Positions 1-64,000 of a stretch of 64,000 nucleotides of DNA are shown piece after piece. Origin of the DNA: Thermoplasmata archaeon (GTDB lineage Archaea > Thermoplasmatota > Thermoplasmata > Lutacidiplasmatales > UBA184). How positions within the stretch are numbered: the stretch's first letter is position 1; every line of letters starts with the position of its first letter. A program made the translations under genes and the position numbers. A model generated the notes under the pieces. It ran no database searches and was not told the DNA's origin. It saw only the letters and a list, made by a program, of their open reading frames with translations. The DNA lies in contig DAHUZP010000026.1 in the NCBI GenBank assembly GCA_027306505.1, forward strand, positions 62,001 to 126,000, written 5' to 3'.

Positions 1-54
1 AGCGTCAAGGCCAAGAGGAAGGAAGTTAGTCCCCGGCTAGGAGGCGCCCCATGA
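1..54 (+). CDS. C-terminal end of an unidentified upstream gene (partial)
   Basis: Frame 1 is open from the window edge to a TGA at 52-54 and encodes a short basic tail ending in RLGGAP. Its stop overlaps the ATG at 51 in an ATGA arrangement, which is the usual sign of a translationally coupled upstream gene. Frame 2 also stays open to a TAG at 38-40, so the frame is not certain. Too little remains to suggest a function. Confidence 0.35.
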   Translation, partial: SVKAKRKEVSPRLGGAP

Positions 55-779
55 TCCGACCCGGCGAACCCATCGGCCCGTCCACCTACCACCGACCGTA
101 CCTGGCCCTCATCTTCGACTTGGATGGGACCATCATCCAATCCGCGCTCGACTTCCATGCGATGCGCAAGGCGGTCATCGAGATCGCCCAGCACAATGGG
201 GTCCCCCCTGGGGAGCTTCACACCACGCACTCGGTCCCCGAGCTCATCGACCACGCGAAGACACGGCTGCACCAGATGACCGGCAACGACTCCCTCTCGC
301 TCCGCTTCGAGGGGGAGGTCAACCGAAAGCTCGATGAGATCGAGATGGCCGCGCTCCCCACCGCACGGCCCATCGCGGGAGCGAAGGAGGCGCTGGGGAC
401 CCTCCATCAGAGCGGCTACCGTCTGGGGCTCCTCACTCGGAGCTGCGAGGGGTTCGCGAAGAGCTCCCTGCATAGCGCGGGCATGCTCCCCGTGTTCGAG
501 AAGCTGCGGACCCGCAACGACTCGGGGCCCGTGAAGCCCCACCCGGAGAGCCTTCTCCTGCTGCTGAAGGACCTGGGCGTGGGCAAGGAGCGGGCGCTCT
601 TCGTGGGGGACGGGACCCAGGACCTGGAGTGCGCGAAGGCGGCCGGCGTGGACTTCATCGCGATCGTCCACCCCGGGGAGAAGGCCCAGGAGAAGGAGGC
701 CGCTCTACAACGGCTCGGACCCTTCCATCTGGTCCACTCCTTCCAAGAGCTTAGCCGGCAGGTCACCGGCGGGAACTAG
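51..779 (+). CDS. HAD-superfamily hydrolase, phosphoglycolate-phosphatase-like
   Basis: This is a predicted Mg2+-dependent phosphatase of the haloacid dehalogenase superfamily, cytosolic, acting on a small phosphorylated metabolite. At 242 residues it has the usual length of the phosphoglycolate phosphatase/Gph group. All four HAD motifs are visible: motif I DLDGT at residues 23-27 (Asp23 nucleophile, Asp25 acid/base), motif II LLTRS near 127-131, the motif III lysine in KPHPESL near 162, and motif IV VGDGTQDLECAKAAG from about 185. The helical stretch between motif I and motif II fits a C1-type cap. The ATG is preceded by AGGAGG at 39-44, a strong ribosome site, and overlaps the stop of the preceding frame. 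The substrate cannot be read from the sequence. Confidence 0.85.
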   Translation: MIRPGEPIGPSTYHRPYLALIFDLDGTIIQSALDFHAMRKAVIEIAQHNGVPPGELHTTHSVPELIDHAKTRLHQMTGNDSLSLRFEGEVNRKLDEIEMAALPTARPIAGAKEALGTLHQSGYRLGLLTRSCEGFAKSSLHSAGMLPVFEKLRTRNDSGPVKPHPESLLLLLKDLGVGKERALFVGDGTQDLECAKAAGVDFIAIVHPGEKAQEKEAALQRLGPFHLVHSFQELSRQVTGGN

Positions 780-912
780 GGTCCGATCCTCAGGCCGCCC
801 TGGTCAATAGGGGTGCAGGGGCCCGCCCTCGATCTCGGGGCAGCCTCTTGGTGAGGCCGAGGCCCTGGGGAACTCGGTGAACGTCGCGAGGTAGGGCGTG
901 GGTGCGGTCGAA

Positions 913-1071
913 CTAGCCGCTTACGGCGAGAACGCCTTTACCATCGCACGCCCGGCAAGCCACGGGGTGGTCCTTCACCTCGGGGAAGTGGTGGGTCCGC
1001 TTCCCCTCGCAGCAAGGACATCCCAGCTCTCGTTCCAAACGCTCCTCGCTCTCCTCTTCGGGCGCAGGCAT
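913..1071 (-). CDS. Very small zinc-finger protein (52 aa)
   Basis: Reading the minus strand from the ATG at 1071 gives a 52-residue protein ending at TAG 913-915. Residues 1-16 are acidic. They are followed by a CPCCEGK knuckle (Cys18, Cys20, Cys21), a polar spacer, and CRACDGKG (Cys39, Cys42). The second half resembles one CxxCxGxG repeat of the DnaJ zinc domain, and the two cysteine pairs are about 20 residues apart, as expected for one zinc site. No other domain is present. Proteins of this kind are common small archaeal zinc fingers of unknown function. No clear ribosome site precedes the ATG, so the case rests on the motif. It stands alone, converging with the HAD phosphatase gene. Confidence 0.55.
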   Translation of the reverse strand: MPAPEEESEERLERELGCPCCEGKRTHHFPEVKDHPVACRACDGKGVLAVSG

Positions 1072-1451
1072 CGCGAGGTGGGTAGGCGCAGGGGTCCTTG
1101 AAGCCGACGGGGGCCTCCTCCAGGGGGCCCGGCCGCGAGGAAACCCTCTGCCGAAGGCAGCCGAGGGGGCCCACCCCGGCCGGCGTCCCTCGGAGGACGC
1201 GCCCGCGGAGCCGTCCAGGGCGGGTCCATCGGGCGCCGGTCAAGCCGCCCGCTCCCTGACCCCCCTCGAGCGGAACCCGCCGGGCTTATCGAGGGGTTCC
1301 CACACCCCTTTAATGGCGGCCTCTCTGGCCCCGCCTCCTCCTGCCCCGGGGTCTCCTGACGAGCCCACTCCCAGCCTCCCTCCGAAAGCCCTCGGCAGGA
1401 CGACGGTCCAAGAGAGCCTCGAGCCCCTCCTGCTCACCGAGCCTCTGCCCC
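1072..1451. other. Gene-poor GC-rich stretch
   Basis: No convincing gene is seen here. The short open frames on both strands translate to Arg/Pro/Gly-rich text typical of non-coding GC-rich DNA. The only notable spot is an AT-rich element, CCCTTTAATGG, near 1305-1316. It could be a TATA-like element, but no supported gene starts at the right distance. Confidence 0.4.
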
Positions 1452-1655
1452 GCGAGCGGCATGACCTACGCTTGGACCCTCAGCACCAACCTGGGGACCG
1501 TGAGCCCGCTCTCCAAACCGGCCACAACGTGCACGGCAGGAGTAGCGTCCGGGACCGTGACCTTGAACGTGAGCGTGAACCTGGGCACGGTCACGAAGAC
1601 CGCCACGGCCCAGATCACGGCGGGCTCGGCGGCCACGGTATCCATCGACCCGTGA
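1452..1655 (+). pseudogene. Remnant of an Ig-like (BIG-type) surface-protein domain
   Basis: About 65 codons read as the end of a bacterial/archaeal Ig-like repeat: YAWTLSTNLGTVSP, then CTAGVASGTVTLNVSV and KTATAQITAG, ending at TGA 1653-1655. This is the usual WxxS...LGTxSP / GTVTLxVxV / ATxxI pattern of extracellular beta-sandwich repeats. Upstream in the same frame the translation turns at once into Arg/Ser/Pro-rich text with no beta-sandwich character. There is no signal peptide, membrane anchor or ribosome site. It therefore looks like the 3' stub of a larger surface-protein gene whose body has been deleted. A small intact gene from the ATG at 1461 is possible but less likely. Confidence 0.5.
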
Positions 1656-1732
1656 GACCCGTACCCCGCTGCAGGGGGTGAACTTGAGGGGCGCGCTCGC
1701 CCAGCGGGGCCCGGGGGCGGTGGAGCGACGGG

Positions 1733-2761
1733 TCAGGGCTCGAGCGCTTTCGGGGCCTCTTCCGGTTCGAGATAGAAGGCGAAAGCGTGGATCACCGCCC
1801 GCTCGGCGGTCGCCCAGGCTTCCGGCACCTGCTTCCAACCGTCCCGAAGGTCTCCTACCGCGTAGAGGCCCGGTATCGGGCCCGATCCGTCCGAGGCCAG
1901 GACGCGGCAGTCGTCGTCCGTCGCGACGTATCCCTCCGAAGTGACCTGCCCTCCGAGCGAGGCGGGCACCTCGCTGTGCGTGCTGTACCAGCCCATGGCG
2001 CTGAACCCCATGTCGAAGGTCTCCTGCGCTCCGTCCCGGAAGGTGACGCCGAACCGCCTTTCCCGGATCCCTGAGAAGCCCGCGATCTCCTGCGGGAGGA
2101 CCCGGACCGCGTGCGCCTGCAGGCCCTTCTCCAGTTCCTCCCGCTCCGCCCCCTCGACGCCCTCGAGCGCCGTCCGCCCGTGCGAGAGCAGGGTCACCGA
2201 ACTGGGGTGGAAGTGGAAGAGGTCCAGAGCGGAGTGGACCGCGAAGCTACCGGAGCCGATCACGGCGACGCTCTTCCCGGTGAGCTTGTGCCCGTCGCAA
2301 AGGATGCAGAAGTCGACGATCCCCTGGTTCGCCCACGGGAAGATCGGCTGGATGCTCCCCTGGACCTCCGGGATGCGGTCGACCACGCCCATCGCCAGCA
2401 CCAGGGCCCGGCCCCGGACCGTCTGCGTCGTGCGCAGTCGCTCGAAGGTGACCGAGAAGCCATCCCCGTCCTTCTCGACCTTCTGCACCGTGACGGGGGC
2501 GAGGTAGGAGGTCCACTCCGAGACCTTGCGTACCTGCGCGAGCTGCAGGTCGAGCAACTTGTGCCCCGAGATCCCCTCCGGGAACCCCGGGATGTTCGCC
2601 ATCTGGGGGGCATAGTACGAGCGTCCGTACTTCGCTCCACGGTCCAGGATGAGCGCGGACTGGTGGAGCAGCCCCGCCTTGTACCCGGCTTGCAGTCCCG
2701 CGTGGCCTCCCCCGAGGACGATGAGGTCGTAGCGCGGTCGCAGCCGAACGAACCCGGCCAT
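1733..2761 (-). CDS. FAD/NAD(P)-dependent disulfide oxidoreductase, thioredoxin-reductase-like
   Basis: This is a two-dinucleotide-domain flavoprotein, 342 residues against about 310-330 for thioredoxin reductases. The FAD Rossmann motif GGGHAG is at residues 17-22. A CILC pair near residue 152-155 sits where low-Mr thioredoxin reductases carry their CxxC redox centre, followed by the NAD(P) motif VIGSGSFAV near 166-174. The second FAD motif GLYAVGDL lies near the C-terminus, about 300-307. A ferredoxin/thioredoxin reductase-like role, passing electrons from NAD(P)H through FAD to the CxxC and on to a partner thioredoxin or glutaredoxin, is the family expectation. The NAD(P) site has S in place of the usual third G and no obvious HRRxxxR NADPH motif, so cofactor choice is open. 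The next gene upstream on the same strand begins 52 bases away. Confidence 0.85.
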   Translation of the reverse strand: MAGFVRLRPRYDLIVLGGGHAGLQAGYKAGLLHQSALILDRGAKYGRSYYAPQMANIPGFPEGISGHKLLDLQLAQVRKVSEWTSYLAPVTVQKVEKDGDGFSVTFERLRTTQTVRGRALVLAMGVVDRIPEVQGSIQPIFPWANQGIVDFCILCDGHKLTGKSVAVIGSGSFAVHSALDLFHFHPSSVTLLSHGRTALEGVEGAEREELEKGLQAHAVRVLPQEIAGFSGIRERRFGVTFRDGAQETFDMGFSAMGWYSTHSEVPASLGGQVTSEGYVATDDDCRVLASDGSGPIPGLYAVGDLRDGWKQVPEAWATAERAVIHAFAFYLEPEEAPKALEP

Positions 2762-2813
2762 CCCCTTCCCGACCCTCTCGGGCTACTTGACGACTCGATG
2801 GGGCACAGGCCGG

Positions 2814-3770
2814 TCAGCGACGAGCCTGGACGGCCCGGACCTGGCGCTGGGAGAGGAACTGGGAGAGGACCCGCAGGTACTTCGCTCGCTCCTCCAGGAA
2901 GGGATAGTGTCCGCTCCTCACGAAGACCACCACCCGTCCGCAGGGGAGCAGATCGGAGGCGTTCCGCGCATCCTCCACCGAGGCGAGGTCGCGTGAGCCG
3001 AGCGTGACCAGCGTAGGGGCCCGGACCCTCGGCAGGTGGGGGAGGGCGTTCCACCCTTCGTAGACGCCAGAGATGCGGAAGTCGCCCCGGTCACCCCACA
3101 TCCGACGGTAGGTCGAGAACCGGGGGGAGGCGAGCTGTCGCTCCACGCGCCGCGCTTCTGGACCCCTCCGTTGGAAGGAGAACGGGGCATAGGCCTCGCT
3201 CACGGCCTTCGCGTAAGCCCTCGGATACCCGGAGGAAGAGGCGCGTACTCGTGCGCCCTGTTCGAAACGGTCGAGCACCCTCCGGACCCTGGGCGGGGCC
3301 CTCGACCGGACGAACTCCAGGCTGCGATCGACCTGCCGCTGACTGAAGAAGGTCGAGGAGAGGACGAGCCGCCGAACGGACCGCGGGTACCGCAGCGCGT
3401 GCTCGAGAGCGAGCGGTCCTCCGGCCGAGTGGCCGAGGAGATCGATGGGACCGAACCCCAGTCGCCTTCGGAGCTGCTCCGTGTCGTCGACCAGGCCCAG
3501 GAGGTCGTAGCGGTCATCGACCGGGTCCCCCGACCGGCCGCATCCCCGCTGGTCGAAGAGCACGAGCTCTCGTGTCGCTCCTAGCGGCTCGAGCCAGGGG
3601 AGAAAGTAGTCGTAGCCCGCGGCGGGCCCCCCGTGGAGCAGGAAGAGCGGCGGTCCAGCGCCGAGGCGCCGGACGTGGAGGCGGACCTTGGGAAGTTCCA
3701 CCTCCCCCTCCCAGTCCACCCGTGCCCCTCGCGCGGGGGAGGGGCGGGCCCGAGCTCTTTCCTCTCGCAT
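2814..3770 (-). CDS. Alpha/beta hydrolase, prolyl-aminopeptidase (proline iminopeptidase)-like
   Basis: A serine hydrolase of the S33 family that would release N-terminal proline from peptides, or act on a related amide or ester. The oxyanion-hole motif HGGPAAG, the family signature DQRGCGRS, the nucleophile elbow GHSAGG (Ser), the acid in GSRDLAS and the histidine in SGHYPF form a complete triad in the right order. Between them, roughly residues 140-220, lies the helical cap typical of S33 enzymes. The frame is open to 3926, but that would run into the upstream gene. The ATG at 3770 has GGGAG just upstream and gives 318 residues, close to the usual 310. No signal peptide is seen. It lies between the reductase and the large ATPase on the same strand. 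Confidence 0.85.
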   Translation of the reverse strand: MREERARARPSPARGARVDWEGEVELPKVRLHVRRLGAGPPLFLLHGGPAAGYDYFLPWLEPLGATRELVLFDQRGCGRSGDPVDDRYDLLGLVDDTEQLRRRLGFGPIDLLGHSAGGPLALEHALRYPRSVRRLVLSSTFFSQRQVDRSLEFVRSRAPPRVRRVLDRFEQGARVRASSSGYPRAYAKAVSEAYAPFSFQRRGPEARRVERQLASPRFSTYRRMWGDRGDFRISGVYEGWNALPHLPRVRAPTLVTLGSRDLASVEDARNASDLLPCGRVVVFVRSGHYPFLEERAKYLRVLSQFLSQRQVRAVQARR

Positions 3771-3829
3771 GCGTCTCCCTTCGTTCGTCCCTCGAGCGGC
3801 GGTGCACCTTCCTTCCAGAGGACGACGTC

Positions 3830-6661
3830 TCAGAGCCGCGCCTGGAGCTTCTTGCGTCGCTCCTCGAGGACCGCGGCCCTGCCGAGGGCCCCGCACGCGC
3901 GCAAGCCCCCCAGCGCCTCGGTCCACCGGGCGAGGGCCTCGCTGGTCCGTCCTTCCAAGGCCATCAGGTCGCCCAGGTCGACCAGGGCGAGCGCGAGGTC
4001 GAGCCGGCGGCCCTCCTTCCGGGTCTCCTCGATCAGGCGGACCAGGATGGCCTCGCCCTTCCCGCTCTCCCCCCGCGCGGCCGCGGCCAACGCGTAGGTC
4101 CTAGCGGCGTAGCTCCCCCCGATGCCGGTGACCTCGGCGCCTCCCTGCTCCGCCTCTCGCCACGCGGCTTCCACCTTCCCCTGGGCGAGGAGGATGCGCG
4201 CCATCGTCGCGTGCGCCTCCCTGGAGACCTCGGCCTGGGTGTCGAGCCGACCTGACGGCAGCAGGGGCTTCAGGATCATCTCGGCCGTCTTCACGTCCCC
4301 CCGCTCCAGGGCGCACCGGGCGAGCAGCGGGGTCACCGCCGCTTGGACCTGGGAGAGGCCTGACACCTCGTAGAGCTCGATCGCCTCCTCCAGCCGGCGT
4401 TGGGCCTCCTCGAGGTCGCCCATGCTCAGCAGGACCTCCGCGGAGTTGCTCGTGTTGATCGCCTCGTTCGTGAGGGCACCGCGGAGCCTCCACTCCTCCG
4501 CCGCCTGCTCGAAGATGGCCCGGGCCGCCGCGAGGTCCCCCATGGTCCAGGCCAGGATCCCCAGCGAGGTGCGTGCGTTGGCGACGGAGGTCACCATCCC
4601 TGCCTTCCTGGCCCTGGTAAGGGTGTCCATCAGGACCTCCTTCGCTCGCTCGAACTCGCCCCGGGCAGTGAGGGCCGTGCCGTAGGAGATCCGGGCCCGC
4701 ATCAGCTGACGGGGCTCCAGGTCCTGGCCCCTGCGGTCGAGCTCAGAGAGCAGGGATGGGGCCTCCCGACACGCTTCCTCCCAGCGCTGGAAGCGGGTGA
4801 GCACCTCGAAACGGTGCAGCCTGACCCGGAGCTCGCAGGACGGTCGCTCCTTCTCGGGGACCGGCTCGGAGTCCGCCCGGTTCAGGACGGCCATCGCCTT
4901 CTCCGGATTCCCGCGGCGCGTCTCCATGAGCGAGAGCTCGCAGAGCAGGTCGACCCGGGCGATCCCTGGCGGTGCCGTCGCCAAGGCGGACTCGATCAGT
5001 CCCACCGCTCGCTCCACCTCACCGGCCTGGTAGGTGGCGGAAGCCTCCCTTAGCTTCCAGGTGAGCACGGAGTCAGGGAGCGAGAGCGTCTCGGCCATCT
5101 CCGCCCCATCCCGGGCGTTCCGCATGCTGGCCTCGAAGTCACCCCGGTCCGAGGCCGCCTTCCAGGCACGCTCGAGCCAGGGCAGGGCGAGCGAGGGCTC
5201 CCGGGCCTGGACGTAGTGCGAGGCAATGCGCTCCTGCGCGTTCGGGTCGTGGGCGGCATGCCACTCTCCCGCCCGCCGGTGGAGCCGGCGCAGCACCTCC
5301 CCTGACATCTCCGAGCGCACCACCGACGCAAGGAAGCCCGGCTCCACTTGCCAGACGCTGGGCCGCAGGGGATGCACGACCCTGTAGCGGACCTCGAGCC
5401 GCTCCAGGGAGCGCCGGAGACGGGGCGCCATCTCCGGCAACAGCATCGGCAGCGCCCGGGGGTCGAACTCGCTACCGAGGACGGAGATCGCTTCGAGCAG
5501 CGTACGGTCGTCGGGCAGGAGCGACTGGATGCGTCGGTGGACCCACCAACGGAGCAGCGTGGGGACCTGAAGGTCCTCTGAAGGTTCGAGGACGCGATAT
5601 CCTTCCCCTCGGCGTAGGATCCACCCGTCGCGGAGCCCCGCCCGCACGACCTCCTGGACCAGGAACGGGTTCCCCTGCGTGCGGGCGAGCATCTCAGGCA
5701 GTCGGCCACCCTTCTCCAGCACGAGGGGCGCTTGCAGGATCCCCTCGGCGAGCTCCTTCACCTCGGCGTCGGAGAGCCCCTGCAGCCGGATCTGGACCGC
5801 ACCGCTCTCGCGCTGGACGATCCGGGCCGTCTCCTCCATGGTGGGCCCCGTCCGCGAGGCACCGTCGATGGCGGTCTCCCCCGCGTCGTGAGCGACGACG
5901 ACGACCAGGGCCCGGCGACGCGCGTCGTGGGCGAGGGGTCGGAGCAGCGCGAGCGACGCCGTGTCCGCCCACTGGAAGCTGTCGAGCAGGATGAGCAGGG
6001 GGGCTCCATGGGCCCTCTCCTCGAGGCGGTCCAGCAGTCGGGCCGCGGCTCCCGCGGGCGGGAGCTCCTCGAGCGTGGGTTCGCTCCCGATCGAGGGGGC
6101 GAGGAGCTCCTCCATCGCCCCTCGTCCCCACTCCTTCGACAGCCCGACCCGGGAGCCGACCGAGCGGCCGTAGTCGCGCAGACGCAGGCCTTCCTGCCCC
6201 TCGACCACGGCCGCCGCGAGCGGCAGCGCGGCGCTCGAGCTCCCCTGGGAGACCTCCCGACCTCCGCGGACCGGGCCCTCCAGCACCCGGCGGAAGGGCG
6301 CGTAGGGGAGACGGTCGCCCTCGGCCGCGTGACCTTGGACGATCAGGTACGATCGAGCGGCCGCCCGGTCCGCGATGTGCTCGAGCAGCCGGGTCTTTCC
6401 GCTTCCGATGGACCCGGAGACGAGCAACATCCCTCCCCGTCCCTTCTCGCCTCCCTGGAGTACGCGCTCCACGAGCGTCCTCTCGTTGGCCCGCCCGATG
6501 AGCGCCGAGGAGCCGGGGTACCCCGCCACGGGGCGGGAGATGGGCCGGGAGCGAGATAAGCGAAGCCCACGAGAGCGTCCGTCCGCCGTGTCGCACGACT
6601 CTGGGGGGCCCTCCGTCCCATTTCCGACTAGAGCCTTAATACGGTCCCCCAGGTGCCGCAC
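3830..6661 (-). CDS. Large STAND-type ATPase with TPR-like repeats (MalT/LuxR-regulator-like core without HTH)
   Basis: An AAA/STAND NTPase of up to 943 residues. After a low-complexity N-terminal stretch, the ATPase domain begins LIGRANERTLVERVL near residue 54. Walker A is GSIGSGKT at 83-90 and Walker B LLILLDSFQWAD near 220-230. A winged-helix-like region follows at about 350-430. From about 470 to the end, alpha-helical TPR-like repeats appear (A-x-x-x-G and L-A-x-A-R patterns, for example MGDLEEAQRRLEEAIELY). The architecture matches MalT/AfsR-type signalling ATPases, but no C-terminal LuxR helix-turn-helix follows, so it probably works by protein partner rather than direct DNA binding. 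GTG 6661 gives the full frame; GTG 6529 would start just before the ATPase domain and avoids overlap with carA. Confidence 0.75.
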   Translation of the reverse strand: MRHLGDRIKALVGNGTEGPPESCDTADGRSRGLRLSRSRPISRPVAGYPGSSALIGRANERTLVERVLQGGEKGRGGMLLVSGSIGSGKTRLLEHIADRAAARSYLIVQGHAAEGDRLPYAPFRRVLEGPVRGGREVSQGSSSAALPLAAAVVEGQEGLRLRDYGRSVGSRVGLSKEWGRGAMEELLAPSIGSEPTLEELPPAGAAARLLDRLEERAHGAPLLILLDSFQWADTASLALLRPLAHDARRRALVVVVAHDAGETAIDGASRTGPTMEETARIVQRESGAVQIRLQGLSDAEVKELAEGILQAPLVLEKGGRLPEMLARTQGNPFLVQEVVRAGLRDGWILRRGEGYRVLEPSEDLQVPTLLRWWVHRRIQSLLPDDRTLLEAISVLGSEFDPRALPMLLPEMAPRLRRSLERLEVRYRVVHPLRPSVWQVEPGFLASVVRSEMSGEVLRRLHRRAGEWHAAHDPNAQERIASHYVQAREPSLALPWLERAWKAASDRGDFEASMRNARDGAEMAETLSLPDSVLTWKLREASATYQAGEVERAVGLIESALATAPPGIARVDLLCELSLMETRRGNPEKAMAVLNRADSEPVPEKERPSCELRVRLHRFEVLTRFQRWEEACREAPSLLSELDRRGQDLEPRQLMRARISYGTALTARGEFERAKEVLMDTLTRARKAGMVTSVANARTSLGILAWTMGDLAAARAIFEQAAEEWRLRGALTNEAINTSNSAEVLLSMGDLEEAQRRLEEAIELYEVSGLSQVQAAVTPLLARCALERGDVKTAEMILKPLLPSGRLDTQAEVSREAHATMARILLAQGKVEAAWREAEQGGAEVTGIGGSYAARTYALAAAARGESGKGEAILVRLIEETRKEGRRLDLALALVDLGDLMALEGRTSEALARWTEALGGLRACGALGRAAVLEERRKKLQARL

Positions 6662-7838
6662 CGCTGGGTCGCCTCTGACGCGGGGAACCCGGTCTAACGA
6701 ACCGGCATCGACGGGCCTGCTGGGACACCTTGTTCTCGAGGACGGGTCGAGCTTCGAGGGGGAGGGTCACGGTGCCGCGCGCACCGTCCACGGAGAAGTG
6801 GTCTTCACCACCGGCATGGTGGGCTACCCGGAGTCCCTCACGGACCCCTCCTACCGCGGTCAGATCCTCACCTTCACCTATCCGTTGCTCGGGAACTACG
6901 GCGTTCCCGCCCCCCAGGCCCGGGACCCGTGGGGGCTGCCCGACGGGTTCGAGTCCCCCGAGATCCAGGTCCGGGCCGCGATCATGCAGAACCTGGAGCC
7001 GCCCCATCACTGGAACTCGAAGACCTCGCTACCCGCGTGGGCCTCCCGCTCCGGCGTCCCGCTCCTGGTCGGGATCGACACGCGACGCCTGACCGCGCTC
7101 CTCCGTTCCCGCGGGGTCATGCGGGGGATCCTGAGCGTCGGGAAGAAGGTTCCGAGCACGGAAGCGCTGCGCCGGGAGCTCGAGCGCGCCCCTCGCTACG
7201 AGGAGGAGGACTTCACCTCGGAGGTCACCCCGCGGGCCCCCCAGCTCCTCTCCTGCGGCCGGTCGGGGGCCCCTCTCGTCGCGGTGTTGGACTGCGGGAT
7301 CAAGGCGAGCATCCTGCGCTCGCTCCTGCGTCGTCAGGTCGACGTGGTGCGGTGGCCCGCGCGGAGCGCCATCGAGGGGCGCTTCCAGGGCCGCAAGGTC
7401 TCGGCCCTGCTGGTCGGGAACGGCCCGGGCGATCCCTCGACCCTCCAGCCGGTGGTCGAGTCACTGAGGGAGAGCTCTCGGCGTGGCCTCCCGGTGCTCG
7501 GTATCTGCCTGGGCCAGCAACTGATCGCTCTCGCCCACGGTGGCCGCACGTTCAAGCTCAAGTACGGTCACCGGGGGCAGAACAAGCCGGTCGTCTTCCC
7601 TGATGGGAAAGCGGTCATCCTCTCGGAGAACCACGGCTACGCCGTGGACCCCGCCTCCCTCAAGGGCACCGGTCTCGAGGCGTGGGCCTTCAATCCCGAC
7701 GACGGGACGCTGGAGGGCATGCGCGGCCGCGGGGGGAGGGTGCTCGCCCTTCAGGGGCACCCGGAAGGGGGACCCGGCCCGCGCGAGGCGAGCTTCGTCT
7801 TCGACCGCTTCGTCGAGAAGGTCCGGAGGAGGGCATGA
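6588..7838 (+). CDS. carA: Carbamoyl-phosphate synthase, small (glutamine amidotransferase) subunit
   Basis: CarA hydrolyses glutamine and channels ammonia to CarB for carbamoyl phosphate, feeding pyrimidine and arginine synthesis. The N-terminal CPSase_sm_chain domain is clear (LEDGSSFEGEG, TTGMVGYPESLTDPSYRGQI). The class I amidotransferase domain follows with nucleophile Cys in GICLGQQ (codon near 7506) and the His/Glu pair in GHPEGG near the end. Homology starts only at about 6717, giving about 373 residues, a normal CarA length. No ATG, GTG or TTG lies near 6717. The nearest standard in-frame start is GTG 6588, and a CTG at 6717 or 6720 is a real alternative. A TATA-like CCTTAATAC at 6634-6642 favours a start after about 6660. 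The stop overlaps the carB start. Confidence 0.9.
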   Translation: MSHDSGGPSVPFPTRALIRSPRCRTAGSPLTRGTRSNEPASTGLLGHLVLEDGSSFEGEGHGAARTVHGEVVFTTGMVGYPESLTDPSYRGQILTFTYPLLGNYGVPAPQARDPWGLPDGFESPEIQVRAAIMQNLEPPHHWNSKTSLPAWASRSGVPLLVGIDTRRLTALLRSRGVMRGILSVGKKVPSTEALRRELERAPRYEEEDFTSEVTPRAPQLLSCGRSGAPLVAVLDCGIKASILRSLLRRQVDVVRWPARSAIEGRFQGRKVSALLVGNGPGDPSTLQPVVESLRESSRRGLPVLGICLGQQLIALAHGGRTFKLKYGHRGQNKPVVFPDGKAVILSENHGYAVDPASLKGTGLEAWAFNPDDGTLEGMRGRGGRVLALQGHPEGGPGPREASFVFDRFVEKVRRRA

Positions 7839-10800
7839 CGCTCGACCTCCCGAAGCGCGTGGTGGTCCTAGGGAGCGGCGCGCTCAAGATCGGAGAAGCA
7901 GGCGAGTTCGACTACTCCGGCAGCCAATGCCTGAAGGCCCTGGAGGAGGAAGGGGTCTTCGCGGTCGTCGTGAACCCGAACATCGCGACCCTGCAGACCG
8001 ACCCGCCCCGCCTCGGACGCACCTACTTCCAACCGGTCACCCCCGAGTTCGTCGAGCCCATCCTAGAGAGCGAGCGGGCCGACGCGATCCTTCTCTCCTT
8101 CGGTGGCCAGACCGCCCTCAACTGCGGCGTCGCCCTCCACCAGAGCGGGGTCCTCCGTCGCCTGGGGGTCCGCGTGCTGGGGACCCCGGTGAAGGGGATC
8201 GAGCAGACCGAGGACCGTGCGCTCTTTCTCAACCTCATGGCGAAGGCGGACGTCCCGGTGCTGAAGAGCCACGCCGTGTACTCCGTCGAGGAGGCTCTGG
8301 ACCGGGCGAAGGAGATCGGCTACCCGGTCATCGTACGGGTCGCCTTCACGCTCGGAGGGAAGGGCGGAGGGATGGCCCGGGACCCCGAGGAGCTCCGCCA
8401 GGTCGCCTCCCGGGGCCTGAGAGCGAGCCCCGTCTCGCAGGTCCTCCTCGAACGGTACGTGGGGTCGTTCAAGCAGATCGAGTACGAAGTGGTCCGGGAC
8501 CGTCTGGGGAACGGCCTCACCGTGTGCAACATGGAGAACGTCCTGGGCATGCGGGTCCACACCGGCGACAACATCGTCGTCGCGCCCTCCCAGACCCTGA
8601 CCGACTCGGAGTACCAGCTCCTCCGCGCGGCCGCCCTGCGGGCGGCGGACGTCTGCGGGATCGTGGGGGAGTGCAACATCCAGTTCGCGCTGGACCCCCG
8701 GAACGAGGAGTACTACGCGATCGAGATCAACGCCCGGCTCTCGCGCTCGAGCGCCCTCGCGAGCAAGGCGACCGGCTATCCGCTCGCCTACGTCGCGGCG
8801 AAGCTCGCCCTGGGCTACACCCTCCCCGAGCTCAAGAACCGGGTCACCGGGGTCACCACCGCCTGCTTCGAGCCCGCGATGGACTACGTGGTGGTGAAGC
8901 ATCCCCGCTGGGACATGGAGAAGTTCCCTCGGGCCCGCCGCGACCTGGGACCGACGATGAAGTCGGTGGGCGAGGTGATGGGGGTGGGCGCGACGTTCCC
9001 GGAGGCCTTGCTCAAGGCGGTCCGAATGACCGAACCGCGGCTCGACCTCTCGCCTCCCGATACCCCCCGGGACCGCGCGGCGATCCTCTCCGACCTCGCG
9101 CGCCCGACGCCTACGGTCCTCTGGCAGGTGCTGGAGGCGCTGGAGGCCGGGATCCCGCCCTCGCGCATCAGCGAAGAGAGCTGGATCGACCCCTGGTTCG
9201 TCGCGCAGCTCGAGGAGGTCGCTCGGATCACGAAGGAACTGCGCCGCTCGAAAGGGAGGCCCTTCTCCCACGACCTTCTTCGTCGGGCGAAGCGGCTCGG
9301 TCTCTCCGACCGTTCCATCGCCCGGGTCACGGACCGTGACGAGGAGACGGTGCGCGCCGACCGGACGGCGAAGGGGATCGTTCCCCACATCCGCATGATC
9401 GACACGCTCGCCAACGAGTGGCCGAGCCGGACGAACTACCTCTACCTCACCTACGGGGCGGACACCGACGAGGTGGGCCCTCCCCCGAAGGGCAGCGTCC
9501 TGGTCCTCGGCGCGGGCCCCTACCGCATCGGGAGCTCCGTCGAGTTCGACTGGTCGACGATGAACCTGGTCGAGGGGCTCAAGGCGGAAGGCGTGCCGGG
9601 CGTAGCGGTCCTCAACTCGAACCCCGAGACCGTGAGCACGGACTACGACCGCTCCGACCGCCTCTACTTCGAGGAGATCACGCTGGAGCGGGTCCGGGAC
9701 ATCTACGAGAAGGAGCGGTTCCGGGGCCTGGTGAGCTGCGTCGGGAGCCAGCTCGCCCAGAACATGACGCCGCTCCTCGCCGCCTGCGGGATCCCGATCC
9801 TGGGCACCACCCCCGACTCCATCGACGCGGCGGAGAACCGCAGCCGCTTCTCCGAGCTCTTGGAGCGCCTGGGGATCCCCCAGCCCGCCTGGAAGGCGTT
9901 CAAGACGCTCGAGGATGCCGAGCGGTTCGCGGACGGGGTGGGCTACCCGGTCCTCGTGCGACCCTCCTACGTCCTCAGCGGGGCCGCGATGCGCGTCATC
10001 CCGGGGCGCGCGGACCTCGAGCGATTCCTCTCCGCCGCGGTCCGCATCTCCCCGGAGTACCCCGTGGTCATCTCGAAGTTCCTGGAAGGCGCCGGGGAGA
10101 TCGACCTCGACGCGGTCTCCGACGGGGAGCGGGTCCTCGTCGCGGGGATCCTGGAGCATGTGGAGCAGGCGGGCGTGCACTCCGGCGACGCGATCCTGGT
10201 CCTGCCGCCCCGCTCCACACCCCCCGCCGTGCAGGAGAAGATGGTCCAGGCCGCCCAGGCCATGGCCCGCGCCCTGGGCATCAAGGGGCCCTTCAACGTC
10301 CAGTTCCTCGTGGTGGGCGAGGAGGTCTACGTCATCGAGCTCAACCTGAGGGCCTCGCGCTCCCTGCCCTTCGTCTCGAAGGCGACGGGGACGCCCGTGC
10401 TGCGCGAGGCGGCCCGGGCGATGCTGGGGAAGGGCCTCTCCCGCAGCGGGACGGCCCAGGTGCCGTTCGGGCGATGGGGGGTGAAGGTCCCGCAGTTCTC
10501 TTTCTTCCAGGTCGAGGGGGCGGACCCCCTGCTCGGCGTGGAGATGCAGTCGACGGGGGAGGTGGCCTGCTTCGGCCCCACCTTCCCCGACGCTCTCGTG
10601 AAGGCCATGGTCGCGACCGGCATGAAGTTCGTCCCCGAGGGCGGCCGGGCGTTCCTCTCCGTCGGGGGACCCCGGCTCAAGGAGCAGCTGCTCCCCGCGG
10701 CCCGTCTCCTCGAGCGTCTGGGCTTCCGGCTCATGGCCACCGAGGACACGGCGGCCTACCTCACGGGCCAGGGGATCCGCGAGGTGACGGTCCTCTACAA

Positions 10801-11161
10801 GATCATGGAACCGGAGCGGGAGCCCAACCTCCGGACCGTCCTCGAGAAGGGCGAGGTCGACCTCATCCTGAACGTCCCGGCCTCCTTCACCCAGGAGAAG
10901 TTCGAGCGGATGCTCGAGGACGAGTACATCCTGCGGCGACGGGCCGTGGAGCTCGCGATCCCGCTCTTCACCAGTGTCGAGACCTTCTCCGCCTACGCGG
11001 GAGGGCTCGCCTGGCTGCGGGAGCACCCGCTCACCGTGGAAGCCCTCTACGGCTCCGACATGGGGCCGGGCTCCGGGGGGGCCCTCGATTGGAACCAGCC
11101 GAGGAGCGTCTCCCTGGTCCGCGCCTCGCGCAAGGCCCCCTCGAGGAAACGGCGCCGCTGA
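7835..11161 (+). CDS. carB: Carbamoyl-phosphate synthase, large subunit
   Basis: CarB makes carbamoyl phosphate from bicarbonate, ammonia and two ATP. The 1108-residue protein (E. coli 1073) has the duplicated layout. The first preATP-grasp/ATP-grasp half starts with LGSGALKIGEAGEFDYSG and contains VRVAFTLGGKGGG and the metal-binding EINARLSRSSALASKATGYP. A helical oligomerisation region follows. The second half begins LGAGPYRIGSSVEFDW and contains VRPSYVLSGAAM and ELNLRASRSLPFVSKATG. The C-terminal MGS-like regulatory domain is at about 970-1075 (LGFRLMATEDTAAYL...LILNVP). The ATG at 7835 overlaps the carA TGA (ATGA) and is preceded by GGAGGA, so the two subunits are translationally coupled. 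The 3' end overlaps the convergent truA gene by 115 bases. Confidence 0.97.
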   Translation: MTLDLPKRVVVLGSGALKIGEAGEFDYSGSQCLKALEEEGVFAVVVNPNIATLQTDPPRLGRTYFQPVTPEFVEPILESERADAILLSFGGQTALNCGVALHQSGVLRRLGVRVLGTPVKGIEQTEDRALFLNLMAKADVPVLKSHAVYSVEEALDRAKEIGYPVIVRVAFTLGGKGGGMARDPEELRQVASRGLRASPVSQVLLERYVGSFKQIEYEVVRDRLGNGLTVCNMENVLGMRVHTGDNIVVAPSQTLTDSEYQLLRAAALRAADVCGIVGECNIQFALDPRNEEYYAIEINARLSRSSALASKATGYPLAYVAAKLALGYTLPELKNRVTGVTTACFEPAMDYVVVKHPRWDMEKFPRARRDLGPTMKSVGEVMGVGATFPEALLKAVRMTEPRLDLSPPDTPRDRAAILSDLARPTPTVLWQVLEALEAGIPPSRISEESWIDPWFVAQLEEVARITKELRRSKGRPFSHDLLRRAKRLGLSDRSIARVTDRDEETVRADRTAKGIVPHIRMIDTLANEWPSRTNYLYLTYGADTDEVGPPPKGSVLVLGAGPYRIGSSVEFDWSTMNLVEGLKAEGVPGVAVLNSNPETVSTDYDRSDRLYFEEITLERVRDIYEKERFRGLVSCVGSQLAQNMTPLLAACGIPILGTTPDSIDAAENRSRFSELLERLGIPQPAWKAFKTLEDAERFADGVGYPVLVRPSYVLSGAAMRVIPGRADLERFLSAAVRISPEYPVVISKFLEGAGEIDLDAVSDGERVLVAGILEHVEQAGVHSGDAILVLPPRSTPPAVQEKMVQAAQAMARALGIKGPFNVQFLVVGEEVYVIELNLRASRSLPFVSKATGTPVLREAARAMLGKGLSRSGTAQVPFGRWGVKVPQFSFFQVEGADPLLGVEMQSTGEVACFGPTFPDALVKAMVATGMKFVPEGGRAFLSVGGPRLKEQLLPAARLLERLGFRLMATEDTAAYLTGQGIREVTVLYKIMEPEREPNLRTVLEKGEVDLILNVPASFTQEKFERMLEDEYILRRRAVELAIPLFTSVETFSAYAGGLAWLREHPLTVEALYGSDMGPGSGGALDWNQPRSVSLVRASRKAPSRKRRR

Positions 11162-11898
11162 GAGGCGCCATCCGGGGCGAGCGGGGTGAACGGAAGGCCG
11201 TGGTCCACCTCCATCAGGACCAACGCGTCGGGAGGTGCCAGGGGCAAGGAGAGGGCCCTCCCGCCCACGAGCGCCTGCCGTAGGTCCGCCTCGTCAAGCC
11301 GTCCGTGCTCCAGGAGCTCGAGCGCTCCCACCATCTTCCTCACCTGGTTCCACTGGAAGCTCGGGGCGCGAAGGTCGAGGACGAGGAAGGGTCCTTCCTC
11401 CGACACCCGGAACGACGTGACCCTCCCCCGCGTCGGGCGGGGGGGATCGTCGCGGCGCGAGAAGGAGGAGAGGTCGTGCTCCCCTTCCATCAGGGCGGCC
11501 CACCGCTCCCAGTCCGCCCGGCGTCGGCCTTCCTTGGGCTCGAGGTAGCGGTACCATCGCTCCCGGGCATGGCGGGGCTGGAAGGTGGGGGGAACGGGGG
11601 CGTAGCCGGCGCAGAAGATCCGTGGGTCCAGGGTGTTCAGGACCCGGGCGGCGGCGTGCCCTGAGAGGCGGGTGGGGAAGCTCACCACGTTGCCGAGCGC
11701 GTGCACGCCCCGGTCCGTGCGGCTCGCGGTACGGAAGCGAGCATCGTCCTCAGGGGCGAGGGCCCCCCGCCGACGCAGCCCCGCGCGGATCGTCCCCTCC
11801 ACCGTGGTCGCCCCGGGTTGGCGGGCGTACCCCTGGAACCCGTCCGCGAGGTAGCCGATCCGGAAGGCGAAGGTGGGGGAGCTTCGGGCCTCGCTCAT
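11047..11898 (-). CDS. truA: tRNA pseudouridine synthase A
   Basis: TruA converts U38-U40 in the tRNA anticodon stem-loop to pseudouridine. The catalytic aspartate is Asp62 in the family signature SRTDRGVHALG. The N-terminal FRIGYLADGFQGYARQP and the second-domain features (RWYRYLEP, FLVLDLRAPSFQWNQVRKMVGAL) match the TruA fold throughout. At 283 residues it is of normal archaeal length. The last 39 codons lie inside the 3' end of carB on the other strand, and the C-terminal tail there (RAPPEPGPMSEP) has no family similarity that I can see. The upstream minus-strand gene ends 73 bases before the start. There is no clear TATA element in that gap, so the two may be cotranscribed. Confidence 0.92.
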   Translation of the reverse strand: MSEARSSPTFAFRIGYLADGFQGYARQPGATTVEGTIRAGLRRRGALAPEDDARFRTASRTDRGVHALGNVVSFPTRLSGHAAARVLNTLDPRIFCAGYAPVPPTFQPRHARERWYRYLEPKEGRRRADWERWAALMEGEHDLSSFSRRDDPPRPTRGRVTSFRVSEEGPFLVLDLRAPSFQWNQVRKMVGALELLEHGRLDEADLRQALVGGRALSLPLAPPDALVLMEVDHGLPFTPLAPDGASQRRRFLEGALREARTRETLLGWFQSRAPPEPGPMSEP

Positions 11899-11971
11899 GT
11901 CCCGTGACCGAGGGAGGTCCTCCCGACTCAGGGTCCCGACGGTCGAGCGTGCAGGACCGAAGGTCCCGTCC

Positions 11972-12667
11972 CTAGATCGGGAACTTGGTGACCGAGTACT
12001 CCGGAATCATCGTCGCGAAGTCCTGGACCCCAGGAATCTTCGCGAGCTTCTGCAGCACGAAGTCGAAAACCTCGCGCTTGCCGGAGGTCTTGCCGGTGGG
12101 GAACTCGAGCACCAGGTACATGTCCCACTCCCCGGTGATGAGGTGGATCTCCTTGACCTCGACGAAGGCGAGGAGCGCGTTGCGGATCGCATCGACCTGG
12201 TGGGGATCGACCTTGAGCTGGGTGAACGCCCGAAGGTGCGTGAGGTCCGCCGGGAGCAGGTCGAGGAGGGCGGACTCGGTGAAGGCCTCCGGGCCCTCGA
12301 GGCGCTTGCCCGTCACGGGGGCGATCAGCACCGGGTAGTGCTCGACGCTCCCCAGGTGGGTGTCCAGGAACTTCTTCACCAGGCCGGATCGGCTGACGTC
12401 GATGAGCTTGATCGAATAGCCGCGGGGGGGTGCGAGCTCCTCGACCATGGACACGGCCCGGGACTGCTCGTCCGGCAGGATCAGCGCGGTCTCCGCCTCG
12501 CCTACGTCCGGGGAGAGGTTCGTTCCGCCCGAGGAGCCAGCGCCCTGCGCGATGTCCCCCCGGGCACTCGTCGTCTCGAGCTGCGCCGCGCTACCGCGAT
12601 AGAAGCTCGTGATGGCCTTGCGGGACTTGACGTAGAGGTGAACCTCGCGGTGCGTGGTCGGCTGCAT
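11972..12667 (-). CDS. Lrp/AsnC-type RAM-domain protein with a different N-terminal domain and no HTH
   Basis: The C-terminal 90 residues (about 140-231) match the Lrp/AsnC ligand-binding alpha-beta barrel (RAM domain): AFTQLKVDPHQVDAIRN, then EVKEIHLITGEWDMYLVLEF and KLAKIPGVQDFATMI. The N-terminal part lacks the helix-turn-helix of Lrp regulators. Residues about 60-130 instead read as an alternating alpha/beta unit (ETALILPDE, YSIKLIDVSRSG, HYPVLIAPVTGKRLEGPEAFTE) that resembles a thioredoxin/glutaredoxin-like fold without its cysteines. That comparison is weak. The protein may sense an amino acid and act through oligomerisation rather than DNA binding. A TATA-like TTAATA lies 25-30 bases upstream of the ATG, so the mRNA is probably near-leaderless. 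truA follows downstream. Confidence 0.65.
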   Translation of the reverse strand: MQPTTHREVHLYVKSRKAITSFYRGSAAQLETTSARGDIAQGAGSSGGTNLSPDVGEAETALILPDEQSRAVSMVEELAPPRGYSIKLIDVSRSGLVKKFLDTHLGSVEHYPVLIAPVTGKRLEGPEAFTESALLDLLPADLTHLRAFTQLKVDPHQVDAIRNALLAFVEVKEIHLITGEWDMYLVLEFPTGKTSGKREVFDFVLQKLAKIPGVQDFATMIPEYSVTKFPI

Positions 12668-12690
12668 GGTCGATGGGGGGACCTCCCGAG

Positions 12691-12700
12691 GTAGTTAATA
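12691..12700 (-). promoter_or_regulatory. TATA-like box of the RAM-domain gene
   Basis: On the minus strand the sequence reads TATTAACTAC within a GC-rich surround, about 27-30 bases before the ATG at 12667. That is the archaeal TATA-to-start distance expected for a leaderless or near-leaderless mRNA. Confidence 0.5.
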
Positions 12701-12709
12701 GGGCTTTTT

Positions 12710-12766
12710 GGGGTGGGGCCCGCCCTTGGGGGACGGGACCCCACCCCTCCCCGGCGTGCGCCGGGG
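12710..12766. repeat. Two strong inverted repeats between ssb and the RAM-domain gene
   Basis: The first hairpin pairs GGGGTGGGG (12710-12718) with CCCCACCCC (12739-12747), a perfect nine-pair stem. The second pairs CCCCGGCG (12749-12756) with CGCCGGGG (12759-12766). They lie just past the end of ssb on the minus strand and could mark its transcript end or stabilise its 3' end. No T-run follows them on that strand, so the role is uncertain. Confidence 0.4.
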
Positions 12767-12787
12767 GAAAGGTTGTTCGCTCGGGTC

Positions 12788-13267
12788 TCAGAAGCGCCGG
12801 GGAGAATCCCCGTCGCCACCGCGGTCACGGCCGTAGCCGCCGCGGCCGCCGAAGCCTCCGCCACCGCCGCCGCCGCCGCCACCGCCACCGAAGTAGCGGC
12901 GCTCGGACTGGAACTCCTGCGCGCTCATGTCGAGGGAGGTGTTGACCCCGGCGATGGCCTCCTGCGACTTGTTGAGGTTGCCGTAGCGTCCGACGTTGAG
13001 GCGGATGTGGCCCCGGACGAGGGACACGTATCCGTTGTCGATGAGCACGATGTCGTCCTTCGCGATCTGGCCGATCTGGTCGTTCCAGAGCGAGAGGGTG
13101 ACGCAGGCGGTGTCATCGCCGACCACGGCCTCAGCGACCTTTCGGGGGTCGCCGTACTTACCCATCACTTCCTTGGCGTCTCCGACGGAGACCACCTTGG
13201 CGAGGATGTTCACTTGCTTCGAGCTCGGCGTCAGGTCCTTCACTTTGGTCAGGGGCTTGTCTACCAT
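12788..13267 (-). CDS. Single-stranded DNA-binding protein, single OB fold (SOSS-B/hSSB1 type)
   Basis: A short archaeal SSB protecting ssDNA in replication and repair. Residues 1-105 form one OB fold in the SOSS-B pattern: VKDLTPSSKQVNILAKVVSVG, then AEAVVGDDTACVTLSLWNDQ, IVLIDNGYVSLVRGHIRLNVGRYG. The remaining tail is disordered and contains a 12-glycine run followed by FGGRGGYGRDRGG and the end SPRRF, like the Gly-rich tails of SSBs that mediate protein contacts. The frame is open to 13351, but family similarity begins at the ATG 13267 (159 residues), which is preceded by GAAGGAAA. A candidate TATA element, CAAATACTC, lies near 13440-13450, which would imply a long leader of roughly 150 bases. 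Confidence 0.85.
   Translation of the reverse strand: MVDKPLTKVKDLTPSSKQVNILAKVVSVGDAKEVMGKYGDPRKVAEAVVGDDTACVTLSLWNDQIGQIAKDDIVLIDNGYVSLVRGHIRLNVGRYGNLNKSQEAIAGVNTSLDMSAQEFQSERRYFGGGGGGGGGGGGFGGRGGYGRDRGGDGDSPRRF
12856..12891. repeat. GGC/GGT trinucleotide run encoding polyglycine
   Basis: A run of CCG/CCA triplets on the plus strand encodes twelve consecutive glycines in the SSB tail. Such tracts expand and contract easily, so tail length may vary among strains. Confidence 0.7.
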
Positions 13268-13504
13268 GGGCGTTTCCTTCTTCGGTTCGTTCGTTGGCTT
13301 TTCGGTCGTACCGTCGAGGCGACCCCGCACGAGGTTGCGACCGCGTTGCACTTAGCAGGTGTTCGTAGAACCCCGGCGCAAGGGCGACGTGTCGAAACTT
13401 CAGGCGGACTCGTTTCTCAGGTAAGGGCTACATTCTGGTCAGAGTATTTGAGCCCCCCCGGGAGAGACCTTCGCATGGTTCGGGGCCCCACCGGGGCTCC
13501 CGGC

Positions 13505-14740
13505 TCAAGGTGTCGCGGGGGGATGGGGCGCGTCCTGGGCCCCTTCGATGGCGGTGTCGATCCAGCGCTCGACCTCGGCCCTTCGCTCCTTCTGCTGGGA
13601 GAGGAAGCCCTCAACCCGGGGAACGAGCCGCGACTTGCACTCCCCGCAGAGGAGCTCTCCATTGCGGCAGGTCCGGGTGATCTCGTCGAACTCCTTGGGG
13701 TCCGGGGCGAAACGGCTCTTCCATAGCGCGTAGACCGAGCAGACGTCCGGGTCGGCCCCGAGCCGTCGTTGCTCCTCCACGGTGGAGCGGCCGCCGGTGA
13801 AGGCGTGGGAGATCTTCCGCTGGACGTCCTCGGGGGCGTCGGAGAGGAAGATCGCGTTGTCCCGGCGGTCGGCCGAGGAGCTCATCTTCTCTTCGCCGAG
13901 CAGCCCGGGGAGCATCCGGTTGTGGAGGAGCGCGGGCTTGGGGTATCCCAGGGCCTCCGCCACGTCGCGGGTGATCCGGAAGTGCGGGTCCTGGTCGACC
14001 CCACAGGGGATGAGGCAGGGGACGGGGCGACCCGCCCGGGCCGAGGGGAGGAAGGCCGGCACGGACTGGACCGCGGTGAAGAAGATGCTGCCGATGTTGT
14101 TGTCGTTCTTGAACCCGAAGACGGCCTTCGCCGTGGAGAAGGTGACCCGCTTCGCGACCTCGAGGGCGAGCGGGTAGAGCGACCGGATCGAGACGGTGTC
14201 GAAGAGGATGTGCGTCCTCTTGGGATCGAACCCCACCGACAGGAGGTCCAAGAGGTTCTCACGGCCGAGGTGGTAGGTCTCGGCGAGAGTGAGGTCGCTC
14301 CGTCCCCCGGCTCCGGAGAAGAGGAACTTCTCGTCGTCGGTGACCTGGATCCAGAGGTCCACGCCGAGCTTGCGTTGCAGGTAGGCGCAGAGCTCGAAGG
14401 GGATGAGGTGGGCGAGATGGATGTCCCCGGAGGGCCCCCGGCCGGTGTAGAGGAAGAAGGGTTGGCCCCGCTCGTAGCCGTCGAGGAGCTGGGGCAGGTC
14501 ACGGTGCGAGATGTAGATCCCCCGGGCGAGGAGCGGGTGCAGCGGGGCCCCGAGCATCGCCTCGAGCCGGGCGAGGAGCGCCGCGTCGAGGGGGGAGGTC
14601 CCGAACTGCTCGCGCAGCCGCTCGTAGTCGATCTTCCCCTTCACTTCCCACGGGGTGACCTTGAAGGACGGGTGGGAGGACGCCTCCCCTTGGTGGTCGG
14701 GGTGGGGGCTCGCGCCGTGCGGCGGATCGGGCTCGCTCAT
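13505..14740 (-). CDS. trpS: Tryptophanyl-tRNA synthetase, archaeal/eukaryotic type
   Basis: A class I aminoacyl-tRNA synthetase that charges tRNA-Trp. The HIGH-equivalent GPSGDIHLAH is at residues 102-111 and the KMSKS loop EEKMSSS near 282-288. The surrounding archaeal/eukaryotic TrpRS features are clear: FFLYTGRGPSG, IQVTDDEKFLF, GFKNDNNIGSIFF, CGVDQDPHFRITRDVA, LLHNRMLPGL. At 411 residues it is longer than bacterial TrpRS (about 330), as expected for this group, with an N-terminal extension of about 25 residues. Near the C-terminus a CGECKSRLVP stretch matches the tail seen in archaeal enzymes. The start lies 25 bases downstream of the zinc-ribbon gene on the same strand, so the two form a likely operon. 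Confidence 0.95.
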   Translation of the reverse strand: MSEPDPPHGASPHPDHQGEASSHPSFKVTPWEVKGKIDYERLREQFGTSPLDAALLARLEAMLGAPLHPLLARGIYISHRDLPQLLDGYERGQPFFLYTGRGPSGDIHLAHLIPFELCAYLQRKLGVDLWIQVTDDEKFLFSGAGGRSDLTLAETYHLGRENLLDLLSVGFDPKRTHILFDTVSIRSLYPLALEVAKRVTFSTAKAVFGFKNDNNIGSIFFTAVQSVPAFLPSARAGRPVPCLIPCGVDQDPHFRITRDVAEALGYPKPALLHNRMLPGLLGEEKMSSSADRRDNAIFLSDAPEDVQRKISHAFTGGRSTVEEQRRLGADPDVCSVYALWKSRFAPDPKEFDEITRTCRNGELLCGECKSRLVPRVEGFLSQQKERRAEVERWIDTAIEGAQDAPHPPATP

Positions 14741-14765
14741 CCCTCGGTCCGCCGCCCCCTGGTCC

Positions 14766-15098
14766 CTATTCGGGGAAGCTGATCCGGCCCAGGATCTTGT
14801 CCCGCTCGAAGGTCGACACCCCGAGGGCGCTCAGGTTCCCGCTGACGCAGGCGCGGTCGTGCATCGCCTGCACGGTCTCTCCGCATCCCGGGCAGACGGC
14901 CCTCCCCTCCGCGATGCGGTTGAGGTTCTCGCGGGGGATCGAGCGGTCCCGGGTCTCGAGGCGTCGCAGGAGCGCGGTGAGGGCCGCGCCCCGCTCCAGA
15001 TTGGAGTAGGGGACCCGCACGGCCGCGTTGCAACTGGGGCAATGCGGGGTGGTCCGGCAGGTGCACGTCACAGGCAAGGCCACCCTCACCCCCTCCAA
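14766..15098 (-). CDS. Small zinc-ribbon protein of unknown function, upstream of trpS
   Basis: A 110-residue protein with two cysteine clusters: CTC and CPSC at residues 12-23 and CPGC at 69-72, with another cysteine near 83. The spacing suggests a zinc ribbon with a helical insert between the two knuckles (ALTALLRRLETRDRSI). No enzymatic motif is seen. Its tail, STFERDKILGRISFPE, is conserved-looking but not recognised. The annotated start is TTG 15098; GTG codons at or near 15089 are alternatives that would keep both cysteine clusters. It lies directly upstream of trpS in the same direction, which may point to a role in translation, but nothing in the sequence proves that. Confidence 0.6.
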   Translation of the reverse strand: MEGVRVALPVTCTCRTTPHCPSCNAAVRVPYSNLERGAALTALLRRLETRDRSIPRENLNRIAEGRAVCPGCGETVQAMHDRACVSGNLSALGVSTFERDKILGRISFPE

Positions 15099-15182
15099 GA
15101 GCCTTGCGGAAGCCGTGCGGGATTCCTTTCTCGAAGGACGTTCCCGCCGTTCAGGAGTGGCGCTGGCATCTGACGGAACGCC

Positions 15183-15204
15183 CTCATATGTGAAATCTCA
15201 TAAA
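15183..15204. promoter_or_regulatory. AT-rich divergent promoter region between the zinc-ribbon and giant surface-protein genes
   Basis: CTCATATGTGAAATCTCATAAA is the only AT-rich patch in this intergenic region. CATAAAC, about 35 bases before the ATG at 15236, fits a TATA element for the plus-strand operon with a short leader. CATATG could serve the minus-strand zinc-ribbon/trpS genes. Confidence 0.45.
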
Positions 15205-15235
15205 CGGGGCGTTAGTCCTGGCGCCGAGGAAACCG

Positions 15236-18200
15236 ATGTCCCCGCCCAACTGCCGCCGAACGCTCGCGCCCCTCGCCCCGCTGACGATCCTGCTGCCCCT
15301 CGCCTTGATCACGACCGTCCTGTTGCCCGGGGGTGGGATCGGCGCCGGCACGTGGGTCTCCCCCCAGGCTCCCACGGCAGGGACCGACCCCGTGCAGCTA
15401 CCCCACGCCGGCGGCGGCGCGCCGGACGCCCCTGCGGGCGGTCCCTACGGGGTCGCCGCCATCACGCCACCCTTCCCCACCGTCGAAGTGGGCGGCTCCG
15501 TCCCGCTCACGGTCAGCCTCGCTACCCAGCCAGGCTACCCTACGGCCTTCCTGTTGGGGGAGTCCTGGACCCTGTCGCCCTCCGCTCCCGCGGAACTCGC
15601 GAGCTCCGACCAGGTCTCGGCCACCTTCTACGCGACCAGCGTCAGCTCTGCCACCATCGTCACGGTGTCGGTCTCGGTGAGCGCGGTGATCCCGCAAAAC
15701 TTCCCCATCTTCTTCACGGCGGTCGCTAGCACTTCGGTCACCGTCGTCCCGCCGTTGACCTTGACCACCACGCAGGCGTCCCCCGATCCGGCCTCTCCTG
15801 GGGAGACGGTCACCCTCTCCGGACAGATCGCGGGCGGCGACCCTCCGTACTCGGTCGAGGTGGACTTCGGCGACCAGACCAACGCCCTCCTGAACGCCCC
15901 AGCCCCCGGCCCGATCTCGGTCTCCCATGTCTACGCCGCGGGGGTCTTCCAGCCTCGCTTCCTGCTCTCCGACAGCAGCGGGCAGAGCTTGGTCGCGTCG
16001 GTCCAGAGCTCGGTGATCGTGAGCGCTCAACTGGGAGCGGCGATCCTGGGTCCTGCCGGGGCGGACGAAGGTGACCCCGTCGTGCTGCATGCCAGCGTAG
16101 GCGGTGGCAGCGCGCCCTACTCCTACCTCTGGTCGGACTCCTGGGGGGATACCTCCTACGCCGCGGGTGCATGGGCGCTCACCCCTGGACACGTCGGCAC
16201 CCTCACGGTCCGTCTCACCGTCTCCGACTCCCAAGGTCAGACGTTCGTCGCTCCTCCGGCGTCGTTCAACGTGGCGAGCCCCCCGTCGCTCACCATCTCC
16301 TCCCGCACGGGAGAGGCCGACGTGGGGACCGCCTTCCCCTTCCTGCTCTCGGTCCAGGGTGGCAACGGCCCGTTCGAGGTCGACTGGTCACCGGGCCAGG
16401 GTGCGGAGAGCCAGCAGACCGAGCTCCCCATGGACGGGACCTATTCGGAGCCCTTCACCTTCTCCACACCGGGCCAGCTATGGAGCTCTGGAGAGGTCGA
16501 GGACGCCCTCGGCGTGACGTTCATCACCAGCGGACAGGTGGGCGAGGTCGTCCCCGCTCCACAAGTGGACGTGGGCGCATCCCCCTCGGTCCCTTCCGAG
16601 GGGCACCCCTTCACCCTCACCGGGTCCATCTCCGGTGGCCTCGCCCCGTACTCCTGGGACTGGGTGTTCGGCGGGCCCGTGGCCTCCTCCACGCCCCTTT
16701 CGGGTACCCTCCCGACGGTCGGTTCGGTCCTCTGGAACGGTTCCCTTCCCATCGCCGAGGGGCTGTCGGCCGAGCTTCAGGTCTCCGACGCCTCCGGCGC
16801 CGTGGTCACGGGGAGCTTGGAGCTCGAGGTGCTGGCCCCTCTCCAAGCATCCCTCGCCCTCCAACCGTCCCGGGGTGAGATCGACCGGGACCTCTCCGCG
16901 ACCGTGACGGTCGCCGGGGGCTCTGGCCCCTACGCGGTCTCCGTGTCGGGCTCCGACGGGGAGGTGCAGGCGCTCACCCTGGACGAAGCGGGCGCCTACA
17001 CCTTCGTGCTCCGACCCCAGGCGCAAGGCAACCTCACGGTCTGCGCGCAGGTGACGGACGCTCTCGGACACCAGACCACCTCGACCGCTCGCGTTCCGAT
17101 CGCCCTCGCCTTCCGCGCCCTGGCCTCCCTGAGCTCCAATGCCATCGACGCGGGCGGTCATGCCCAGGTCGCTCTCTGGATGTCGGGCGGCTGGGCCCCC
17201 TTCTCCGGCACCCTCAGCCTCTCCGATGGCCGGAGCTTCCCCTTCCAGGGCCCTTCCTCGACCTTCTCCTTCAACATCTCCTTCCCTCTACCCGGGCCCG
17301 TCGTCCTCTCCTACGAGGTGTTGGACGCGATCGGCGCTTCCTCCGGCGGTTCGGTCGGCGCGACGGTCAATCCGGCTCCCTGGGCGAGCCTCCAGGCCGG
17401 TGCGTCCCAAACGGACGTGGGAGCTCCGCTCGATTTCGTGGTCTCGGCGGGCGGCGGTACGGGGATCTTCCCGTCCGTCCACACGTACTTCGGAGATGGG
17501 GGCTTTGCGACCACCTGGTCCACCGCTCACATCTATGCCCAGGCCGGCACGTTCGAAGCGAACGCCAGCGTCCAGGACTCGGCGGGAGCGATGGCCTCCA
17601 GCGCTCCCGTCACGGTCCACGTGGTCCCCGCCCCACAGGTCGCGGCCGAGATGACCCTCCCCGGGGCGGACCAAGGGGTGGGCGTGCCGTTCGCGAGCCA
17701 GGTGTCGTTCGGCACTCCCCCCTTCAGTTACCGGTGGGACTTCGGGGACGGCGGCGTCAGCGCGGACCCCGAGCCGACCCACACCTATGCCATGGTAGGG
17801 TTCTACCGGGTGACCCTCACGGTGACCGACAGTGCGGGGAGCTCCGTGACGGCGCCCCCCGTGAACGTATCGGTCGCACCCTCGGCGGCCCTCTCCGCTT
17901 CCCTCAATCGGACCGCGCTCGAGGTCGGCACCCCCTCGCTCTTCCAGGCCACGATCCTCGGTGGGGCCGCCCCCGCCCAGGTGACGTGGACCTTCGGGGA
18001 CGGCTCGATGGCCACAGGTCTCGTCCTGAACCACACGTACTCGACCCCCGGGACCTTCACCGTCGTGGCCTCTCTCACCGACGCAGCCGGGGGTCATGCG
18101 GTCGAGGACCTCTCGGTCAGTGTCGCTCCCGCTCTGCACGCGACCGGGATTGGGGACGCGTCGGGCGCCGCCGAGGTCGGCGCGAACCTGCTCCTCACCG

Positions 18201-20713
18201 AGCAGCCGAGCGGCGGGGTCGCTCCGTTCCAGTTCTCCTGGCAGCTCGGGGGGCTCCACGCGGCAGGGGCAGGGTTGACCTCATGGTCGGTCGTGCCGAA
18301 CGCCTCCGGATCGTTCCAGGGCACCGTGACGGTCACGGACGCGGACGGAGCGGCGAGCTCCGTCGACTTCGCGGTCTACGCCGTTCCCGGACTGAGCGTG
18401 GCGCCGGTCCTTCAGCCCAACGTCCCGGAGGCCGGATCGGCCTTCCAGGTCACTGCGGGGGAGTCTGGAGGGGTGCCTCCGTTCACCTACGCGTGGTCGC
18501 TCCCTCCGGCCCTACCGGATCCAGGGAACGTCTCGCGCTGGGAGGGGCAGGTCCCGTCGCCGGGGCCCCTGCCGGTGGGGGTGACCGTGACCGATGCTTT
18601 GGGTAGGGCGGTCTCCGCCTCCCTGACGCTGAACGTGGCCCCTGCCCTTCTCGTGTACGTGGGCCCAGGGGGCCTCTACGCCGATGCCGGGGTTCCCCTG
18701 ACGATCGACGCGGTCGTGCAGGGCGGGGTCGGGAACGTCACGACCACCCTTGCCACACCGTTCGGCTCCGTCCGTATCGGCAGCGCTCCGGTGGTCTTCC
18801 CCACGCCGGGGGTCTTCCCCGTGAGCGTGGAGGCCGTCGACCAGAACGGGGCGGTCGCGACGGCCGTGACGAACGTCACGGTGCATGCGGCACCCGTGGC
18901 CGCCTTCCTATCGCTCCAGCCAACGGTGGCCGTCGGAGCGAGCGAGCTCTGGAAGGCGAGGGTCGTGGGGGGAAGCGCGCCCTACCTGGAGACCTGGAGC
19001 GTCGCAGGGCTGGGCAGCTGGTCCGGGAGCGAGGTGAACGTCACGCTCCCCGAGGTCGGCACCTACGGGGTCACCTTGACGGTGCTGGACTCGGCCGGGG
19101 CGCGTAGCGTCCTGCAATCCAACGTGACCGCGGTCCACGACGCGCTCTCGTTGTCGATGAACGCGAGCGCAGTGGAGGGATTGCTGCCTCTGCAGAGCGT
19201 GGTCACGGTCACGCCCGTCGGAGGAGCCGGTCCCATCGGTCTCACCGTGACCCTGGACGGGAACCCCTGCGCTCCCCCGGTCGAGACGGAGCCGGGGCTG
19301 CCGTGGTCCCTGGCGCTCGACCTCACGGGCGCGGGCCGTCACGTGGTCCTCTTCGAGGCGACCGATGCCCTGGGCGCCAGCGCGAACCGGTCGCTGACCC
19401 TGCGTGCCTACTCTTCGCTCCAGGCTCCCGTGTTCGCCCCGGATCCGGCGGAGACCGGGGCGGGGGTCCCGCTCCTGCTCACCGGCTCCTCTGCGCCGGA
19501 CCCGAACGCGTCGGGCGCGGTCCAGGGGGACGGGGCGCTCGATTGGTGGGGGCCCGATGTCGCTCCCCGGGCAGGGCCCGTGTCGACGTTCCTCTCGGAC
19601 GCCAGCGGGACGAGCGTCGTCGACCTCTCCGAAACGCTCACCGCGACGGACGGGCGGCTGCTGCAGAACCTCACCGAGCCGGTCCCTGTGAACGTCCTAC
19701 CGGGACCGGCCACGCAGATGGCCTTCCCCGGCTCGCGCGTCACGCTGCCTGCCGGGGTGAACCTGTCGGTGGAGGTCGCGGCCCTGGACCGGTGGGGGAA
19801 CCTCAACACCACCTACGAGGGAGCGCTGTCCGCGGGTCTCCTCACGGGCCCCGAGGGAGCCCCGCTCTCGCTGGCGAGCGCGTTCGTGGATGGAAGGGCG
19901 CCGCTCAGCTTCTACGGGACCCGCGCGGGCACGGCGACCTACGCGCTCACCGGAGGTCCCGGACCACGGACCAACCTGTCCGTCGTCTGGGAGGCCAACC
20001 CTCTGCGGGCCGTCCTGCGGCTGCTCAGTTGGGAGAGGTCGGGCTCCTCGCTCCTACTGAACATCAGCGCCCTGGATGCCTTCGGGAACCCGCTTTCGAA
20101 CTTCTCGGTGACCGCGGAGGTGCCGGGGGGCCCCTCCGTCCAGGGCGTCGCCGAGAACGGGAGCCTCAGCCTGATCCTTCCCGGCGCGACCGGGGCCTCC
20201 CAGTTGGAACTCCTGGGTCCGGCGGGGGCGCAGACCACGGTCCTGCTGCCCGGAGGGAGCGATCCTTCCTCCTCGGCGGACATGCTCTGGGTCGCGATGC
20301 TCCTCGGAGGGATCCTCGCGACCGGGCTCGTGCTCTCCTGGCAGAGGCGGAGGTCCCGCCGCTCGAAGGGGGCAGGCTCGACGGCGAAGGGGACCCCCGG
20401 GCTCCTGGAGGCGAAAGGCGCGATGGAGGAGATCATCGCCCAGCTCCCCGGAGAGGACCGGGCCTCCCTGCTGGTCCTCGCCGAGGAGCATGGAATCGCT
20501 CGTCAGGACGCCGAGGAGGCGTTGGTCCTCCTGGAGCGCGACCATCGAGCGGTCCGTACGAACGATCCCGAAGGGGTGGAGCGGTGGGACCCGCCGGTCC
20601 CTAGGGAAGAGGAGCCGATGCGCCCCTTCAACGCCCAGCCTGAGACCTCCCCCTCCGAAGGGGAGGGCTCCGGCCGGGAGCGGGCGGAAGCAGGTCAGGA
20701 GGTGGTCCCATGA
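15236..20713 (+). CDS. Giant PKD/Ig-repeat surface protein with C-terminal membrane anchor and winged-helix-like tail
   Basis: An 1825-residue extracellular protein. Residues 1-40 form a signal peptide (basic start, then a long hydrophobic core LTILLPLALITTVLL). From about 70 to 1500 come about 14 repeats of roughly 85 residues of PKD/Ig type. The best preserved show YRWDFGDGG and VTWTFGDGS with HTYxxxGxFxVxxxVTDSAG. Others are degenerate but keep the APYxxxW and VTDAxG ends. A less repetitive region follows at 1500-1670, then one transmembrane helix at about 1681-1705 (LWVAMLLGGILATGLVL) and a basic stop-transfer. The 100-residue cytoplasmic tail has a helical unit (MEEIIAQLPGEDRASLLVLA, then ARQDAEEALVLLERDHRAVRT) resembling a winged helix. 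The stop overlaps the ATG of the VirB2-like gene (ATGA), so it heads the T4SS-like operon. It is likely an adhesin or S-layer-associated stalk. Confidence 0.85.
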   Translation: MSPPNCRRTLAPLAPLTILLPLALITTVLLPGGGIGAGTWVSPQAPTAGTDPVQLPHAGGGAPDAPAGGPYGVAAITPPFPTVEVGGSVPLTVSLATQPGYPTAFLLGESWTLSPSAPAELASSDQVSATFYATSVSSATIVTVSVSVSAVIPQNFPIFFTAVASTSVTVVPPLTLTTTQASPDPASPGETVTLSGQIAGGDPPYSVEVDFGDQTNALLNAPAPGPISVSHVYAAGVFQPRFLLSDSSGQSLVASVQSSVIVSAQLGAAILGPAGADEGDPVVLHASVGGGSAPYSYLWSDSWGDTSYAAGAWALTPGHVGTLTVRLTVSDSQGQTFVAPPASFNVASPPSLTISSRTGEADVGTAFPFLLSVQGGNGPFEVDWSPGQGAESQQTELPMDGTYSEPFTFSTPGQLWSSGEVEDALGVTFITSGQVGEVVPAPQVDVGASPSVPSEGHPFTLTGSISGGLAPYSWDWVFGGPVASSTPLSGTLPTVGSVLWNGSLPIAEGLSAELQVSDASGAVVTGSLELEVLAPLQASLALQPSRGEIDRDLSATVTVAGGSGPYAVSVSGSDGEVQALTLDEAGAYTFVLRPQAQGNLTVCAQVTDALGHQTTSTARVPIALAFRALASLSSNAIDAGGHAQVALWMSGGWAPFSGTLSLSDGRSFPFQGPSSTFSFNISFPLPGPVVLSYEVLDAIGASSGGSVGATVNPAPWASLQAGASQTDVGAPLDFVVSAGGGTGIFPSVHTYFGDGGFATTWSTAHIYAQAGTFEANASVQDSAGAMASSAPVTVHVVPAPQVAAEMTLPGADQGVGVPFASQVSFGTPPFSYRWDFGDGGVSADPEPTHTYAMVGFYRVTLTVTDSAGSSVTAPPVNVSVAPSAALSASLNRTALEVGTPSLFQATILGGAAPAQVTWTFGDGSMATGLVLNHTYSTPGTFTVVASLTDAAGGHAVEDLSVSVAPALHATGIGDASGAAEVGANLLLTEQPSGGVAPFQFSWQLGGLHAAGAGLTSWSVVPNASGSFQGTVTVTDADGAASSVDFAVYAVPGLSVAPVLQPNVPEAGSAFQVTAGESGGVPPFTYAWSLPPALPDPGNVSRWEGQVPSPGPLPVGVTVTDALGRAVSASLTLNVAPALLVYVGPGGLYADAGVPLTIDAVVQGGVGNVTTTLATPFGSVRIGSAPVVFPTPGVFPVSVEAVDQNGAVATAVTNVTVHAAPVAAFLSLQPTVAVGASELWKARVVGGSAPYLETWSVAGLGSWSGSEVNVTLPEVGTYGVTLTVLDSAGARSVLQSNVTAVHDALSLSMNASAVEGLLPLQSVVTVTPVGGAGPIGLTVTLDGNPCAPPVETEPGLPWSLALDLTGAGRHVVLFEATDALGASANRSLTLRAYSSLQAPVFAPDPAETGAGVPLLLTGSSAPDPNASGAVQGDGALDWWGPDVAPRAGPVSTFLSDASGTSVVDLSETLTATDGRLLQNLTEPVPVNVLPGPATQMAFPGSRVTLPAGVNLSVEVAALDRWGNLNTTYEGALSAGLLTGPEGAPLSLASAFVDGRAPLSFYGTRAGTATYALTGGPGPRTNLSVVWEANPLRAVLRLLSWERSGSSLLLNISALDAFGNPLSNFSVTAEVPGGPSVQGVAENGSLSLILPGATGASQLELLGPAGAQTTVLLPGGSDPSSSADMLWVAMLLGGILATGLVLSWQRRRSRRSKGAGSTAKGTPGLLEAKGAMEEIIAQLPGEDRASLLVLAEEHGIARQDAEEALVLLERDHRAVRTNDPEGVERWDPPVPREEEPMRPFNAQPETSPSEGEGSGRERAEAGQEVVP

Positions 20714-21198
20714 AGGCCAGGTCTCGACGGGCCCCCTCGCGACACCGCCTCTGCTTGGGGCCCCTCGCGGCGGCGCTCCTCTGGCTCGCGATCTTCCCGC
20801 TCCTCTCCGGGGGGGCGGTGGGAGGGACGGCCTTCCTGGGGACGACCACCGCGTCGCACGGGTCGGCCGTGACCTCGATCGGACCTGGCACGCCCTCCGC
20901 GTTTGTCGCGCCCCCCGGCATCGGGCGCACGACCTCCCTCACAGGAACGAGCACGAACGCGACCCAGAACCTCAGCGCGGTCCTGGACCGGGCCGTCCTG
21001 CTCGTCAGCATCGCGGCGGCCGGAGTGATCACTCTGGTCTGGTCCCGCGTCGCCCTCTCCTGGTTCTCGCACGACCCCTCGAAGAAGGTCCAGGCGAAGG
21101 AGCGGGCGCGCGATGCTCTCGTGGGCAGCGCGATCCTGCTCGCGGCCGTGAGCGGGCTCGCATGGGGTCTCGCCAGCTGGGTCCTGACCGGCGTGTAG
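20710..21198 (+). CDS. VirB2/TrbC-like pilin (conjugation-type) candidate
   Basis: A 162-residue protein with the hairpin topology of VirB2/TrbC/CedA1 pilins. A long signal segment (about 18-38) is followed by a Thr/Ser-rich linker and a hydrophobic helix at 94-115 (VLLVSIAAAGVITLVWSRVAL). A short basic loop (HDPSKKVQAKERARDA, 121-136) and a second hydrophobic helix at 136-160 complete it. The two-helix hairpin joined by a Lys/Arg-rich cytoplasmic loop is the diagnostic shape. In the family the protein polymerises into a conjugative pilus or import tube with phospholipid. Sequence identity to bacterial VirB2 is expected to be low, so the call leans on topology plus the following VirB6-, PrgI- and VirB4-like genes. 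The ATG overlaps the stop of the giant surface protein. Confidence 0.65.
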   Translation: MKARSRRAPSRHRLCLGPLAAALLWLAIFPLLSGGAVGGTAFLGTTTASHGSAVTSIGPGTPSAFVAPPGIGRTTSLTGTSTNATQNLSAVLDRAVLLVSIAAAGVITLVWSRVALSWFSHDPSKKVQAKERARDALVGSAILLAAVSGLAWGLASWVLTGV

Positions 21199-21256
21199 GC
21201 CCGCAGCATCGAGCGCTCGGCCACGGGAGAGGGTCGCCGTCAGGGAGGACCGATCC

Positions 21257-22672
21257 ATGGACTACGGGACCGTGGTCAAGGCGATCCTCTTCGCCCTGTT
21301 CGGCGCCCTGACGGCGGCGGTGACCGTCGTCACCGGCCCGACGTACGACCTCCTCTTCGTACCGGAGATGGCCCCCTCGAGCGCGTTCGCTCCCTGGCAG
21401 GGCGGCAACGTCTTCGCCCTCGCGGCCGCCTTCTCGAACACTCTGCTCGTCGAGCTCGTCGACCCAGCGGCGGTGCTGGTGATCGCGGCGGTCGGGATGC
21501 TCTACCTCCTCCGGGCGACGCACCCCACGCCGCGCTTGGCGGGACTGGGTCCGAAGCTGGTGCTGGGGGTGCTCGTCGCGAACCTCGCCCTTCCGCTCGC
21601 CGGGGCCTTCTGGCAGCTCGCGGGGGGGCTCTACCCGATCTTCTACGGCTATGGCGGCGGTGCCTGGCAGGTCTACAACAACCTCGTCGGGCCGGGCGGC
21701 GTGCAGATCTCCTGGGACAACGGGCTCCTCTCGTTCATCGTTTCCTGGGTGCTCTTCGGCCTGGTCCTGCTGCTCGCCTTCCTGGTCGCCTTCCGCAGCG
21801 CTCTCGTGGGGGTGTTGCTCGTCCTGCTCCCGCCGCTCACGCTCCTCTGGCCGATCCCGGGTGCGGCGACCCTCGCGAAGAGAGTGTGGGCCCTCTTCCT
21901 CGAGATGACCTTCCTTCCCTGCTTCCTCGTGGTCCCGCTCGTGCTGGCCGTCGGGTCGACCAACGTGCTCCTCACGCTGGGGCTCTTCTCGGTCGCCCTG
22001 GCCATGCCCCAGATCCTTTCGGCCTCAGGGGCGGCGATCTCCCACGCAGGGTTCCCCAACACGAGCTTCGTGGTGGCGGGCGGTCTCACGCAAGGCGCGG
22101 GTGCGGCGCGGGAACAAGGCGCAGGCCTCCTTCGGAAAGGGGGCTCTTCCTGGAGAACGGGCTTCCACCAAGGTCGCTCATCGGCGGGGGGCTCAGGGCC
22201 CTCTTCGCACGCCTCCGGAGGGCACGCCCCCGTGAGCCCCGGCATGAGCGGGCGCGCATCTCGAAGTGGTGCAGGGGGCGCGGCCGGTCCGGTCCTCTGG
22301 GGGTTGGGTGAGGGGCTCGGAAGCTTGGCACGGGTCCTCGGAGAGCGCACAGGGCGAGCCTTCCCCGCGGCCGCTCCGACCCGAACGAGCGGCGCTCTGA
22401 CGAACCCAACCGGGGGCGTGCATCATGCCCACCACCAACCCCACGAGCAGAGGTGGGAGGGAGACGCAATCCCCCCACCGCTCCCGCCCAGGGAGAGCGT
22501 CCACCACGCTGCACGCTCGCGCTCGACCGGGCCGAGCGAGATGGGAGGGGCTTCCCGTGCCGCCTCTGGCCCAGGGATGCGGCCTCAAGGTGGTGCCCCC
22601 TCCCGGGCGGCCGCGGTCGCGCCGCCCCGACCGCCCGCAGCGAACCGGAAGCACGGTGCCGTGACCGCGTGA
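21257..22672 (+). CDS. VirB6/TrbL-like polytopic membrane protein
   Basis: A 471-residue protein whose first 255 residues are mostly membrane: hydrophobic segments at about 7-27, 51-85, 100-124, 156-179, 183-200, 209-233 and 236-252. Residues 260-471 are hydrophilic, rich in Gly, Ser, Arg and Pro, with a histidine cluster (HHAHHQPHEQ) near 390-400. Polytopic proteins with a long soluble tail in this operon position are VirB6/TrbL/CedA, the inner-membrane channel of type IV secretion systems. The ATG at 21257 has GGGAGGA 10 bases upstream. It lies 58 bases after the pilin gene and just before the PrgI-like gene. The family call is by topology and neighbours, with no diagnostic motif. Confidence 0.6.
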   Translation: MDYGTVVKAILFALFGALTAAVTVVTGPTYDLLFVPEMAPSSAFAPWQGGNVFALAAAFSNTLLVELVDPAAVLVIAAVGMLYLLRATHPTPRLAGLGPKLVLGVLVANLALPLAGAFWQLAGGLYPIFYGYGGGAWQVYNNLVGPGGVQISWDNGLLSFIVSWVLFGLVLLLAFLVAFRSALVGVLLVLLPPLTLLWPIPGAATLAKRVWALFLEMTFLPCFLVVPLVLAVGSTNVLLTLGLFSVALAMPQILSASGAAISHAGFPNTSFVVAGGLTQGAGAAREQGAGLLRKGGSSWRTGFHQGRSSAGGSGPSSHASGGHAPVSPGMSGRASRSGAGGAAGPVLWGLGEGLGSLARVLGERTGRAFPAAAPTRTSGALTNPTGGVHHAHHQPHEQRWEGDAIPPPLPPRESVHHAARSRSTGPSEMGGASRAASGPGMRPQGGAPSRAAAVAPPRPPAANRKHGAVTA

Positions 22673-22689
22673 GCCCGAGGTGACAGGCC

Positions 22690-23595
22690 GTGATGCAGGG
22701 GACCTCCATCGAGCTGCCGGAACGGCTGGGACGTCGGATGTCCCTGGGCCCGTTCGAGGACGTTCGGGACCTGCTCCGCTTCCTGCTCATCGCCTCCTGC
22801 GGCTTCCTGCCTGCCGAGCTCTGGGGCCCTTGGGCCTGGCTCCCTTTCGTGGCCGCGGGAGCGGTCCTCACGTTGATCCGGTCGGAGGAGGAGTCGCTCT
22901 GGGTCCTGATGCACCGACGGCTCGCGTTCTCCCTGAGGGCGCGGTCCGGTCCGGTCCCCACGGGGCTCGTGGACCCGCTGGAGGGAGGCGCGCTGACGCC
23001 CACCTCTAACGGCCTCTTCCCGAAGGCCCGTGGTTTAGCTCCGCGCCCAGGGGCCCCTCCCGCACGAGAGGGGTTCCGCGACTGGCAGATCTTCGAGCAC
23101 GATCCGTGGCCCATCTCGGGCCGGGAACCGGAGGAGCTCCTTCGGCAGTCCTCCGCTCTCGTGAGGACGCTCTCGGGCGTCGCCGGGGAGGTCTACCTGG
23201 TCCGAGCGCCATCGGCGTGGAGCGCGGTCCCTTTCCTCCCTCCTGCGCGGTCTGAGGAGAGCGCGGAGGAGACCCGGCTTCGGCAGAGCTACGCCTCGCT
23301 TCTCAGGAGCTCGGTAGCGGGAAAGGTGAGGGCCGACCTGTTCCTGGCGATCCCCCGGTCCCGCCCCAAGGAGGACCCAGGTCCCCGCGGGTTCACCGAC
23401 CCTCGAGAAGGTCTCGAATCGATGGGCTGGGTGCTACGGACGCAAGGGCCCTCTCCTCGGGCGCCCCTAAGGGAAGGCGGCAAGGGTCGGTCCCGGCCCG
23501 ACCGACCTAGGGCGATCGACACGCGCTCCCGACGGGGTCCCCCCCGCACGCTCTCACGTTCACGTCCGGCGGTGGGATCGGGAGCCTTCCCTTGA
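22690..23595 (+). CDS. PrgI/VirB3-like membrane protein with a long soluble C-terminal region
   Basis: The first 75 residues read as the PrgI/VirB3 layout: a short amphipathic start (IELPERLGRRMSLGPFEDV), two closely spaced transmembrane helices (about 27-42 and 45-63), then a basic segment. In type IV secretion loci PrgI/VirB3 partners the VirB4 ATPase at the inner membrane. Here a further 220 residues follow, with FEHDPWPISGREPEEL, then VRTLSGVAGEVYLVRA and GKVRADLFLAIPRSR. This alternating pattern resembles the N-terminal domain of VirB4/TraC proteins. The downstream VirB4-like protein seems to lack most of such a domain, so it may have been re-partitioned onto PrgI. GTG 22690 and ATG 22693 are both good starts, with GAGGTGA at 22677-22683. 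The stop overlaps the next start (TTGA). Confidence 0.6.
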   Translation: MMQGTSIELPERLGRRMSLGPFEDVRDLLRFLLIASCGFLPAELWGPWAWLPFVAAGAVLTLIRSEEESLWVLMHRRLAFSLRARSGPVPTGLVDPLEGGALTPTSNGLFPKARGLAPRPGAPPAREGFRDWQIFEHDPWPISGREPEELLRQSSALVRTLSGVAGEVYLVRAPSAWSAVPFLPPARSEESAEETRLRQSYASLLRSSVAGKVRADLFLAIPRSRPKEDPGPRGFTDPREGLESMGWVLRTQGPSPRAPLREGGKGRSRPDRPRAIDTRSRRGPPRTLSRSRPAVGSGAFP

Positions 23596-24038
23596 AGGCC
23601 CTCAGCTTTGGGCCGAATGACGGTTCGTCTCTCGGTCCTGGTCGGTCGCTCGAGACCCTCGAGCCTTACGCGGTGATGGTCGCCGTGGTCGTCGGGATGA
23701 TCTCGGCAGGCGGCGGCCCCCACGGCGCCACGCCGCCTCTCGTCGCGCTCTGCTGGGTCCTCTTCCTCTGGGTGGAGGCTGGCGGTACGACCATCGGGGC
23801 CCCCGGTCTCCTATCGGTCCGTCCGTGGGTCCCCTCCCTCCTCTGCGCAGTGTTCGCCGGCGCGATCATGGCGGAGCCGTGGCTCTTCCTGGCACAAGGT
23901 ACCCGGGAGTCGCTCGCGGCGGTCTCGGGGGCGGGCCTGGCCTATCTCCTGCTACCGGTACGGGCCCACGGGAGCAACGCCAGGTGGTCGCTCTCCAGGT
24001 CGACGGACCAGGGAGGGTCCATGAGCGAGGGCGGATGA
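23592..24038 (+). CDS. Small four-helix membrane protein of the T4SS-like operon
   Basis: A 148-residue protein with four predicted membrane segments: about 25-43 (PYAVMVAVVVGMISAGG), 50-66 (LVALCWVLFLWVEAG), 78-93 (VPSLLCAVFAGAIMA) and 103-120 (SLAAVSGAGLAYLLL). A short polar C-terminal tail follows. I recognise no family. It starts at TTG 23592, overlapping the PrgI-like gene's TGA, and its own TGA overlaps the ATPase ATG at 24035, so it is translationally locked between two core T4SS-like genes. The position suggests an accessory membrane subunit, comparable in place to the small CedA2-type proteins of archaeal DNA-import systems. That is an analogy, not homology. Confidence 0.6.
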   Translation: MKALSFGPNDGSSLGPGRSLETLEPYAVMVAVVVGMISAGGGPHGATPPLVALCWVLFLWVEAGGTTIGAPGLLSVRPWVPSLLCAVFAGAIMAEPWLFLAQGTRESLAAVSGAGLAYLLLPVRAHGSNARWSLSRSTDQGGSMSEGG

Positions 24039-25855
24039 CGGACCCTTCGCACGGCCTCCGCGCGCACCCCGCCGTGGCAGGTGGGGGGTCACGGGCCGCT
24101 CCAGCGAGGAGCTCCCGATGGCGCCTCTTCCATGAGCAGGCGCGGGTGCTCCGGATCGGGACCCACTGGGTCGCCCCGCTCCTCGTTCGGAGATATCCCC
24201 AGGCCGTCCCGGTCCCGGCGCTTGGGCCCGTCGGCTCGACGGACCTGAGGGTCCGCACCACCATCCGACTTCGCCCCCAGACCCACGGGGCGGCCCTCCA
24301 GCGCGTGCAAGAGGACCGCGCCCACACGGAAGCGGAGCTCTCGGCGGTGCGCTCCGAGGCCGACCCAAGGTTCGTGCGCCTTCGGCAGGAGGCCGAGGGA
24401 CTGCGCCGCCTCGAGGAGGAGCTCGTGGCGCGAAGGACCCGTTTGTGGGACGTGCTGGTCTCCTGCGAGGGCCGTGGGAACGGTCCGGCGGAAGCGGCCG
24501 CAGAGATCGCTCCCCTGCGCGAGTCGCTGGCCCACCAAGGGTTCCGCTTCCACACGACCTCGTACCGGGCGAGGGAAGCGCTCCGATCCGCTCGGCTCGG
24601 AGGAGACGTGTCGCCCGACCTCTTCCATGCCCTGCCCGAGGAGGGGGTCGCGGCCCTGCTCCCTCTGTGGGAGGACCGGCTGGAAGAGCCTCGAGGGACC
24701 CTGGTGGGGCTCCACGCGCACCACGGCACACCGCTCTTCATGGACCGCTACCGGCATCCGAGCCACTCCTCCGCGATCTTCGGGGAGACCGGCAGCGGGA
24801 AGTCCTACGCATCGGCCCTGGGCTGGATGCGAGCGCGCTGGTTCCACCAGGACCTCTCGGTCTTCGTGCTGGACCCCCTCGGCGGACTGGCCGAGGTCGT
24901 CCGTTCCCTCGGGGGCCAGGTCGTCAGGGTCGGGGACGGAGCGCTGGCGTTGAACCCGTTGGACCCGGCCACGACCGGAGGTGACCTCCGACTGAAGGCG
25001 ACGCAAGTGGGCGTGATGTTCCGTGCCCTCTTCCCGTCGCTCTCCGACGAGGAGGTCGCGTTGCTCGACACCACGCTCTCCAAGCTCTACGTCGAACGGG
25101 CGCGGGACCCCGTGGGGCCGAAGAGCCCGAAGCCCGCCGATCCAAAGGGGAGGGACGGTGGTCGCGGGTTCGAGGCTCCGAGGCTCTCCGACCTCTTAGA
25201 TAGGGTCCGGAGCGCGGAGCCGCGTCCGCAACGGCTGCTCACCTTGCTCGAGCGCGCTACCCAAGGGTCCCTACGGGGGCTCGATCGCCCCACCAATCTG
25301 GACCTCAGCTCTCCTTTGCTGGGCTTCGACCTCTCTTCCGTGAGCAGCGAGGAGCTACCGTTCTTCCTCACGCTGCTGCTGGACCTCATCTACGGGGAGA
25401 TGCGCCGGCGTGGGGGGCCCAAGCTGGTGGTGCTGGACGAGGCCCATTATCTGACCCGGTGCCCGTCGACGGCCCGGTTCCTCGACCATCTGGTCCGACA
25501 CGCGCGTCACTTCGAGAGCGGGGTCGAGCTGCTCAGCCAGGACCCCTCGGACTTCCTGCGGGAGGAGGGGGGGCGGGCCGTGCTCAACAACCTGGACTCG
25601 GTCCTCCTGCTCCGGCTCAAGGACGGAGGGGAGGCGGTCGCCCCGCTCCTGGGACTGGACGACAGCGAGATGGCGTTCCTTCGGCGAGCGGCCCTGCCGG
25701 CCCGGTCGGGTTACTCCGAGGGGCTCCTGCGGCTGGGGGAGCTCCATCTTCCCCTGGCCGTGGTCTCCTCCGCCGAGGAGGACCGGCTCCTTCGGGCGGC
25801 CTTCTCTAGGGAACGGGCGGGGTCCATGCGAGGAACGAAGGGCCCCGAACCGTGA
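24035..25855 (+). CDS. VirB4/TraC-like (HerA-FtsK superfamily) ATPase
   Basis: A 606-residue motor ATPase of the VirB4/CedB branch. Residues 60-170 include a coiled coil (LQRVQEDRAHTEAELSAV, LRRLEEELVARRTRLWD). The motor domain follows, with Walker A GETGSGKS at about 250-257, the strand FVLDPLGG, ALNPLDP, and Walker B LVVLDEAHYL near 463-472. A sensor-like stretch HFESGVELLSQDPSDFL follows, typical of VirB4/TraC. The LNPLD motif after the first beta strands is also characteristic of this group. Length is about 200 residues below bacterial VirB4, mostly missing at the N-terminus. ATG 24035 is chosen because it overlaps the previous stop (ATGA) and the frame upstream of it is shadow. It would power substrate or pilin movement through the membrane complex encoded upstream. 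Confidence 0.8.
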   Translation: MTDPSHGLRAHPAVAGGGSRAAPARSSRWRLFHEQARVLRIGTHWVAPLLVRRYPQAVPVPALGPVGSTDLRVRTTIRLRPQTHGAALQRVQEDRAHTEAELSAVRSEADPRFVRLRQEAEGLRRLEEELVARRTRLWDVLVSCEGRGNGPAEAAAEIAPLRESLAHQGFRFHTTSYRAREALRSARLGGDVSPDLFHALPEEGVAALLPLWEDRLEEPRGTLVGLHAHHGTPLFMDRYRHPSHSSAIFGETGSGKSYASALGWMRARWFHQDLSVFVLDPLGGLAEVVRSLGGQVVRVGDGALALNPLDPATTGGDLRLKATQVGVMFRALFPSLSDEEVALLDTTLSKLYVERARDPVGPKSPKPADPKGRDGGRGFEAPRLSDLLDRVRSAEPRPQRLLTLLERATQGSLRGLDRPTNLDLSSPLLGFDLSSVSSEELPFFLTLLLDLIYGEMRRRGGPKLVVLDEAHYLTRCPSTARFLDHLVRHARHFESGVELLSQDPSDFLREEGGRAVLNNLDSVLLLRLKDGGEAVAPLLGLDDSEMAFLRRAALPARSGYSEGLLRLGELHLPLAVVSSAEEDRLLRAAFSRERAGSMRGTKGPEP

Positions 25856-25902
25856 CCGAGGAGGGGGCGTGCGGAGAGGGGAGGAGGGCGAGGACGAGCC
25901 CC

Positions 25903-27393
25903 TCACCCGGTGAAGGAGATCCCCACCGTCGCGATCGTCAGCGTCAGGGAGAAGTCGTAGACCGGGATGGTCACCTGGCAGACCGGCGTCCCCTGGAAAC
26001 TGTAGCAGCCACCCACGCTGGCTCCCACGGGGAAGATCTCGGGGTAGCTCTGCGCCCAACTGGCCCAGGCCCCGGGATATTCGGTGGTGATGTTGAGGTA
26101 CTGGGGGCTTACCAGGATCACGTTCCCCACGTTCTGGGCACCGGCCGCCTGGCTCTGGAAGGTGGTGGTCTGCTCGGAGATGAGCCAGGTGCGCACCCCG
26201 ATCATGCCCTGTCCGGCCTCGCGCGGGGCGCTCTTGGGGAGGAACTGGATGATCGTCAGGTTCACGGAGGGCGCGTAGATGCCCCTGGTGATGGAAAGCT
26301 GGGGACCTTGGACCATGGTCGAGTTGTTGCCAGGGTGGCCGGCGACCACCGCCCCTTCCTCATAGGAGAGGGTCTCCGGGGGGATGTAGCGGTTGTTGAG
26401 CGTGTCGGAGAGCCCTGCGAACTGTGAGAGGCCCGTGCTGGAGTACTTGGCCGCGGTGAACGCGCAAGGGATCCACGCCGAGGTGTTCTTCCAACCGATC
26501 TGGTTGTTGTTCCCGTAGGGGTGGAAGGCGGTGGTGTGGTAGGCGGTGGTGTAGCCCTGGCTGTTGAACCAGGTCAGGTTCTGGACATTGTTCACGCTCG
26601 AAGCAGAGGAGATGCTGAAGGCGTCGTCGAGCCCCCACGAGCCTCCCCAGGGGCAGACGTTCTGGACCTGGGGGATGAAGACGGTGTTGACGTAGCGGTA
26701 CTGGCCGGCGGCCCCACCTGAGAAGGTCGCGTTGTAGTAGTCGTAGATCCCGTAGAAGACGATGCCCACGACCGGGTTCGGGGTCGAGGTGCTACCCCGG
26801 TAGTCCAGGTTGAACTGGTCGTGGGTGCCGTAGATGACCACGAGGATGTACCCGCTGCCGGTCCCGGTGATCTGGGTGTTGATGATGTCGGAGGACCCGG
26901 AGATGTTGAGGACGATGTTGTTCCCGCCCCCGGAGATGTGGGGGCTAAGGGTGGTGCCGCTCCCGGTCTGCGTGTAGTAGTAGGTGTTCCCGCTCGCGGC
27001 GCATACCCCGCTCTCCACGCAGGGGCTCCCCGAGGGGGTGGGGGTGTTGGACGTGACCAGCGCGTAGTTCACCAGGTAGCTCGCATTGGCCTCCTGGGGG
27101 GCGTCGGTCATCATGAGGCTCCCCGCGGGGGGGCCCATCGGTGGAACGCCCGGGCCGGAAAGCGAGATGGGGGCGGTGACGGCGACGCGGGAGCCGGGGT
27201 GGCTCACCTCGCTCTCCACGTCCGCTTGGAGCTGCAGGAACTGGTCCTGGACGGCCAGGGTCTGCTGGAACTCCGCCGCCGCCATCTGCACCGGGAAAGT
27301 GTTCGCTAGGTAGGTCGCGATCATCATCACGACCACCAGGATCGTGAACATCGTCCCGACGGCGCTCGCCACCCCGCGCCGGGAGCTCTCCAT
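25903..27393 (-). CDS. Type IV pilin-like surface protein with large beta-rich body
   Basis: The N-terminus has an archaeal class III (prepilin) signal: MESSRRG followed by VASAVGTMFTILVVVMMIATYL, with likely processing after the RRG, then the helix AEFQQTLAVQDQFLQLQADVESE. The rest, about 420 residues, is Asn/Ser/Thr/Tyr-rich with many N-x-S/T sites (SGSSDIINTQITGTGSGYILVV and similar). It looks like a secreted beta-rich body, and the C-terminus ends in a strand-rich TIPVYDFSLTLTIAT segment. Pilin-type proteins of this size serve as tip, adhesin or non-classical pilus subunits. The frame is open to GTG 27552, with ATGs at 27513 and 27492, so the start is uncertain; 27393 gives a normal short pre-peptide. 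It converges on the T4SS-like operon. Confidence 0.65.
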   Translation of the reverse strand: MESSRRGVASAVGTMFTILVVVMMIATYLANTFPVQMAAAEFQQTLAVQDQFLQLQADVESEVSHPGSRVAVTAPISLSGPGVPPMGPPAGSLMMTDAPQEANASYLVNYALVTSNTPTPSGSPCVESGVCAASGNTYYYTQTGSGTTLSPHISGGGNNIVLNISGSSDIINTQITGTGSGYILVVIYGTHDQFNLDYRGSTSTPNPVVGIVFYGIYDYYNATFSGGAAGQYRYVNTVFIPQVQNVCPWGGSWGLDDAFSISSASSVNNVQNLTWFNSQGYTTAYHTTAFHPYGNNNQIGWKNTSAWIPCAFTAAKYSSTGLSQFAGLSDTLNNRYIPPETLSYEEGAVVAGHPGNNSTMVQGPQLSITRGIYAPSVNLTIIQFLPKSAPREAGQGMIGVRTWLISEQTTTFQSQAAGAQNVGNVILVSPQYLNITTEYPGAWASWAQSYPEIFPVGASVGGCYSFQGTPVCQVTIPVYDFSLTLTIATVGISFTG

Positions 27394-27585
27394 CCGACGG
27401 TGGATCGACCGCAGGCCCCGACGACCCCCCGGGGGCAGGGCTGGACTACCCGAACGCCCGACCGCACGACCCGGGGCGCGCCGTCGGGACATCCGGGTTC
27501 CTGTTTCGAGCATATGGCCTATGCTACGCGGGGAACCCGCAGAACGCCTCACGGGGCTCCCGCCACGAGAGAGTACCTACTCCCC

Positions 27586-27595
27586 CGTATTTTAG
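27586..27595 (-). promoter_or_regulatory. TATA-like box upstream of the pilin-like gene
   Basis: Minus-strand CTAAAATACG in a GC-rich surround. It would place transcription start near 27564, upstream of all candidate start codons of the pilin-like gene. A second AT-rich patch, CCATATGC, lies near 27510-27518, so which one is used is not settled. Confidence 0.4.
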
Positions 27596-27766
27596 ACCGC
27601 CGAACCGAGGGCCCCAGCGAGGGTCGGCCCAGGGGCCCCGAATCCGGTGGTAAGAGCTCACCTCCCCGGCACCCCGAGCGGCGACACTTGACGAATCCGG
27701 GCACGACCAACGCCGGGCCCATAAGTGTAAGTCCGGGAACCCTTTACCTTTCAACCCGAGGCCCAC

Positions 27767-29419
27767 ATGGCTCCTCGGGACTTCCTCGTTCACTTGGCCT
27801 CCGACAATGGCCCTCTCACGCTCGCTCGTGAGGAACGGCGGGAGCCCCTTCGTCGACTGCCGCGCCTCGAACAGCTCGAGAAGGAACACGAGCATGTTCG
27901 TGAACTGGAGGCGGAGGACCGTCGCCTCCGCGAGGAGAACGGGCGCCTCCGTCCCGCCCTCGAGAAGGCCCGCGAGAAGAACGTCCGCCTCACCCACACG
28001 ACCGCGGGCCTTCAAGGCAAGCTCGAGGGGCTGCAGAACTCCCTGGCGGTCCTGGGCACCGACGCCAGGACGGCCGCCGCCGTGGGGATCCCCTCCCGCC
28101 GGACCTTCCTCCACCCGCCCCCCAAGCCTCCCGAGGAGCGCAAGAAGAGCGGGGGCCAGCCCGGCCACAAGGGGACGACCCGCCCCAAGCCCGCCCCCAA
28201 CTCCCCCACGTTGACGTTCACGCTCCAGGCCTGAGCGAAGTGCGCGCACGCCCTGGGCACGGACGATCCGATCGACACCCTGCGCCACACCGTGACACAC
28301 CTCCCCGCGCCCGGGCTCTCCATCTACGACGTGGAGGCCCCGCGCTACCACTGCCCCGGGTGCGGCGAGCGGGTCCACGCGGTCATCCCCGAGGGCTACC
28401 GCGGGGACTTCGGCCCTCGCCTGAAGGCCCTCGTCGCCGAGCTACGGGCACTCGGGCTCTCCTTCGGCCAGATCGTGGAGTTCTTCGTGTCGACCTTCCG
28501 GCTCGAGCTGAGCGAGGACACCCTCCACACCCTGGAGGAGGGGGTAGCGCAGAGCGTGGACGGGACGTGCCGGGAGTTCTGGGAGGAGCTCCACGATGCA
28601 CGAAGGACCCTGAACACCGAGGGGGACAAGACCGGGATGACGGTGAACAGAGAGACCGAGCAGGTGTGGGTGGGCGTGAGCCCGACCGTTACCCTGTACT
28701 TCACCCAGCACGGGAGCCAGGTGGAGAAGGGAGCCCGGAGCAAGGACGCGGCGGCGAGGATGTGGGCGGGGTACACGGACACGCTCACGCACGACGGTCT
28801 GGCGTCCTACCACGGGGTGGACGAGGCGGTCGTCCACCAGTGGTGCTTGGTACACCTGAACCGGGAGCTGCAGAAGGTCGAGACCGCTCACGGCATCGAG
28901 GTCCGGGGGTTCATGGAGGAGAGGCCGCCCAAGTTCACGAGGGCGGGTCGTCCCCCGAGGGAGTTCCTGAAGTTCGCGACGGGCGTGAGGGTTCGGTTGA
29001 GCAAGGAGGTGCGTTGGGTGGAGGCGCACCCGGAGGCCTCGCTCCGACAGCGTGAGCGTCGGTACCGACGAGCGTTGAGGTCGATGGCCCGGTTCCTGAT
29101 GCGTCCCTGGAAGGACACGGACGCGGTGCTCATCTCCGGCACGATGAGGAAGGATCTGGAGACGATCTTCACGTTCGTGAGGGTCCCTGGGGTCCCGTGG
29201 AGCAGCAACGGGGCCGATAGGGAACTGAAGGTCCCTGTGAGGATCCGGAAGACCCAGGGGGGTCGGAAGGCGGAGAGGGGGACCTGGGTGATGGACCGGA
29301 TTCTGACGGTCTGGCGCACCTGCCGGAGGAGGGGCCCACCGTTCCTGGATGTGGTCGCCAAGCGGCTGATGTGGGCAGGGAGCGGACCGGGGCCGCCCCT
29401 ACCCGGGCCTACGGGCTGA
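27767..29419 (+). pseudogene. IS66-family transposase gene interrupted by one in-frame TGA
   Basis: Two blocks in the same frame (27767-28234 and 28235-29419) make one transposase. The first has the IS66 N-terminus: a leucine-rich coiled coil (LRELEAEDRRLREENGRL type), then KKSGGQPGHKGTTRPKP, the family signature. The second has the zinc finger (KCAHALG...YHCPGCGERVHAV) and the DDE core: GDKTGMTV near the first Asp, LTHDGLASYHG with the second Asp, and HQWCLVHLNRELQ. The breaks are one TGA at 28232-28234 only; there is no frameshift. The TGA replaces the first cysteine of the expected CxxC, since the next residues are A-K-C. One TGC to TGA change would explain it, so the loss is recent, or the codon is recoded. 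No terminal inverted repeats or target duplication were recognised, so the element ends are not set. Confidence 0.75.
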
Positions 29420-29639
29420 TCCGAGGGCCGGGCCAGAACGCCGAACTCTCACAGTCCGGTGGAGGGGGCCGGAACGGGCCCACCGACGTTGGGGCCGGCC
29501 AGGGTCCGCCACTCACCGACCCTCCGCTCCGTCGGTGAAGCGGCCGGGAGCTCCACCCACAAGGCCACTTCCTTCCCGTTCCGGGGGGTGGCTCCTTTTT
29601 GGGGGGAGCCTCCCCTGGGGTCCCTACCGAGCCCGACCC

Positions 29640-31178
29640 ATGGTGGTGGAGGACGACTACAACGTCCTCGGCCTCCGTCCGAACGCCACACCGGCGGAGG
29701 TCCGAGCAGCCTATCGACGGCTGGCCAAGAAGTTCCACCCGGATATGCACCAGCACGAGGGCCCCCGGACCACGGCCGCGAACTCCGTGCGCTTCACCGA
29801 GATCACCGAGGCCTACCTCCGGATCAAGGACGGGGTTCCCCGCACCTTTCCGACGCACGGGCCTCCGGGGACCCGGGGGGCGAGGACCTCCGGGGGCCCT
29901 TCCCGAACCCCCCACGCCCCGCAGGCCTCCGCTCCCTTCCATGCCTCTTCTCCCATCGCTTCGCCCCCGGCCCACGAACCCGTTCGCAGGGTCCGGACGG
30001 GGATCGATCCCGGGATCCCGTTCGACTGGGCCGGATGGGCCGGGAAGGAAGGGGCCCACGCCGCGCTCGGTGACGCGTTCGCCCGGGGGAGCCCGTTCGT
30101 CGCCCTCAAGGTGGAACGGGAGGAGGGGCACGGTGACGTCGCCTCCTTCCTCGACCTCACCGTGCGCGAGTCGCTGCTCGGGGCGGCCAAGCGCGTCGTG
30201 CTGCTCGACGAGGAGCGCTGCCGAGGCTGTCAAGGCACCGGCAAGGTCGACTCCCGCACCCTCCCGTGCGCTGCGTGCGCGGGCACCGGGCGTCGGGAGG
30301 AGAGCCGGCTCGGCGGGGCATGGAGGTCCATCGACCGCTGCTCCCTGTGCAAGGGGACGGGCCGGGTCACCCGGGAGGTGTGCGACATCTGCAACGGCCG
30401 GGGGAAGGAGTCGCGCCACGACATCGTGATGGTGGAGGTCCCCCCCGGTTCCCCCCCCGGGCGTCGGCTGCGCCTGCAAGGTCTCGGCCGATGGGACGAC
30501 GGGCACCGCCGTCGAGGGGACTACTACCTCCATCTCTCCCTCGCGGAGGGCCCGGAAGCGTGGCATGAGGAGGGGGCGCTCCACATGGCCTTCCCCGTGC
30601 CCCAGACGTTGCTCCTCAAGGGCGGCCAGGTGGTGGTCCCCGGCCAACAGGGCCCCCTGGTCGTTCCCGTCGCACCCGGGACCACGGAGGGGGAGACGAT
30701 CCGCCTACCCAACGCCGGGCCCGCCCTCCCTCCGCACGGCGAGACCGGGGCGCTGGTCCTCCATCTGCGGGCGGTGGAGGACCCGAGCGACCTGCCGGGG
30801 ATCTCGATCACGGTCCCGGCCTTCCTGCGCAAGGCGGTCCCTCGCGAGCCGGGCGAGCGTCTCATCTCGGCCTGGTCAGCTTACCTCGACAGCCCGAAGA
30901 ACCCGGGGTTCCTTGTCGTCACGAGCCAGAAATTGGTCTTCCTCAGCAAGGAGAACCTGGAGGGCGTCGGGCTCGAGTGGTTCACCCCGGTGAGCCGGCT
31001 CGCGCTCCAGCCCATCGAGGTCCCCGAAGGGGTCCCGCGTGACCGGAGCGCGCTTTGGGCCATCACCATCGCCGGCCGCCGCGTCTTCCTCCGCAGGACC
31101 CTCGAACAGATCGAGAAGATCCACGCGATGCTCCTCGAGCTCCAGAGGGAGGGGACCCGCGGGGGCTGGAGCGCCTAG
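29640..31178 (+). CDS. DnaJ-like co-chaperone with extra C-terminal PH/GRAM-like domain
   Basis: A 512-residue DnaJ-type protein. The J domain is at residues 5-70 with HPD at 33-35. A Pro/Gly-rich linker follows to about 130. The Cys-rich domain has four knuckles (CRGCQGTG, CAACAGTG, CSLCKGTG, CDICNGRG) from about 194 to 254, and the substrate-binding beta domains lie at about 255-390. A segment not found in ordinary DnaJ follows from about 395: SAWSAYLDSPKNPGFLVVTS, KLVFLSKENL, then a strand pattern and a final helix (TLEQIEKIHAMLLELQRE). This is a PH/GRAM-like outline. ATG 29640 is preferred because the J domain starts right after it. No dnaK or grpE is nearby. A GGCTCC...GGAGCC hairpin with a T-run loop lies at 29590-29610 in the leader or promoter region. 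Confidence 0.85.
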   Translation: MVVEDDYNVLGLRPNATPAEVRAAYRRLAKKFHPDMHQHEGPRTTAANSVRFTEITEAYLRIKDGVPRTFPTHGPPGTRGARTSGGPSRTPHAPQASAPFHASSPIASPPAHEPVRRVRTGIDPGIPFDWAGWAGKEGAHAALGDAFARGSPFVALKVEREEGHGDVASFLDLTVRESLLGAAKRVVLLDEERCRGCQGTGKVDSRTLPCAACAGTGRREESRLGGAWRSIDRCSLCKGTGRVTREVCDICNGRGKESRHDIVMVEVPPGSPPGRRLRLQGLGRWDDGHRRRGDYYLHLSLAEGPEAWHEEGALHMAFPVPQTLLLKGGQVVVPGQQGPLVVPVAPGTTEGETIRLPNAGPALPPHGETGALVLHLRAVEDPSDLPGISITVPAFLRKAVPREPGERLISAWSAYLDSPKNPGFLVVTSQKLVFLSKENLEGVGLEWFTPVSRLALQPIEVPEGVPRDRSALWAITIAGRRVFLRRTLEQIEKIHAMLLELQREGTRGGWSA

Positions 31179-31208
31179 CTCCGACCACGTTCGAGCCGGA
31201 CCGGGCCC

Positions 31209-32186
31209 CTACGCGGGCCGTGCCTCGGTGTCCGAGGGGACCGGGTCGCGCTCCCGGGGTCGCCAGTGGGCCCCCAGCTCCTGCGAGCGCTTCGTCGCGG
31301 CCTCGACAGCGTCCAATAGCATCGCCTTGAGGCCGCTCCTCTCCAGAGAGTGGAGGGCCGTGATCGCGGTCCCCCCAGGGCTCGTCACGAGGTCGCGCAG
31401 CTTCGCCGGGTGCTCGCCGGTCGCCCGGACCAACTGGGCCGCGCCGACCAGGGTCTGGATCGCAAGCTCGCTCGAGACGGTGCGGGAAAGTCCGACCTTG
31501 ACGCCCGCGTCGGAGAGCCCTTCCAGGATGAGGAAGAGGTAGAGCGGTCCGGTACCGGAGAGCCCCGTCACGGCGTCCATGAGCTCCTCGTCCACCTCGA
31601 GGACCAGTCCCACCGCGGAGAGGAGCCGGCGGGCGCGCTCCAGGTCGACCGGACGGCACGAACGACCGCGGGCGATGGCCGTCGCGCTCGCGCGGACGGA
31701 GGCGGCGACGTTCGGCATCGCCCGGACCACTCCGATGGAGGAGGGCACCCCCTCGGGCTCGATCCCCAGCGACCGCTCCAGGACCGAGGTCGGAACGCCG
31801 GCCGCGATGGAGACGACGCTGGCGCCGGGCCGAAGGTGTCCACGTACCTCCATGAGCACCTGGGGCAGGATCTGGGGCTTGACCGCGAGCACGACGACGT
31901 CGGCAGGTGCGACGGCCTCACGGTTGTTCCCGGCGATCTCCACGGGGAGGTGGGCGAGCCGCTCGCGGAGGGAGGAGACCTCCCGGGAGCTCACGAGGAT
32001 CCGGGTGGCCGCGCCCTCTCCCACCTCGAGCAACCCTCGCACGAGGGCCAGCCCCATGTTCCCCCCGCCGAGGACCGCGACGGTGCCCAGGCCTGACCGC
32101 GGACGCGCGACGCGCGTGGGGGCGTGAGCGGGGCTCGCGCCATGGGCGCGCCGCTGCTGTCCGCTCGAGCTCGCCCTCCTCGACAT
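31209..32186 (-). CDS. proC: Pyrroline-5-carboxylate reductase
   Basis: ProC reduces pyrroline-5-carboxylate to proline with NAD(P)H. The Rossmann motif VAVLGGGNMGLALVRGL is near residues 38-55, the second-strand AVKPQILPQVL segment follows, and ISIAAGVP-like VVSIAAGVPTSVLE and RAMPNVAASV fit the family. The C-terminal dimer domain carries the signature DAVTGLSGTGPLYLFLILEGLSDAGVK and the end motif LRDLVTSPGGTAITALHSLE. ATG 32186 gives 325 residues, about 50 longer than typical because of a basic N-terminal extension of about 35 residues. The start is set by a TATA box exactly 27 bases upstream. The frame continues open upstream to 32693 but is not coding there. It is convergent with the DnaJ-like gene. 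Confidence 0.92.
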   Translation of the reverse strand: MSRRASSSGQQRRAHGASPAHAPTRVARPRSGLGTVAVLGGGNMGLALVRGLLEVGEGAATRILVSSREVSSLRERLAHLPVEIAGNNREAVAPADVVVLAVKPQILPQVLMEVRGHLRPGASVVSIAAGVPTSVLERSLGIEPEGVPSSIGVVRAMPNVAASVRASATAIARGRSCRPVDLERARRLLSAVGLVLEVDEELMDAVTGLSGTGPLYLFLILEGLSDAGVKVGLSRTVSSELAIQTLVGAAQLVRATGEHPAKLRDLVTSPGGTAITALHSLERSGLKAMLLDAVEAATKRSQELGAHWRPRERDPVPSDTEARPA

Positions 32187-32207
32187 GGGCGGGCCACTTC
32201 GAGGGGG

Positions 32208-32218
32208 CACATATATGG
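32208..32218 (-). promoter_or_regulatory. TATA box of proC
   Basis: The sequence CATATATG stands out in GC-rich DNA. Its centre, near 32213, is 27 bases from the proC ATG at 32186. Transcription would therefore begin at or near the start codon, giving a leaderless mRNA. Confidence 0.65.
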
Positions 32219-32310
32219 TGCGGGCGGAAGGGTGCGGTGGGCGCCTCCCATGCCCGTACGGGCGTTCGAGCGACGTTCCGCAGCGACGAAGGGTTCCGCT
32301 CCACCACCGC

Positions 32311-32320
32311 TCTTTATCTA
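32311..32320 (+). promoter_or_regulatory. TATA-like box of the hypothetical gene at 32348
   Basis: TCTTTATCTA lies about 30 bases before the ATG at 32348, again the near-leaderless distance. Confidence 0.5.
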
Positions 32321-32347
32321 CACGGGCGCCCAAGCCCTGTCGGACGG

Positions 32348-32998
32348 ATGTCCGACGGCGAGTCGGAGGGGTCGGCGGAGGCTCCTCCCGGTAAGAAATC
32401 GACCCCGTGGTCGGTGAGGAAGATCGTCGAACAGGTGACGGGCCGTCCCCTGGAGTCGATGCAGGACCCTCCGGGCACCCGTCGCGCCCCTCGGAACGCT
32501 CCGAGCTCTGCCCGTGATCTCCCGCTCGAGCGCTACCATGAGGACCACAGCGGTGCCTTGACCGTCCTCGTCGATCCCCGCGAGGAGGAGGACCACGTCG
32601 GGGTGCGCGAGCGCTCCCCCCCCTCCATCCCCACCGCGGCCACGCTGACGCCGCCCAGCCGGGCGGAGGAGGTCCAGATCGACCGCAACCCATCGCTGCG
32701 CGCCTTCCTGCCCGGGTCCCCCAGCCCCTCCAGTTCCGGCCGACAGGGCCGGGGACCCGTTCTACCGATGACCCGTCCCCTGCCTTCCGAGGTCGTCGAA
32801 GAGGTCGAGCGCCTCCGCGCCGAGGAGGGCATAGGCCCCATCCCGAAGTCCGGCGGACCAGGTCACGGCTCCCGAGAGCTGGAGCGCGTGTACCTCTCCT
32901 ATCTCTTGATGCACCTCGACCGTCTGACCGAGCCGGCGCTCAAGTACCTCCGCCACGCCGTCCAGGAGGAATGCGAAGAGCGCGGGCTCATGCCCTGA
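32348..32998 (+). CDS. Hypothetical protein with disordered N-terminus and C-terminal helical domain
   Basis: A 216-residue protein of unrecognised family. Residues 1-20 are acidic and polar. Residues 20-140 are rich in Pro, Ser, Arg and Glu with no hydrophobic core, so probably disordered. The last 65 residues (LPSEVVEEVERLRAEEGIGP, then a helix ELERVYLSYLLMHLDRLTEPALKYLRHAV) look like a compact helical domain. No signal peptide, membrane segment or metal motif is seen. ATG 32348 is chosen from the TATA-like element about 30 bases upstream; the open frame extends back to 31907 but overlaps proC on the other strand. It is divergent from proC and convergent with the universal stress gene. Confidence 0.6.
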   Translation: MSDGESEGSAEAPPGKKSTPWSVRKIVEQVTGRPLESMQDPPGTRRAPRNAPSSARDLPLERYHEDHSGALTVLVDPREEEDHVGVRERSPPSIPTAATLTPPSRAEEVQIDRNPSLRAFLPGSPSPSSSGRQGRGPVLPMTRPLPSEVVEEVERLRAEEGIGPIPKSGGPGHGSRELERVYLSYLLMHLDRLTEPALKYLRHAVQEECEERGLMP

Positions 32999-33041
32999 GG
33001 CGGCCTTCGCTCCCTTCGCTTCGCTCACCCGTCGTGGGTCA

Positions 33042-33575
33042 CTAGGGGCTCGAGGACCGGGCCGCGTTCACCGACGGGCCTCCCGGCGGTGGGCTCTCTC
33101 GGACGAGGAGCACCGGGCAGGCCGCCGTGGAGGCGATGGACATGGCGACGCTCCCCACCAGGAGGCGTTGCGTGCGTCGGACCCCGCGGGACCCCACGAC
33201 GAGCAGGTCCGCCTTCTCCTCCTCGACGACCGCGAGCAGGACCTCGGTCGGAGACCCCTCTCGAACGAAGCCGGTCGCCTCGACCCCCAGACGCCGCAGG
33301 TCAGCGATACCCGCTGCGACGAGCTCCTCGGAGTTCCGGCGCAGCGAGCTCGCGGCGGTCCGGGACCCAGGGACCGGTCCCAGGTCCGTAGGGTAGACCA
33401 GCGGTGGGCTCACCGCGGTCACCACCGCGACGCGTGCACCGAAGGCCCGCGCGAGGTCCCCCGCCGCCGCGACGGCCCGCTGGGACGGAGGGGAGCCATC
33501 CACACCGACCACGATGGTGCGCAGCGGTATCCCCAAGGCGGGCTTGCGCTCCGTCCCGGGGGGTGCCTCGGTCAC
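33042..33575 (-). CDS. Universal stress protein (UspA family)
   Basis: A 177-residue nucleotide-binding UspA-fold protein. The first strand motif is TIVVGVDGSPPSQRAV with the conserved Asp. The ATP-binding signature G-x2-G-x9-G-S is exact near the C-terminus: GSRGVRRTQRLLVGS, followed by VAMSIASTAACPVLLVRE. This makes it the ATP-binding type rather than the UspA type. The start is GTG 33575, whose GTGA overlaps the ATG-TGA end of the upstream small membrane protein, so the two are translationally coupled. The frame stays open to 33815, but that part is antisense-like and overlaps the neighbour. Such proteins bind ATP and modulate stress or transport partners; the coupling suggests the membrane protein is that partner. 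Confidence 0.88.
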   Translation of the reverse strand: MTEAPPGTERKPALGIPLRTIVVGVDGSPPSQRAVAAAGDLARAFGARVAVVTAVSPPLVYPTDLGPVPGSRTAASSLRRNSEELVAAGIADLRRLGVEATGFVREGSPTEVLLAVVEEEKADLLVVGSRGVRRTQRLLVGSVAMSIASTAACPVLLVRESPPPGGPSVNAARSSSP

Positions 33576-33802
33576 ATTCGGCCCGAGACCCGAGCGACGG
33601 CGTTCCAGACCGAGTAGGGCGGTGGGATCGGCTGGGCGCCGGGGACGTGGATGAAGAGGAACCGGACGATGAGCATGCTCGCAATCATCGCGATGACGAT
33701 GAGGAGGAAGAGCAGCCCGAAGGCGATCGGGTTGTCCGAGTACGGGTCGATCCACCAGGGGACCGAACTGTGGCGGACCTCCGCGAGGGACGCCCCGGAC
33801 AT
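33572..33802 (-). CDS. Small single-pass membrane protein coupled to the universal stress gene
   Basis: A 76-residue protein with a polar N-terminus (MSGASLAEVRHSSVPWWIDPYSDN), one strong transmembrane helix at about 27-50 (IAFGLLFLLIVIAMIASMLIVRFLF) and a short Pro-rich tail. No family is recognised. The ATG at 33802 has GGAGGTGG directly upstream, a very strong ribosome site, and its stop overlaps the GTG of the universal stress gene. A TATA-like CTTAACG about 27 bases upstream is also present, so both leadered and leaderless starts are possible. It may anchor the stress protein at the membrane, but that is inference from the coupling alone. Confidence 0.65.
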   Translation of the reverse strand: MSGASLAEVRHSSVPWWIDPYSDNPIAFGLLFLLIVIAMIASMLIVRFLFIHVPGAQPIPPPYSVWNAVARVSGRM

Positions 33803-33825
33803 CCACCTCCTCCACCCCCCTCGGG

Positions 33826-33834
33826 ACTTAACGC
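33826..33834 (-). promoter_or_regulatory. TATA-like box of the small membrane protein/universal stress operon
   Basis: Minus-strand CGTTAAGTC, centred about 27 bases upstream of the ATG at 33802. Confidence 0.4.
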
Positions 33835-33882
33835 TGAGGGGCAGAATGGGTGCGGCCCCTGCATGGGTCTTCCTCCACGCAT

Positions 33883-33891
33883 GTTTTTACA
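33883..33891 (+). promoter_or_regulatory. TATA-like box of the zinc-ribbon/proline-rich gene
   Basis: GTTTTTACA lies about 28 bases before the TTG start at 33916. Transcription would begin almost at the TTG, so this appears to be a leaderless mRNA with a non-ATG start. Confidence 0.5.
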
Positions 33892-33915
33892 GGTTAGACG
33901 AATAGCCACCTCGCC

Positions 33916-35472
33916 TTGTCCGCATCCGGCCCCACGGTCACCTGCCCCAAGTGCAAGGAGGGGCAGATGGTCAAGCAGCCGGAGCTGGGGTGGACCTGCA
34001 ACAGTTGCGGGTACGCTCCCTTCTCGAAGAAGGGGTCGGAGTCGGGGTCCTCCATCGACCCCTCCGGTCCGATGGTCGGGCTATCCTCCACCCCGGCACC
34101 AGAGGTCTTGGCTCCCGCTCCCTCCCCGGAAGAGATCTCTCCATCCGCACCCGCCCCTGCCCCTCCCTACTTCCCCACCCCTCCCCCGTACTCGCCCTCC
34201 TCTGAGGCCCCCTCCCCCGACCCGTACGTTACCTCGGGCATGGTCCTCCCACCGGCGGGTGGCCCTCCACCCACACCGCCCACGCCTCCTCCTCCTTCCC
34301 CGTCCTCAGCTCCTCCCTCCGGCTTCAGCCGGTACTCCGTCCGCCCCTCGACCCCGGCCTACGCTCCCCCTCCCTCGAACCCGTCCCCTTTGCCCTCGTC
34401 GTCGGGCTATCCCGTGGGCTCAGCGAACCCGAGCCCCGGCGGTGGCCCTGCCGGTGCCGCTGGCTCGAGCGTGTCCCGCTCGCGGATGGGGTTCGCACCG
34501 AGGCAGGGGGGTGCGCCTCCGGTCACGCCTTCCTCGGGATTCTCCACCACGCCTCCTCCGCCTCCTCCCACCGAGCCTGGTTTCCCCCCGCCCCCGTCCC
34601 CCGGATCGGTCGGCCCCGCCCCCGAGCTCTCCTCGAGCCCGCCCTTATCGTTCGCCGACCTCGGCTCCCAGGAGACCCCGGCCCCGCCCCCCCCCGCGAC
34701 CTCGAGCGCGCCGTTCTCGACCACGCCCTCACCCGCGGTCCCCTATACCCCGCCCTCCCCCAGCACGGGCTTCGAGTCCCCACCTGCGCCTCCGTCTCCT
34801 CTCCCCCCGGCACCTGGCTACGCCCCCGGCCCGATGGCCCCCGCCCCTCAGCGTGCGGCCTCTCCGTCGGCGCCGCCGACGTCATCGGCCCCACCCCCGG
34901 GGCCGTCCAAGTCGGTATTCCGTTACGTGGAGCGCCAGGCGCTCTACGAGATGCTCAACTGGCGCCCGGCCGGAGGGGGGCTGCGCTTCTCCCGAGACGT
35001 TCCCCTGCGGGTCCTTCCCCCGGGGGAGCCGATCTTCGTCGAGGTGATGGCCCACAACCAAGGCACCGCTCCGGTCTCGGTCTCCTACTACATCGCGCTC
35101 ACGAACGTCAACCTGCAGGGGACGCGTCTCGTCGGCGAGTCGCAGGACCTCTCCGCGGGCTCCGTGCTCGACGTGACGCACACGCTCGCAGCGAAGCTCC
35201 AGCAGGGAGAGTACTCGATCACCGTCTTCTGCGTGCCCAAGGCGCCCGTGGGGAGGGACCAGGACCCGAACGTCTTCCCCACCCTTTCCCCCATCGAGGG
35301 CACGATCCCGCCGGGGCTGCCTTCCCTCTACGAGATCCTCCGCATCCGGGAGGAGGTCACCTGCCCGAACTGCAGCGGGCGCATGCTCTGGACCCCGGCC
35401 GGCATGGGTGGCCGTCCCCGCGCCTGGGTGTGCGGTCGCTGCGCGAACCGCGTCGAGAACGGCGTGCTTTGA
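33916..35472 (+). CDS. Zinc-ribbon / Pro-rich linker / C-terminal domain / zinc-ribbon protein
   Basis: A 518-residue protein with zinc ribbons at both ends. Residues 8-32 hold CPKCKEG...CNSCGY. Residues 45-335 are an extreme Pro/Ser/Ala-rich linker with no fold. From about 335 a folded domain appears (KSVFRYVERQALYEMLNW, PPGEPIFVEVMAHNQGTAPVSVSY, a beta-sandwich-like region to about 460). It is followed by a second ribbon CPNCSGRML...CGRCANR at about 478-510. The architecture suggests an adaptor or scaffold; no catalytic motif is seen. TTG 33916 is favoured because a TATA-like box lies 28 bases upstream. Its relation to the universal stress gene, across a divergent promoter region, is unclear. 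Confidence 0.7.
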   Translation: MSASGPTVTCPKCKEGQMVKQPELGWTCNSCGYAPFSKKGSESGSSIDPSGPMVGLSSTPAPEVLAPAPSPEEISPSAPAPAPPYFPTPPPYSPSSEAPSPDPYVTSGMVLPPAGGPPPTPPTPPPPSPSSAPPSGFSRYSVRPSTPAYAPPPSNPSPLPSSSGYPVGSANPSPGGGPAGAAGSSVSRSRMGFAPRQGGAPPVTPSSGFSTTPPPPPPTEPGFPPPPSPGSVGPAPELSSSPPLSFADLGSQETPAPPPPATSSAPFSTTPSPAVPYTPPSPSTGFESPPAPPSPLPPAPGYAPGPMAPAPQRAASPSAPPTSSAPPPGPSKSVFRYVERQALYEMLNWRPAGGGLRFSRDVPLRVLPPGEPIFVEVMAHNQGTAPVSVSYYIALTNVNLQGTRLVGESQDLSAGSVLDVTHTLAAKLQQGEYSITVFCVPKAPVGRDQDPNVFPTLSPIEGTIPPGLPSLYEILRIREEVTCPNCSGRMLWTPAGMGGRPRAWVCGRCANRVENGVL

Positions 35473-35547
35473 ACTTCGGGAACACCCGGAGCCTCAACGA
35501 TGCGAAGAGAACGCGGGCCAGCGGGCCTTCGGGTCCGCCCGCGGGCT

Positions 35548-36459
35548 TCAGGGCACCGAAGAGGTCACGGAGGGCACGGGGGGCGCCTCCGGTCGGGGGC
35601 CCTCGTGGAACGGGGCGAGCCTCCCCATGTAGAGCCGCGCCAGGTGACGGGTGTAGCGGAGGACCTCCAGGTGGGACATCTTGCTCCGCCCGGCCTTGCG
35701 CTCCCGGAAGACGAAGGGAACCTCGAGGATCGGGTACGGTCGGCAGCGGACGAGAATCTCGAGCCCGATCTTGTAGCCGATCGGGGAGAGCTCCGCGCGA
35801 GAGAGCAGCTTGGGGTCGAGCGCGAAGAAGCCCGTCATGGGGTCACGCACCTGGGTCAGCGGGCGGGCGAGCCAGGTCGCGATCCGGCTCATGAAGCGGC
35901 GTGACCACGGCCATCCCTCCTCCGTACCTCCCCCCGGGAGGTAGCGGCTCGCGAGGACCATCTCGGCCCGGCGCTCCAGGATGGTGTCGAGCAGGGCCGG
36001 GACCATGTCCGGCGGATGGCTTCCGTCGACGTCCATCACCACGCAGGCGCGGCCGCGGGCGGCCCGGATTCCGGCGATGACGGCCGAGGCGAGGCCCTTC
36101 TCGCCCTCCCGGACGATCACCCGCGTCGGCACGTGGGTCGGAAGTCGGCGGACGACGTCCGCCGTCCCGTCGGGCGAGCTGTCGTCCACGATCAGGACCT
36201 CGGTCCGGTAGGGGAGGAGGGTCAGGACACGCTCGAGCGAGCGCACGAGGGGTGCCACCGTCTCCCGTTCGTTGTAGGTCGGGACGACCACCGTGGCATC
36301 CACCGGGAGGTTCGCCACCTCGTCGAAGGGCAGCAGGCGGGCCGAGCCGCGGGGGGGCGTGGAACCTCGGGCGGTCGCACCGGCAATACGGGAGCGTGAG
36401 CGCTGCGGCTCGAATCCCCCTAGGGGGGTCACGAAAGGCAGGGCTTCGCTTCCGGACAT
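35548..36459 (-). CDS. Family 2 glycosyltransferase, dolichol-phosphate mannosyltransferase-like
   Basis: A GT-A enzyme of the DPM1/polyprenol-phosphate glycosyltransferase group. It would transfer a sugar from an NDP-sugar to a polyprenyl phosphate for surface glycan assembly. Family motifs are clear: VVPTYNERETV, LIVDDSSPDGTADV, GIRAARGRACVVMDVDGSHPP (the DxD-type metal site), ASRYLPGG, DPMTGFFAL and KIGLEILVR. The C-terminus has FRERKAGRSKM, as in DPM1, with no added membrane domain. ATG 36459 gives 303 residues and is preferred over GTG 36480, because the TATA box at 36489-36498 lies about 35 bases before it and is too close to 36480. Confidence 0.88.
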   Translation of the reverse strand: MSGSEALPFVTPLGGFEPQRSRSRIAGATARGSTPPRGSARLLPFDEVANLPVDATVVVPTYNERETVAPLVRSLERVLTLLPYRTEVLIVDDSSPDGTADVVRRLPTHVPTRVIVREGEKGLASAVIAGIRAARGRACVVMDVDGSHPPDMVPALLDTILERRAEMVLASRYLPGGGTEEGWPWSRRFMSRIATWLARPLTQVRDPMTGFFALDPKLLSRAELSPIGYKIGLEILVRCRPYPILEVPFVFRERKAGRSKMSHLEVLRYTRHLARLYMGRLAPFHEGPRPEAPPVPSVTSSVP

Positions 36460-36488
36460 GGCGCGGGCTCGACGTGCCACCGCTTGCG

Positions 36489-36498
36489 CCTATATATG
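36489..36498 (-). promoter_or_regulatory. TATA box of the DPM1-like glycosyltransferase gene
   Basis: TATATATA-like CATATATAGG on the minus strand (plus strand CCTATATATG). Its centre is about 35 bases from ATG 36459 and only about 14 from GTG 36480, which favours the ATG. Confidence 0.6.
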
Positions 36499-36553
36499 AG
36501 GGTCCGGCTCGAGCGGTGTGCACGCGCCCGGGGGCCTTCTGCCCCTCCATTCG

Positions 36554-37480
36554 TTAGGGGAGATGGAAGTCCTTACGTCCTAGGCCCTCGGAAAGGGTCA
36601 CTTTGGTCTGGAAACCGAGCGAGCTTCGGGAGTACCGGAGGTCCGCGAAGGCGCTCACCCTGGGCCCCGGAGGGGGGTCCACCGAGATCGGGTCGAGGTC
36701 AGGCCGACCGAGGGCGGCCGCGACGGCCTCCGCCGCGTCCCGCAGGTGGGTCCCCAGGCCCGTACCGACGTTCGCGAGCGTCCAGCTGCCGAGCCGTCGC
36801 TCGAGGGAAAGGCGGACGGCCTCCACCGCATCGTCCACGTGGACGAAGTCCCGCATGACCTCCCCGCTGCCGTGGACCAAAGGGGGTCTTCCCGCGACCA
36901 CCTCGCTCCCGAACCGCACGAGCACGCCCGGGGAGGGGCTTCGGGCGCGGCCGGGCCCGTAGACGTGGAAGAAGCGCAGCACGACCGCCTCGAACGCCCC
37001 CGCCTCCGCGAACGCGCGTACCGTCGCCTCGCTCGCCACCTTGCACGCTCCTCCCAGGCTGACCGGCCCGGGGGCGCGTCCCTCCCCCTGGGGCGGAGCG
37101 CCCGCCACGCCGTAGACGGAAGCGGAGGAGGCGTGGACCAACCGCTCTACCCCCTGGTCCCGGGCGACCCGCAGGAGCTCGAGCGTGCCCCGGACCCCGA
37201 CGTCGTAGCCCTCCATCGGGCCATCCCAGGGGACGGGCCGAGCGGCCAGGTGGACCACCGCCTCGCAACCCTCGATCGCCTTCCTCAGGGCCGTGGCGTC
37301 CCGGACGTCGCCCTGGAGGAAGCCCCGCTCCCTCACTTCCGTCGGAAGCCTCTCCAAGGAGCCCCCGGAGAGGTCGTCGAGGACCCGGACCTCCACGCCC
37401 AGGCCGACCAGGCGACGCACCAAGTGCGAGCCCAAGAAGCCGGCGCCTCCGGTCACCAGGACGCGGGTGGGCAGCGGCAC
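36554..37480 (-). CDS. NAD-dependent sugar epimerase/dehydratase (SDR) lacking the usual catalytic Tyr
   Basis: An extended SDR acting on a nucleotide sugar. The NAD motif VTGGAGFLGSHLV, the DVRD adenine contact, HLAARP and HASSASVYG are intact. The position that normally reads Y-x3-K reads GGACK here (…VSLGGACKVASE), so the catalytic tyrosine is replaced by glycine while the lysine is kept. The substrate-side stretch FFHVYGPGRARSPSPG and RDFVHVDDAVEAV look normal. If the reading is right, the enzyme may use another base or have lost activity. GTG 37480 is chosen because the SDR fold begins at once and a weak TATA-like GTTTTGC lies 24-27 bases upstream; the frame is open to 37543. It is divergent from the flippase. 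Confidence 0.75.
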   Translation of the reverse strand: MPLPTRVLVTGGAGFLGSHLVRRLVGLGVEVRVLDDLSGGSLERLPTEVRERGFLQGDVRDATALRKAIEGCEAVVHLAARPVPWDGPMEGYDVGVRGTLELLRVARDQGVERLVHASSASVYGVAGAPPQGEGRAPGPVSLGGACKVASEATVRAFAEAGAFEAVVLRFFHVYGPGRARSPSPGVLVRFGSEVVAGRPPLVHGSGEVMRDFVHVDDAVEAVRLSLERRLGSWTLANVGTGLGTHLRDAAEAVAAALGRPDLDPISVDPPPGPRVSAFADLRYSRSSLGFQTKVTLSEGLGRKDFHLP

Positions 37481-37573
37481 GGCGACACGAACCCGCGCCG
37501 CGCAAAACGCTGACCCTGGGCAAGGCGAAGGGGCGCCTGCCACGAAGGGACCAGGGGACGAGAGGGGCCCACG

Positions 37574-37581
37574 GGTTTATC
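37574..37581 (+). promoter_or_regulatory. TATA-like box of the flippase gene
   Basis: GGTTTATC lies 27-30 bases upstream of the GTG at 37605, a near-leaderless arrangement. Confidence 0.5.
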
Positions 37582-37604
37582 GGGAGGGGGAGCTGGGTCC
37601 GGTC

Positions 37605-39662
37605 GTGGCATCCCGGACGGCGGAGACCCTTCCAGGAGCCGCCGCCCCAGCGGACAGAGAGCCTCCTCGCGGCCCTGGGGCCCCCTCCCGTCCTTCCGTA
37701 CCCTCCTCCACGTCGGCCAAGGGCCCGGGCCAGCGACACCCGCTCGAGAGCCTGGGTCACGGCTCGTTGGTCACCCTGATCGGCCAAGTGGTCCTCGTTG
37801 GGGCCACCTTCGGCGTGCGGGTCCTGCTCGTCCCGTCGCTGGGCTCGTCGCTCTACGGGGACCTGTCCGTGGGTCTCGCGGTGGGCGGTCTCATCGCGAA
37901 CCTGGGAACGCTCGGGATCCCCAACGCCGTCGCCCGCCAACTCGCCCACACGACCGATCTACGGGAACGTTGGAAGCTCGTGCTCCATTCGGTGGGGATC
38001 GCCGTACCGGGGGCCGTGCTCACCGGGGCGCTGATCTACTTCGCCTCCCCCGTGCTCGCGCACTGGTTCAAGGACTCGGCGGGACCGGTCGTCTACCAGT
38101 TCTTGTCGATCTACATGGCCTTCGTGATCCTCACGGGGGTGCTGACCGCCTTCTTCCAGGGGAACGAGGACGCGCTCCCCTATGCGCTGTTCAATCAGGT
38201 CCTGACCCCCTGCCTCACGCTGCTCTTCCTCGCGCTCTTCTTCGTCCGGCCGGAGGGCCCGGGGAACGCCCTCCTCGCCCTCTTCTCCATCCCGAAAGCC
38301 TCCCTCAACGCGGCCCTTCTGGCCTACATCCTCGCGACGGGGATCTCGCTCGCGGCCGCGGGGGTCTACACCCTCAGTCCCCGGGGCCTGCCCTGGCGAC
38401 AGGGCGATCGGGCGACGCTCACCCCCACGACGGACCGCAAGACCTCCACGGTCGTGGCTCTGCTCGCCTTCGCGCTCCCACTGGCGCTGGTGGGCGTCGC
38501 GACCTCGGCCGTGGGGACGGTGGACACGATCGTCCTCGGTGCGATCGCGGGGGATGCGCCGGCCGGGGCCTACAGCTCCGTGCTGCCCCTCGCGCGGCTC
38601 GGCTCGCTCGCGGTCGCGGCCCTCGCCTTCATCATGCTCCCCGTCGCGGCGCGGCTGCACCGCGAGGGCGACATGGCCGAGCTCGCTCGGAGCTACGCCA
38701 CCATCACCAAGTGGATCCTGCTGGTCTCGCTGCCGTTCTTCCTCACCTTCTTCCTCTTCCCGGCCCAGTCCCTCACCTTCGTCTATCGCCAAGGCTTCCT
38801 CTCCGCCCCAGGGTACGGCAGCGCCCCGGTGCTGCTCCAGATCACCTGCTTGGGAGGGTTCGCCTCCTCGCTCCTCGGCCCAGGCGCCTCCGTCCTGGTC
38901 GGACTGGGCAAGCTCCGCCTCCTGGTCATCGACACCTTCGTGAGCGCGGGGGTCGACCTCGGCGTCTCGGCGGCCCTGGTGCCCATCTGGGGCTCGCTCG
39001 GGGCCGCGGTGGCCTTCGCCGCGGCGACCGCGCTCCTTCCGGCGCTGTGCGTCGCTCAGACCTACCTGCTCGCCCGCGTCCACCCGTTCACCCGGGCGGT
39101 CATGAGGCCACTGCTCGCGGTGCTCGTCCCGACGGTCGCGATCTGGGCCGTCCTCACCGGCCCCTTGCAATGGCACCCGACCCCCATCGACCTCATCGGG
39201 GTCTTCTTCGTGATCTTCTTGGGCTACCTCCTCGCGATCCCGCTCACGCGTAGCATCGAGGCGGGCGACCACCACCTGCTGGGGGTGGTGGAAGGCTATC
39301 TCGGACGGCGGCTCAGCATCGTCCGCCGTGTCGGCCGCCGCTTCGGGCCCCGGGAGAGCCTGAAGCTTCCCGACTCCACGGGTCGCCCTCCGAAGGGCCC
39401 TGGACCGTTCTCCAGCCCGTCCTCGCTCTCGCCTCCCGGGACGGACCGCGACGCCTCTTCCTCAGAGCCCCTCCCCCCGGCTCCCACGCACGAGAACCCC
39501 CAGGACGGCCGCACCTGTCACGAACCCCTAGGGGGGGTGGAAACCCTTTCTGCGCAACGGGAATGGGGGGTGGAAGAACATGGTGGACCACCTCGACCCA
39601 CCGGAGGTCGCCCGTCGACTCAAGAACGGTTCGGAGGAGCTTCTCCTCCTGGACGTCCGTGA
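37605..39662 (+). CDS. Polysaccharide/lipid-linked sugar flippase (MATE/MurJ-like MOP superfamily)
   Basis: A polytopic transporter of 685 residues with about 12-14 membrane helices between residues about 45 and 550, for example LVTLIGQVVLVGATFGVRV, VLTGVLTAFFQGNEDALPYA, FALPLALVGVATSAVGTVDT. The VDT-containing helix and the pattern ILATGISLAAAGVYTL are typical of Wzx/MOP proteins. It should move lipid-linked sugars across the membrane in surface glycan assembly. The C-terminal 110 residues are hydrophilic and probably disordered. GTG 37605 is supported by the TATA-like box 27-30 bases upstream. Its last 83 bases overlap the next gene in another frame. Confidence 0.85.
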   Translation: MASRTAETLPGAAAPADREPPRGPGAPSRPSVPSSTSAKGPGQRHPLESLGHGSLVTLIGQVVLVGATFGVRVLLVPSLGSSLYGDLSVGLAVGGLIANLGTLGIPNAVARQLAHTTDLRERWKLVLHSVGIAVPGAVLTGALIYFASPVLAHWFKDSAGPVVYQFLSIYMAFVILTGVLTAFFQGNEDALPYALFNQVLTPCLTLLFLALFFVRPEGPGNALLALFSIPKASLNAALLAYILATGISLAAAGVYTLSPRGLPWRQGDRATLTPTTDRKTSTVVALLAFALPLALVGVATSAVGTVDTIVLGAIAGDAPAGAYSSVLPLARLGSLAVAALAFIMLPVAARLHREGDMAELARSYATITKWILLVSLPFFLTFFLFPAQSLTFVYRQGFLSAPGYGSAPVLLQITCLGGFASSLLGPGASVLVGLGKLRLLVIDTFVSAGVDLGVSAALVPIWGSLGAAVAFAAATALLPALCVAQTYLLARVHPFTRAVMRPLLAVLVPTVAIWAVLTGPLQWHPTPIDLIGVFFVIFLGYLLAIPLTRSIEAGDHHLLGVVEGYLGRRLSIVRRVGRRFGPRESLKLPDSTGRPPKGPGPFSSPSSLSPPGTDRDASSSEPLPPAPTHENPQDGRTCHEPLGGVETLSAQREWGVEEHGGPPRPTGGRPSTQERFGGASPPGRP

Positions 39663-39906
39663 GCCTTGGGAGCGGGAGACCGCCTCCATCGATCCGTCGG
39701 CGCACATCCCGATGAACGACGTGCCGGACCGCTGGTCGGAGCTCCCTCGCGAGAAGGCACTGGTGGTGTACTGCCACCACGGCGCTCGCTCCGAGATGGT
39801 GGCGAGCTTCCTGGAGAGCCAGGGCTTCTCGCGGGTCATCAACCTGCGGGGCGGGATCGACGCGTGGTCCCTCCACGTGGATCCCTCGGTGCCCCGGTAC
39901 GGTTGA
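39580..39906 (+). CDS. Rhodanese-like sulfurtransferase, single domain
   Basis: A 108-residue single-domain rhodanese. The active-site cysteine is Cys65 in VYCHHGARSEMV, with LLLDVREPWERE (residues 22-32) as the family's substrate-side motif and GFSRVINLRGGIDAWS as the C-terminal signature. Such proteins move sulfane sulfur or cyanide-derived sulfur in cytosol, here partner unknown. The start lies inside the 3' end of the flippase gene, an 83-base overlap in a different frame, so it is probably cotranscribed. The short length and complete motifs argue that it is intact. Confidence 0.9.
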   Translation: MVDHLDPPEVARRLKNGSEELLLLDVREPWERETASIDPSAHIPMNDVPDRWSELPREKALVVYCHHGARSEMVASFLESQGFSRVINLRGGIDAWSLHVDPSVPRYG

Positions 39907-40127
39907 TCCGCACGGACCCATCCGTCACAGGTCCCCGGCGCACCGCGACCGTCCCCCGCCGTTGGCCGGTCCCGCCAGGCTCGTCCCCGAGAGGGACCGG
40001 GCGCACGACGCTCTCCTTGACTCGACCGTATCCTGGCCACAAAAGTCCCATTTTGATACCATGTACACTCGATGTCTTTAGAAAAACAACTCCACCACCA
40101 TCTGGGCGCGCCGGTCTCGGGCCCCTC

Positions 40128-40370
40128 ATGTTGGCGGCCACCGACCTCCAAGCGATCCTGCCTGGACCGAACTCGACGCTCATCGAAGAGGAGAGCGACG
40201 TTGCCCACTGCCCACTCTGCCTCACCCCGGGCCTCCTCTCGGACCGGGAGTGCAAGGGCTGCGGTGTCCCGTTCGAGGACGACACGTTCGCCTGTGCGAG
40301 TTGTTTCGTGCTGGTCGGGGCAGAGGCGCATCACTGTCCGGCCTGCGGGGCTCCCCTCGGGGGCTCGTAG
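40128..40370 (+). CDS. Small double zinc-ribbon protein
   Basis: An 80-residue protein with four CxxC knuckles: CPLC at 28-31, CKGC at 42-45, CASC at 56-59 and CPAC at 70-73. This makes two tandem zinc ribbons of the double-zinc-ribbon type, with a short N-terminal helix (MLAATDLQAIL) before them. Unknown function, likely a protein or nucleic-acid adaptor. ATG 40128 gives the complete ribbons. An AT-rich patch, TCTTTAGAAAAAC near 40075-40087, is a possible promoter, at a distance that would leave a short leader. Confidence 0.7.
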   Translation: MLAATDLQAILPGPNSTLIEEESDVAHCPLCLTPGLLSDRECKGCGVPFEDDTFACASCFVLVGAEAHHCPACGAPLGGS

Positions 40371-40587
40371 GGCAAGGTCGTTCTCCAACCCGCAAGGGCG
40401 GACGTTCGAAGGACGAGGGTAGCACTCCCCCCCGGGGATGGGGGTGGGGGACCCACCCCTTCAGGTCAGGAAGGGTCGCGTCGAAACCCACCGCTCGCGT
40501 GGCGGTCCCAAGCCCGGGTCGAGGGGCGGCAACCTGCAGCCGCTCGACCGAAACGGTGCGGGCGGGGGGCGCGTCTTGCATCGCTTC

Positions 40588-40598
40588 ACTTATGTATG
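40588..40598 (+). promoter_or_regulatory. TATA-like box of the single-PKD gene
   Basis: ACTTATGTATG lies about 27-30 bases before the ATG at 40622, fitting a leaderless mRNA. Confidence 0.5.
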
Positions 40599-40621
40599 TG
40601 TGCGTCCCTCGAAATGTAGCC

Positions 40622-41425
40622 ATGACCCGCCGTGGCCCATCCCGTCCGCCGCAAGGCATGTCCTGGGGAGCACGCCTGATCGTCGGTGGAGGGCTGCTCA
40701 TCGCGTTGCTGGCCGCCTCCATGGTGGGCTACGGGTCGAACGCTCCTGCGTCTACGTACTGCTACACCTCCTGCAGCGCGCTCACGGTCTCCGCGACCGT
40801 CGCCGCCGGGAGCCCGTCCTCGGGGAACGCCCCGCTGACGGTGGTCTTCTCGGGGAGCGCCAACGGAGGCACGGCTCCGTACACCTATTCGTGGAACTTC
40901 GGTGACCAGTCCTCGTCGGGCAACCAGAATCCGACGCACACGTTCACCCAGACCGGCACGTTCGACGTCTACCTCACCGTCCAGGACTCCTCGGGCCAAT
41001 CCACGACCTCTCAGGCCGTCGTGGTCCAGGTCGGGGGGGGCACCGGGGCCCAGGGTACCACGAACAACGACCAGAGCCTCGCGCTCCTGGTCGCCGGCAT
41101 CGTGATCGTGGCCGTGGTCGCGATCGCGGTGGTCCTGCTCCTGATGATGAGGCGCAAGCACTCCAGCCAGGCCATGGTGGACAGCGCTGCGATGGCGCCT
41201 GCTGCCTACGAGCCTCCCCCTCCCTACCCTGGCCCTATGATGATGGGGCCCCCCGCGGTGGACCCGACCTCGCTCGAGCCCCCGCCGGACGCGCCCGGTG
41301 GCGGCCCTGGCATGCCTCCGCCCCCGACCTCGGACGACATCCCTGGTCCAGGCGCGGTGACCCCACCGCCCCCCTCGAGCGACCCGGGAGCTTCCCCCGC
41401 GCCGTACCCGACCGACCAGTACTAG
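40622..41425 (+). CDS. Membrane-anchored single-PKD-domain surface protein with Pro-rich cytoplasmic tail
   Basis: A 267-residue protein. A signal or N-terminal membrane helix at about 15-36 (ARLIVGGGLLIALLAASMVG) precedes a single PKD domain at about 55-145: TAPYTYSWNFGDQSSSG, then PTHTFTQTGTFDVYLTVQDSSGQST. A membrane helix at about 155-180 (LALLVAGIVIVAVVAIAVVLLLMM) follows, then a Pro/Met-rich tail of 85 residues to the C-terminus. The external PKD on an anchor with an internal tail parallels the giant surface protein at 15236-20713, though here there is only one domain. Function unknown; likely envelope structure or adhesion. Confidence 0.8.
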   Translation: MTRRGPSRPPQGMSWGARLIVGGGLLIALLAASMVGYGSNAPASTYCYTSCSALTVSATVAAGSPSSGNAPLTVVFSGSANGGTAPYTYSWNFGDQSSSGNQNPTHTFTQTGTFDVYLTVQDSSGQSTTSQAVVVQVGGGTGAQGTTNNDQSLALLVAGIVIVAVVAIAVVLLLMMRRKHSSQAMVDSAAMAPAAYEPPPPYPGPMMMGPPAVDPTSLEPPPDAPGGGPGMPPPPTSDDIPGPGAVTPPPPSSDPGASPAPYPTDQY

Positions 41426-41638
41426 GGCAAGGCTCCGGCGGGCCCGCGGTGACCCGTCAGCAAGGCTCGAGCTGTGGGCTCTCCTGGGATCCCTCGTCGG
41501 AGCGGAGCGGCGCCACGGGCGGCGCACGGCGGACCGCCCCAGCGAACACCTTCATCCTCCCTGTGTCTCCCGTCGTGGTCGAGAGCACGGGTCCCGCGAG
41601 GTCCCCCGGGCCCTCCCCACCGCGGAGCAGGGAACTGG

Positions 41639-43861
41639 ATGAGCGCACGGCACGGGCGGTCGAGGTCCGAGGTCGCCTCCTTCTCGGCGCGCTGGTACCG
41701 CGACCCTCGGACGGCCCTCCTCCTCATGGTCGGGGCGTTCACCGCGGTCTTCTCCCTGACGGCGGCCCTGAGGTACGGATCGTTCGCCACGTACGCCTGG
41801 GACCTCGGGATCTACAACCAGGCCGTACACTCCACCGTCTTCTCCCATCGGTTCTTCTACTACACCGCGGACCTGCCGGCGGGCACCCAGGGGAGCCTGT
41901 TCGCGGTCCATTTCTCCCCGTTCCTCTTCCTGCTCCTGCCCCCCTACTTCCTGGTCCCCTCCCCGGCGACGCTGCTCGTGCTCCAGACGGTGGGGGTCGC
42001 CGCGGCCGCGCTCCCGCTCTACGGGATCGCTCGCGACCGGCTTGGCTCTCCACGGTGGGGTCTCGTCGTCGCGGCCCTCTATCTCATCTCCCCGGTGACC
42101 CAGGGACTCACCTGGTACGACTTCCATCCGGAGTCGTTCCTGCCGCTGACCGTCCTCTCCGCCCTCTTCTTCCTGGGACGGCGGCGCTACTTCCCTTTCC
42201 TGCTCGCCTGCCTGCTCGCCCTCGCCGTCGTGGAGGAGATCGCCCCGTTCCTCGCGCTCTTCGCGCTGCTCTCGGTCACCCCCCTGCTCGTCCAACGGCT
42301 GCGCGGGGTGACCTTGACCGCGGAGCAGCGAAGGGCAGCTCGCTGGTTCACCACCGCGCTGCTCCTCTCCGCGGCCTGGGCGCTCATCGCCTACGAGGCC
42401 CTGCTCCGCGCGGGGGCCGTTGGGGGTGGGGCCTTCGGAGCGAACTACGCGGTGAACTGGACGGTCCTCGGCGCGCCCTCGCCGGCCTGGGTGTTCCCCC
42501 AGGCCATCGCCCATCCGGGCCTCGCCATCCTCGCGCTCTCCTTCGACCTCGGCCCGAAGCTCCTCTACGTCCTGCTTCTCTTCGGGACCGTCGCGTTCCT
42601 TCCCTGGATCGGAGAGGACCGGACGCTTTTCCCGGTCCTCGCGTGGGTAGGGCTCGCGCTGCTCTCCAACAACCCCGCCTACTACCAGCTGGGGGACCAG
42701 TACTCGGCCTACGCCCTCCCCTTCCTCTATGCCGGGACCGTCGAGGGGCTCGTGCACGCTCGGCCCTCTTGGGCCCGATGGCGAGCCTGGTGGAGCCAGG
42801 TCGTGGGGAAGCTCCTCGCTCGGGGCCGCGAGCTCAGATCGCCCCCGTCCGTTCCCCGCCCCGACCGCGGGATCGCCCGTAGCCTGCGCTGGCTCGCGCA
42901 GGGAGAGCGCCCTCTCGCGATGGGCCTGCTCGCCCTGGCGCTCGTCGCGACGCTGGTCGCGAGCCCGCTACTGCCCTCGCCCGCGGCGAGCTTCGGAGAG
43001 ATCACCTACGGTGTCCCCCGGATCTCCCCGCACGATGCCCTCCTCCAACAGGTCATCGGCATGATCCCCTCTCAGGCCTCGGTCCTCACCACGACGACCC
43101 TCTTCCCCGAGGTGTCGGGTAGGACCGATGCCTATGTCCTCCCCACCTCGAGCTACTTCCTGGGGAACCGGACCTTCGCCGGGGTGCTCGACGGCTACGT
43201 GAACGACTCGCGCTTCATCCTCGTGGACTATCGGGTGGACGTCTACTCCGCGGTGATCCTCACGACGTTCGTCAACCTCACCGACTTCGGTCTCTACGCC
43301 GAAGCCGACGGGGCCTATCTCTACGAACGCGGGTGGCAGGGCCCTCCCGCGCTCTACCTGCCCTGGGCCCCCACCACCATCGAGCCTTCCTCGCTGGTGA
43401 TCGGAGCGGCGGCCATCGAGACCTCGCTCCCCGGGGCGCCATTGCACCATGCTCCGCAGGGGCAGGAGGGAACGGAGCTCTGGTCCGGCCCGGGGCTCTA
43501 CCCACTGCCGCCCGGGACCTACCAGGTCACCCTCACCCTCCGGGTCCTGGCCCCGGCCAGGGAGCGGACGGCCCTCCTGGACCTGGTGCGCACCCCGGTG
43601 CACGTCGGCGTGGATGTGCTCAATCCCTCCTCGACCGGGCACGACTACGGCTTTGTCGAGTCCGTCGACCCCTCTGAGAGCGCGCTCGCGAACCTGACGG
43701 CGATCTCCTCGGGACCGGGGAACGGCTGGGAGAACGTGACCCTCATCGGGTCGTGGCCGTACGTCGGGACCTTGAACTGTGAAGGGTGGCTGGCGGGGCC
43801 CAACGTGGACCTCTGGCTCTACGGCATCCAAGTGCAGCAGGTCTCGGCCGTCCCCCTCTAG
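41639..43861 (+). CDS. DUF2079-family polytopic membrane protein
   Basis: A 740-residue membrane protein of the DUF2079 family, which resembles GT-C-type glycosyltransferases in topology. The family signature region is present: WDLGIYNQAV, AVHFSPFLFLLLP, TWYDFHPESFLPL. About 12 membrane helices span residues 20-450, and after them a soluble, externally placed beta-rich domain runs to the end (VSTVDYRVDVYS type). In the glycan locus a role in attaching sugars from a lipid donor is plausible but unproven. ATG 41639 opens just before the first helix; the open frame extends back to 41474. It is a paralogue of the minus-strand gene at 57320-59662. Confidence 0.78.
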   Translation: MSARHGRSRSEVASFSARWYRDPRTALLLMVGAFTAVFSLTAALRYGSFATYAWDLGIYNQAVHSTVFSHRFFYYTADLPAGTQGSLFAVHFSPFLFLLLPPYFLVPSPATLLVLQTVGVAAAALPLYGIARDRLGSPRWGLVVAALYLISPVTQGLTWYDFHPESFLPLTVLSALFFLGRRRYFPFLLACLLALAVVEEIAPFLALFALLSVTPLLVQRLRGVTLTAEQRRAARWFTTALLLSAAWALIAYEALLRAGAVGGGAFGANYAVNWTVLGAPSPAWVFPQAIAHPGLAILALSFDLGPKLLYVLLLFGTVAFLPWIGEDRTLFPVLAWVGLALLSNNPAYYQLGDQYSAYALPFLYAGTVEGLVHARPSWARWRAWWSQVVGKLLARGRELRSPPSVPRPDRGIARSLRWLAQGERPLAMGLLALALVATLVASPLLPSPAASFGEITYGVPRISPHDALLQQVIGMIPSQASVLTTTTLFPEVSGRTDAYVLPTSSYFLGNRTFAGVLDGYVNDSRFILVDYRVDVYSAVILTTFVNLTDFGLYAEADGAYLYERGWQGPPALYLPWAPTTIEPSSLVIGAAAIETSLPGAPLHHAPQGQEGTELWSGPGLYPLPPGTYQVTLTLRVLAPARERTALLDLVRTPVHVGVDVLNPSSTGHDYGFVESVDPSESALANLTAISSGPGNGWENVTLIGSWPYVGTLNCEGWLAGPNVDLWLYGIQVQQVSAVPL

Positions 43862-43965
43862 GACCGGGGCGCCCGGGCGCAAGCAGCCTTTCCCGGCACG
43901 GGGGGGCCCATCCCATCCCCTCAAGTGCCCGGCTCGCCTGCTGAACTGCGGTCCCCGGGCGTATC

Positions 43966-44985
43966 ATGGGCAAGGCGCTGGTCATCGCATTCCTGGCCAC
44001 GCTCCTGCTCCTCGTCGCGACCGCGGTCCTCCTGCTCTTCGAGCTCGCCTCGAGCCTTCTTCACGTGGTCTCCCTGCTGCTCGCGGGGCGCTCCCCGCAC
44101 CTGGGGGACTTCCTTCCGGCCGACCCGGCCTTCCGTCTCTGGCTCTACCTGGTCGGCGTCTACCTGCTCCTTTTGGTGCCGTTGTCGGTCCTGCTCGTGC
44201 TCCTGCATGGGCTCCACCTCGCTCGGAAGGGCGGCGACCGTACCTTCCCTCCCCCGTGGGACATGCGCGGACGGCGGACCGCGGTGGTGCTGACCGCCCT
44301 GGACGATGAGGCCGCTATCGGTGGGGCCGTCGACGAGTACCGGTCCCTGCCCGACGTGGGCACGGTCCTGGTCGCCGAGAACGCGAGCGGCGATAGGACG
44401 GCGGAGGTCGCCCGGCAGCACGGGGCGCAGGTGGTCACGGTCAAGGGCCGGGGGTACGGCCACACGTGCATCGGCGGGCTGCGTGCGGCCCTGGAGCTCA
44501 CCGACGCGGAGGTGATCGTGCTGACGGAGGGCGACGGGACGTTCTTCGCCGAGGACCTTCGCAAGCTCGTCCCCTATCTCGCGGACTGCGACCTCGCACT
44601 GGGTAGCCGGACCAACCGGGAGCTCAACCGACCCGGCTCCCAGATGGACTGGTTCATGGCCTGGGGCAACCTCTTCCTCGCGTTCCTGGTCCGCCTGCGT
44701 TTCTGGGACTCCCCGTTCCTAGGCGCGATCCAGTTGACGGACGTGGGCTGTACCTTCCGGGCGATACGCCGTCAGGCGCTGGAGAGGATCCTGCCGGAGC
44801 TGTCCGTCGGGGGGATGTACTTCTCACCCCACATGATCATGGTTGCCGTGCGCAACCACCTCTCCGTGGTCGAGGCCCCGATCAAGTTCCGCGAACGGGT
44901 GGGCCCCTCGAAGGGCGCGGGTCACAGCCGGCGCCGGGCGATCTCCATCGGATGGGAGATGCTCAAGGAGATCACGCTCCGCTGA
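43966..44985 (+). CDS. Family 2 glycosyltransferase with two N-terminal membrane helices
   Basis: A 339-residue GT2 enzyme. Two hydrophobic segments (about 3-30 and 56-82) precede the GT-A domain from about residue 100: AVVLTALDDEAAIGGAVDEY, LVAENASGDRTAEVAR, KGRGYGHTCIGGLRAALE and LTEGDGTF. The last is a DxD-like metal site with E in front (EGDGTF). The segment AIQLTDVGCTFRAIRRQAL is typical of family 2 polyprenol-phosphate enzymes. The membrane helices at the front, instead of at the back, are unusual. It lies between the DUF2079 gene and the kelch gene on the same strand. Confidence 0.8.
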   Translation: MGKALVIAFLATLLLLVATAVLLLFELASSLLHVVSLLLAGRSPHLGDFLPADPAFRLWLYLVGVYLLLLVPLSVLLVLLHGLHLARKGGDRTFPPPWDMRGRRTAVVLTALDDEAAIGGAVDEYRSLPDVGTVLVAENASGDRTAEVARQHGAQVVTVKGRGYGHTCIGGLRAALELTDAEVIVLTEGDGTFFAEDLRKLVPYLADCDLALGSRTNRELNRPGSQMDWFMAWGNLFLAFLVRLRFWDSPFLGAIQLTDVGCTFRAIRRQALERILPELSVGGMYFSPHMIMVAVRNHLSVVEAPIKFRERVGPSKGAGHSRRRAISIGWEMLKEITLR

Positions 44986-45094
44986 GCGAGGGAGGGTCCG
45001 CTCCCCCGCTCTCCACCCTTATGGCGGGGACGCTTCTGGATTCCGAGGGGGGATCGGGCTGAACCTCGCACCCGGTTACGAGGCCCGCCTCCTG

Positions 45095-46855
45095 GTGGGC
45101 CACCGATTCCCGCCGACCGGCCATGGTGTGGGGGTCCTTCCCCTCCTCGGCGCCTTCCTCCTCGCGCTCCTGCTGGGCGTCCCTGCTTGGGGGGCGCCGC
45201 AGGTCTCTTGGGCGCCTGCCTCGCCGCTCCCCACCCCCGTTCTCGCTTCGCTCGGGCAGGTCGCCCTGCGGTACCCCTCGAGCGGGCGCGCTCCCTCGAC
45301 GCTAGCGTCCTCTTCCGCGCCCTCCTCCACGCCCTCCTCCGCGCCCTCCCTTCCTACGCCCGCGGCTCCAGGGGCCGATACCCTCTGGACCGACCTCAAC
45401 TCCACGCCTGGCGGGCACCCGGCTCCCTCGCCCCGCTGTTGCTCGATGATGGCCTACGATGCCCACGACGGCTATCTGTTGCTTTTCGGTGGGGGACCCA
45501 ACTGTTCGGGCCCCTGCAACGACACCTGGGCCTGGAGGGCCGGCAGCTGGTACCGGATCACCACCGCTCGCTCTCCCCCCGCTAGGGAGTGGGGAGCGAT
45601 GGCCTACGATCCGTTCGATGGTTACGTGCTCCTCTTCGGGGGCCTGTCGATGGAGAGCGGCGAGGCCCTCTCGGATACCTGGGCCTACGACAACGGGACA
45701 TGGACCCCTCTCCCGACCTCCCCGCTTCCCACGGCCCGCTGGGGAGCAGGGTTGACGCAGGACCTGGAGGACGGGACGATGCTCCTGTTCGGTGGCTACA
45801 GTCCCGCCACCGGGTTCCTCGCCGACACGTGGACCTTCGTGGGTGGACGGTGGACCTCCCTCACCGAGACCATCGCCCCCGCAGGGCGTTGGACCCCCGG
45901 GATGACCTTCGACCCGGAGATGGGCGCGGTGCTCCTCTTCGGAGGGTTCTCCGGCTCGCTCGGGTTCCTATCGGACACGTGGCTCTTCCGTGGTGGCTCG
46001 TGGGTCCGCCTCTCGACGCCCCTCGCTCCCCCGGCCCGGGAGAAGGCCGCGCTCATCTACGACGGGGCGGAGGAAGCGGTGGTCCTCTTCGGGGGGGACA
46101 TCTGCCCGGTGGGGTGCGGGCCTACCCGGCCCCTGAGGCTCCTCAACGACACCTGGACGTTCCAGGGCGGGTCGTGGAGGAACGTCACGGTGACGAGGAG
46201 CCCGCCTCCCCAATGCTGCGGGGCGCTCGGCTACGACGACCCCGAGGGGAGGGGCCTTCTGCTCTCCGCGAACGACACCGCTGCCAACGGGACCACCTGG
46301 TCCCTCGCGTTCTCGCCCCCTCCGACCTCCGGCCCCGAGCTCCTGGGGTTCCAAGTCTTCCCCGCGGACCCCACCACCGTTTCGGAGACCTCCTTCCTCG
46401 TCGAGGGTCGGCCCTCGAACGGCACCCTCACCTACCGCTGGTCCGGACTACCCCCCGGCTGCGTGGGGGGTGACTTTCCCGGGCTGAGCTGCGAGGTCCA
46501 GCGGGCCGGGAACTACACTGTTGAGCTCGAGCTCTCCGACGCTACGGGAGCGACGGTGAACGGGTCCCTGACGTTCCGCGTCGCGCTCGAGGTGCCCCCG
46601 TCGCTCCTGCTCCAGCCTCCGCCACCCCCTCTGCCCTCCCCTCTGATGGTCCTTCTGACCGCGAGCGTCGTCGCGGTCACGCTGGGGGTCGTGTTCCACT
46701 ACACGCGCCGCTGGAAGCGCAGCGGTGGGCGGCATGCCCCGAAGGGGACGGCCGCTCCCGTCCGCGCGGACACGACCGGGCCTGAGGGGCCCGCCCCGTC
46801 CATCGCCGAGGAGAAGGTCGACGCGCGAGAGCAGCCGGGGCCAGGGGTAGCATGA
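45095..46855 (+). CDS. Kelch-type beta-propeller surface protein 1 with C-terminal membrane anchor
   Basis: A 586-residue secreted protein. A signal peptide (about 1-36) and low-complexity Ser/Pro stretch lead into five or six kelch repeats from about residue 105, each with YD..DGYLLLFGG and NDTW or DTWTF with WxxL. Special cysteine motifs repeat: RCCSMMAYD, CSGPCNDTW, ICPVGCGPT, QCCGALGYD. An Ig-like domain follows (about 430-525), then one transmembrane helix (LLTASVVAVTLGVVFHY) and a basic tail. GTG 45095 is chosen because it gives a clean signal peptide; CTG 45059 is also possible, as a TATA-like CCCTTATGG lies near 45016-45024. It is one of three paralogues. The stop overlaps the next gene (ATGA). 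Confidence 0.8.
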   Translation: MGHRFPPTGHGVGVLPLLGAFLLALLLGVPAWGAPQVSWAPASPLPTPVLASLGQVALRYPSSGRAPSTLASSSAPSSTPSSAPSLPTPAAPGADTLWTDLNSTPGGHPAPSPRCCSMMAYDAHDGYLLLFGGGPNCSGPCNDTWAWRAGSWYRITTARSPPAREWGAMAYDPFDGYVLLFGGLSMESGEALSDTWAYDNGTWTPLPTSPLPTARWGAGLTQDLEDGTMLLFGGYSPATGFLADTWTFVGGRWTSLTETIAPAGRWTPGMTFDPEMGAVLLFGGFSGSLGFLSDTWLFRGGSWVRLSTPLAPPAREKAALIYDGAEEAVVLFGGDICPVGCGPTRPLRLLNDTWTFQGGSWRNVTVTRSPPPQCCGALGYDDPEGRGLLLSANDTAANGTTWSLAFSPPPTSGPELLGFQVFPADPTTVSETSFLVEGRPSNGTLTYRWSGLPPGCVGGDFPGLSCEVQRAGNYTVELELSDATGATVNGSLTFRVALEVPPSLLLQPPPPPLPSPLMVLLTASVVAVTLGVVFHYTRRWKRSGGRHAPKGTAAPVRADTTGPEGPAPSIAEEKVDAREQPGPGVA

Positions 46856-47988
46856 GCCCATCGCTCCTCGTCCTGGCCGCGCACGACGAGCGACACCCCC
46901 AGGTCACCGGGGGGGACCTGCATCTGGAGATGCTCGCCCGCGAGCTCTCTCAGCGCGGCTGGAAGGTGGCGATGTGGACCGGGCGCTCGACGGGGCTCGC
47001 CACGGAGGAGGACCGGAACGGGGTCCACCTACGTCGATGGTCCGGAGGTCCGCTCTTCCCCGTACGGGCCTTCCTCTCCGGGGCCCGGGACCGGTCCTTT
47101 GACCTCGTCCTCGAACAGGTGATCGGGTCCTCGCGGGTTCCCTTCTTCGCGCGGCTCTGGACCCCACGCCGCTCCGTCGGGTTCTGGTACCAGGACAACC
47201 GTCCGCTCTTCCGGTCGATGTTCTCCTCGACGATGACCCGGTCGCTCGCGAGCGGGCTGCAGGAGGTCCTTCGTCTCGCCTACGAGAAAGGGCCGCTGCT
47301 CAGCCCCTCCGAGACGACCCGGTCCTGGCTCATCAGCGAGGGGGTTCGAGCGGACCGGGTGGCGGTCTCCCATCCCCAGGTCATCGTCCCGCCCGGCGCG
47401 ATACCTCGGCCCTACTCCGCGCGTTCTGACTGCTTCGTCTCGATCGGCAACTTCCGTCGGACGAAGCGCTTTGAGGAGGCGCTGGAGGTCCTGCGGCGCC
47501 TTCGGACGGCGGTACCCACGGCGGAGCTCCATCTCCTGGGGCGCCCCCAGGACGCGAGGTACCTCGACGTCCTCAGGGCCCGGGCCGAGGAGCCCGACCT
47601 CCGGGGTCACGTCCACTTCTCCGTCGGGCCTACCGAAGAGGAGAAGTTCGCGGTCCTCGCCGGCGCGAAGGCCCTCACCGTCCACAGCTCGATCGAGGGG
47701 TTCGGCTGGACGGTCCCCGAGGCGGGAGCGATGGGCGTGCCGGCGATCGTCCCTCCCGGGGTCCCTGTGGACGTGGGAAAGGCCGGCGAGGGATTGGTCC
47801 GCGTCGCGGCGGGGGACCTCGAGGGGTACGTCCGCCCTCTGGAGAGGTGGATGCGCTCCGAAGAGGATTGGCGACGCTCTTCGGGGGACGCCCAAGAACG
47901 CGCTCGAGCCTTCCAGGGGAGCTTCCTCCCTGCCCCCGTGCTCTCCCTGCTCGAGACCGCGGCGCGGGGCGCTGGCGGGACCCGGTGA
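46852..47988 (+). CDS. Family 4 glycosyltransferase
   Basis: A 378-residue GT-B fold enzyme. The N-terminal domain has a glycine-rich donor/acceptor site (VTGGDLHLEMLARELSQRGWKV). The C-terminal domain carries the GT4 signature FVSIGNFRRTKRFEEALEVL, LHLLGRPQD, and the catalytic HSSIEGFGWTVPEAGAMGVPAIVP, with the EGFGWTVPEA glutamate pair in place. It should transfer a sugar from an NDP-sugar to a growing surface glycan, in the cytosol. The ATG overlaps the stop of the kelch gene, so the surface protein and the transferase are coupled. Confidence 0.88.
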   Translation: MSPSLLVLAAHDERHPQVTGGDLHLEMLARELSQRGWKVAMWTGRSTGLATEEDRNGVHLRRWSGGPLFPVRAFLSGARDRSFDLVLEQVIGSSRVPFFARLWTPRRSVGFWYQDNRPLFRSMFSSTMTRSLASGLQEVLRLAYEKGPLLSPSETTRSWLISEGVRADRVAVSHPQVIVPPGAIPRPYSARSDCFVSIGNFRRTKRFEEALEVLRRLRTAVPTAELHLLGRPQDARYLDVLRARAEEPDLRGHVHFSVGPTEEEKFAVLAGAKALTVHSSIEGFGWTVPEAGAMGVPAIVPPGVPVDVGKAGEGLVRVAAGDLEGYVRPLERWMRSEEDWRRSSGDAQERARAFQGSFLPAPVLSLLETAARGAGGTR

Positions 47989-48047
47989 GCGCGGCGGGTG
48001 GGTGGGCTTGATGAGGGAACGGCCCGGTCCCCTGAGGGAGGTCTCAC

Positions 48048-49403
48048 ATGTCGGATGAAGGTCCCTCTCCCCCAGGTCACGCGGGCCCCGGTCAAGGCCC
48101 GGGAGCGCTGCCGGTGGGTCGGCTCCAACGCTTTGCGGTCTCTTCGCGAGGGCAGAAGAACGGGCGATCGCCCCAGCCGAACCACGGAGCTCCCTTCGGC
48201 CCGGACGTGCCGGGGACACGGACCGGAGGGATCAATGAGGCCATCCAGAGGGCGGCCGTGTTCGGAGGCGGTCTCGTCGAGCTGGACCCGGGGGCGGTCT
48301 TCCTCATCGAGGAGCCGATCGTGCTCCGCTCCCACGTGCGACTGGAAGCTTCGGGGGCCGTGGTTCGCCTGCAGGCGCCCTCGGGGCCCCTCCTCAGGAC
48401 CCCTGAGCACACGGTGGTCCGCGGCGTGGGCGTACACCGCCTCGTCCTCGACGCGACGGGCCTCACCGAGGGCTGGTGCGCGGACCTTCCCGCCCTTCAG
48501 CGTTGTGACCTCGACCTCACGATGGTGAACGCTCCGAACGGGCTCCGGCTCCAGGCACCTGCACAAGCAGAAGGGGCGGACCCGCTGCTGCACGCGAACG
48601 TCTGCCTGAACCGCATCCGCCTCGTCGGGGACCGCCTCGCCGGGACCGGTCTCCTCATGCAGGGCGAGAGCCCCACCTCCGTGGTCACGGACAACACGTT
48701 CCCGGAGATCTACTTCACCCGGGTCGGAGGCGTGGGCATCGACTTCGCGGAGTGGGCCGACTCGAACCTGTTCGGCCATGCCTTTGTGAGCCTCGCCCGA
48801 CCGCAGGGGGTGGGGGTCTTGCTCAACTCCGTCGGCCAGGCGCAGAACCACGGCGTCTACAACAACCTCTTCGCGAAGCTCTCGGTGGACGCCTTCGGCG
48901 TGGAGGCGGTCAGCGCGGTCCGTCTCTTCCAGTCGAAGATGAACGTCTTCTCCCAGCTCTACACGAGCCCGGAGGGGACCTCGTTCCCCGGTCGCATCGT
49001 GGATGACCGGGGCAGCGAGAGCGCGGTGATCTACTCCGCGGGGGAGAATCGCACCCGGGCCTGGGGCGTCGATGGTCCAACGCCCGTGCGGCGAGCGGCG
49101 GCGGTGAGCCGTGCCACGTCGCCGACGACCCTCATCTCCTACCCCGTCGAGCGCGAGTCGGTCTTCGAGCTCACCCTCACCTTCTCGCTGGAAGCGCTGC
49201 GGTCGGGCTCCCCTCGGCTCGCGGCCTACTGGGTCGAGGAGTCCGGGGCCCCGCAGACCCTCCAGCTGCCGCTCAACGCTCCCGGGCGTCTCGGCCAGAC
49301 CTGGATCTTCCGTGCCAAACCCGGCACGCTCATCTCCATCGCGACCCAGGGGCCGTTCGAGGCCACCTACGGCGCAGCCGCCTCGCTCAAGGAGATCGGC
49401 TGA
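48048..49403 (+). CDS. Right-handed beta-helix protein (pectate-lyase-like superfamily)
   Basis: A 451-residue protein. Residues about 55-110 match the start of Pectate_lyase_3-type beta-helices: GTRTGGINEAIQRAAVFGGG, VELDPGAVFLIEEPIVLRSHVRLEASG. Parallel coils run to about 330 (DNTFPEIYFTRVGGVGIDF, YNNLFAKLSVDAFG). The last 110 residues look like a separate beta-sandwich. I see no catalytic residue set of a known polysaccharide lyase, so lyase, glycosidase or structural roles are all open. No signal peptide is seen, which is odd for this fold outside phage tailspikes. It sits among glycosyltransferases, so sugar-related work is likely. Confidence 0.7.
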   Translation: MSDEGPSPPGHAGPGQGPGALPVGRLQRFAVSSRGQKNGRSPQPNHGAPFGPDVPGTRTGGINEAIQRAAVFGGGLVELDPGAVFLIEEPIVLRSHVRLEASGAVVRLQAPSGPLLRTPEHTVVRGVGVHRLVLDATGLTEGWCADLPALQRCDLDLTMVNAPNGLRLQAPAQAEGADPLLHANVCLNRIRLVGDRLAGTGLLMQGESPTSVVTDNTFPEIYFTRVGGVGIDFAEWADSNLFGHAFVSLARPQGVGVLLNSVGQAQNHGVYNNLFAKLSVDAFGVEAVSAVRLFQSKMNVFSQLYTSPEGTSFPGRIVDDRGSESAVIYSAGENRTRAWGVDGPTPVRRAAAVSRATSPTTLISYPVERESVFELTLTFSLEALRSGSPRLAAYWVEESGAPQTLQLPLNAPGRLGQTWIFRAKPGTLISIATQGPFEATYGAAASLKEIG

Positions 49404-49473
49404 CCCCCTCGGGCGGTCGAGGGGGCGCTGGGTCCAGGTGTGGATCGGGCCCGGGGGGGAAAGGTTCGAGGGC

Positions 49474-51171
49474 ATGGCAAGAGGCAGGCGCCCGATCGGC
49501 CGGGCCCCGGGTTGGCCCGCTCCCAGAGGGGGAGACCTTGCGACCCGCTCCCCCTTTGCGGCCCGCCCCCGCACGATGGGCTGGGTCCTCCTCAGCGTCG
49601 GATTGCTCGTCCTCTCCGCGGCCCTGCTGTCCGGAGGGACGGTGCAAGGAGGACCGCACGGACCAAGTGCCCTCTTGCCGCGGACCGAGCCGCTCCGGGA
49701 CGCTCCGTCGGTGACCCACGGCGCGACACCCCTTTGGACGAACCTCTCGGCGACGCAGGGCTACGGACCCAGCCTCCGTTGCTGCTCCGCCATGGCCTTC
49801 GATGCGATGACCGGCAGCATGGTCCTCTTCGGGGGGAGCGGCCCTTGCGGACCTTGCAACGACACCTGGGTCGACCAGAACGGGTCTTGGCAGAACCTCA
49901 CCGCTCAACTTGCGACCTCGCCCTCAGGACGCTCGTGGGAGGCGCTCGCCTACGACCCTCTCCTGGGGGGAGAGCTGATGTTCGGGGGTCTCCAGAGCGG
50001 CGCCGGTCCTCCCGCTCCGCTGGGTGACACCTGGGAGTTCTCGCATGGTCGGTGGAAGCAGCTCTCTCCTCTGCAGAGCCCGTCGGCGCGATGGGCGACG
50101 GGCATGGCGTTCGACCCCCAGCTCTCGGCCATGGTGCTCTACGGTGGGTTCGACCCGTCCGGGGGGTTCCACTCCGGCAGCTGGATGTTCCGCAACGGGT
50201 CGTGGAGCCCGATCCCTACCCTCACGTCCCCCGGCCCTCGGTGGGCGCCCGGCCTGACGTTCGACGCTGCCCAGCAGGAGCTGCTGCTCTTCGGTGGGCT
50301 CGGAGCGGATGGGTCGGTCCTCAACGACACCTGGGGGCTCCAGGACTCCCAGTGGGTCGAACAGGCCCCTGCCAACTCCCCGCCGGCGAGGGAGCGCGGC
50401 GACCTCACCTTCGACCCCTCGCTCAACGCGAGCGTGCTCTTCGGAGGGGACGTGTGCACCACCGCCTGTGGGAGCTCGGTCGCCCGCTACCTATCGGACA
50501 CCTGGATGTTCCAGGGCGGGAGTTGGACCAACCTCACATCGCTCGTCGGACCCGGGCCCTCCGCTCGGTGCTGCAGCTCGATGGTCTACGACCCGCTGAC
50601 GGCTACCCTCCTCCTCGAGACCGGTGCTGAAGCGGGCGGGTTCTCCTCGACCACCACGTGGGGTCTCTCCCTGCCGACCGGAGGAGCGCTCGCTCTCACG
50701 AGCGTCCAGCCCATGCCGAGCATCGTCCCCTTGGGCTCGCCCGCGATCTTCGCCCCAGGGGTGGAGGGGAACCTAGGAGCGGTGGAGTTCGAGTTCCTGC
50801 ACCTGCCCCTCCCCTGCCTTCCGTCGAGCCGGGCCGTGATGGCCTGCGCCCCGGGAGCGGTAGGGACCTACGCCGTGGAGGTGGAGGTGCGGGACGCGTC
50901 TGGGAGCCTCGCCACGGCGGTGGCCTATCTCACGGTCGTTGCTGTCCGTGGGAACGCGAGCGCTCCCCTTGGGCCGGCTCCCCCGACATCGGCGGCGGCG
51001 ATCGGGGCCCTCACGGGTAGCGCGCTCGTCGTGGCCGCCCTGTTGGTCTATGGCAGGTCGGTCCGGCGGAGGTCCCTCGGTGACCGAATGTCGCGGTTTG
51101 ACGGGCCCCCTCGGGTCCCCTCCGAAGGTTCGCGCCCGTCCTCCTCGTCTCACTCTTCTGAGAAGCGATAG
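49474..51171 (+). CDS. Kelch-type beta-propeller surface protein 2 with C-terminal membrane anchor
   Basis: A 565-residue paralogue of the gene at 45095. After an N-terminal signal or membrane segment (MGWVLLSVGLLVLSAALL, about residue 35), kelch repeats appear with the same cysteine motifs: RCCSAMAFD, CGPCNDTW, VCTTACGSS, RCCSSMVYD. An Ig-like domain follows at about 415-490, then a transmembrane helix (IGALTGSALVVAALLVY, about 509-525) and a Ser-rich tail. ATG 49474 is used; ATG 49576 would start at the signal segment and may be the better one. The 3' end overlaps the convergent glycosyltransferase gene by 22 bases. Confidence 0.8.
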   Translation: MARGRRPIGRAPGWPAPRGGDLATRSPFAARPRTMGWVLLSVGLLVLSAALLSGGTVQGGPHGPSALLPRTEPLRDAPSVTHGATPLWTNLSATQGYGPSLRCCSAMAFDAMTGSMVLFGGSGPCGPCNDTWVDQNGSWQNLTAQLATSPSGRSWEALAYDPLLGGELMFGGLQSGAGPPAPLGDTWEFSHGRWKQLSPLQSPSARWATGMAFDPQLSAMVLYGGFDPSGGFHSGSWMFRNGSWSPIPTLTSPGPRWAPGLTFDAAQQELLLFGGLGADGSVLNDTWGLQDSQWVEQAPANSPPARERGDLTFDPSLNASVLFGGDVCTTACGSSVARYLSDTWMFQGGSWTNLTSLVGPGPSARCCSSMVYDPLTATLLLETGAEAGGFSSTTTWGLSLPTGGALALTSVQPMPSIVPLGSPAIFAPGVEGNLGAVEFEFLHLPLPCLPSSRAVMACAPGAVGTYAVEVEVRDASGSLATAVAYLTVVAVRGNASAPLGPAPPTSAAAIGALTGSALVVAALLVYGRSVRRRSLGDRMSRFDGPPRVPSEGSRPSSSSHSSEKR

Positions 51172-52034
51172 TTCATCGCCCGCAGGAAGCGCATCGGTAG
51201 GGCCCTGCGATCGAGGCGGTTCACGGCGAAGACGCACAACAGCCCGGCCAGCATCACCGGCGCGACGCGGCCCAGCCGGAAGTGCGTGCCGTGATGGTAC
51301 CGATAGTTCACGGCCATCTCCCTGAGCGTCTCTCCGCTCGCGCGGACGTGGTAGAGCATGCAGGCGTCGAAGACCCAGTTGGTCACCGTGACCTCCCGAA
51401 GGATCCGGTCGACGATGCCGTGGGTGAAGATCTTGAACCCACACTCCGCGTCCCGGACCGGTAGGTCCAGGAGCACGCGGACCAGCGAGTGCCACACGTT
51501 GCTCGCGTAGTACTTGGGCGCCGGAGCGCGGACCCAGTTCCGGTCCGGTTCAAGACGTCTCGATGCGATGACGACCCGGTCCCCTGCGAGGGCCGCCTGG
51601 AGCAGGCGGCGCATGTCCTCCGGAGGGACGCTGCCGTCCGCGTCCGAGTATCCGACGATGCCGTAGTGGGCCTGCCGAAAGCCCTCGAGGATCGCGAGAC
51701 CTTTCCCGCGCCGGGCGAGGGTGTGGAGCGAGATGACCCCCCGGTCGTGGTAGCGGCGTGCGATCTCGGGCGTAGCGTCCTCGCCGCTCGAGGAGACGAT
51801 CACCTCGTAGGGCACTCCGAGACCCTGGAGGACAGGGAGGTAAGCTTCCAGGGTGGGGCCGACCCGCTTCTCCTCGTTGTAGGCCGGGATGACCCAGGAC
51901 ACTCCCGGGGGCCTGGGCGCGGATCCTGCGGGCCGGTCCGGCCCGGGTCGGCGCACGTCGTGGCGGGGCGAGTAGTAGACACTGCCCGGGGTGTCGTTGC
52001 GGCCGACGTCCATCCGAGGTCGAGAGCCGTTCAA
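51150..52034 (-). CDS. Family 2 glycosyltransferase, ALG5/DPM-like
   Basis: A 294-residue GT2. The core is VSWVIPAYNEEKRVGPTLEAY near residue 45, VIVSSSGEDATPEIAR, RRGKGLAILEGFRQA, YSDADGSVPPEDM (DxD-type site) and a C-terminal ECGFKIF. The C-terminal half has one hydrophobic segment (VAPVMLAGLLCVFAVNRL), which may be a membrane anchor. Enzymes of this type transfer glucose or mannose to dolichyl phosphate. TTG 52034 follows the upstream nucleotidyltransferase gene with a 5-base gap; ATG 52013 is an alternative. The two are likely cotranscribed. Confidence 0.82.
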   Translation of the reverse strand: MNGSRPRMDVGRNDTPGSVYYSPRHDVRRPGPDRPAGSAPRPPGVSWVIPAYNEEKRVGPTLEAYLPVLQGLGVPYEVIVSSSGEDATPEIARRYHDRGVISLHTLARRGKGLAILEGFRQAHYGIVGYSDADGSVPPEDMRRLLQAALAGDRVVIASRRLEPDRNWVRAPAPKYYASNVWHSLVRVLLDLPVRDAECGFKIFTHGIVDRILREVTVTNWVFDACMLYHVRASGETLREMAVNYRYHHGTHFRLGRVAPVMLAGLLCVFAVNRLDRRALPMRFLRAMNYRFSEE

Positions 52035-52039
52035 CGCCT

Positions 52040-52789
52040 TCAGAGGGGAGCACCTCGGTCGCGTGGGATGAGGCTCCAGGCGTCCATCAGGTCTCCGACC
52101 GTGTTGACGTTGATGTTCCTGCCCTGGATGGGAAGGGCGAGGGCCTTTCCCTGACGCACGCCCACCGAGACCACGTCGCTCAGGCTGCCGGTCGGTCCGT
52201 GGCGACGGACCTCCCGGAGCATCGGAAACACCTGTTCACCCTTCCAAAGGTAGAGGCCGCATCCGCGGAGCCCGGCTCGAGGGGCCTTCGGCTTTTCCCG
52301 GATCTCCCGGATCCAGCCCTGGCCGTCCACGCGGACGGCGCACGTCCGTCGGATGGCGGCGGGGTCATGCTCGTGGACCACACCCTGGGCCACCCACGCC
52401 TCCTTCCGTTCGAACTGGGCCCGCCAGGTCTCCAAGCCCCTAGCGACGGTGAGGTCATCTCCGAGGACCACCGCGAGGTCGCCGGTCCACTGAGAAGGTA
52501 GCGCGTGCGCCAGCGTTTCCAAGGGAGAGCGCGTGGGCCGGTCGATCGACACCCGCCTCACGGTACGGAGTCCCAGCGTGGAGGGCGAGAGGGACCGAAG
52601 GTACTCGGCGGCCAGGTCGGAACGGGTGCGGAGCGCGACCCGGGCGTCGGTGACGCCTAGGTCGTGAAGGCTCCGCAGCGCATAGAAGAGCAAAGGTCGA
52701 CCGCGTACCGGGACCATCGTCTTCGGCAAGATCCCACCCAGGTACCCCAGGCGAGAACCTGCGCCGGCCGCAAGGACCACCCCCAGCAC
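52040..52789 (-). CDS. NDP-sugar nucleotidyltransferase
   Basis: A 249-residue sugar-1-phosphate nucleotidyltransferase. The N-terminal signature is VVLAAGAGSRLGYLGGILPK, a G-x-G-x-R-x8-PK pattern with the usual lysine. GDLAVVLGDDLTVA gives the metal-binding Asp pair, and IREIREKPKAPRAG and NINVNTVGDLMDA fit the family. There is no C-terminal beta-helix, so it is the short type. It makes an NDP-sugar donor; base and sugar are not readable. GTG 52789 has GGGAGGTT just upstream. It is divergent from kelch gene 3 and cotranscribed with the glycosyltransferase downstream. Confidence 0.85.
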   Translation of the reverse strand: MLGVVLAAGAGSRLGYLGGILPKTMVPVRGRPLLFYALRSLHDLGVTDARVALRTRSDLAAEYLRSLSPSTLGLRTVRRVSIDRPTRSPLETLAHALPSQWTGDLAVVLGDDLTVARGLETWRAQFERKEAWVAQGVVHEHDPAAIRRTCAVRVDGQGWIREIREKPKAPRAGLRGCGLYLWKGEQVFPMLREVRRHGPTGSLSDVVSVGVRQGKALALPIQGRNINVNTVGDLMDAWSLIPRDRGAPL

Positions 52790-52871
52790 GAACCTCCCTC
52801 CCTTCGATACCGCGAGGGAGTGGCCCCATCTTCAAGATTGGCCGAGGGCGGGCAGTTCCCCCCTTCCTGCA

Positions 52872-52881
52872 GGCTTTTCAA
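52872..52881 (+). promoter_or_regulatory. TATA-like box of kelch gene 3
   Basis: GGCTTTTCAA is centred about 28 bases before the ATG at 52906, again a leaderless distance. Confidence 0.45.
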
Positions 52882-52905
52882 GGGGTCTGACCCCATGCCG
52901 CTGGT

Positions 52906-54510
52906 ATGCCCCCTCAGGCACGCCGCTTCCCCGGGTCGCGCCGGTCCTCCAGGGTGGGCGCGCCGCGGTGGTCCGGGCGCGTGTCGATCCTTGCGGGAGG
53001 GCCCACGCTCTCTCTCACCCTCGCTCTCGCCTTCGTCATGATCGCCACCGCCAGCGTCGCTCCGTCCTCACCTGTCGGAGCGAGGAGCTACCCCGTGCTC
53101 TCCCGGCCCTCCAGCACCCTCGTCGCCACGAGCTGGCACAACGTCTCCTCCCTCCTGGGGCCCCTTCCGCCGGCGCGGTGCTGCGGCGCGATGGCCTACG
53201 ATCCCCCCGCGTTCGAGACGGTGCTCTTCGGCGGCTCAGGGGCCTGCGGGAACTGCAACAACACCTACGTGCTGAGCGGAGGAAAGTGGTCCACCGTGTC
53301 CAACGGCGCTTCCCCGTCGGCGCGCAGCTGGGCATCGATGACCTACGACCCCGCCCTGCAGCAGCTCGTGCTCTTCGGTGGGGAGTCGTCGGCCACTGGC
53401 GCGGCGCTGGGGGACACCTGGCTGTTCAACGGGTCCTCCTGGACCTTGCTCCCGACCGATCCCTCCTCCTCCCCTTCTCCCCGATGGTCCGCCGCCCTCT
53501 CATGGGACAGCGAGGACGGCGAGCTCGTGCTCTTCGGGGGCTATTCCGCAGCGACGGGGTTCCTGGGGGACACCTGGGTCCTCCAGGGGGAGAACTGGTC
53601 CCAGATCGAGCCGCTCACGTCCCCCTCCCCCCGTTGGGGGGCGGCCTTCGCCAACGACCCCGCGGAACAGGAGGTCGTTCTCTTCGGAGGCTACTCTCCA
53701 GTCTCCGGGTTCCTGGGTGACACCTGGGGCTTCGCACATGGCACGTGGACGGCGCAGCCCACCCGTTCCGGACCCCCCCCGAGAGAGAAGGCGGGCTTCG
53801 CCTTCGACCCCGCCCTCGGGGCCCCCGTCCTCTTCGGGGGTGACTCTTGCCCCGTGGGTTGCCTGGCCTCCTCCTCCTACCACTACCTCAACGACACCTG
53901 GACCTTCCAGGATGGGAGGTGGAGCAACGATTCCACGGAGCCCCGCTCTCCTCCCGCACGTTGTTGCGCTACCCTCTCTTTCGATGCGAGCCGGAACGCG
54001 GTGGTCCTGTTCTCCGGGACAGGTGGGACGCCCTCGGGACTCTCCCAGAGCCTGAACGACGCGTGGACCTACTCCTCCCCCTCGCGCGAACTGCGACCCG
54101 TCGGTCTCTGGGCCCTCCCCCAGACCGTCGCTCAGGGAGGGGAGCTGACGCTGACCGTCGGGGTCGAGGGTCTCTTGGGCGTCCCGGTCTTCCAGTATCC
54201 AGAGCTCCCTCCTGGTTGCAAGGGCGCGAACCTCTCCGTGCTGGCCTGCTCTCCGACCGCCCAGGGGACCTTTCCCCTACTGGTAGTGGTCTCCGATACG
54301 GCGAGCGGGGCGAGCGTGGTCCTCCAGGGCAACGTGACCGTTGGGCCCCCCACCCTCGGAGCGAGCTTTCCTCCCTGGGGACCTTGGGCGGACCTCGCCT
54401 CTCCGGTGGGCGCCGCAGCGACGCTCGTGCTGACGGTGGTCCTTGTGGTGCTCATCGACCGGGCCCGTCGGGGCCTCCTTTCGCAAACGGACCGGTCCGC
54501 CTCGCGCTGA
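52906..54510 (+). CDS. Kelch-type beta-propeller surface protein 3 with C-terminal membrane anchor
   Basis: A 534-residue protein with a signal or membrane segment at about 29-48 (LTLALAFVMIATASVA). Kelch repeats follow from about residue 90 with RCCGAMAYD, CGNCNNTY, SCPVGCLAS and RCCATLSFD, the same cysteine set as in the other two kelch genes. After them comes an Ig-like domain with two cysteines (about 400-480), then a membrane helix (about 500-520) and a short cytoplasmic tail. ATG 52906 is supported by the TATA-like box upstream. Likely exposed on the cell surface; ligand unknown. Confidence 0.8.
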   Translation: MPPQARRFPGSRRSSRVGAPRWSGRVSILAGGPTLSLTLALAFVMIATASVAPSSPVGARSYPVLSRPSSTLVATSWHNVSSLLGPLPPARCCGAMAYDPPAFETVLFGGSGACGNCNNTYVLSGGKWSTVSNGASPSARSWASMTYDPALQQLVLFGGESSATGAALGDTWLFNGSSWTLLPTDPSSSPSPRWSAALSWDSEDGELVLFGGYSAATGFLGDTWVLQGENWSQIEPLTSPSPRWGAAFANDPAEQEVVLFGGYSPVSGFLGDTWGFAHGTWTAQPTRSGPPPREKAGFAFDPALGAPVLFGGDSCPVGCLASSSYHYLNDTWTFQDGRWSNDSTEPRSPPARCCATLSFDASRNAVVLFSGTGGTPSGLSQSLNDAWTYSSPSRELRPVGLWALPQTVAQGGELTLTVGVEGLLGVPVFQYPELPPGCKGANLSVLACSPTAQGTFPLLVVVSDTASGASVVLQGNVTVGPPTLGASFPPWGPWADLASPVGAAATLVLTVVLVVLIDRARRGLLSQTDRSASR

Positions 54511-54772
54511 GCGGGAGGTCCCGGGTGGCGGACCAGAGCGGTCGTCGCTACGGGGTGGCCGTGGTGCCGGGCGGTGTCGTGGAGGGCGTTCTAGGTGTCG
54601 AGGAAGCTAGGCTTGCCCAGGTGGGAGTTCCTCCTCAGCTAGACCGCGCCGATGGAAGCCGGGGGGATGGCACGCCTTCCTGCGCCGACTTCCACCTTGC
54701 CCGGCTTCCGAGGGAGGCAGAAGACCCACCACCGGCGATCCCCGGTCCTCAGCGGCCTCGGTCAGCGTGGGC

Positions 54773-55843
54773 TCAGGTGGCTCGCGGGTCGGCGCCGCCT
54801 CCCTGGAGGCTCTCGGACCAGAGGCTTCGTAGGGACCGCAGGCCGTCGATCGGCCCCATCATGAACGGCACGACCCCTTGGTCCGGAACGGTGCGTCGTC
54901 CCTGGACCCTGCGCCGTCGCTCGGAGAGCACGGGAAGATCGTGCAGGAAGTCCCGAAGCCCAGCGAAGACGGCGCGCGCATGCGTCCGGTCCCTTCGCCC
55001 CCACAAGAGGGCCCCGCGGACGACGGCGAGCGCCATCGACCCCGGCACGAAGACCAGCTGCCGCGCGCGACCATAGTTGGTGAACAACATCGCGAGCCGG
55101 TTACGGGTGATGGCCCGGAGCACCTTGGGGTTCCTCTTCGTCACCGAGCCCTCCTCGGTGCCCCCTCGAGCGTGCCAGGCCCGGGACGTGGTCAACACGC
55201 CGACGCGCCAGCCCCGCATGCGCGCCCTCCAGCACAGGTCCGCGTCCTCTCCGAGCATGTAGAACTCGGAAGGGTAGAACGATCCAAGGTCGTCCAAGAG
55301 CTCGCGGCGGACAAACATCGCCGCCCCCTCGGCGTAGAAGACCGGCTCCAGTTCGGCCGACGGCTCTGGAGCGGCGTGGGAGAACCCCCACGCGTCGAGC
55401 CGGTTCCACACTCGGTCAGCCTGGTCCCTGTTCTGGAGGCTCATCAGTCGGCTCTGGACCACACCGAGCTTGGGGTCCGAAGCGAACGCCTGGACCACGG
55501 GGGCGATCCAGTCCTCTGAGACCTCGATGTCGTTGTTGACGACGGCGACCACTGTGCCTCTCGCCTCGCGGACCCCTACGTTGTTCCCTTCGGAGTACCC
55601 GACGTTCTGCTCGAGCCGCACGACGCGGACGGCCTGTGGTGCGTAGCGCGCTGCGAGCGTCCGGAAGGCCTCTCCGCTGCCGTCGGTGGACCCGTTGTCG
55701 ACGAACAGGATCTCCCGGTGAGGGTAGGTCTCCCGAAAGAACGACTCCCAGAGCCTGGCAAACCGGAGGCCGTTGTAGTTCAGCAGCACCACGCTCACGA
55801 GGGGCTGCGCGGAGCTCGGTCGACCGTCGCGAACGGCCGTCAC
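54773..55843 (-). CDS. Family 2 glycosyltransferase, rhamnosyltransferase-like
   Basis: A 356-residue GT2 with the WcaA/rhamnosyltransferase outline: VSVVLLNYNGLRFARLWES, LFVDNGSTDGSGE, VGYSEGNNVGVREARG, VAVVNNDIEV (the DxD-type site reads NND), and FYMLGEDADLCWRARMRGWRVG. The last is typical of the rhamnosyl and related transferases. The C-terminal 100 residues include amphipathic helices but no clear membrane span. GTG 55843 overlaps the stop of the sulfatase-type gene (GTGA), so the two are translationally coupled. The rml genes in the window fit a rhamnose donor. Confidence 0.83.
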   Translation of the reverse strand: MTAVRDGRPSSAQPLVSVVLLNYNGLRFARLWESFFRETYPHREILFVDNGSTDGSGEAFRTLAARYAPQAVRVVRLEQNVGYSEGNNVGVREARGTVVAVVNNDIEVSEDWIAPVVQAFASDPKLGVVQSRLMSLQNRDQADRVWNRLDAWGFSHAAPEPSAELEPVFYAEGAAMFVRRELLDDLGSFYPSEFYMLGEDADLCWRARMRGWRVGVLTTSRAWHARGGTEEGSVTKRNPKVLRAITRNRLAMLFTNYGRARQLVFVPGSMALAVVRGALLWGRRDRTHARAVFAGLRDFLHDLPVLSERRRRVQGRRTVPDQGVVPFMMGPIDGLRSLRSLWSESLQGGGADPRAT

Positions 55844-57261
55844 GCGTACCCCCAGGTTCGCAGCCGTTGCTCGACGCTCCGATCGAGCTCGCGGGACCCT
55901 GGGGAGGACGAGCGGCTCCGTTCCAGGATCTCGAAGGCCTTCCGTTCAAGCTCCCCCGAGGTACCGGCGGGGGGAGGGCGGAGGACCACATGCCCTTCCT
56001 CTTCCGTCAGCCCTTGTTCGACGACCACGTCCTTCCCCTCGAGGAAGAGGCGCAGTCGCCGCACGACGGAAGCCTGACCCTGCTCGGCGAGGGGCGTACC
56101 CAGCTGCCGAAGCCCTGGCCCCTCCCAATAGCAGAGGCCGGGCCCTCTTCGAACGAGCGCGGACTCGACGCCCTGGGTCACCGTCGTCTTGGGGTCCCGG
56201 TCCGTGAGGTCGGTGAGCGCGTCGTGGAGGTGTCGCAGGTCGAAGGGGGCGGAGGGGCTCGACTCGTTGGATATGGCGTGCTCGCCCCTCCGGAACCTCC
56301 AGACATAGCAGGGCACCCGCGCGATCTCGTCCTGAACCGAGTGCCCGTGACCGAAGAACCCGTGCTCACCCAGCGCCTGGCCGTGGTCGCTCACGAGCAC
56401 GACCGTCGCGTCCTGGAGGATGCCTCGGGTCGCGAGCGTCTTGAAGAGGTCCTGTAGTCGGTCGTCGAACCGTCGGACCGCCTCGAGGTAGGCCCGCACG
56501 AGCATCGCGGGGCAGTTCCCGCAGGCTTCCAGCACCTCGAGGCTCCGGGAGAGGCTCATGATCGGGAGGAAGACCTCCCGAGGAAGACGTGGTCCCTTGG
56601 GCAGCGGGGAGATCGTGTACGGTTCGTGGGCCTCCATCAGATTGACGAAGAGGTGCAGGGGTCGGTCGGTTCGGCGCCGGCGGAGGAAGCGATCGATCCC
56701 CGAGACGATGCCTCTCCCGCTCAGCAGGGCGTGCACCCCCAGATTCCCCACCTTTCCGGCCAGCCGTACGGGCAGGTTGCCGATATTGGAGCGAGGAGCG
56801 GACGGTCGCGGGTGTCCCCCCGTGGCGACGAGGCCGGTGGGGTCCATCCCCCTCGCCCCCATGGGCTGGATGAGGCCCCAGATGCGTGGGGCGACGATGC
56901 GGTTGAAGGCGAAGGGGTTCACCTGGTCGTACTCCTGGAGGAGCCCGTAGTCGGGAGAGACCAGTCCGTTCGCGGAGTACGCCGCGCTCTCTCCACCGGC
57001 CTCGTGCCACCTCGAGCCCAGGGCCTTCCCTTGGGGCACGCGGAGCACCGCGCCGTGGTAGTGCATGTCCCAGGGGTCCACCCCCGATAGCAAGCTCGCG
57101 TGCGACGGTACCGTCCAGGCCGAGCTCGCGATGGCCCCCTGCATGGACAACACGCGACCGCGTTGTTGAGCGAGGAACGGGGTCACGCGCTCGGGCACGT
57201 ACCCCGGTATCGTCGAGGGGGAACGGAGGGTGTCCGCGACGATCAGGACCAGATGTGTCAT
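55840..57261 (-). CDS. Sulfatase/phosphoethanolamine-transferase-fold enzyme
   Basis: A 473-residue alkaline-phosphatase-superfamily protein. The metal-binding start is LVLIVADTLRSP. The nucleophile region is SSAWTVPSHASLLSG, where Thr stands at the place of the sulfatase Cys/Ser, as in phosphoglycerol and phosphoethanolamine transferases. The rest of the metal site is seen in VVLVSDHGQALGEHGFFGHGHS. Such enzymes add or remove a phosphate or sulfate group on a sugar. No signal peptide or membrane segment is seen, unlike the membrane-bound relatives, so the site of action is unclear. The start ATG 57261 follows the DUF2079 gene by 58 bases on the same strand. Confidence 0.82.
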   Translation of the reverse strand: MTHLVLIVADTLRSPSTIPGYVPERVTPFLAQQRGRVLSMQGAIASSAWTVPSHASLLSGVDPWDMHYHGAVLRVPQGKALGSRWHEAGGESAAYSANGLVSPDYGLLQEYDQVNPFAFNRIVAPRIWGLIQPMGARGMDPTGLVATGGHPRPSAPRSNIGNLPVRLAGKVGNLGVHALLSGRGIVSGIDRFLRRRRTDRPLHLFVNLMEAHEPYTISPLPKGPRLPREVFLPIMSLSRSLEVLEACGNCPAMLVRAYLEAVRRFDDRLQDLFKTLATRGILQDATVVLVSDHGQALGEHGFFGHGHSVQDEIARVPCYVWRFRRGEHAISNESSPSAPFDLRHLHDALTDLTDRDPKTTVTQGVESALVRRGPGLCYWEGPGLRQLGTPLAEQGQASVVRRLRLFLEGKDVVVEQGLTEEEGHVVLRPPPAGTSGELERKAFEILERSRSSSPGSRELDRSVEQRLRTWGYA

Positions 57262-57319
57262 GGCCCTTCAACCGTCGGAGCGGGGCGGGCCCCCCGACGA
57301 GGGCACGAAGAGGAGCAGG

Positions 57320-59662
57320 TCATGGGGCCACCTGCAGCAGCCGAACATCGTAGAGGCGCACGGAGGCGGTGGACGACACCACCCATCCTTGGTTCTCGAG
57401 GATGCCGAGCCCGCTCCACGAGAAGAGTATCGTCACATTGCCTTCCTGGTAGCCCTCCGCGCCAGGGATGGCGGAGATCTGGTCCTCTCCGATAGGTAGG
57501 GGTCCGGAGGTGGGCACGAGTTGGTAGTAGTATTTCGCGACCCCGGAGTAGTTCGTCCGTTCCAACGCACGGATCACGGTCGACCTTGCCGTTGTGCTCA
57601 GGATGACCTGGGGCCCCGGCGTAGCCGCGTCGACCCCGAGCTGGACCGTCAGGGAATACTCTCCTGGGGCGAGGGTCTCCAGGTTCAGGGCGGTCCAGAG
57701 CAAGGTCCCGTTCGCAAGCCCGGGAGTGTGATAGAGCGAGGGCCCGAGCGCGGTCGCGTTCCCCGGGTCCACCTGAGCGTTCCCCGGTATCGCATCTCCC
57801 CCAGGGAGGGCGTAGGAGTAGGGCTGCCAGAGCGCCAAGGCTCCGTGGTAGCCTCGCTCCCATAGATAGACCGCATCGGCCACGGCGAGGAGGCCGAACC
57901 CCGTGAGATTGCCGTCCTGGATCACCAGGGCCGAGTCCAAGTAGTCCATCGAGAAGTCCAGCAGGATGTACGACGAGCGGTTGATCTGCTCGTTCAGGAG
58001 CCCCGCCTGGGACTGCCCAGGCTGCAGCGGGGTGGCCCACGGAGTGTCGTAGGCATAATGCCGGTTGGACACGAGAGGGAAGTCCTTCCCGTCCGTGAGC
58101 ACGCTCGCGTTCATGGGGATGAGCGCGATGACCTCAGTCGCCCATCCATCGTGGGCCGTGAAGACGGGCCAGCCGGGGGGCGTCGCCCAGAACAGGTCCA
58201 CAGGGGCGGAGGTCAACGGGTTCGCGATCCCGTTCGTGAGGAGCACCCCCAGGGCCAGGATGCAGCACACCGCCACGACCGGGCCCTCCTGACGGACTCG
58301 GAGGGTCCGGGCGTTCGGGAGCAGGTGGACCGGCCCCGATGGGACCGGTATCGGGGCCGGCGTCGGAGCAGCCTTCGGGCGGCTCCAGTCCCTCACACGT
58401 GCCACGGCCCAGATGGACGCGGCCATGAAGAACGGAAGGACGTAGCAGCTGTACATGTCTCCCACGTAGAACAGGTCGGCGTTGGCCGATAGGAGCACGA
58501 GCCCGAACCATAGGTAGCCGGGGACCGTGAACCTCGAAGGTCCAAGGAGGGGGATGAACCCCATGGCTCCCAGGATGAGCGCGAGGTAGACCAGCTTCTG
58601 CGGCAGGAAGAGGTTGAGCCCCGCCCATGCGCCTGCGGGATGCAGGAGGGCGAGCGGGTAGACCTGGTAGGCGGACTTCGCCCCGATCTGCGGCCAGAAG
58701 TCGTAGGAGACCCCGAAGGTCGCGTTACCGGTCGACAGGTGGGTCGCCACCTCGAAGGCGAACAGGAGGTAGGCTCCGCAAAGGATCGCGCCCAGCCACA
58801 GCGAGGTCTCGAACGGCACGGGCGTCCGTCGACGGACCCGTTGCCAGATCGAGGGCAGGATCGATAGCACAGCGAACGCCAGCAGGAAGGGAACGAAGCT
58901 CTCGACCGCCATCATGGCCAGGGTCAGGCAGAAGAGGTAGGGGACCGTTCGACGGACCTCGACGAAGTAGAACGCCGCGATGGTCGGAGCGACGAGGAAG
59001 ACCTCGGGGTGGAAGTCGTACCACACCGGCCAGAAGGTGAGAGGGGTCGCGAGGTAAACCCCCGCCATGAGCAATCCCCACCGGTCCGAGCGGAGGACCT
59101 GCTTCCCAAGACCAAAGGTGGGCACGGCTCCCAAGGCCAGCGCCGCCCCTTGCATCCACAGGAGCGCAGGGGGCCCGGGAGCAATGGCATAGAGCGGGAG
59201 CAGCAGAGCGAAGATCGGGGAGAAGTGCCCCAGGACCACCCAGCCGGAGTTCCCCAGGGCGAAGTTGTTCGTGCTGTAGAAGAACCGGTGGTCCTGTGTC
59301 GTGGTCCAAAAGATCTGGTTGTAGTTCCCCATGTCGTAGGCGAAGGTCCCGAAGTCCTGGTATCGCAGGGTGCAGAGGCACCCGAGGAAGGTCGCATAGA
59401 GCGTCGCAGCGCCCAGCACCGCGATCCAGGAGGCCGTGGACCCTCGCGGCCACGCGGGTCGTAGGCGTTCTAGGATCGGGGCGCGTTCCCCGGACCTGGG
59501 AGCGGGCGCCCTCGTCCGCGGCGAGGGGTCCCCTTGGTCTCCTTTCCCCGCCCGAGAGCCATCGGAGGCCAGCACAGTCGGCACGTCTCCGGGCACCAGG
59601 GCAGGGATGGGGGTGGGGATTATTGGCGGTTTCGAAGACCTCTCGCCAGTGCGGAACCGCAT
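57320..59662 (-). CDS. DUF2079-family polytopic membrane protein (paralogue)
   Basis: A 780-residue paralogue of the gene at 41639. It shows YDMGNYNQIFW, LGHFSPIFALLLPLY, VWYDFHPEVFLV, then about 12 membrane helices to residue about 480 and a soluble C-terminal domain with many N-x-S/T sites. A Pro-rich extension of about 75 residues precedes the first helix (TASWIAVLGAATLYATF). ATG 59662 is preferred over GTG 59674, because an AT-rich element at 59683-59692 is then 25 bases upstream. GT-C-like topology suggests sugar transfer on the external face, but no catalytic residue is established for the family here. Confidence 0.78.
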   Translation of the reverse strand: MRFRTGERSSKPPIIPTPIPALVPGDVPTVLASDGSRAGKGDQGDPSPRTRAPAPRSGERAPILERLRPAWPRGSTASWIAVLGAATLYATFLGCLCTLRYQDFGTFAYDMGNYNQIFWTTTQDHRFFYSTNNFALGNSGWVVLGHFSPIFALLLPLYAIAPGPPALLWMQGAALALGAVPTFGLGKQVLRSDRWGLLMAGVYLATPLTFWPVWYDFHPEVFLVAPTIAAFYFVEVRRTVPYLFCLTLAMMAVESFVPFLLAFAVLSILPSIWQRVRRRTPVPFETSLWLGAILCGAYLLFAFEVATHLSTGNATFGVSYDFWPQIGAKSAYQVYPLALLHPAGAWAGLNLFLPQKLVYLALILGAMGFIPLLGPSRFTVPGYLWFGLVLLSANADLFYVGDMYSCYVLPFFMAASIWAVARVRDWSRPKAAPTPAPIPVPSGPVHLLPNARTLRVRQEGPVVAVCCILALGVLLTNGIANPLTSAPVDLFWATPPGWPVFTAHDGWATEVIALIPMNASVLTDGKDFPLVSNRHYAYDTPWATPLQPGQSQAGLLNEQINRSSYILLDFSMDYLDSALVIQDGNLTGFGLLAVADAVYLWERGYHGALALWQPYSYALPGGDAIPGNAQVDPGNATALGPSLYHTPGLANGTLLWTALNLETLAPGEYSLTVQLGVDAATPGPQVILSTTARSTVIRALERTNYSGVAKYYYQLVPTSGPLPIGEDQISAIPGAEGYQEGNVTILFSWSGLGILENQGWVVSSTASVRLYDVRLLQVAP

Positions 59663-59682
59663 CGGCGGTCGCACGCGACCAA

Positions 59683-59692
59683 TCCCTTATCC
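59683..59692. promoter_or_regulatory. AT-rich element between two divergent genes
   Basis: TCCCTTATCC reads GGATAAGGGA on the other strand. It lies about 25 bases from the DUF2079 start (59662) and about 38 from the GT4 start (59727), so it may serve either or both. Confidence 0.4.
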
Positions 59693-59726
59693 CTCCCCGG
59701 GTTGAACAATCCTGGGGCGCGGTTCC

Positions 59727-60917
59727 TTGGACGGACTGAAGGTCGGCATTCTGACCGACATGTGCGGCCCCTTCTTCGGGGGAGGGTACCAGGGCACACT
59801 TTGGGAGGTCGCCCGCCGTCTCGCCCGCCGCCACGAGGTTCGGGTCTACACGAGCCTCCCCGTTCCGCACGACGAGCGGGAGCGAGTGAGGTTCCACCGG
59901 GTCCTGCCGATGGGGCTCTACCCGGACACGACGGGAACGCGGGGGGCTCTGCAGCCCGCCCTCCTCCCCGCGCTCCTCGCCCGGGATGTGATCGCTCCCT
60001 GGACCCCGGACGCGCTCATTGTCGAGGCCATGCCGCTCTCCCACCTGCCCACCATCGGTCGATGGCTCCGCCGCCGGCCCGGACTGCGTCTGCTCAACGT
60101 CGACGAAGCGTGGGTCGGGTACCCGCCCTTCTCCGGTGCCATCGCCCCGACCTCGCTTCGCGTGGCGCGCTGGCTGCTCTCCCAGGGCCTCTCATGGACC
60201 GACACGGCGCTCGCGGTGAGCGAGGCCACCGCTACCGCCCTCACGGGCGCCTATGCGGCGAGGGACGTGCTAGCCTTCCCGAGCGGCATCGACGTGTCTC
60301 GTCTGCGGGCAGAGCTCCCCCCGGAGGGCACGGAGCGAGCGTGGGACGTCATCAGCGTGGGACGACTGGTGCCGATGAAACGGCACATCGACCTCGTCCA
60401 CGCCCTGGGACTGCTGAAGCGTCGGTACGGGTGGAGCGGCCGGGCGGTGATCGTGGGCGACGGGCCTTGCCGTGGGCAGCTCGAGGCGGGCATCCGGGTG
60501 GAGGCGCTCTCCGGGCAGGTCGAACTGGTGGGCCGGGTCAATGAGGCCCGGAAGATGGACCTCCTCGGCCGCTCCCGCCTCTTCGTGCTCTCCTCCGAGC
60601 GGGAGGGGTTCTCGCTCGCGACGCTGGAGGCGATGCTCGCCGGATGCCTTCCGATCGTAGCGGAACCCCCGTTCCCCGAGGTCTTCGGTGCAGGGGGGCT
60701 CGTGTCCGAGGGCCGCACCGGGCACCGCTACCCTCTCGGTGCGGTGGAACGGCTCACGGAGGTCCTTCACCGACTGCTGAGCGACCCCGGCGCGCTCCGA
60801 CCTCTCGTGGAGAACGCTCGGGCCCTGGTCCCGTCCTACGACTGGGACGCGTTGATCTCGAAGTTCGAGCCGGAGCTCCTTCGCCGAGTGCGGAGGCGCG
60901 CCGCCTCGCGCTCGTGA
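59727..60917 (+). CDS. Family 4 glycosyltransferase
   Basis: A 396-residue GT-B enzyme. The N-terminal domain begins KVGILTDMCGPFFGGGYQGTLWEVARRLARRHEV, which is the usual glycine-rich loop. The C-terminal domain has ISVGRLVPMKRHIDLVHAL, VIVGDGPCRG and the catalytic LSSEREGFSLATLEAMLAG with the E-x7-E pair in place. It should add a hexose or deoxyhexose to a surface glycan in the cytosol. The start is TTG 59727, the codon before DGLKVGIL. It is convergent with rmlA. Confidence 0.88.
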   Translation: MDGLKVGILTDMCGPFFGGGYQGTLWEVARRLARRHEVRVYTSLPVPHDERERVRFHRVLPMGLYPDTTGTRGALQPALLPALLARDVIAPWTPDALIVEAMPLSHLPTIGRWLRRRPGLRLLNVDEAWVGYPPFSGAIAPTSLRVARWLLSQGLSWTDTALAVSEATATALTGAYAARDVLAFPSGIDVSRLRAELPPEGTERAWDVISVGRLVPMKRHIDLVHALGLLKRRYGWSGRAVIVGDGPCRGQLEAGIRVEALSGQVELVGRVNEARKMDLLGRSRLFVLSSEREGFSLATLEAMLAGCLPIVAEPPFPEVFGAGGLVSEGRTGHRYPLGAVERLTEVLHRLLSDPGALRPLVENARALVPSYDWDALISKFEPELLRRVRRRAASRS

Positions 60918-60926
60918 GCGTTCGGC

Positions 60927-62018
60927 TCAGTCCCTCACGGCCGGGAGCACGACCTGGCCCGAGTCCCCCACCACGAAGGCCGCGCCCTTCGGTGCGCGCT
61001 CGCGCTGGAGCACCCGACATCCCCGGCCCAGGATGCTGTCCACGACCCGGATACGGACATCCACCACCACGTCCTCCATGAGGATGCTGCGGTCCACCTC
61101 GGCGTGCCGCACCACGCTTCGGTCGCCGATGGCGGTGTACGGGCCGACGTAGGCACCCTCCTCGATCCTGACCCCCCGGCCCAGGACGACCGGCCCGCGG
61201 ACGGTGCAACCCTCGGAGATCACGCTCCCCTCCCCGAGAGAGACGTTCCCGCTGACGTGCGCCCCTGGGTGGATCTGCCCTTGGACCTGGAAGAAGGACC
61301 GCGGGCGGGAGCCGAGCACTCGCTCGTTCGCCTCGATGAGGTCCTCGGGACGGCCGGTGTCCTTCCACCATCCCTCGAGGTGCAGGACCTTCACGCGATG
61401 CGTCCGCTCCTCGAGCAGCCGGATCGCGTCGGTAATCTCGAGCTCGCCCCGGGCGGAGGGGCGGAGCTCCCGCACGACCGCATGCACCTCGGGCGAGAAC
61501 AGGTAGACCCCGATGAGGGCAAGGTCGCTCCTGGGGTGCTTCGGCTTCTCCTCGATAGAGAGGATGGCGTCGTTCGGTCCGAGCTCCACCACACCGTAGT
61601 GCGAGGGCTCACGGACCGATACCGCCCCCACCACCGCCGAGGCATCGCCTCGGGCGTAGCGCTCCAAGTAGGGACGGACCCCGTGCTCGAGCATGTTGTC
61701 GCCGAGGTACATCACGAACGGCTCCTCTCCCAGGAACTCCCGTGCGCACAGGATCGCGTGGGCGAGCCCCTTGGGCTCCCCCTGGGTGATGTAGGTCACC
61801 TTGACGCCGAGCGCGGAGCCGTCGCCCACCCCTTCCTCGATCCCTTCCCGGATCGGGCCCAGGATGATGCCGAGGTCGGTCACCCCCGCGTCGCGCAGGT
61901 GCTCGATCCCCCACAGCAGGATCGGACGGTTGGCGACCGGGAGCATGTGCTTGTTCCCGTGGAAGGTGAGAGGTCGCAGCCGGGTACCGTGCCCGCCGGC
62001 GAGGATGAGGCCCTTCAC
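60927..62018 (-). CDS. rmlA: Glucose-1-phosphate thymidylyltransferase, long archaeal form
   Basis: RmlA makes dTDP-glucose from dTTP and glucose-1-phosphate, the first step of dTDP-rhamnose synthesis. Residues 1-240 hold the nucleotidyltransferase core: LILAGGHGTRLRPLT, NKHMLPVANRPI, VMYLGDNML, LEGWWKDTGRPEDLIEAN. Residues 245-350 form a left-handed beta-helix (hexapeptide repeats IHPGAHVSGNVSLGEGSVIS and so on). This two-domain form of 363 residues is the one seen in archaea, whereas the bacterial enzyme is about 290. GTG 62018 overlaps the stop of rmlC (GTGA). Confidence 0.93.
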   Translation of the reverse strand: MKGLILAGGHGTRLRPLTFHGNKHMLPVANRPILLWGIEHLRDAGVTDLGIILGPIREGIEEGVGDGSALGVKVTYITQGEPKGLAHAILCAREFLGEEPFVMYLGDNMLEHGVRPYLERYARGDASAVVGAVSVREPSHYGVVELGPNDAILSIEEKPKHPRSDLALIGVYLFSPEVHAVVRELRPSARGELEITDAIRLLEERTHRVKVLHLEGWWKDTGRPEDLIEANERVLGSRPRSFFQVQGQIHPGAHVSGNVSLGEGSVISEGCTVRGPVVLGRGVRIEEGAYVGPYTAIGDRSVVRHAEVDRSILMEDVVVDVRIRVVDSILGRGCRVLQRERAPKGAAFVVGDSGQVVLPAVRD

Positions 62019-62599
62019 CGGACCACCTCCACCACGTCCCAGGAGAACCCTCGTCCCTGCAACGAGGCGATCGGGGCGCTCGCGAAGGGGACCCTACCCT
62101 CGTCCGTCGGGTCGTAGAGCTGGGTGGGGAAGTTCTGCAGCACGAACGGTTCGCTCGGATGCAGGTTCCCGATGCAGTGGTAGACCCCCTCGGGAATGGT
62201 CAGAAGATAGGTCGTGAGGTCCTTCTTCTCGGGAGCCCGCAGCGAGGAGAGCGGCGCCCCGGCCATGCGCACCAAGGCGAGCCGTCCGCGCGACGGGCTC
62301 CTCTCCCGGGCGTCGTAGAGCGCGAGGACCATCTCCCCGAGGGTCACGACGAAGCGGTCCTGCTGCCGCGCGTGGACGTGCCAGCGCTCCCGGTCACGCA
62401 TCTCTCCCGGCACGGTCACGGAGGTGTAGGTCATGGCGAAGTGGTCGCCTGAGACGCTACGGTCGTCCTTCCGCAGGGTCTCCAGGAGCAGCCCGCGCGG
62501 GTCCTGGTGGAGCGTGCGGGGCAGCACCACGACATCGTGGATGCCCACCTTCTCCGGTGCAACGGTCCGCACCTTGAGGACGGGGGAGGTCGAGGTCAT
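62015..62599 (-). CDS. rmlC: dTDP-4-dehydrorhamnose 3,5-epimerase-like cupin protein
   Basis: RmlC epimerises dTDP-4-keto-6-deoxyglucose to the L-lyxo form. The 194-residue protein shows VVVLPRTLHQDPRGLLLETLRKDD, a family-like start with the substrate-binding R in PRG, and HVHARQQDRFVVTLGEMVLALYDAR with the cupin histidine. YHCIGNLHPSEPFVLQNFP follows. The core matches, but the sequence is divergent from bacterial RmlC, so the exact reaction is assigned from the neighbours rmlA and rmlB. ATG 62599 has GAGG nearby. It is coupled to rmlA and follows rmlB by 69 bases. Confidence 0.82.
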   Translation of the reverse strand: MTSTSPVLKVRTVAPEKVGIHDVVVLPRTLHQDPRGLLLETLRKDDRSVSGDHFAMTYTSVTVPGEMRDRERWHVHARQQDRFVVTLGEMVLALYDARERSPSRGRLALVRMAGAPLSSLRAPEKKDLTTYLLTIPEGVYHCIGNLHPSEPFVLQNFPTQLYDPTDEGRVPFASAPIASLQGRGFSWDVVEVVR

Positions 62600-62668
62600 G
62601 GTCCAACGGGGGGCGGCACCGGGTACATGAGTTTGGGGGTCTCGAGGACCGAGGTATCCGCGACCGGG

Positions 62669-63709
62669 TCAGGCCGAACTTCGAGCGCCCTTCCGCGCCC
62701 CAGAGCTCGCGGTCCCAGGGCCCCGGGAGGAAGGCACCTGGTGGATGAGCGGCTCCCACCAGTCACGGTGCTCTCGGTACCAGCGCACCGTCGCGCGGAG
62801 CCCCTCCTCTAGGTTGAGGCTCGGTCTCCACCCCAGCGCCTCCCGCGCGGGTCCGGCCTCGATCGCGTAGCGTCGGTCGTGACCCGGTCGATCCGGCACG
62901 AACTCGATCGCATCCTCGCTCCTTCCGAACTCGCGAAGCAGGGCGCGGACCACCTCCAGGTTCGACCGTTCCTCCTCGGCGCCTAGGAGGTAGGTCTCCC
63001 CGGGCCGGCCGCGCTTCGAGATCGCATCGAGCGCCGAGCAGTGGTCCTCGACGTAGATCCAGTCGCGGACGTTCTTCCCGTCCCCGTAGACCGGCACCTT
63101 CTTCCCCGCGTCGAGCCGGGCGATGGCCAGGGGGATCAGCTTCTCCGGGTGCTGGAAGGGCCCGTAGTTGTTCCCGCAGTTCGAAAGGGTCACCGCGAGC
63201 CCGTAGGTGTTGTGGTAGGCCCGGGCGAGGTGGTCCGCCGCCGCCTTGCTCGCCGCGTAGGGGTTGCGGGGGGCGTAGGGCGTTCCCGGACCGAAGCGTC
63301 GTCCCCGGTCCTCCAGCGGAAGGCTCCCGAACACCTCGTCGGTGGAGACCACGTGCGTGCGGGGGATGTCCAGCCGGCGTGCGGCCTCCAGGACCGTGAA
63401 GGTCCCCACGACGTTCGTGGTCAGGAAGGGGGACGGGTCGTCGATGGACCGGTCCACGTGGCTCTCGGCCGCGAGGTGGAAGACGAGGTCCGCTCCTCGA
63501 AACGTCCTCTCCACCGATTCCCGGTCCGCGACGTTCCCCTGGACGAAGGTGAGCCGCCCTGCCTCCTCGAGGTCGTGGACCGAGGAGCGGTGACCGGCGT
63601 AGGTGAGCAGGTCGAGCGTGACGATCTCGTCCGAGGGGTGCTCCCGGGCCCAGTGGTGGAGCAGGTTCGCTCCGATGAAGCCGGCTCCCCCGGTCACCAC
63701 GACGCGCAC
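62669..63709 (-). CDS. rmlB: dTDP-glucose 4,6-dehydratase
   Basis: RmlB converts dTDP-glucose to dTDP-4-keto-6-deoxyglucose. The NAD motif is VVTGGAGFIGANLLHHW, DLLTYAGHRSSVHDL is the family's second-strand motif, HLAAESHVDRSI and STDEVFGSL follow, and the catalytic Y-x3-K is in NPYAASKAAADHL. YGPFQHPEKLIPLAI and RDWIYVEDHCSAL are also classic. The first three are all specific for this dehydratase. GTG 63709 (346 residues) is chosen for the GGAGG 8 bases upstream; the frame is open to 63769, with no homology there. It heads the rmlB-rmlC-rmlA set on the minus strand. Confidence 0.95.
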   Translation of the reverse strand: MRVVVTGGAGFIGANLLHHWAREHPSDEIVTLDLLTYAGHRSSVHDLEEAGRLTFVQGNVADRESVERTFRGADLVFHLAAESHVDRSIDDPSPFLTTNVVGTFTVLEAARRLDIPRTHVVSTDEVFGSLPLEDRGRRFGPGTPYAPRNPYAASKAAADHLARAYHNTYGLAVTLSNCGNNYGPFQHPEKLIPLAIARLDAGKKVPVYGDGKNVRDWIYVEDHCSALDAISKRGRPGETYLLGAEEERSNLEVVRALLREFGRSEDAIEFVPDRPGHDRRYAIEAGPAREALGWRPSLNLEEGLRATVRWYREHRDWWEPLIHQVPSSRGPGTASSGARKGARSSA

Positions 63710-63798
63710 GAGGCCTCCACCCCCGGCCCCTCCATCAACCTTCCGGTGGCCGGTTCCGCCACCGTTCACCTTTTGCCCGAAAGGGTCTCCCCATCTTC

Positions 63799-64000
63799 GT
63801 GGAACGCCGGGTGCTGGTCCTCGGGGCGACGTCGCGGGTCGGAGGTCACTTCGTCGATCACCCTCCCAAGGGCTGGACCGTGGAGAGCGCGGGCCGTACC
63901 GATCCCAGGGCCCAAGGCCACGCAGTCGCCTCCCACACCCCGCTGGACCTCTCTCAGGAGGAGGCCGTCCGCTCCTACCTTCGTGGGACGACCGCCAAGG
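63799..64000 (+). CDS. rmlD: Start of an RmlD-like dTDP-4-dehydrorhamnose reductase (partial)
   Basis: From GTG 63799 the frame reads through the window edge: VLVLGATSRVGGHFVDH, a Rossmann motif like the GxxGQLG of RmlD, then SHTPLDLSQEEAVRSYL, which fits the D(I/L)-x-D...V stretch of RmlD. 67 codons are visible. The other three rml genes next door support the assignment. A weak TATA-like CCTTTTGCC lies about 25-28 bases upstream, making a leaderless start likely. The gene is divergent from rmlB. Confidence 0.65.
   Translation, partial: MERRVLVLGATSRVGGHFVDHPPKGWTVESAGRTDPRAQGHAVASHTPLDLSQEEAVRSYLRGTTAK

Follow-up and report, generated by a model that had tools for sequence, protein, structure and literature searches.

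A vertically inherited type IV secretion operon of Thermoplasmata with a split PrgI-VirB4 protein and a winged-helix surface protein

Exchange of DNA between archaeal cells has its precedents in the Ced and Ted systems (PMC9905601, PMC11868833). Ted (TedA/TedB/TedC), from Thermoproteales, combines a chromosomally encoded VirB2-type pilin, VirB6-type channel and VirB4-type ATPase and includes no relaxase. Ced (CedA, CedA1, CedA2, CedB, CedD, CedE), from Sulfolobales and relatives, is likewise a chromosomal DNA-exchange machine, in which the VirB4 N-terminal domain is divided between CedB and CedD (PMC11868833). NurA has been proposed as the supplier of single-stranded DNA for both systems (PMC9905601), which it does not strictly define. 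Homologues of VirB3 have been stated to be absent in archaea (PMC11868833), and one had already been reported from thaumarchaeal integrative and conjugative elements (ICEs; PMC6563490). Among bacteria, the Streptomyces genes cmdB, cmdC and cmdD are co-transcribed and encode membrane and ATP-binding proteins resembling SCO6878, SCO6880 and SCO6881, for which a type IV-like channel was suggested (PMC2782261). Within Thermoplasmata, a VirB4 cluster on the Cuniculiplasma chromosome (arCOG04034, arCOG05340, arCOG05369) was noted in 2016 and described as type IV secretion system (T4SS) components alone; the splitting of VirB4, the pilin and the function were not analysed there (PMC5155288).

The 64,000-nucleotide stretch of DNA analysed here (the window) contains a genuine six-gene operon that is a T4SS locus (Table 1). 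All six ORFs named in the original prediction were found in one direction at 15236-25855 (+), and its description of mostly overlapping stop and start codons holds for three of the five junctions (head/pilin, PrgI/TM4 and TM4/VirB4, each by 4 nt), whereas the pilin and B6 genes are separated by 58 nt and the B6 and PrgI genes by about 17-20 nt. The identical gene order, again with mostly coupled junctions, recurred in about 28 related loci examined, covering each of the seven genera in the family to which the window belongs, and dN/dS values of 0.01-0.49 across six species pairs show purifying selection on every operon gene. The arrangement is thus not a product of chance. The count of six nevertheless fell short, since a seventh, co-inherited gene had been overlooked. 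It was present in 52 of the 54 family genomes with VirB4 and in none of the seven without, and follows VirB4 directly in genera g4-g7, while in the window's genus it is displaced about 6.5 kb downstream.

Table 1 Features of the operon and of the gene inherited with it
Feature	Position	Strand	Basis or remark
Head gene (1825 aa), encoding a signal-like hydrophobic segment at the N-terminus, an Ig/PKD ectodomain, a single TM helix and a cytoplasmic tail	15236..20713	+	PKD profiles; conserved first gene
Winged-helix cytoplasmic tail of head protein	20333..20710	+	Common to all operons keeping a head gene
VirB2-like pilin (162 aa) with a signal-like segment, a pair of hydrophobic helices and a basic loop	20710..21198	+	PF18895
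VirB6/TrbL-like polytopic channel protein, 471 aa	21257..22672	+	Homologues L069/L070 match PF04610
PrgI-NTD1: PrgI fused to first half of VirB4 N-terminal domain	22690..23595	+	Start GTG 22690 or ATG 22693
TM4: small protein, 3-4 TM helices, between the VirB4 halves	23592..24038	+	Similar segment fused to VirB4c in L081
VirB4c: second half of VirB4 N-terminal domain plus ATPase, 606 aa	24035..25855	+	CD1110, PDB 4ag5, motor residues
Seventh component, 216 aa soluble protein, new family	32348..32998	+	Co-inherited with VirB4; directly downstream of VirB4 in g4-g7

When compared directly with curated models, the pilin, PrgI and B6 proteins encoded in the window matched weakly or not at all, and their assignment draws on relatives. 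The predicted VirB2-like pilin matched PF18895 at 5e-4, below the cut-off, which the pilins of loci L062, L057 and L069 exceeded. The polytopic channel protein had no direct Pfam match; its VirB6/TrbL-like nature was upheld by homologues that match PF04610, albeit below the cut-off of that model. Profiles of the pilin and the channel retrieved no PDB sequences, and no close relative of the channel was present in the viral contigs searched. Locus L062 encodes tandem pilins carrying large extra domains. AlphaFold2 models of the channel and of PrgI-NTD1, computed from two-sequence alignments, reached a pLDDT of 42-43.

The ATPase proved to be of the VirB4 type, as predicted: VirB4c matched the NCBIfam model CD1110 at 3.2e-39 and PDB entry 4ag5, its motor residues were invariant, and the CedD model scored just 8e-6. 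The operon thus encodes a single VirB4-type ATPase and not a CedB and CedD pair. The CD1110 match begins at model position 198, and in fused paralogues the PRGI profile covers residues 4-290 and the VirB4c profile residues 310-850. On these alignments, the PrgI-like protein and the ATPase are two halves of one split PrgI-VirB4 protein. The original prediction of a PrgI-like protein with an added domain therefore holds for the PrgI part, whereas a novel domain was rejected, the addition being the N-terminal domain of VirB4. For the PrgI part itself, PF12666 matched 7 of 27 PrgI-like proteins (best, 0.011) and SCO6880_fam 11 of 27 (4e-5), in line with the alignment to the N-terminus of PrgI-VirB4 fusions. 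Lying between the VirB4 halves, and with a similar segment fused to VirB4c in a relative, TM4 is probably a membrane partner of VirB4. A divided VirB4 N-terminal domain is shared with Ced; there, however, the division runs between two ATPases, whereas here one of the halves is joined to PrgI and has no ATPase. The bacterial SCO6880/cmdBCD cluster, related through SCO6880_fam, may have the VirB4 split in common with the operon. The presence of a PrgI/VirB3-like part runs contrary to the stated absence of VirB3 homologues from archaea.

These components bear out the proposed resemblance to the Ced and Ted import machines. Ted, likened here by component types, shares the chromosomal pilin-channel-ATPase set; unlike Ted, the operon has the split VirB4 with its PrgI fusion, adds TM4, the winged-helix head protein and the seventh gene, and has no HerA, Rad50 or ParA genes recognised beside it. 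The Cuniculiplasma cluster likewise consists of T4SS components encoded on a chromosome of Thermoplasmata; the f19 loci examined here are without the head, TM4 and seventh genes.

The first gene had been predicted to encode an adhesin-like PKD surface protein. Indeed, it heads the operon and its ectodomain matched PKD_4 (1.3e-42) and PKD (5.4e-36). However, at the C-terminus of almost all copies a single membrane helix (about aa 1681-1701 in the window) is followed by a cytoplasmic winged-helix domain; this tail is constant, whereas ectodomain lengths range from about 380 to 1640 residues. In two species (G006, G032), a finer scan revealed a stand-alone winged-helix ORF instead of the full head gene; in G046, where VirB4 too is broken, it found neither. 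The constant tail, the variable ectodomain and the species with the winged helix alone speak for a head protein that is more than an adhesin, and a purely adhesive role was rejected. A large surface protein gene ahead of T4SS genes is also found in the enterococcal pCF10 operon, which encodes the surface adhesins PrgA/PrgB upstream; pCF10 is a conjugative plasmid, and PrgA/PrgB are wall-anchored and are not known to have an intracellular winged helix. We know of no winged-helix head protein in the Streptomyces SCO6880/cmdBCD cluster.

A VirB4-type ATPase was found in 54 of the 61 genomes of the family; its locus is missing from the other seven and broken in G046, so the system is dispensable. 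Nearly all family members carry one operon copy, flanked by housekeeping genes at a position fixed within genera. In the VirB4 tree, operon copies followed genus for g1, g3, g6 and g7 on long branches, whereas the copies of mobile paralogues interleaved across genera on short branches; the same genomes also carry separate, genus-hopping T4SS copies with an adjacent coupling ATPase. The housekeeping neighbours and the grouping by genus identify the operon as a part of the chromosome passed on by vertical descent and not as a mobile element, and in this inheritance by the host lineage it resembles Ced and Ted. The predicted absence of a relaxase and a VirD4-type coupling protein was supported: the relaxase family PF03432 was missing from 30 genomes, no coupling ATPase (VirD4/T4CP) lies within the operon, and PF12696 had no match in nine operon-carrying genomes. 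Lacking both and being chromosomal and vertically inherited, the operon differs from the monoderm conjugative T4SSs of the MPF-FATA group (CD1110-type VirB4, PrgI), with which it shares a homologous VirB2/VirB6/PrgI/VirB4 core. In the plasmid collection, VirB4 had distant relatives only (about 25% identity, the best in Haloarchaea).

With a probability of roughly 0.6, we interpret the operon as a domesticated T4SS of the monoderm PrgI/VirB4 kind that works like the Ced and Ted systems of Thermoproteota; its most likely function would be the exchange of DNA between cells, in which the head protein would sense or establish contact. By family analogy, the pilin would, after processing, assemble on the channel platform into a pilus or a short conduit. 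The ATPase would act as a two-polypeptide VirB4: PrgI-NTD1 would keep the N-terminal domain's first half at the membrane, a second anchor would come from TM4, and VirB4c would contribute the remainder and the motor. The seventh protein is a putative cytosolic accessory. Such a machine might move chromosomal DNA between related cells for recombination or repair without a dedicated relaxase or VirD4. NurA (PF09376) was not found in eight family genomes and was weak in G075, and 7 of 14 controls gave a match; DNA would thus have to be processed differently than in Ced and Ted. Spanning the membrane, the head protein may meet or recognise a neighbour cell through its variable Ig/PKD stalk, and its winged helix may bind DNA, serving either to regulate the operon while tethered to the membrane or to dock DNA at the pore; regulation is slightly preferred, as two species keep a stand-alone winged-helix gene in first position. 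Tentatively, one might go further and see contact outside coupled to DNA inside, the head protein being a substrate receptor that replaces relaxase and coupling protein, or a contact-triggered operon switch, in a host-owned DNA-exchange machine of which part of the lineage keeps the winged-helix half alone.

The lack of relaxase and coupling protein, together with the large variable surface protein, would also suit a contact-dependent T4SS exporting protein or toxin effectors into neighbour cells held by the Ig/PKD stalk, and relaxase-less T4SSs of Proteobacteria have been argued to be mostly protein exporters (PMC3158045). Yet archaea rarely have relaxases at all (PMC3158045), Ced and Ted, the known relatives on archaeal chromosomes, transfer DNA (PMC9905601, PMC11868833), and among the loci compared no effector or immunity-like gene was conserved in the operon's neighbourhood, making this unlikely. 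Equally improbable is a VirB2-like pilus for adhesion or biofilm that transports nothing, its head protein being a membrane-tethered, surface-sensing transcription regulator: the winged-helix tail, its stand-alone version in two species and the enlarged tandem pilins of L062 would fit, but no intact locus is without the VirB6 channel or the VirB4 motor, and in most pairs these two evolve most slowly as judged by dN/dS, which points to transport; a pilus alone would hardly require so strictly kept a channel. A resident or decaying ICE moving its own DNA is very improbable despite the homology to conjugative systems, the T4CP-bearing relatives within the same genomes and the scoring of A. boonei as an ICE carrier (PMC3158045), given the single copies in fixed housekeeping surroundings, the lack of T4CP, PF03432 relaxase and, in the window, tRNA, and the VirB4 tree, on which this reading was rejected.

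If DNA exchange of the Ced/Ted kind is indeed the function, the idea of a domesticated conjugation machine would reach another phylum; to our knowledge, the functionally studied examples in archaea are from Thermoproteota. Most species of the family have the system, and several further Thermoplasmata families have a reduced form of it. The operon adds a PrgI/VirB3-like part to machines of this type, shows a second way to split VirB4 besides that of Ced, and offers new parts for testing, namely a membrane protein linking the cell surface to a winged helix and a seventh, soluble component. Because genus g4 contains both operon-positive and operon-negative species, chromosomal DNA exchange in archaea outside Thermoproteota would become directly testable.

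The operon is a real, conserved, host-owned type IV secretion system (T4SS) with unusual parts. As the original prediction had it, six ORFs run in a single direction, in a genome of 2.96 Mb (G000, contig C61; GC of the window, 70%), while the proposed coupling of most genes by overlapping stop and start codons holds for three of the five junctions (4-nt overlaps) and not for the other two. The order PKD surface protein ("head")–pilin–channel–PrgI-like protein–small membrane protein (TM4)–VirB4 recurs, mostly coupled, in ~28 loci from all seven genera of the family (g1–g7). Protein searches of 101 relatives identified a VirB4-type ATPase in 54/61 family genomes, a count that takes in the window's own copy and a partial one in G051. 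The neighbours are housekeeping genes: the operon is flanked by tryptophanyl-tRNA synthetase (TrpRS; PF00579), with counterparts in g1, g2 and g7, and the g4–g6 loci by fibrillarin and a hexulose-phosphate-synthase-like gene, both identified by reading the sequence. In six species pairs, all operon genes were under purifying selection (dN/dS 0.01–0.49; VirB4, 0.10–0.20; channel, 0.12–0.32), with head and TM4 belonging to those under the weakest constraint.

A soluble protein family lacking a Pfam match lies directly 3′ of VirB4 in g4–g7; this seventh gene is further downstream in the window and on a separate contig in several g3 genomes. It occurs in 52 of the 54 VirB4-positive and none of the seven VirB4-negative family genomes (Fisher p ~8e-8, uncorrected for relatedness or linked contig loss).

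Features of the operon, its surroundings and related loci
Feature	Position	Strand	Description
Operon	15236-25855	+	six genes
Head	15236-20713	+	PKD surface protein
TM4	23592-24038	+	small membrane protein
Seventh gene	32348-32998	+	~6.5 kb downstream
Neighbouring gene	25903-27393	-	~496 aa, hydrophobic pilin-like N-terminus; no family matched in Pfam search; similar-length gene adjoins VirB4 in other g1 genomes
Neighbouring gene	12788-13267	-	OB-fold ssDNA-binding protein by appearance, near TrpRS gene; close to operon in g1 and g7
Tandem pilins	L062:8826-13685		five VirB2-like genes, of which four encode a large extracellular N-terminal domain; may be pilins of the tip or for adhesion
Pilin-like protein	L078:6908-8758		616 aa; last 60 residues match pilin, behind large extracellular domain
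Ig/PKD protein	L057:323-5872	opposite	one TM, winged-helix-like tail; adjoins mobile-type T4SS; possibly related to head
VirB4 fusion	L084:1946-3865 (G189)		two N-terminal helices fused on; separate PrgI, TM4 absent

Operon-bearing genomes also hold T4SS loci with an 850–950-aa PrgI–VirB4 fusion; such mobile-type sites include contigs C9 (L068) and C45 (L067) of the window's own genome, as well as L057, L063–L066 and L071. A VirD4-like coupling ATPase adjoins the fused type in L063 (TrwB_AAD_bind, 4.4e-10) and L057. In a VirB4 tree, the operon copies of g1, g3, g6 and g7 formed one group each, on long branches; fused copies of g1 and g3 intermixed on very short ones. The mobile-type copies jump between these two genera. 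The predicted lack of a relaxase and a VirD4-type coupling protein was borne out: PF03432 was absent from 30 genomes, and PF12696, a search that does detect mobile-type coupling proteins, gave no match in nine operon-bearing genomes. The operon is a host system, not a mobile element.

Sequence comparison places the ATPase, as predicted, in the VirB4 type (CD1110, 3.2e-39; TIGR00929, 1e-17; CedD, only 8e-6; ATPase profile against PDB 4ag5, 2.2e-44), with invariant motor residues. The CD1110 match begins at model position 198 of 752, indicating that the first part of VirB4 is missing from this ORF. The PrgI-like profile covers residues ~4–290 of the fused paralogues and that of the ATPase ORF ~310–850; by these alignments, the missing part resides in the PrgI-like protein, and two ORFs, separated by the TM4 gene, together encode VirB4. 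Hence, the "added domain" originally ascribed to the PrgI-like protein is the VirB4 N-terminal portion, while its PrgI part stands (PF12666 in 7/27 members, weakly, best 0.011; SCO6880_fam in 11/27, best 4e-5). In L081, a TM4-like multi-helix segment is fused to the N-terminus of the VirB4 remainder, with the PrgI-like piece separate, suggesting that TM4 partners VirB4 at the membrane.

The head protein comprises an Ig/PKD ectodomain (~380–1640 residues), a single TM helix and a tail (~80–125 residues) in every copy examined save those of G006, G032 and G046, with an N-terminal hydrophobic segment wherever the gene start is present. The tails of 24 members matched many winged-helix Pfam families (best 7e-5), and their profile retrieved mainly winged-helix regulators from the PDB, with weak E-values (best 0.0012). 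Exactly one strong tail copy, adjoining the pilin gene, was found in 7/8 genomes searched. The G006 and G032 loci instead begin with a short winged-helix ORF on its own, which lies directly before the pilin and lacks ectodomain and TM; together with the common tail, this marks the winged helix as the constant part, which, given its fold class, would bind DNA. In G046, VirB4 is broken and no head gene is left.

The proposed VirB2-like pilin and VirB6-like channel were upheld through relatives. The window's pilin matched T4SS_pilin weakly (5e-4; best in its family, 5.4e-5), yet the pilin profile matched a pilin in L062 at 5e-21, and pilins of L062, L057 and L069 passed the PF18895 cut-off, that of L069 also TrbC/VirB2. 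The channel had no direct Pfam match; its profile matched L069 and L070 proteins, which in turn matched TrbL/VirB6 (6.6e-4 and 1.6e-4).

Beyond the family, 25/293 genomes of a phylum sample had a match at 1e-25, mostly short ORFs, all within the class (families f1, f15, f19 and f23); f11 members matched at weaker scores in the search of 101 relatives. The f11 and f19 loci (L069, L070, L082–L084) are reduced: they keep pilin, channel and VirB4, most also have a PrgI part, and head and TM4 are missing; L080 (f23) adds TM4 to this set. G075 (f15) carries all but the seventh gene, including a head protein that shares the tail seen within the family and five tandem pilins, four with large N-terminal domains.

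The DNA-exchange systems Ced and Ted come from Thermoproteota (PMC9905601, PMC11868833). Cuniculiplasma has been reported to carry a VirB4 cluster (PMC5155288), and A. boonei was scored as having an ICE (PMC3158045). No account of a domesticated Thermoplasmata T4SS was found in the literature searched, which covers subscription journals incompletely and bioRxiv not at all. NurA nuclease (PF09376) was not found in G000, G005, G007, G008, G028, G038, G046 and G052, which bears on the source of ssDNA. A pilus or sensor operating without transport is a less probable alternative, as is protein delivery by the T4SS. By analogy with Ced and Ted, DNA exchange is the best-supported function of this host-owned system, with a probability of roughly 0.6.
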